Positions 1-10,567 of a stretch of 10,567 bases of DNA are shown piece after piece. A program made the position numbers and the translations under genes. Below the pieces are notes generated by a model. It was not told the DNA's origin and did no database searches. It was given only the letters and a program-made list of their open reading frames with translations. Source of the stretch: a bacterium (lineage in GTDB: Bacteria; Blakebacterota; Blakebacteria; Blakebacterales; Blakebacteraceae); contig JALGWK010000031.1 in the NCBI GenBank assembly GCA_025774205.1, positions 1 to 10,567 on the forward strand, written 5' to 3'. Position 1 is the first letter of the stretch. Each line of letters begins with the position of its first letter.

Positions 1-475
1 GCTCAACCGTATCCCGCTCCTCGTAATTGGCGGCATAATCTGCCTGCGCCTGCAGGTAGTTGGCCTGGGCTGTCTCCAGGGTCAGCTGGTAATTCTCCTG
101 ATCGAGCTCCATCAGGACCGCCCCTTCCCGGACGAAATCCCCCTCCTTCACCCGGAGCCGGTTCAGGACACCGTTGACCTGGCTGACCACCCCGACCTGT
201 CTCAGTGGCTGGGCCCGCCCCTCGGCGTGGACCGTCTGGATCAGGGTCCCCTCCACCGTGGGAGTGGCCCGCACCGGGATCGGGTCGAGGCCCCGGAAGA
301 GCCCTTCGACCGCCTCAGCCCGGTCTCCGGTATTCGCCTGGGCGGCGCCGGTGGTGGTGCCTTCGGCTTCTTCATCTTTCTCCTTCTGGATCCGGAGATA
401 CACCGCGGTCCCGACTGCTCCGAGGATCACGACGATGAGGAGGAACTTCAGCAATGACTTAGCGCGCAGTGCCAT
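1..475 (-). CDS. HlyD/RND-type efflux periplasmic adaptor (membrane fusion protein), N-terminal part
   Basis: Periplasmic adaptor that would link an inner-membrane transporter to a TolC-type outer-membrane channel. The 158 codons visible run off the left edge, so the C-terminal half is missing. Seen: a basic start (MALRAK) followed by one hydrophobic segment at about residues 8-26, fitting an uncleaved inner-membrane anchor; a polar Glu/Thr/Gly-rich linker (about 31-55); then a beta-rich stretch leading into a biotinyl-lipoyl-like half motif at about 95-126 (GVVSQVNGVLNRLRVKEGD, then GAVLMELD). The Gln/Ala-rich stretch from about 128 (ETAQANYLQAQADY) is the beginning of the alpha-helical hairpin. 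The ATG at 475 has a good ribosome binding site (AGGAAAGGGA at 481-490, spacer of 5). It lies 65 nt beyond the stop that the neighbouring tolC-like gene would have in its repaired frame, so the two are probably co-transcribed. The substrate cannot be told; the transporter is expected left of the window. Confidence 0.9.
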   Translation of the reverse strand, partial: MALRAKSLLKFLLIVVILGAVGTAVYLRIQKEKDEEAEGTTTGAAQANTGDRAEAVEGLFRGLDPIPVRATPTVEGTLIQTVHAEGRAQPLRQVGVVSQVNGVLNRLRVKEGDFVREGAVLMELDQENYQLTLETAQANYLQAQADYAANYEERDTVE

Positions 476-520
476 CGGTATCCCTTTCCTGATTCGGTCT
501 CACTATAGTTAAAGCGAATA

Positions 521-2221
521 TCATGTCCGTTCCGTGTGACTCAGCCGTTCTCCCCGAATGGTACCGGGGGGGTGGTCCGCTGTCTGACCGGCTGGTTCGT
601 TACCCAGTCCCACATGGTGATCTCTTTCAGGTCGGCCTTGGCTATCTCGTAATTGATCAGGGCCTGGAGATGACTTGTCTGGGTCGCTTGTCTGGGTCGT
701 GTTCCAGTCGTCCTGGGCCCGCAGCAGTTCGGTCAGGGTGATGTTCCCCCGTCCGTACTGCTGCTGGCTGATCCGGTAACTCGTCTGGGCGATCTGCATC
801 AGCTCCCCGAGGATCACCAGCTGCTGCATGGCACCCTCAACTGCCCGCACCGTGTTGATCACGGTGACGGCCAGGTCGGCCTCGATCTCGGCGATCCGTC
901 GTTCCTGCTCCTGGATGACGGCGACCTGCCGCTGGACGCGGGAGGCGTTGAGGCCCGAGTCGAAGATCGGCACCGATAGGGTCATCTGGATGTTCGTGAA
1001 GGGAGTTCGATTGTCCGCGTCGAGGGCTTCGGTGAGATGCTTTCCCCAGGAATCCGTGTAACCGAGGCCTCCAAGGGTTGAATTCCCGGTGAGGGCGAAA
1101 GAGCCGTTGAGCGCCAGATTGGGACGGCCGGTGCTCCTGGTCTGTTTCAAGGTGAGCTCGTTCCGTTCCAGCTGGATCTCTTCCTGGTGCACATCGGAGC
1201 GGTTCTCTCTGGCCCGCTCCAGGGCGAGGTCCACATCTACCTCGATCGGTTCGTACTCCAGGGTGGATTCGACCCAGACGACGGTCTCGATGGGGAGGCC
1301 CATGGCCCGGTTGAAGACATACCGGCGACGCTCCAGTTCGACCTTTTCCAATTCCAGGTTGCTCAGGCTCCTGGTGCGCTCCACCCGGAGGGTGAGCACT
1401 CCCACCTCGTTGCTGCGCGCCGACTGGTACTGGCGGCGGCCGGTCGCGAGGTTCAGCTCCGCCTGCTGGAGCCGCTCGGCCTGTATCTCCACCTGCCGCT
1501 GCTGCTGGAAGAGATTGTAGAAATCCTGGCTGACCTGGTTGATCTGATTCAATTCGTTCTCGGTATAACGGAGACGCTCACTCTCGAACGAGATTTCATT
1601 TTCCCGGAGGTTGCCCTTGATCTGGTTGTACTGGAAGAGGGGCTGATTGAAACCGATGGCAGCGTAGGGCTGCATTGACCGGTTCTTCGACTGCAGGTCG
1701 TTGGGTAGATCCCGGATCCCCTGGTAGCCGCTCATCTGGAGGGCGACCCACACCGTCCCGTCGGTGATGAGGGGCTGGATGGCCTGAAGGCTCAGATCAG
1801 CGGAGATGGAGTTATTCCGCATATAGACCAGTTCCGGAGGCACTCCGATCAGGTCCGCATTGATCCGCTGATCGATGGTCGGCAGACCATTCGATCTGAG
1901 ACTGACGCTGGTCCGGAGACTCCGGCGGGCCGACTCCAGATAATAGGCCGTCTGCAGGTGCCTCTGCTGCAGCACGAAGATCCCGAACGATCTGTCGAGG
2001 GCGATGTCGATGGCGCCCGGCAAGCCGATGATGAGGTCGGCCTCCTCCCGGGTTGGCACGACCACCTCCGCCTGCTCTTCCTGCTGTTGGAATAGTGACA
2101 GCCGTGCGGCAGCGTCTGCTGTTGATGGAATACCGGCAACTACGGTCACCAGCAACGCAAGGGGCAGGAACCGGACCGCTCCCCCCGGGAAGCGGTCTTG
2201 AAGCGAAGAGACATTCCGCAC
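521..2221 (-). CDS. TolC-family outer-membrane efflux protein (paralogue 1), C-terminus frameshifted by a 13-bp tandem duplication
   Basis: Outer-membrane/periplasmic channel of a tripartite efflux or type I secretion system. As it stands the frame encodes 566 residues. It has a signal peptide (hydrophobic core at about residues 17-30, probable cut after the Ala run near 36-39) and two long alpha-helical repeats typical of the OEP family. Shared landmarks with the neighbouring paralogue are AIDIAL, YLESARR, QPLFQYN, FNRAMGLP, HLTEA, LSVPIFD and LTELLRAQ. The GTG start at 2219-2221 is chosen because AAGGAGT lies 6 nt upstream and the signal peptide follows at once. After residue 512 (NTTQTS) homology stops. 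An exact 13-bp tandem duplication at 674-699 shifts the frame, adding a 54-residue Pro/Arg/Asp-rich tail. Deleting one copy gives a 555-residue protein ending in HLQALINYEIAKADLKEIT and so on to a TGA at 541-543, collinear with paralogue 2. The last helix of the second repeat is lost, so the product may not fold. It may be a pseudogene, a phase-variable OFF state or an assembly error. Confidence 0.88.
   Translation of the reverse strand: MRNVSSLQDRFPGGAVRFLPLALLVTVVAGIPSTADAAARLSLFQQQEEQAEVVVPTREEADLIIGLPGAIDIALDRSFGIFVLQQRHLQTAYYLESARRSLRTSVSLRSNGLPTIDQRINADLIGVPPELVYMRNNSISADLSLQAIQPLITDGTVWVALQMSGYQGIRDLPNDLQSKNRSMQPYAAIGFNQPLFQYNQIKGNLRENEISFESERLRYTENELNQINQVSQDFYNLFQQQRQVEIQAERLQQAELNLATGRRQYQSARSNEVGVLTLRVERTRSLSNLELEKVELERRRYVFNRAMGLPIETVVWVESTLEYEPIEVDVDLALERARENRSDVHQEEIQLERNELTLKQTRSTGRPNLALNGSFALTGNSTLGGLGYTDSWGKHLTEALDADNRTPFTNIQMTLSVPIFDSGLNASRVQRQVAVIQEQERRIAEIEADLAVTVINTVRAVEGAMQQLVILGELMQIAQTSYRISQQQYGRGNITLTELLRAQDDWNTTQTSDPDKSSPGPDQLRDSQGRPERDHHVGLGNEPAGQTADHPPGTIRGERLSHTERT
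674..699. repeat. Exact 13-bp tandem duplication (two copies of CTTGTCTGGGTCG)
   Basis: Copy 1 is 674-686 and copy 2 is 687-699, identical and directly adjacent. The unit length is not a multiple of three, so the duplication shifts the reading frame of the minus-strand TolC-like gene. The equivalent place in the neighbouring paralogue (NNTQT followed by AFLSAL) has a single copy of the corresponding codons. The two-copy state is therefore probably derived. Tandem repeats of this kind can expand or contract by replication slippage. Confidence 0.95.
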
Positions 2222-2227
2222 GGGAAT

Positions 2228-2234
2228 ACTCCTT
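2228..2234 (-). promoter_or_regulatory. Ribosome binding site deciding the GTG start of TolC paralogue 1
   Basis: On the minus strand AAGGAGT lies 6 nt before the GTG at 2221. No ATG is placed as well, and the codons after this GTG encode a signal peptide, so the site fixes the start. Confidence 0.8.
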
Positions 2235-2241
2235 ATATGTT

Positions 2242-2255
2242 GCCCGGCGCCGGGC
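2242..2255. repeat. 14-bp perfect palindrome GCCCGGCGCCGGGC
   Basis: A self-complementary sequence of only G and C, 7 nt upstream of the ribosome binding site of TolC paralogue 1. It could fold as a short stem in the mRNA leader or be a dyad binding site; no function is shown by the sequence. Confidence 0.6.
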
Positions 2256-2288
2256 GCCGGCGTGAGACACTCGACCGATTCTGTCAGC

Positions 2289-2326
2289 CGATCAGGAGCG
2301 CTGTCCGGAACAGACGTTCCTGATCG
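2289..2326 (-). terminator. Long intercistronic hairpin between the two tolC-like genes (possible attenuator or terminator)
   Basis: The arms CGATCAGGA (2289-2297) and TCCTGATCG (2318-2326) are perfectly complementary. Further inside, CTGT (2301-2304) pairs with ACAG (2310-2313), leaving a 5-nt loop, a single-base bulge and one weak pair, for about 15 bp in all. It begins 12 nt after the stop of paralogue 2 on the minus strand. No T-run follows in the direction of transcription, so a classical intrinsic terminator is not supported. Partial termination, mRNA 3'-end protection or differential expression of the two genes would all fit. Confidence 0.45.
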
Positions 2327-2338
2327 TCAACGGTTACT

Positions 2339-4003
2339 TCAAATTCCCCCGCCTCTGGTGAACGCAGTCGGAGGCGTGGTCCGGCGTGTCACCGCCTGAT
2401 CCGTCTCCCAGTCCCAGAGAGTGATTTCCTTCAGGCTCGCCTTGGCCCGCTCGTAACCGATGAGCGCGCTCAGGAAGGCGGTCTGGGTGTTGTTGTACTG
2501 AGTCTGTGACCGGAGCAGATCGGTGATGGTGATCTCACCCCGATCGAACCGGGTCCGGTCGATCTCGTAGGTACGCTCGGAAATTACCTGGTTCTGCACC
2601 TGGATCTCCATGCTCCGCTTGGCGGCCTCAACAGATCGTACGCGGTTGATGACGTCTCTTTTCAGGTTCTCTTCGGTCTCGGTCATCCTGCGTTGGGCTG
2701 TCGCCAGACTCACCATCGACCGCTCGACGCTGAGCCGGTTGCGTCCCCAGTCGAAGATGGGGATCGAGAGGGTCAGGGAGACATTCGTGTTGTTGTTACT
2801 GTTGTCTCCGTTGAAGGCTTCCGTGAGGTGGTCCCGCCACGAATCGTCGATTCCCAGGTCACTCAGGGTCGAGGTTCCGGTGATGTCATAGCCGGCGTTG
2901 ATCTGCAGGTCGGGGCGCCCCCGGCTCCTGGTCTGGGCGAGGCTCATCTCCGACTGCTCGATGCTGATCTCCTGCAGTCGGATGTCAGCGCGGTTCTGGA
3001 AGGCGAGTTCCAGGGCCCGGTCCATGTCGACCTCGATCGGACGGTACTCTTCGCTGGCATCCACCCAGATCTCAGTCTCCAGGGGGAGCCCCATCGCCCG
3101 GTTGAAGGTGAACTGCTGCTGCTCGTGGGCGTTCTTCTGCTGCTCGAGCGCGTCGAGGTCATTGGCCCAGTTCACCTCGAGGCTCATCTTCTCCACCTCG
3201 GCTATCAGCCCGGCGGAGTATTTGCGCTGACCTGTATTGTAGTTGGTCTCGCTCAACTGGAACGACTTGCCCAGGTTCTCCAGTCGTTTCTGAGCCTGGA
3301 AGAGGGCGTAGAACTGGTTCGTGATCATGTTGATCTGGCCAAGTTCGCTCTCGGTGTAGGTCCGGTCGAGTTGTTCGAAATTCAGCTCGGCGTTCCTGAG
3401 CGAAGCCTTGATGTCGTTATACTGAAAGAGCGGCTGGGTGAAGTTGATCCCCACGTTGGGCTGGATCGACCGGTTCTCAACCGGCTCGCGACCGCCCGAG
3501 AGTTCGTTGAACGACTGGTTTCCGCTCAAGCGGGCACTCAGTGAAATCGACCCGTTGGTGATCAGCGGCTGGCTGACACTGATCCTGCCGTTGAAGTTGG
3601 TCCGTCCCGATCTCAGGTAGTTGATCTCCTGCTGGCCGGTATCGGGATTGTAATAGAAGGTCGGACTGATCCCCTCGCTGATGCTGGGGATGGTGCTGCT
3701 GAAGTCGATCCGCGTCTTCAGCTGCCGCCTGGCCGACTCCAGGCTGTAGGCGCTTGACAGGTAGCTCTGCTTCAGCTGGAAGACGCTGAATGACTCTTCA
3801 AGGGCAATATCGATTGCCTCGTTGAGGGAGAGCACCAGTTCGGCGTCAGCCCGGGTGAAGAGGTCGAGCTCGGTGGTCACGATCTCCTCCTGCTCCTGTG
3901 TCCCCGTCTGGGCAGTGGCCGTGACAAGGGGAAGCATGAGCAGGAGAACGGCAGACAGGGCTCCGGAGGCCTTCAGTCTGATGTTCGTGTAGAATGACAT
4001 CAC
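2339..4003 (-). CDS. TolC-family outer-membrane efflux protein (paralogue 2), intact
   Basis: Outer-membrane channel component of a tripartite efflux or type I secretion system, expected to trimerise and dock onto a periplasmic adaptor such as the one at 1-475. It encodes 554 residues (553 from the second codon). The signal peptide has a hydrophobic core at about residues 13-29 and a likely cut near ATA|Q at 30-32; there is no lipobox. The two OEP repeats are visible, with AIDIALEESF and YSLESARRQ in the first helix, QPLITNG and QPLFQYND in the strand region of repeat 1, FNRAMGLPLET before repeat 2, and SLTLSIPIFDWG plus ITDLLRSQTQYNNTQT near the end. The start is either GTG 4003 or ATG 4000, both served by AAAGGAA at 4009-4015 with spacers of 5 or 8. 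It is the first gene of the leftward cluster and the probable parent or sister of paralogue 1 by tandem duplication. The C-terminus (residues after 505) is collinear with the repaired frame of paralogue 1. Confidence 0.95.
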   Translation of the reverse strand: MMSFYTNIRLKASGALSAVLLLMLPLVTATAQTGTQEQEEIVTTELDLFTRADAELVLSLNEAIDIALEESFSVFQLKQSYLSSAYSLESARRQLKTRIDFSSTIPSISEGISPTFYYNPDTGQQEINYLRSGRTNFNGRISVSQPLITNGSISLSARLSGNQSFNELSGGREPVENRSIQPNVGINFTQPLFQYNDIKASLRNAELNFEQLDRTYTESELGQINMITNQFYALFQAQKRLENLGKSFQLSETNYNTGQRKYSAGLIAEVEKMSLEVNWANDLDALEQQKNAHEQQQFTFNRAMGLPLETEIWVDASEEYRPIEVDMDRALELAFQNRADIRLQEISIEQSEMSLAQTRSRGRPDLQINAGYDITGTSTLSDLGIDDSWRDHLTEAFNGDNSNNNTNVSLTLSIPIFDWGRNRLSVERSMVSLATAQRRMTETEENLKRDVINRVRSVEAAKRSMEIQVQNQVISERTYEIDRTRFDRGEITITDLLRSQTQYNNTQTAFLSALIGYERAKASLKEITLWDWETDQAVTRRTTPPTAFTRGGGI

Positions 4004-4044
4004 GGTAGTTCCTTTCGACTGGATTGGATCGTTGGTCAGATCGA

Positions 4045-4065
4045 GTGTCTCACCCAGTTAGACAC
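4045..4065. repeat. Inverted repeat GTGTCT-N9-AGACAC
   Basis: Perfect 6-bp arms around a 9-nt spacer, 42 nt upstream of the GTG start of TolC paralogue 2. It sits between a TATACA-like word and the ribosome binding site. The size suits a dimeric repressor operator or a small leader hairpin; which one cannot be told. Confidence 0.4.
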
Positions 4066-4400
4066 CTGTATAAGCCAGAACCTTTGGAAACATTTCTCAT
4101 TTCTATACTCTGGTTCCTTATGGAGTGTTCCAACTGAAACATCCATCACTGACCGGTCTCCGGAGCCTCCTTCATAGATAGACAACGAGCCTGCTCCGGT
4201 TCCGGTTCAGTGAAAGTTCTGTTTTCAGACGGTTAAAGAAGAGCCGTGGATACGACTTTCTCTCCGGCGGCATGCCGGGGCCGGAAGATAGGACTTGTAT
4301 ATCGGACCGCCCGGTATTAAATGGACAGCGGGGCTCGGCAGAACCCCCTCATCCGACATCCAGTGCGAGCCTGAGGCGGCGCCTGTCGCCACGGAAAAAC

Positions 4401-4405
4401 AGGGA
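4401..4405 (+). promoter_or_regulatory. Ribosome binding site deciding the nuoA start
   Basis: AGGGA with a 6-nt spacer to the ATG at 4412. It supports starting NuoA there rather than at the upstream in-frame ATG at 4295, whose extra 39 residues are Pro/Gly-rich and not membrane-like. Confidence 0.75.
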
Positions 4406-4411
4406 CAGCAT

Positions 4412-4768
4412 ATGAGTCATGATCTGATCGTCCTGGGCCTTCTCCTTCTCTTCAGCCTGCTCCTTGGTGCCTTCCTGCTCGTCATACCCCGTCTGTTCGG
4501 CGCCCGTTCCTCACAGGCGGGACTGCTCGACGTTTTCGAGTGCGGGGTACCTCTGCTGGACGGTACCCAGCGACGGATGCAGGTCAGGTTCTACGTTATT
4601 GCCATTGTCTTCATCGTCTTCGACGTGGAGGCGGTTTTCCTCTTCCCCTGGGCGGTTCTCTTCAAGCGCCTCGGGATGTTCGGCTTTATCGAGATGCTCT
4701 TCTTCCTCACCGTGCTGGCGTTGGGTCTGATCTACGTCTGGCGGAAGGGTGGCCTGGAATGGGATTGA
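4412..4768 (+). CDS. nuoA: NADH-quinone oxidoreductase subunit A
   Basis: Membrane subunit of respiratory complex I that helps anchor the hydrophilic arm beside the quinone cavity. It has 118 residues, the usual size. Three hydrophobic helices are visible at about 5-27, 60-82 and 89-110. The family signature sits between and within the first two: FECGVP (42-47, with conserved Cys44) on the TM1-TM2 loop, then [23 protein letters not shown] (58-80), carrying the conserved acidic pair Asp71 and Glu73. The C-terminus reads [11 protein letters not shown], as in typical family members. ATG 4412 is chosen for its ribosome binding site and for agreement with family length. First gene of the nuo operon; its last 10 nt overlap the start of nuoB. 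Confidence 0.97.
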
Positions 4769-5337
4769 TCGGACAGCCCACGGACAACGTCCTGCTGGGC
4801 AAACTCAACGACCTCATCGCCTGGGGGCGCAAGTACAGCCTCTGGCCCACACCGTTCGCGACCGCCTGCTGCGGAATCGAATACATGTCGGTCATGACCG
4901 CCCGGAACGACCTCGGCCGGTTCGGCGCCGAACGCCAGTCGTTCAGCCCGAGGCAGGCCGACCTGATGATCGTCATCGGTACGATCTGCCTGAAGGCCCG
5001 ACCGGTGCTCCTGAAAGTCTGGGAGCAGATGCCCGAGCCGAAGTGGTGCATCTCGATGGGCGCCTGCGCTTCATCGGGCGGCATGTTCGACGTCTACAGT
5101 GTCTGCCAGGGGGTTGATGAGTTCATTCCGGTAGATGTCTTCATTCCCGGATGCCCCCCCCGCCCCGAGATGTTCCTCCACGCGCTGGTGCTCCTGCAGG
5201 AGCAGATCCAGGGCAAACAGGGGGTGGCCCATGAGCGGCGGATGTTCATCCGTCGCGAGGTCCAGCAGGGTGTGAATGCGGAATGGCAGTCAAAGCAGGC
5301 CGAAGAGATCGTCCGGCAGCAGCAGGGACAGGCATGA
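4759..5337 (+). CDS. nuoB: NADH-quinone oxidoreductase subunit B (PSST-type, cluster N2)
   Basis: Carries the terminal [4Fe-4S] cluster N2 that passes electrons to quinone at the NuoB/NuoD interface. It has 192 residues. The N2 ligands are all present: the adjacent pair Cys37-Cys38 (ACCGIEYM), Cys103 in [10 protein letters not shown], and Cys132 in [26 protein letters not shown] (54-70) and [17 protein letters not shown] (112-128) are typical. The [11 protein letters not shown] wording and the C-terminal extension (about 150-192) resemble the E. coli-like branch rather than the mitochondrial one. Further cysteines at 77, 97 and 116 are not known ligands. The frame is open further upstream, but ATG 4759 starts the conserved sequence and has GGAAGGG in front. 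It overlaps nuoA by 10 nt and nuoC by 4 nt, implying coupled translation. Confidence 0.97.
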
Positions 5338-5936
5338 TGAGTGAGACCTATCTGAACACGGTAGCGGGAAGGCCGGAGCGGACAGCGCTCGACTGGGAGC
5401 AGAAGGTGATCGACGCGGTTGTAGCCGCGCTCGATGACAGCCTGCTCGACGTGAGACTCGACCCGGTCCTGCCCCACTTCCTGATCGAGCCCGCCCGCAT
5501 CATCGATATCGCTGAAACCCTTCGTGAGGTGGGTGACGGAGTCGGGTTCCCCATCCTGCTCGACCTCACCGCCGTCGACTACTCCGAGCATCCCGACGAC
5601 CACCCGGAGCGCTTCGCGATCGTCTGGCATTTCCTCGACCGCGAGCACGGCCGTCGCGTTCGGGTGAAGGGTTATGTGGCGGACGGGCAGACGGTACCGA
5701 CCCTCTCCGCAACACACCCTGCCGCGAACTGGGCCGAGCGGGAGGTCTGGGACTTGATGGGGATCGCGTTCGAGGGACATCCGAACATGACCCGGATCGT
5801 GATGCCTCTCGATTATGAGGGACACCCCCAGCGCAAGGATTTCCCGATCGAGGGACCGGAGCGCGCCAAGAATGTCAGGGGCGAACTGCAGGGCAACAAG
5901 CACCTGACCTCCTGGAAGGAACTCCATGATCTGTAG
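5334..5936 (+). CDS. nuoC: NADH-quinone oxidoreductase subunit C (30 kDa family)
   Basis: Structural subunit of the connecting module, with no cofactor, packing against NuoB and NuoD. It has 200 residues, the normal size for an unfused NuoC. The 30-kDa signature lies at about 135-171: [17 protein letters not shown], then [18 protein letters not shown]. The N-terminal alpha/beta part (about 20-130) is weakly conserved, as is usual; LLDLTAVDY (75-83) is recognisable. Two adjacent ATG codons at 5334 and 5337 are possible starts. AGGGA lies 5 or 8 nt before them, and either gives an overlap with the nuoB stop. The TAG stop is itself part of the nuoD ribosome binding site. The gene is separate from nuoD, unlike the fused nuoCD of E. 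coli. Confidence 0.96.
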
Positions 5937-5939
5937 GAG
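5935..5939 (+). promoter_or_regulatory. nuoD ribosome binding site overlapping the nuoC stop codon
   Basis: AGGAG includes the last two bases of the nuoC TAG and lies 6 nt before the GTG at 5946. It supports this GTG, rather than a later ATG, as the start of NuoD, and suggests re-initiation by ribosomes finishing nuoC. Confidence 0.75.
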
Positions 5940-5945
5940 CGTGTC

Positions 5946-7214
5946 GTGACGAAGCGGAGTGACAGAGAACTCCTGCGCGAGCAGGAGTCGGCGAAGTACC
6001 GCTGGGAATCGACCTCGCCCGAGATGGGCATGTACGATGAAGCGGCGCAGAGTGACCAGATGATTCTGAATCTCGGTCCCTACCACCCGGCGATGCACGG
6101 GGTGCTCCACAACATCGTGACCCTCGAGGGTGAGAAGATAGTCTCGGTGGAACCCCACATCGGCTACCTCCATCGGGCCTTCGAGAAACTCGGTGAGCAC
6201 TACACCTATCACCAGTTCCTCAACTGCACCGATCGGATGAACTACGTCTCCTCGCCTATGAACAATATCGGCTGGCTCGTCGCGGTCGAGGCGATGATGG
6301 GGATCGAGGTTCCGAAACGGGCCCAGTATATCAGGACGATCTTCAACGAAATGTCCCGTATAATGGATCACCTCGTGAGCATGGGGATCCTCGGGGTCGA
6401 CTGCGGGGCCTTTACCGGTTTCCTCTGGTACTTCGAGGAGCGGGAGCGACTCTATACCCTGCTCGAGAAGCACTGCGGCGCCCGCCTGACGACCACCCTC
6501 GGCCGCATCGGCGGACTGAAGGACGATGTGCTGCCGGACTTCGTGGATGATGTCCGGGATTTCGTGAAGCGCTTCTCGAAGACCTGGGTCGATTTCGACA
6601 CCGTCCTCACCCGAAACCGCATCTTCATGGACCGGGTCCAGGACGTCGGCGCAATCGATGCTGAGACGGCCCTCTCCTACGGTTACACCGGCCCGAACCT
6701 GCGCGCGACCGGAGTCTCCTACGACGTCCGGAAAACCAACCCGTACATGTGTTACGACGAGTTCGACTTCGACGTCCCGGTCGGCGAGAAGGGTGACACC
6801 TGGGACCGGTATACGGTGCGGGTAAGAGAGATGCTCGAGAGCCTGAAGATCATCGACCAGGCGATCGAGAACCTGCCCGAAGGCCCGTACTGTATCGAGG
6901 ACCCGCAGATCCGCCTGCCGGAGAAGAAGGACACCTACACCAGCATGGAGAGCATGATCCATCACTTCAAACTGATCATGCACGGTGTCCCGGTGCCGGC
7001 GGGTGAATTCTACCATTCGACCGAGGCGGCCAACGGTGAACTCGGATTCTTCATCGTGAGCGACGGGGGTGAGGGCCCCTACCGCGTCCACGTCCGGAGG
7101 CCCTGCTTCTATTACTACAGCTCGATCGCGGAGCTGTTGCAGGGCGCCAGCCTCTCAGACGCCATCGCCACGATCTCAAGTCTCAACGTCATAGCCGGGG
7201 AGCTCGATTGCTGA
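5946..7214 (+). CDS. nuoD: NADH-quinone oxidoreductase subunit D (49 kDa family)
   Basis: Forms most of the quinone-reduction pocket next to cluster N2; the fold derives from the large subunit of [NiFe] hydrogenases but has no metal. It has 422 residues. The quinone-site residues are recognisable: His47 and His51 in the beta-hairpin GPYHPAMHG, and Tyr100 in DRMNYVSS, 49 residues after His51 as in the family. Other conserved blocks are PHIGYLHRAFEKLGE (70-84), GIEVPKRAQYIRTIFNEM (about 117-134), GARLTTTLGRIGG and the C-terminal GELGFFIVSDGG with YRVHVRRP. The start is GTG 5946, fixed by AGGAG. The protein ends GELDC; the family nearly always ends in Asp-Arg, so the last residue is odd. It follows nuoC by 9 nt and its TGA overlaps the nuoE ATG by one base. 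The wording is closest, from memory, to Bacteroidota-type NuoD. Confidence 0.97.
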   Translation: MTKRSDRELLREQESAKYRWESTSPEMGMYDEAAQSDQMILNLGPYHPAMHGVLHNIVTLEGEKIVSVEPHIGYLHRAFEKLGEHYTYHQFLNCTDRMNYVSSPMNNIGWLVAVEAMMGIEVPKRAQYIRTIFNEMSRIMDHLVSMGILGVDCGAFTGFLWYFEERERLYTLLEKHCGARLTTTLGRIGGLKDDVLPDFVDDVRDFVKRFSKTWVDFDTVLTRNRIFMDRVQDVGAIDAETALSYGYTGPNLRATGVSYDVRKTNPYMCYDEFDFDVPVGEKGDTWDRYTVRVREMLESLKIIDQAIENLPEGPYCIEDPQIRLPEKKDTYTSMESMIHHFKLIMHGVPVPAGEFYHSTEAANGELGFFIVSDGGEGPYRVHVRRPCFYYYSSIAELLQGASLSDAIATISSLNVIAGELDC

Positions 7215-7759
7215 TGGCTCTGGAATACTCACAGGAATCTCGCCAGGCCCTCGAGTCGATGAAGGCCGAATACCCCGAGCTCCGGAGTGTCCTGATCCCG
7301 GCCCTGAAGCTGGCCCAGCAGGACCACGGATCGCTCACGAAAGAAGTGATCGCCCTGGCCGCCGCCGAGGCGGGAGTCACAGAGGCGGTCGCGGCGGGGG
7401 TGGCCACCTTCTATCACAACCTCCACACCGGCCCGATCGGCAGGCACATGATCATGGTCTGTACCACGATCTCCTGCCAGCTCGCCGGCGCCGATGCCGT
7501 GGTCAGCCGGTTCGAAGAACTGCTCGACATATCGATCGGGGGCACCACCGGGGACGGTCTGATCTCCCTGATCGCCGTCGAGTGCCTGGCCTGCTGCGGC
7601 AACAGCCCAGCGGTCCAGGTCGATTATGACTATTTCGAGAGCTTCCAGCCCGAACAGTGCGATGCGGTCGTCGAAGCGCTCCACGCCGGTCGGCACCCGG
7701 AGGGTGGCGCCGGAGTCCCCGGCGGGAACCCCGTGAAAGGGACGGAGGTGGGAGCATGA
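7214..7759 (+). CDS. nuoE: NADH-quinone oxidoreductase subunit E (24 kDa family, cluster N1a)
   Basis: Thioredoxin-like subunit of the NADH-dehydrogenase module that binds the off-pathway [2Fe-2S] cluster N1a beside the FMN of NuoF. From ATG 7214 it has 181 residues. The helical N-terminal domain is at about 8-70 (LIPALKLAQQDHG, then VATFYHNLHTGPIG). The N1a ligands follow the family spacing: Cys83 and Cys88 in VCTTISCQ (C-x4-C), and Cys124 and Cys128 in VECLACCG (C-x3-C). An extra Cys127 sits within the second pair, where Ala or Asn is usual. The C-terminal 20 residues are a loose Gly/Pro-rich tail. The start is uncertain: TTG 7208 has better spacing (5) from GGGGAG, while ATG 7214 overlaps the nuoD stop as TGATG, like other junctions here. 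It overlaps nuoF by 4 nt. Confidence 0.96.
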   Translation: MALEYSQESRQALESMKAEYPELRSVLIPALKLAQQDHGSLTKEVIALAAAEAGVTEAVAAGVATFYHNLHTGPIGRHMIMVCTTISCQLAGADAVVSRFEELLDISIGGTTGDGLISLIAVECLACCGNSPAVQVDYDYFESFQPEQCDAVVEALHAGRHPEGGAGVPGGNPVKGTEVGA

Positions 7760-9060
7760 GCGCCGACGTCTACCGCGGAGTGAAGAACAGGGAACCGATC
7801 CTCATGACCCCCGGGGCGATCGATGGCATGGTCACCCTCGAGGAGTACCGCTCTAAGGGCGCCGGCTACACCGCCCTCGAGAAGGCTCTGAAGGAGATGT
7901 CTCCATCAGAGGTCCACGAAGAGGTCAAGACAAGCAGCGTTCGCGGACGGGGCGGCGCCGGCTTCCCCGCCGGCGTGAAGTGGGGCTTCGCGCCGAAGGA
8001 CACCGGCAAGCCGACCTACCTCGTCTGCAACGGTGACGAAGGTGAGCCGGGTACGTTCAAGGACCGCTGGCTCCTTCGCCAGACCCCCCACCGGCTCGTG
8101 GAGGGGGTCCTCATCTCCTCCTACGCCATCGGCTGCAACCACGCCTTCATCTATCTCCGGCAGGAATTCGACCGCGAGGCCGTCCGCATGCGGGCCGCCA
8201 TCGAGGAAGCCAGGGCCGCCAACCTGCTCGGCAAGAACATCCTGGGCAGCGGCTGGGACTGCGAGGTCACGGTCTTCATGGGTGCCGGGGCTTACATCTG
8301 CGGCGAGGAAACGGCCCTGCTGAATTCAATCGAAGGGAAACGGGGCATGCCGCGTGTTCGCCCCCCCTTCCCCGCCATCGTCGGCCTATACGGCTGCCCC
8401 ACCATCATCAACAACGTCGAGACCCTCTCCAACATTCCCGCCATCGTGAACAACGGCGGCGCCTGGTACGCCTCGTACGGGACCGAGAAGAGCACCGGAA
8501 CACGTCTCTTCAGCGTCAGCGGCCGGGTCGCGAACCCGGGCGTCTTCGAGGTCGAGATGGGCATCCCCTGGTCCGACCTCCTCGACGACCTCTGCGGCGG
8601 TCCATCACGGGGCAAGCCGTTCAAGGCCATATACCCCGGCGGATCATCAACCCCCATTCTCGAGGCCTCTGAACTCGATGGCGTCATCATGACCCATGAG
8701 GCTGCCTTCGAACTGGGCACCTTCCTCGGCTCCGGCGCCACGATCGTGCTCGACGAGGATGATGACATCGTGGAGGTGGTACTCAATCTCGCCACCTTCT
8801 ACAAGCACGAGAGCTGCGGACAGTGCACCCCCTGCCGGGAGGGCTGCCGCTGGATGGTGGAGATCCTCCAGCGCATCGCCGATGGTCTTGGCACTGTCGA
8901 CGACCTCGATCTCCTCGTTGACGTGGCCAATCACATCTGCGGCAACACCATCTGCGCCTTCGGTGACGGCGCGGCAGGACCGGTGGCCACCGCCGTGAGA
9001 AAATTCCGGGACGAGTTCGAAGCCAGGGTGGCAACGGGCACAGCGGGAGGGAGCGAGTGA
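7756..9060 (+). CDS. nuoF: NADH-quinone oxidoreductase subunit F (51 kDa family, NADH/FMN site, cluster N3)
   Basis: Electron entry point: binds NADH and FMN and holds [4Fe-4S] cluster N3. It has 434 residues, the normal length. Visible in order are the Gly-rich nucleotide motif RGRGGAGFPAGVKW (63-76), the NADH/FMN motif CNGDEGEPGTFKDR (91-104), the FMN motif GAGAYICGEETALLNSIEG (176-194), the KRGMPRVRPPFPA loop (195-207), the SLBB-like domain (about 245-330), and the N3 ligands Cys354, Cys357, Cys360 (ESCGQCTPC) plus Cys400 in ICAFGDGAAGP. ATG 7756 has GGAGGTGGGAG in front and overlaps the nuoE stop as ATGA. Its own TGA overlaps the nuoG ATG by one base. Nothing essential is missing. Confidence 0.98.
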   Translation: MSADVYRGVKNREPILMTPGAIDGMVTLEEYRSKGAGYTALEKALKEMSPSEVHEEVKTSSVRGRGGAGFPAGVKWGFAPKDTGKPTYLVCNGDEGEPGTFKDRWLLRQTPHRLVEGVLISSYAIGCNHAFIYLRQEFDREAVRMRAAIEEARAANLLGKNILGSGWDCEVTVFMGAGAYICGEETALLNSIEGKRGMPRVRPPFPAIVGLYGCPTIINNVETLSNIPAIVNNGGAWYASYGTEKSTGTRLFSVSGRVANPGVFEVEMGIPWSDLLDDLCGGPSRGKPFKAIYPGGSSTPILEASELDGVIMTHEAAFELGTFLGSGATIVLDEDDDIVEVVLNLATFYKHESCGQCTPCREGCRWMVEILQRIADGLGTVDDLDLLVDVANHICGNTICAFGDGAAGPVATAVRKFRDEFEARVATGTAGGSE

Positions 9061-10567
9061 TGTCCGGCACCAGGAAGACACTGAAGGCCCACATGGGTGA
9101 AGGGATCGCCCCGGTCGTACGGCTCCCGCAGGCCGAGGAGAAGGTAACCTTCACGATCGACGGCTGGGAGGTCACTGCCCCGAAGGGTTCCACGATCCTC
9201 CAGGCCGCTCTCAGTCACGGCATCGAGATCCCGCACTTCTGTTACCACCCCGGGCTCTCCGCGGCCGGCAACTGCCGGATGTGCCTGGTGCAGGTCGACG
9301 GCCGCCCGAAACTGGAGCCGTCGTGCATCATTCCGGTCGCCGAGGGCATGGAGATCGTCTCCAGTGCCGAGAACGTAACGGACGCCCGCCGGGCAGTGAT
9401 GGAGTTCCTGCTGCTCAACCACCCGCTCGACTGCCCGTGGTGCGACAAGGCCGGCGAGTGCATGCTCCAGGACAACACCTTCAAGTACAGCAGCGGGAAG
9501 ACACGTCACCGGATGGTGAAGCGCACCTACCCGGTCAAGGATTTCAGCGACCGGCTGATGATGTACTCCAACCGCTGCATTCAGTGCACCCGCTGTATCC
9601 GGTTCCTGCGTGAGATCGAGGGGGGCGAGGAGTTCGCGATCTACGACCGCGGAGCCGAGGTGGATGTAGGCACCTACCTCGAGCACAACCTCTCGAACAA
9701 CTACCAGGGCTGTCTGGCCGATGTCTGCCCGGTCGGAGCCCTCATCTCCAAGCAGTTCCTCTACCACTCCCGGGTCTTCTTCCTGGAGGCGAGCCTCGGT
9801 ATCTGTACGAAGTGCAGCGCCGGCTGCAACCTCTACGTCGACCGCTACGAGAACCGTACGGCGAGGGTCCGGCCGCGACCCAACCTCGAGGTGAACGACT
9901 GGTGGATGTGCGATGTCGGTCGCTACGAATGGGACAGTGTCCTCGAGGATCGCATCCTCACCCCCCGACTCGGAAGCGGCGAGGAGATCGATCGTGACCG
10001 GGCACTTGAAACCGCCGTGGAAGCCCTGAAGACGGCTGGTGACAGGGTGGCCGGTATCGTCTCGGCGACCGCGACGTGTGAAGAAGCCTTCCTCTTCGAT
10101 CGCATGATCCGGGGAATGGGCGGCAAGACGGCTGCCTGGTACGGTCCCGGGGGGCGCATCGATCCGGCTGAAAAGCTCGACTTCCTCCAGCGGAAGGACC
10201 CCAATCCCAATACCGTTGGTGTCGAAACAGCAGTGGAAGGCCTGACTTCGATTGAGGACCTGATGGGGTTGATAGAGAACAACTCGATCAGCACCCTCTT
10301 TATCCTCGGCGCCGACCTTACCGACGAGATCGCCGGAAAACTGGGTGGCCTGGCACAGGTGGTGGCGATCGTACCGAACGAGTCACCGGCCGCGAAGGCG
10401 GCCTCACTGGTGTTGCCGGGCACGATCTCCTTTGAAAAGAGCGGCACCTTCGTAAACGGCGACGGACGCCTGCAGAGGTTTGATCAGGCGCTTGAACTTC
10501 CCGCGGACTCGCTCGATGAGATCGGAATCCTCTCTCACCTGCTCACCGGCTGTGACCTCGGCGAGCC
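9060..10567 (+). CDS. nuoG: NADH-quinone oxidoreductase subunit G (75 kDa family), C-terminus beyond the window
   Basis: Carries the iron-sulphur wire from NuoF towards NuoB. The first 502 codons are present and the frame is open at the right edge. All ligand sets are intact: N1b [2Fe-2S] at Cys61, 72, 75, 89 (C-x10-C-x2-C-x13-C); N5 at His121, Cys125, 128, 134 (H-x3-C-x2-C-x5-C); N4 at Cys173, 176, 179 and Cys223; and the optional N7 at Cys249, 252, 256, 284 (C-x2-C-x3-C-x27-C). Residues from about 290 form the molybdopterin-oxidoreductase-like domain. The family motif EKSGTFVNGDGRLQRF already comes at about 459-474, so this domain seems strongly shortened compared with E. coli NuoG. ATG 9060 follows GGGAGGGAG and overlaps the nuoF stop (TGATG). 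Confidence 0.96.
   Translation, partial: MSGTRKTLKAHMGEGIAPVVRLPQAEEKVTFTIDGWEVTAPKGSTILQAALSHGIEIPHFCYHPGLSAAGNCRMCLVQVDGRPKLEPSCIIPVAEGMEIVSSAENVTDARRAVMEFLLLNHPLDCPWCDKAGECMLQDNTFKYSSGKTRHRMVKRTYPVKDFSDRLMMYSNRCIQCTRCIRFLREIEGGEEFAIYDRGAEVDVGTYLEHNLSNNYQGCLADVCPVGALISKQFLYHSRVFFLEASLGICTKCSAGCNLYVDRYENRTARVRPRPNLEVNDWWMCDVGRYEWDSVLEDRILTPRLGSGEEIDRDRALETAVEALKTAGDRVAGIVSATATCEEAFLFDRMIRGMGGKTAAWYGPGGRIDPAEKLDFLQRKDPNPNTVGVETAVEGLTSIEDLMGLIENNSISTLFILGADLTDEIAGKLGGLAQVVAIVPNESPAAKAASLVLPGTISFEKSGTFVNGDGRLQRFDQALELPADSLDEIGILSHLLTGCDLGE

Follow-up and report, generated by a model that had tools for sequence, protein, structure and literature searches.

Short exact tandem duplications across a metagenome-derived draft genome point to probable assembly error behind a frameshifted TolC-family gene

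In the window (the whole 10,567-nucleotide stretch of DNA analysed here), a 13-bp unit that stands twice in direct succession, without mismatch, breaks the reading frame of a gene for a TolC-family outer membrane protein. We observed the duplication, the resulting frameshift, a conserved native C-terminus in the other frame, a single copy of the unit in a relative of the same genus, and an excess of the same type of lesion throughout the assembly. The duplication is probably one case of an assembly-wide class of small indel errors.

Results

Direct reading of the sequence confirms the original prediction of an exact 13-bp tandem duplication, CTTGTCTGGGTCG x2, at 674–699 (no strand assigned), with the copies abutting at 674–686 and 687–699. 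This pair is the window's sole exact two-copy tandem repeat with a period of at least 9 bp, and because chance alone predicts only about 4e-4 such pairs with a period of at least 13 bp in a sequence of this size, it is not a coincidence. A comparison of the locus in related genomes had been called for, and it shows that G001, a genome of the same genus (JALGVQ010000017.1), has one CTTGTCTGGGTCG copy and a continuous native frame. All 13 gap positions in the alignment between the window and G001 fall at the duplication site. The repeat is private to the present assembly and is not conserved in G001, G002 or G003.

The interrupted gene, paralogue 1 (521–2221, minus strand), is an open reading frame of 566 aa as assembled and matches the OEP/TolC family (PF02321) with 107.5 bits against a curated cut-off of 22. 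The duplication was predicted to shift its frame, and we found that similarity to relatives breaks off at residue ~511–512, with the native end lying in the other frame. There, positions 541–672 (minus strand) encode the 43 residues HLQALINYEIAKADLKEITMWDWVTNQPVRQRTTPPVPFGENG and a TGA stop at 541–543, while the G001 homologue runs uninterrupted to the terminus HLQAMIDYELAKADLKEITMWDLETNQPVTQQTTPPVPFGKNG. Both predicted figures, the stop at 541–543 and a substitute tail of 54 residues, were reproduced. A native-type ending is present in all four aligned homologues, namely paralogue 2, which the repaired end had been said to resemble, one further paralogue in this genome and two proteins from the family; conservation of the 54-residue tail, which would have marked it as the native C-terminus, was seen in none of them. 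Across the native-frame stretch, 15 of the 23 differences from G001 fall at third codon positions, as do four of the five from C164, a contig of the same bin.

Given the homologue ends, the G001 frame and the third-position bias of the native frame, the tail of about 54 residues (521–685, minus strand) is a frameshift product; by these sequence comparisons it is not native, and the native C-terminus is in the other frame. The reverse reading, with the tail as the native C-terminus and the homologues as the exceptions, is scarcely credible. The shifted-frame DNA of G001, C164 and G003 does resemble the tail, but this follows from DNA homology alone, and the reading conflicts with the continuous G001 frame, with the endings of all four homologues, with a TAG stop inside the shifted frame of G003, and with the position of the C164 differences at third positions of the native frame. 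We regard it as ruled out by the one-copy relative G001.

The frameshift leaves the second OEP repeat incomplete, with the PF02321 match of paralogue 1 reaching 165 of 187 profile positions compared to 185 of 187 in paralogue 2, and the missing remainder is encoded in the other frame. Solved TolC chains match the family profile to about position 530, equivalent to TolC residue 397 of 428, which is beyond the point of frame loss. Judged by profile coverage, the assembled paralogue 1 would have lost its function.

Paralogue 1 lies between an intact TolC-family paralogue 2 of 554 aa (2339–4003, minus strand; open reading frame and profile match) and an RND-type periplasmic adaptor, identified by an RND_mfp match, whose N-terminal part (2–475, minus strand) is cut by the contig end. 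Contig C164 holds a fuller copy of the adaptor and an RND-permease-like open reading frame. The region 521–4003 places two tandem TolC-family paralogues upstream of a single RND adaptor, and further members of the same TolC family are dispersed across the genome. The gene carried by the living organism most likely contains the unit once and would encode a conventional TolC-family subunit that forms the channel of an RND tripartite efflux pump.

The window shares its positions 1–619 with the end of C164 (L039:1860–2591) at about 94% identity, which shows that the bin contains two or more strain haplotypes of the locus. C164 stops 55 bp short of the 13-bp repeat and so gives no second haplotype across it; a search for a second haplotype at the other duplicated sites found none. 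The two haplotypes also differ by a hairpin-rich element of 114 bp (L039:2361–2474 in C164, corresponding to window positions 501–503; DNA fold z = -2.97), which separates the adaptor gene from the stop of paralogue 1 in one haplotype and is absent from the other. Three full copies of this element, at 92–100% identity, are present in the genome; relatives of it at 79–84% occur in G002 and G003, and none in G001. An Rfam scan of the window and L039, the element included, returned no match. The element may represent a mobile repeat resembling a MITE or REP.

Our survey for similar lesions covered 397 kb of unmasked sequence from the present assembly, counting the window, with about 311 kb of sequence from three relatives as a control. 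The assembly is metagenome-derived, fragmented into 527 contigs and 86% complete. It contains 18 exact tandem duplications with a period of at least 10 bp, compared to two in the relatives; leaving the window out gives densities of 4.4 per 100 kb here and 0.66 per 100 kb in the relatives (binomial p = 0.002). At least eight duplications besides that of paralogue 1 frameshift otherwise normal coding sequence. They affect a peptidase C69 (13 bp, with the halves of the family profile meeting at the duplication and G001 exactly 13 bp shorter), RecJ (40 bp, G001 exactly 40 bp shorter), a MacB/FtsX permease (17 bp), a Wzy_C-like membrane protein (10 bp), a P-loop kinase-like protein (19 bp), GspE/PilB (25 bp), CbiO (22 bp) and, as the weakest case, a short cNMP-binding-like open reading frame without a family match (11 bp). 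An acyl-CoA-dehydrogenase-like gene carries an in-frame 27-bp copy that is missing from G001. Some of the 18 are arrays that are intergenic, of low complexity or within repeat proteins (L066, L074, L139, L180:2369 and L083), and these were not scored as frame-breaking. A search for scaffolding traces, in the form of N-gaps with duplicated flanks, found N runs only as whole contigs shorter than 3 kb.

Imperfect and apparently older tandem repeats are also somewhat commoner here than in the relatives. Among near-exact tandem repeats of this assembly, the imperfect ones mostly have a period that is a multiple of three and the exact ones mostly do not, a division that would fit older, selected duplications standing beside new or false ones.

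The original prediction raised the possibility of an ON/OFF switch, in which the tandem pair loses or regains a copy by slippage and thereby toggles the efflux channel. A surface-exposed export component such as this one is a usual kind of target for phase variation, and here a frame-altering repeat (13 bp x 2) does lie in coding sequence, where one of the two exact copies can be lost through slippage. Bacteria are known to carry frameshift indels that can revert (PMC8339072). Nevertheless, there are only two copies of the unit, G001 has a single copy and no tract, the other homologues likewise keep the native frame and lack the repeat, and the repeat is not conserved in G002 or G003 either. 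The junction offers no homology from which a lost copy could re-form, so that a rare new event would be needed, and the same lesions occur in RecJ, GspE, lgt and other unrelated genes that are not plausible switches. We consider slippage switching at this site a very remote prospect; nothing supports a dedicated switch, which is very unlikely, and this part of the prediction is not upheld.

Slippage leaves a recognizable trace, a short homology flanking the ancestral unit that extends the periodic run. At eleven duplication sites, the excess junction homology is 0 or 1 bp each, summing to 3 bp compared to 7.9 bp expected from random flanks alone. Because junction homology is so short, the duplications do not look slippage-born, and on this sequence evidence slippage is not a likely origin. 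Joining two ends while retaining both copies of their overlap would produce such junctions. End-joining repair in living cells would give the same pattern, and a real mutation is therefore retained as a rival explanation.

Genes expected to be indispensable are broken as well. A six-frame coding model counts 10.6 likely frameshifts per 100 kb here compared to 4.3 in relatives, figures that are noisy, include some gene junctions and serve for this contrast alone. In most bacteria studied, lgt and cmk are each essential or close to it. An exact 7-bp tandem duplication splits the sole lgt match in the assembly (L124:4892–5747), and a 50-bp deletion breaks the sole cmk match (L175:464–1136). G001 and G002 have intact versions of the two genes; at 86% completeness, further copies of either could be missing from the bin. 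A real mutation is unlikely as a general explanation because both genes are broken within one sample. The two broken genes are also, in themselves, a sign of low base-level reliability of the assembly.

Discussion

We favour an assembly error because defects of the same kind are scattered through the draft genome and reach even the sole matches to lgt and cmk. Two marks of an artefact, a lesion type overrepresented in the rest of the assembly but not in its relatives and damage to genes that should be indispensable, are both present (18 duplications in 397 kb compared to two in the roughly 311 kb of relatives; lgt and cmk, at 86% completeness). The error class would comprise exact short tandem duplications and short deletions arising in a fragmented, strain-mixed metagenome assembly. 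Overlapping sequence ends were probably joined without merging the overlap, which would leave an exact tandem copy. We infer both that the lesions are errors and that an assembly step of this kind is responsible.

Three points weigh against an assembly error. With k above 26, a de Bruijn assembler should generate so short a repeat only if reads support it or a join is faulty; second copies of lgt and cmk may be present but unseen; and the commoner imperfect repeats would fit a real process. The principal rival is a recent, real loss-of-function duplication, fixed or segregating in the strain and tolerated thanks to the adjacent intact TolC paralogue, which we judge to be unlikely but with some real chance of being correct. 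It agrees with a gene that is otherwise intact, with downstream DNA that keeps the native-frame constraint, as a very recent event predicts, with the adjoining intact paralogue and with the imperfect tandem repeats found in the assembly too. It gains further from the fact that short-read assemblers seldom invent repeats below their k-mer length. It is at odds with a lesion of the same type in the only lgt match and a deletion in the only cmk match, and with lesions that are exact, lack junction homology and are nearly absent in the sampled relatives. Under this rival, the duplication may be one product of a burst of small duplications and deletions confined to the strain. That the lineage has undergone a genome-wide burst of real short tandem duplications and deletions without junction homology, the lesion in paralogue 1 among them, has a slim chance of being correct; repair of the end-joining type might leave such lesions, and if they are real, they would indicate an unusual mutational process. 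Of the two fallbacks offered alongside the switch, the assembly artefact is thus the favoured one and a fixed pseudogene mutation the less favoured, based on the lesion excess and the broken lgt and cmk genes.

Single frameshifts in fragmented metagenome assemblies are consequently risky to interpret as switches or pseudogenes. Counting the same lesion across the assembly and its relatives, together with an inspection of genes that should be indispensable, is a simple discriminator.

Known systems resemble parts of this case. Bacterial genome assembly can create spurious pseudogenes (PMC11017572), and the likeness lies in genes that are intact but for one frameshifting lesion, in a higher number of them than close relatives show and in the draft state of the assembly; that work did not assess metagenome-assembled genomes, and the lesions here are mainly exact short tandem duplications and short deletions. 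Unmerged overlaps are a documented source of false duplications (PMC2864568), where the unmerged ends of mixed haplotypes likewise produce a false adjacent duplicate, but in vertebrate diploid assemblies and with much longer duplicates. Neither study covers a case exactly like the present one. In Mycobacterium tuberculosis, reversible frameshift indels and frameshift scars have been described (PMC8339072), and there too a reading frame is lost to a short indel that could revert; that study used reads from thousands of isolates, whereas the present case is a single unverified consensus, with no restored state seen within the species. The protein itself shares the OEP domain of TolC-family outer membrane efflux proteins (PF02321) such as E. 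coli TolC (1ek9), and its locus, like theirs, combines it in an operon with genes for an RND adaptor and an RND-permease-like protein. It departs from these systems in the two paralogues arranged in tandem and, as assembled, in a paralogue 1 that lacks the end of its second OEP repeat.
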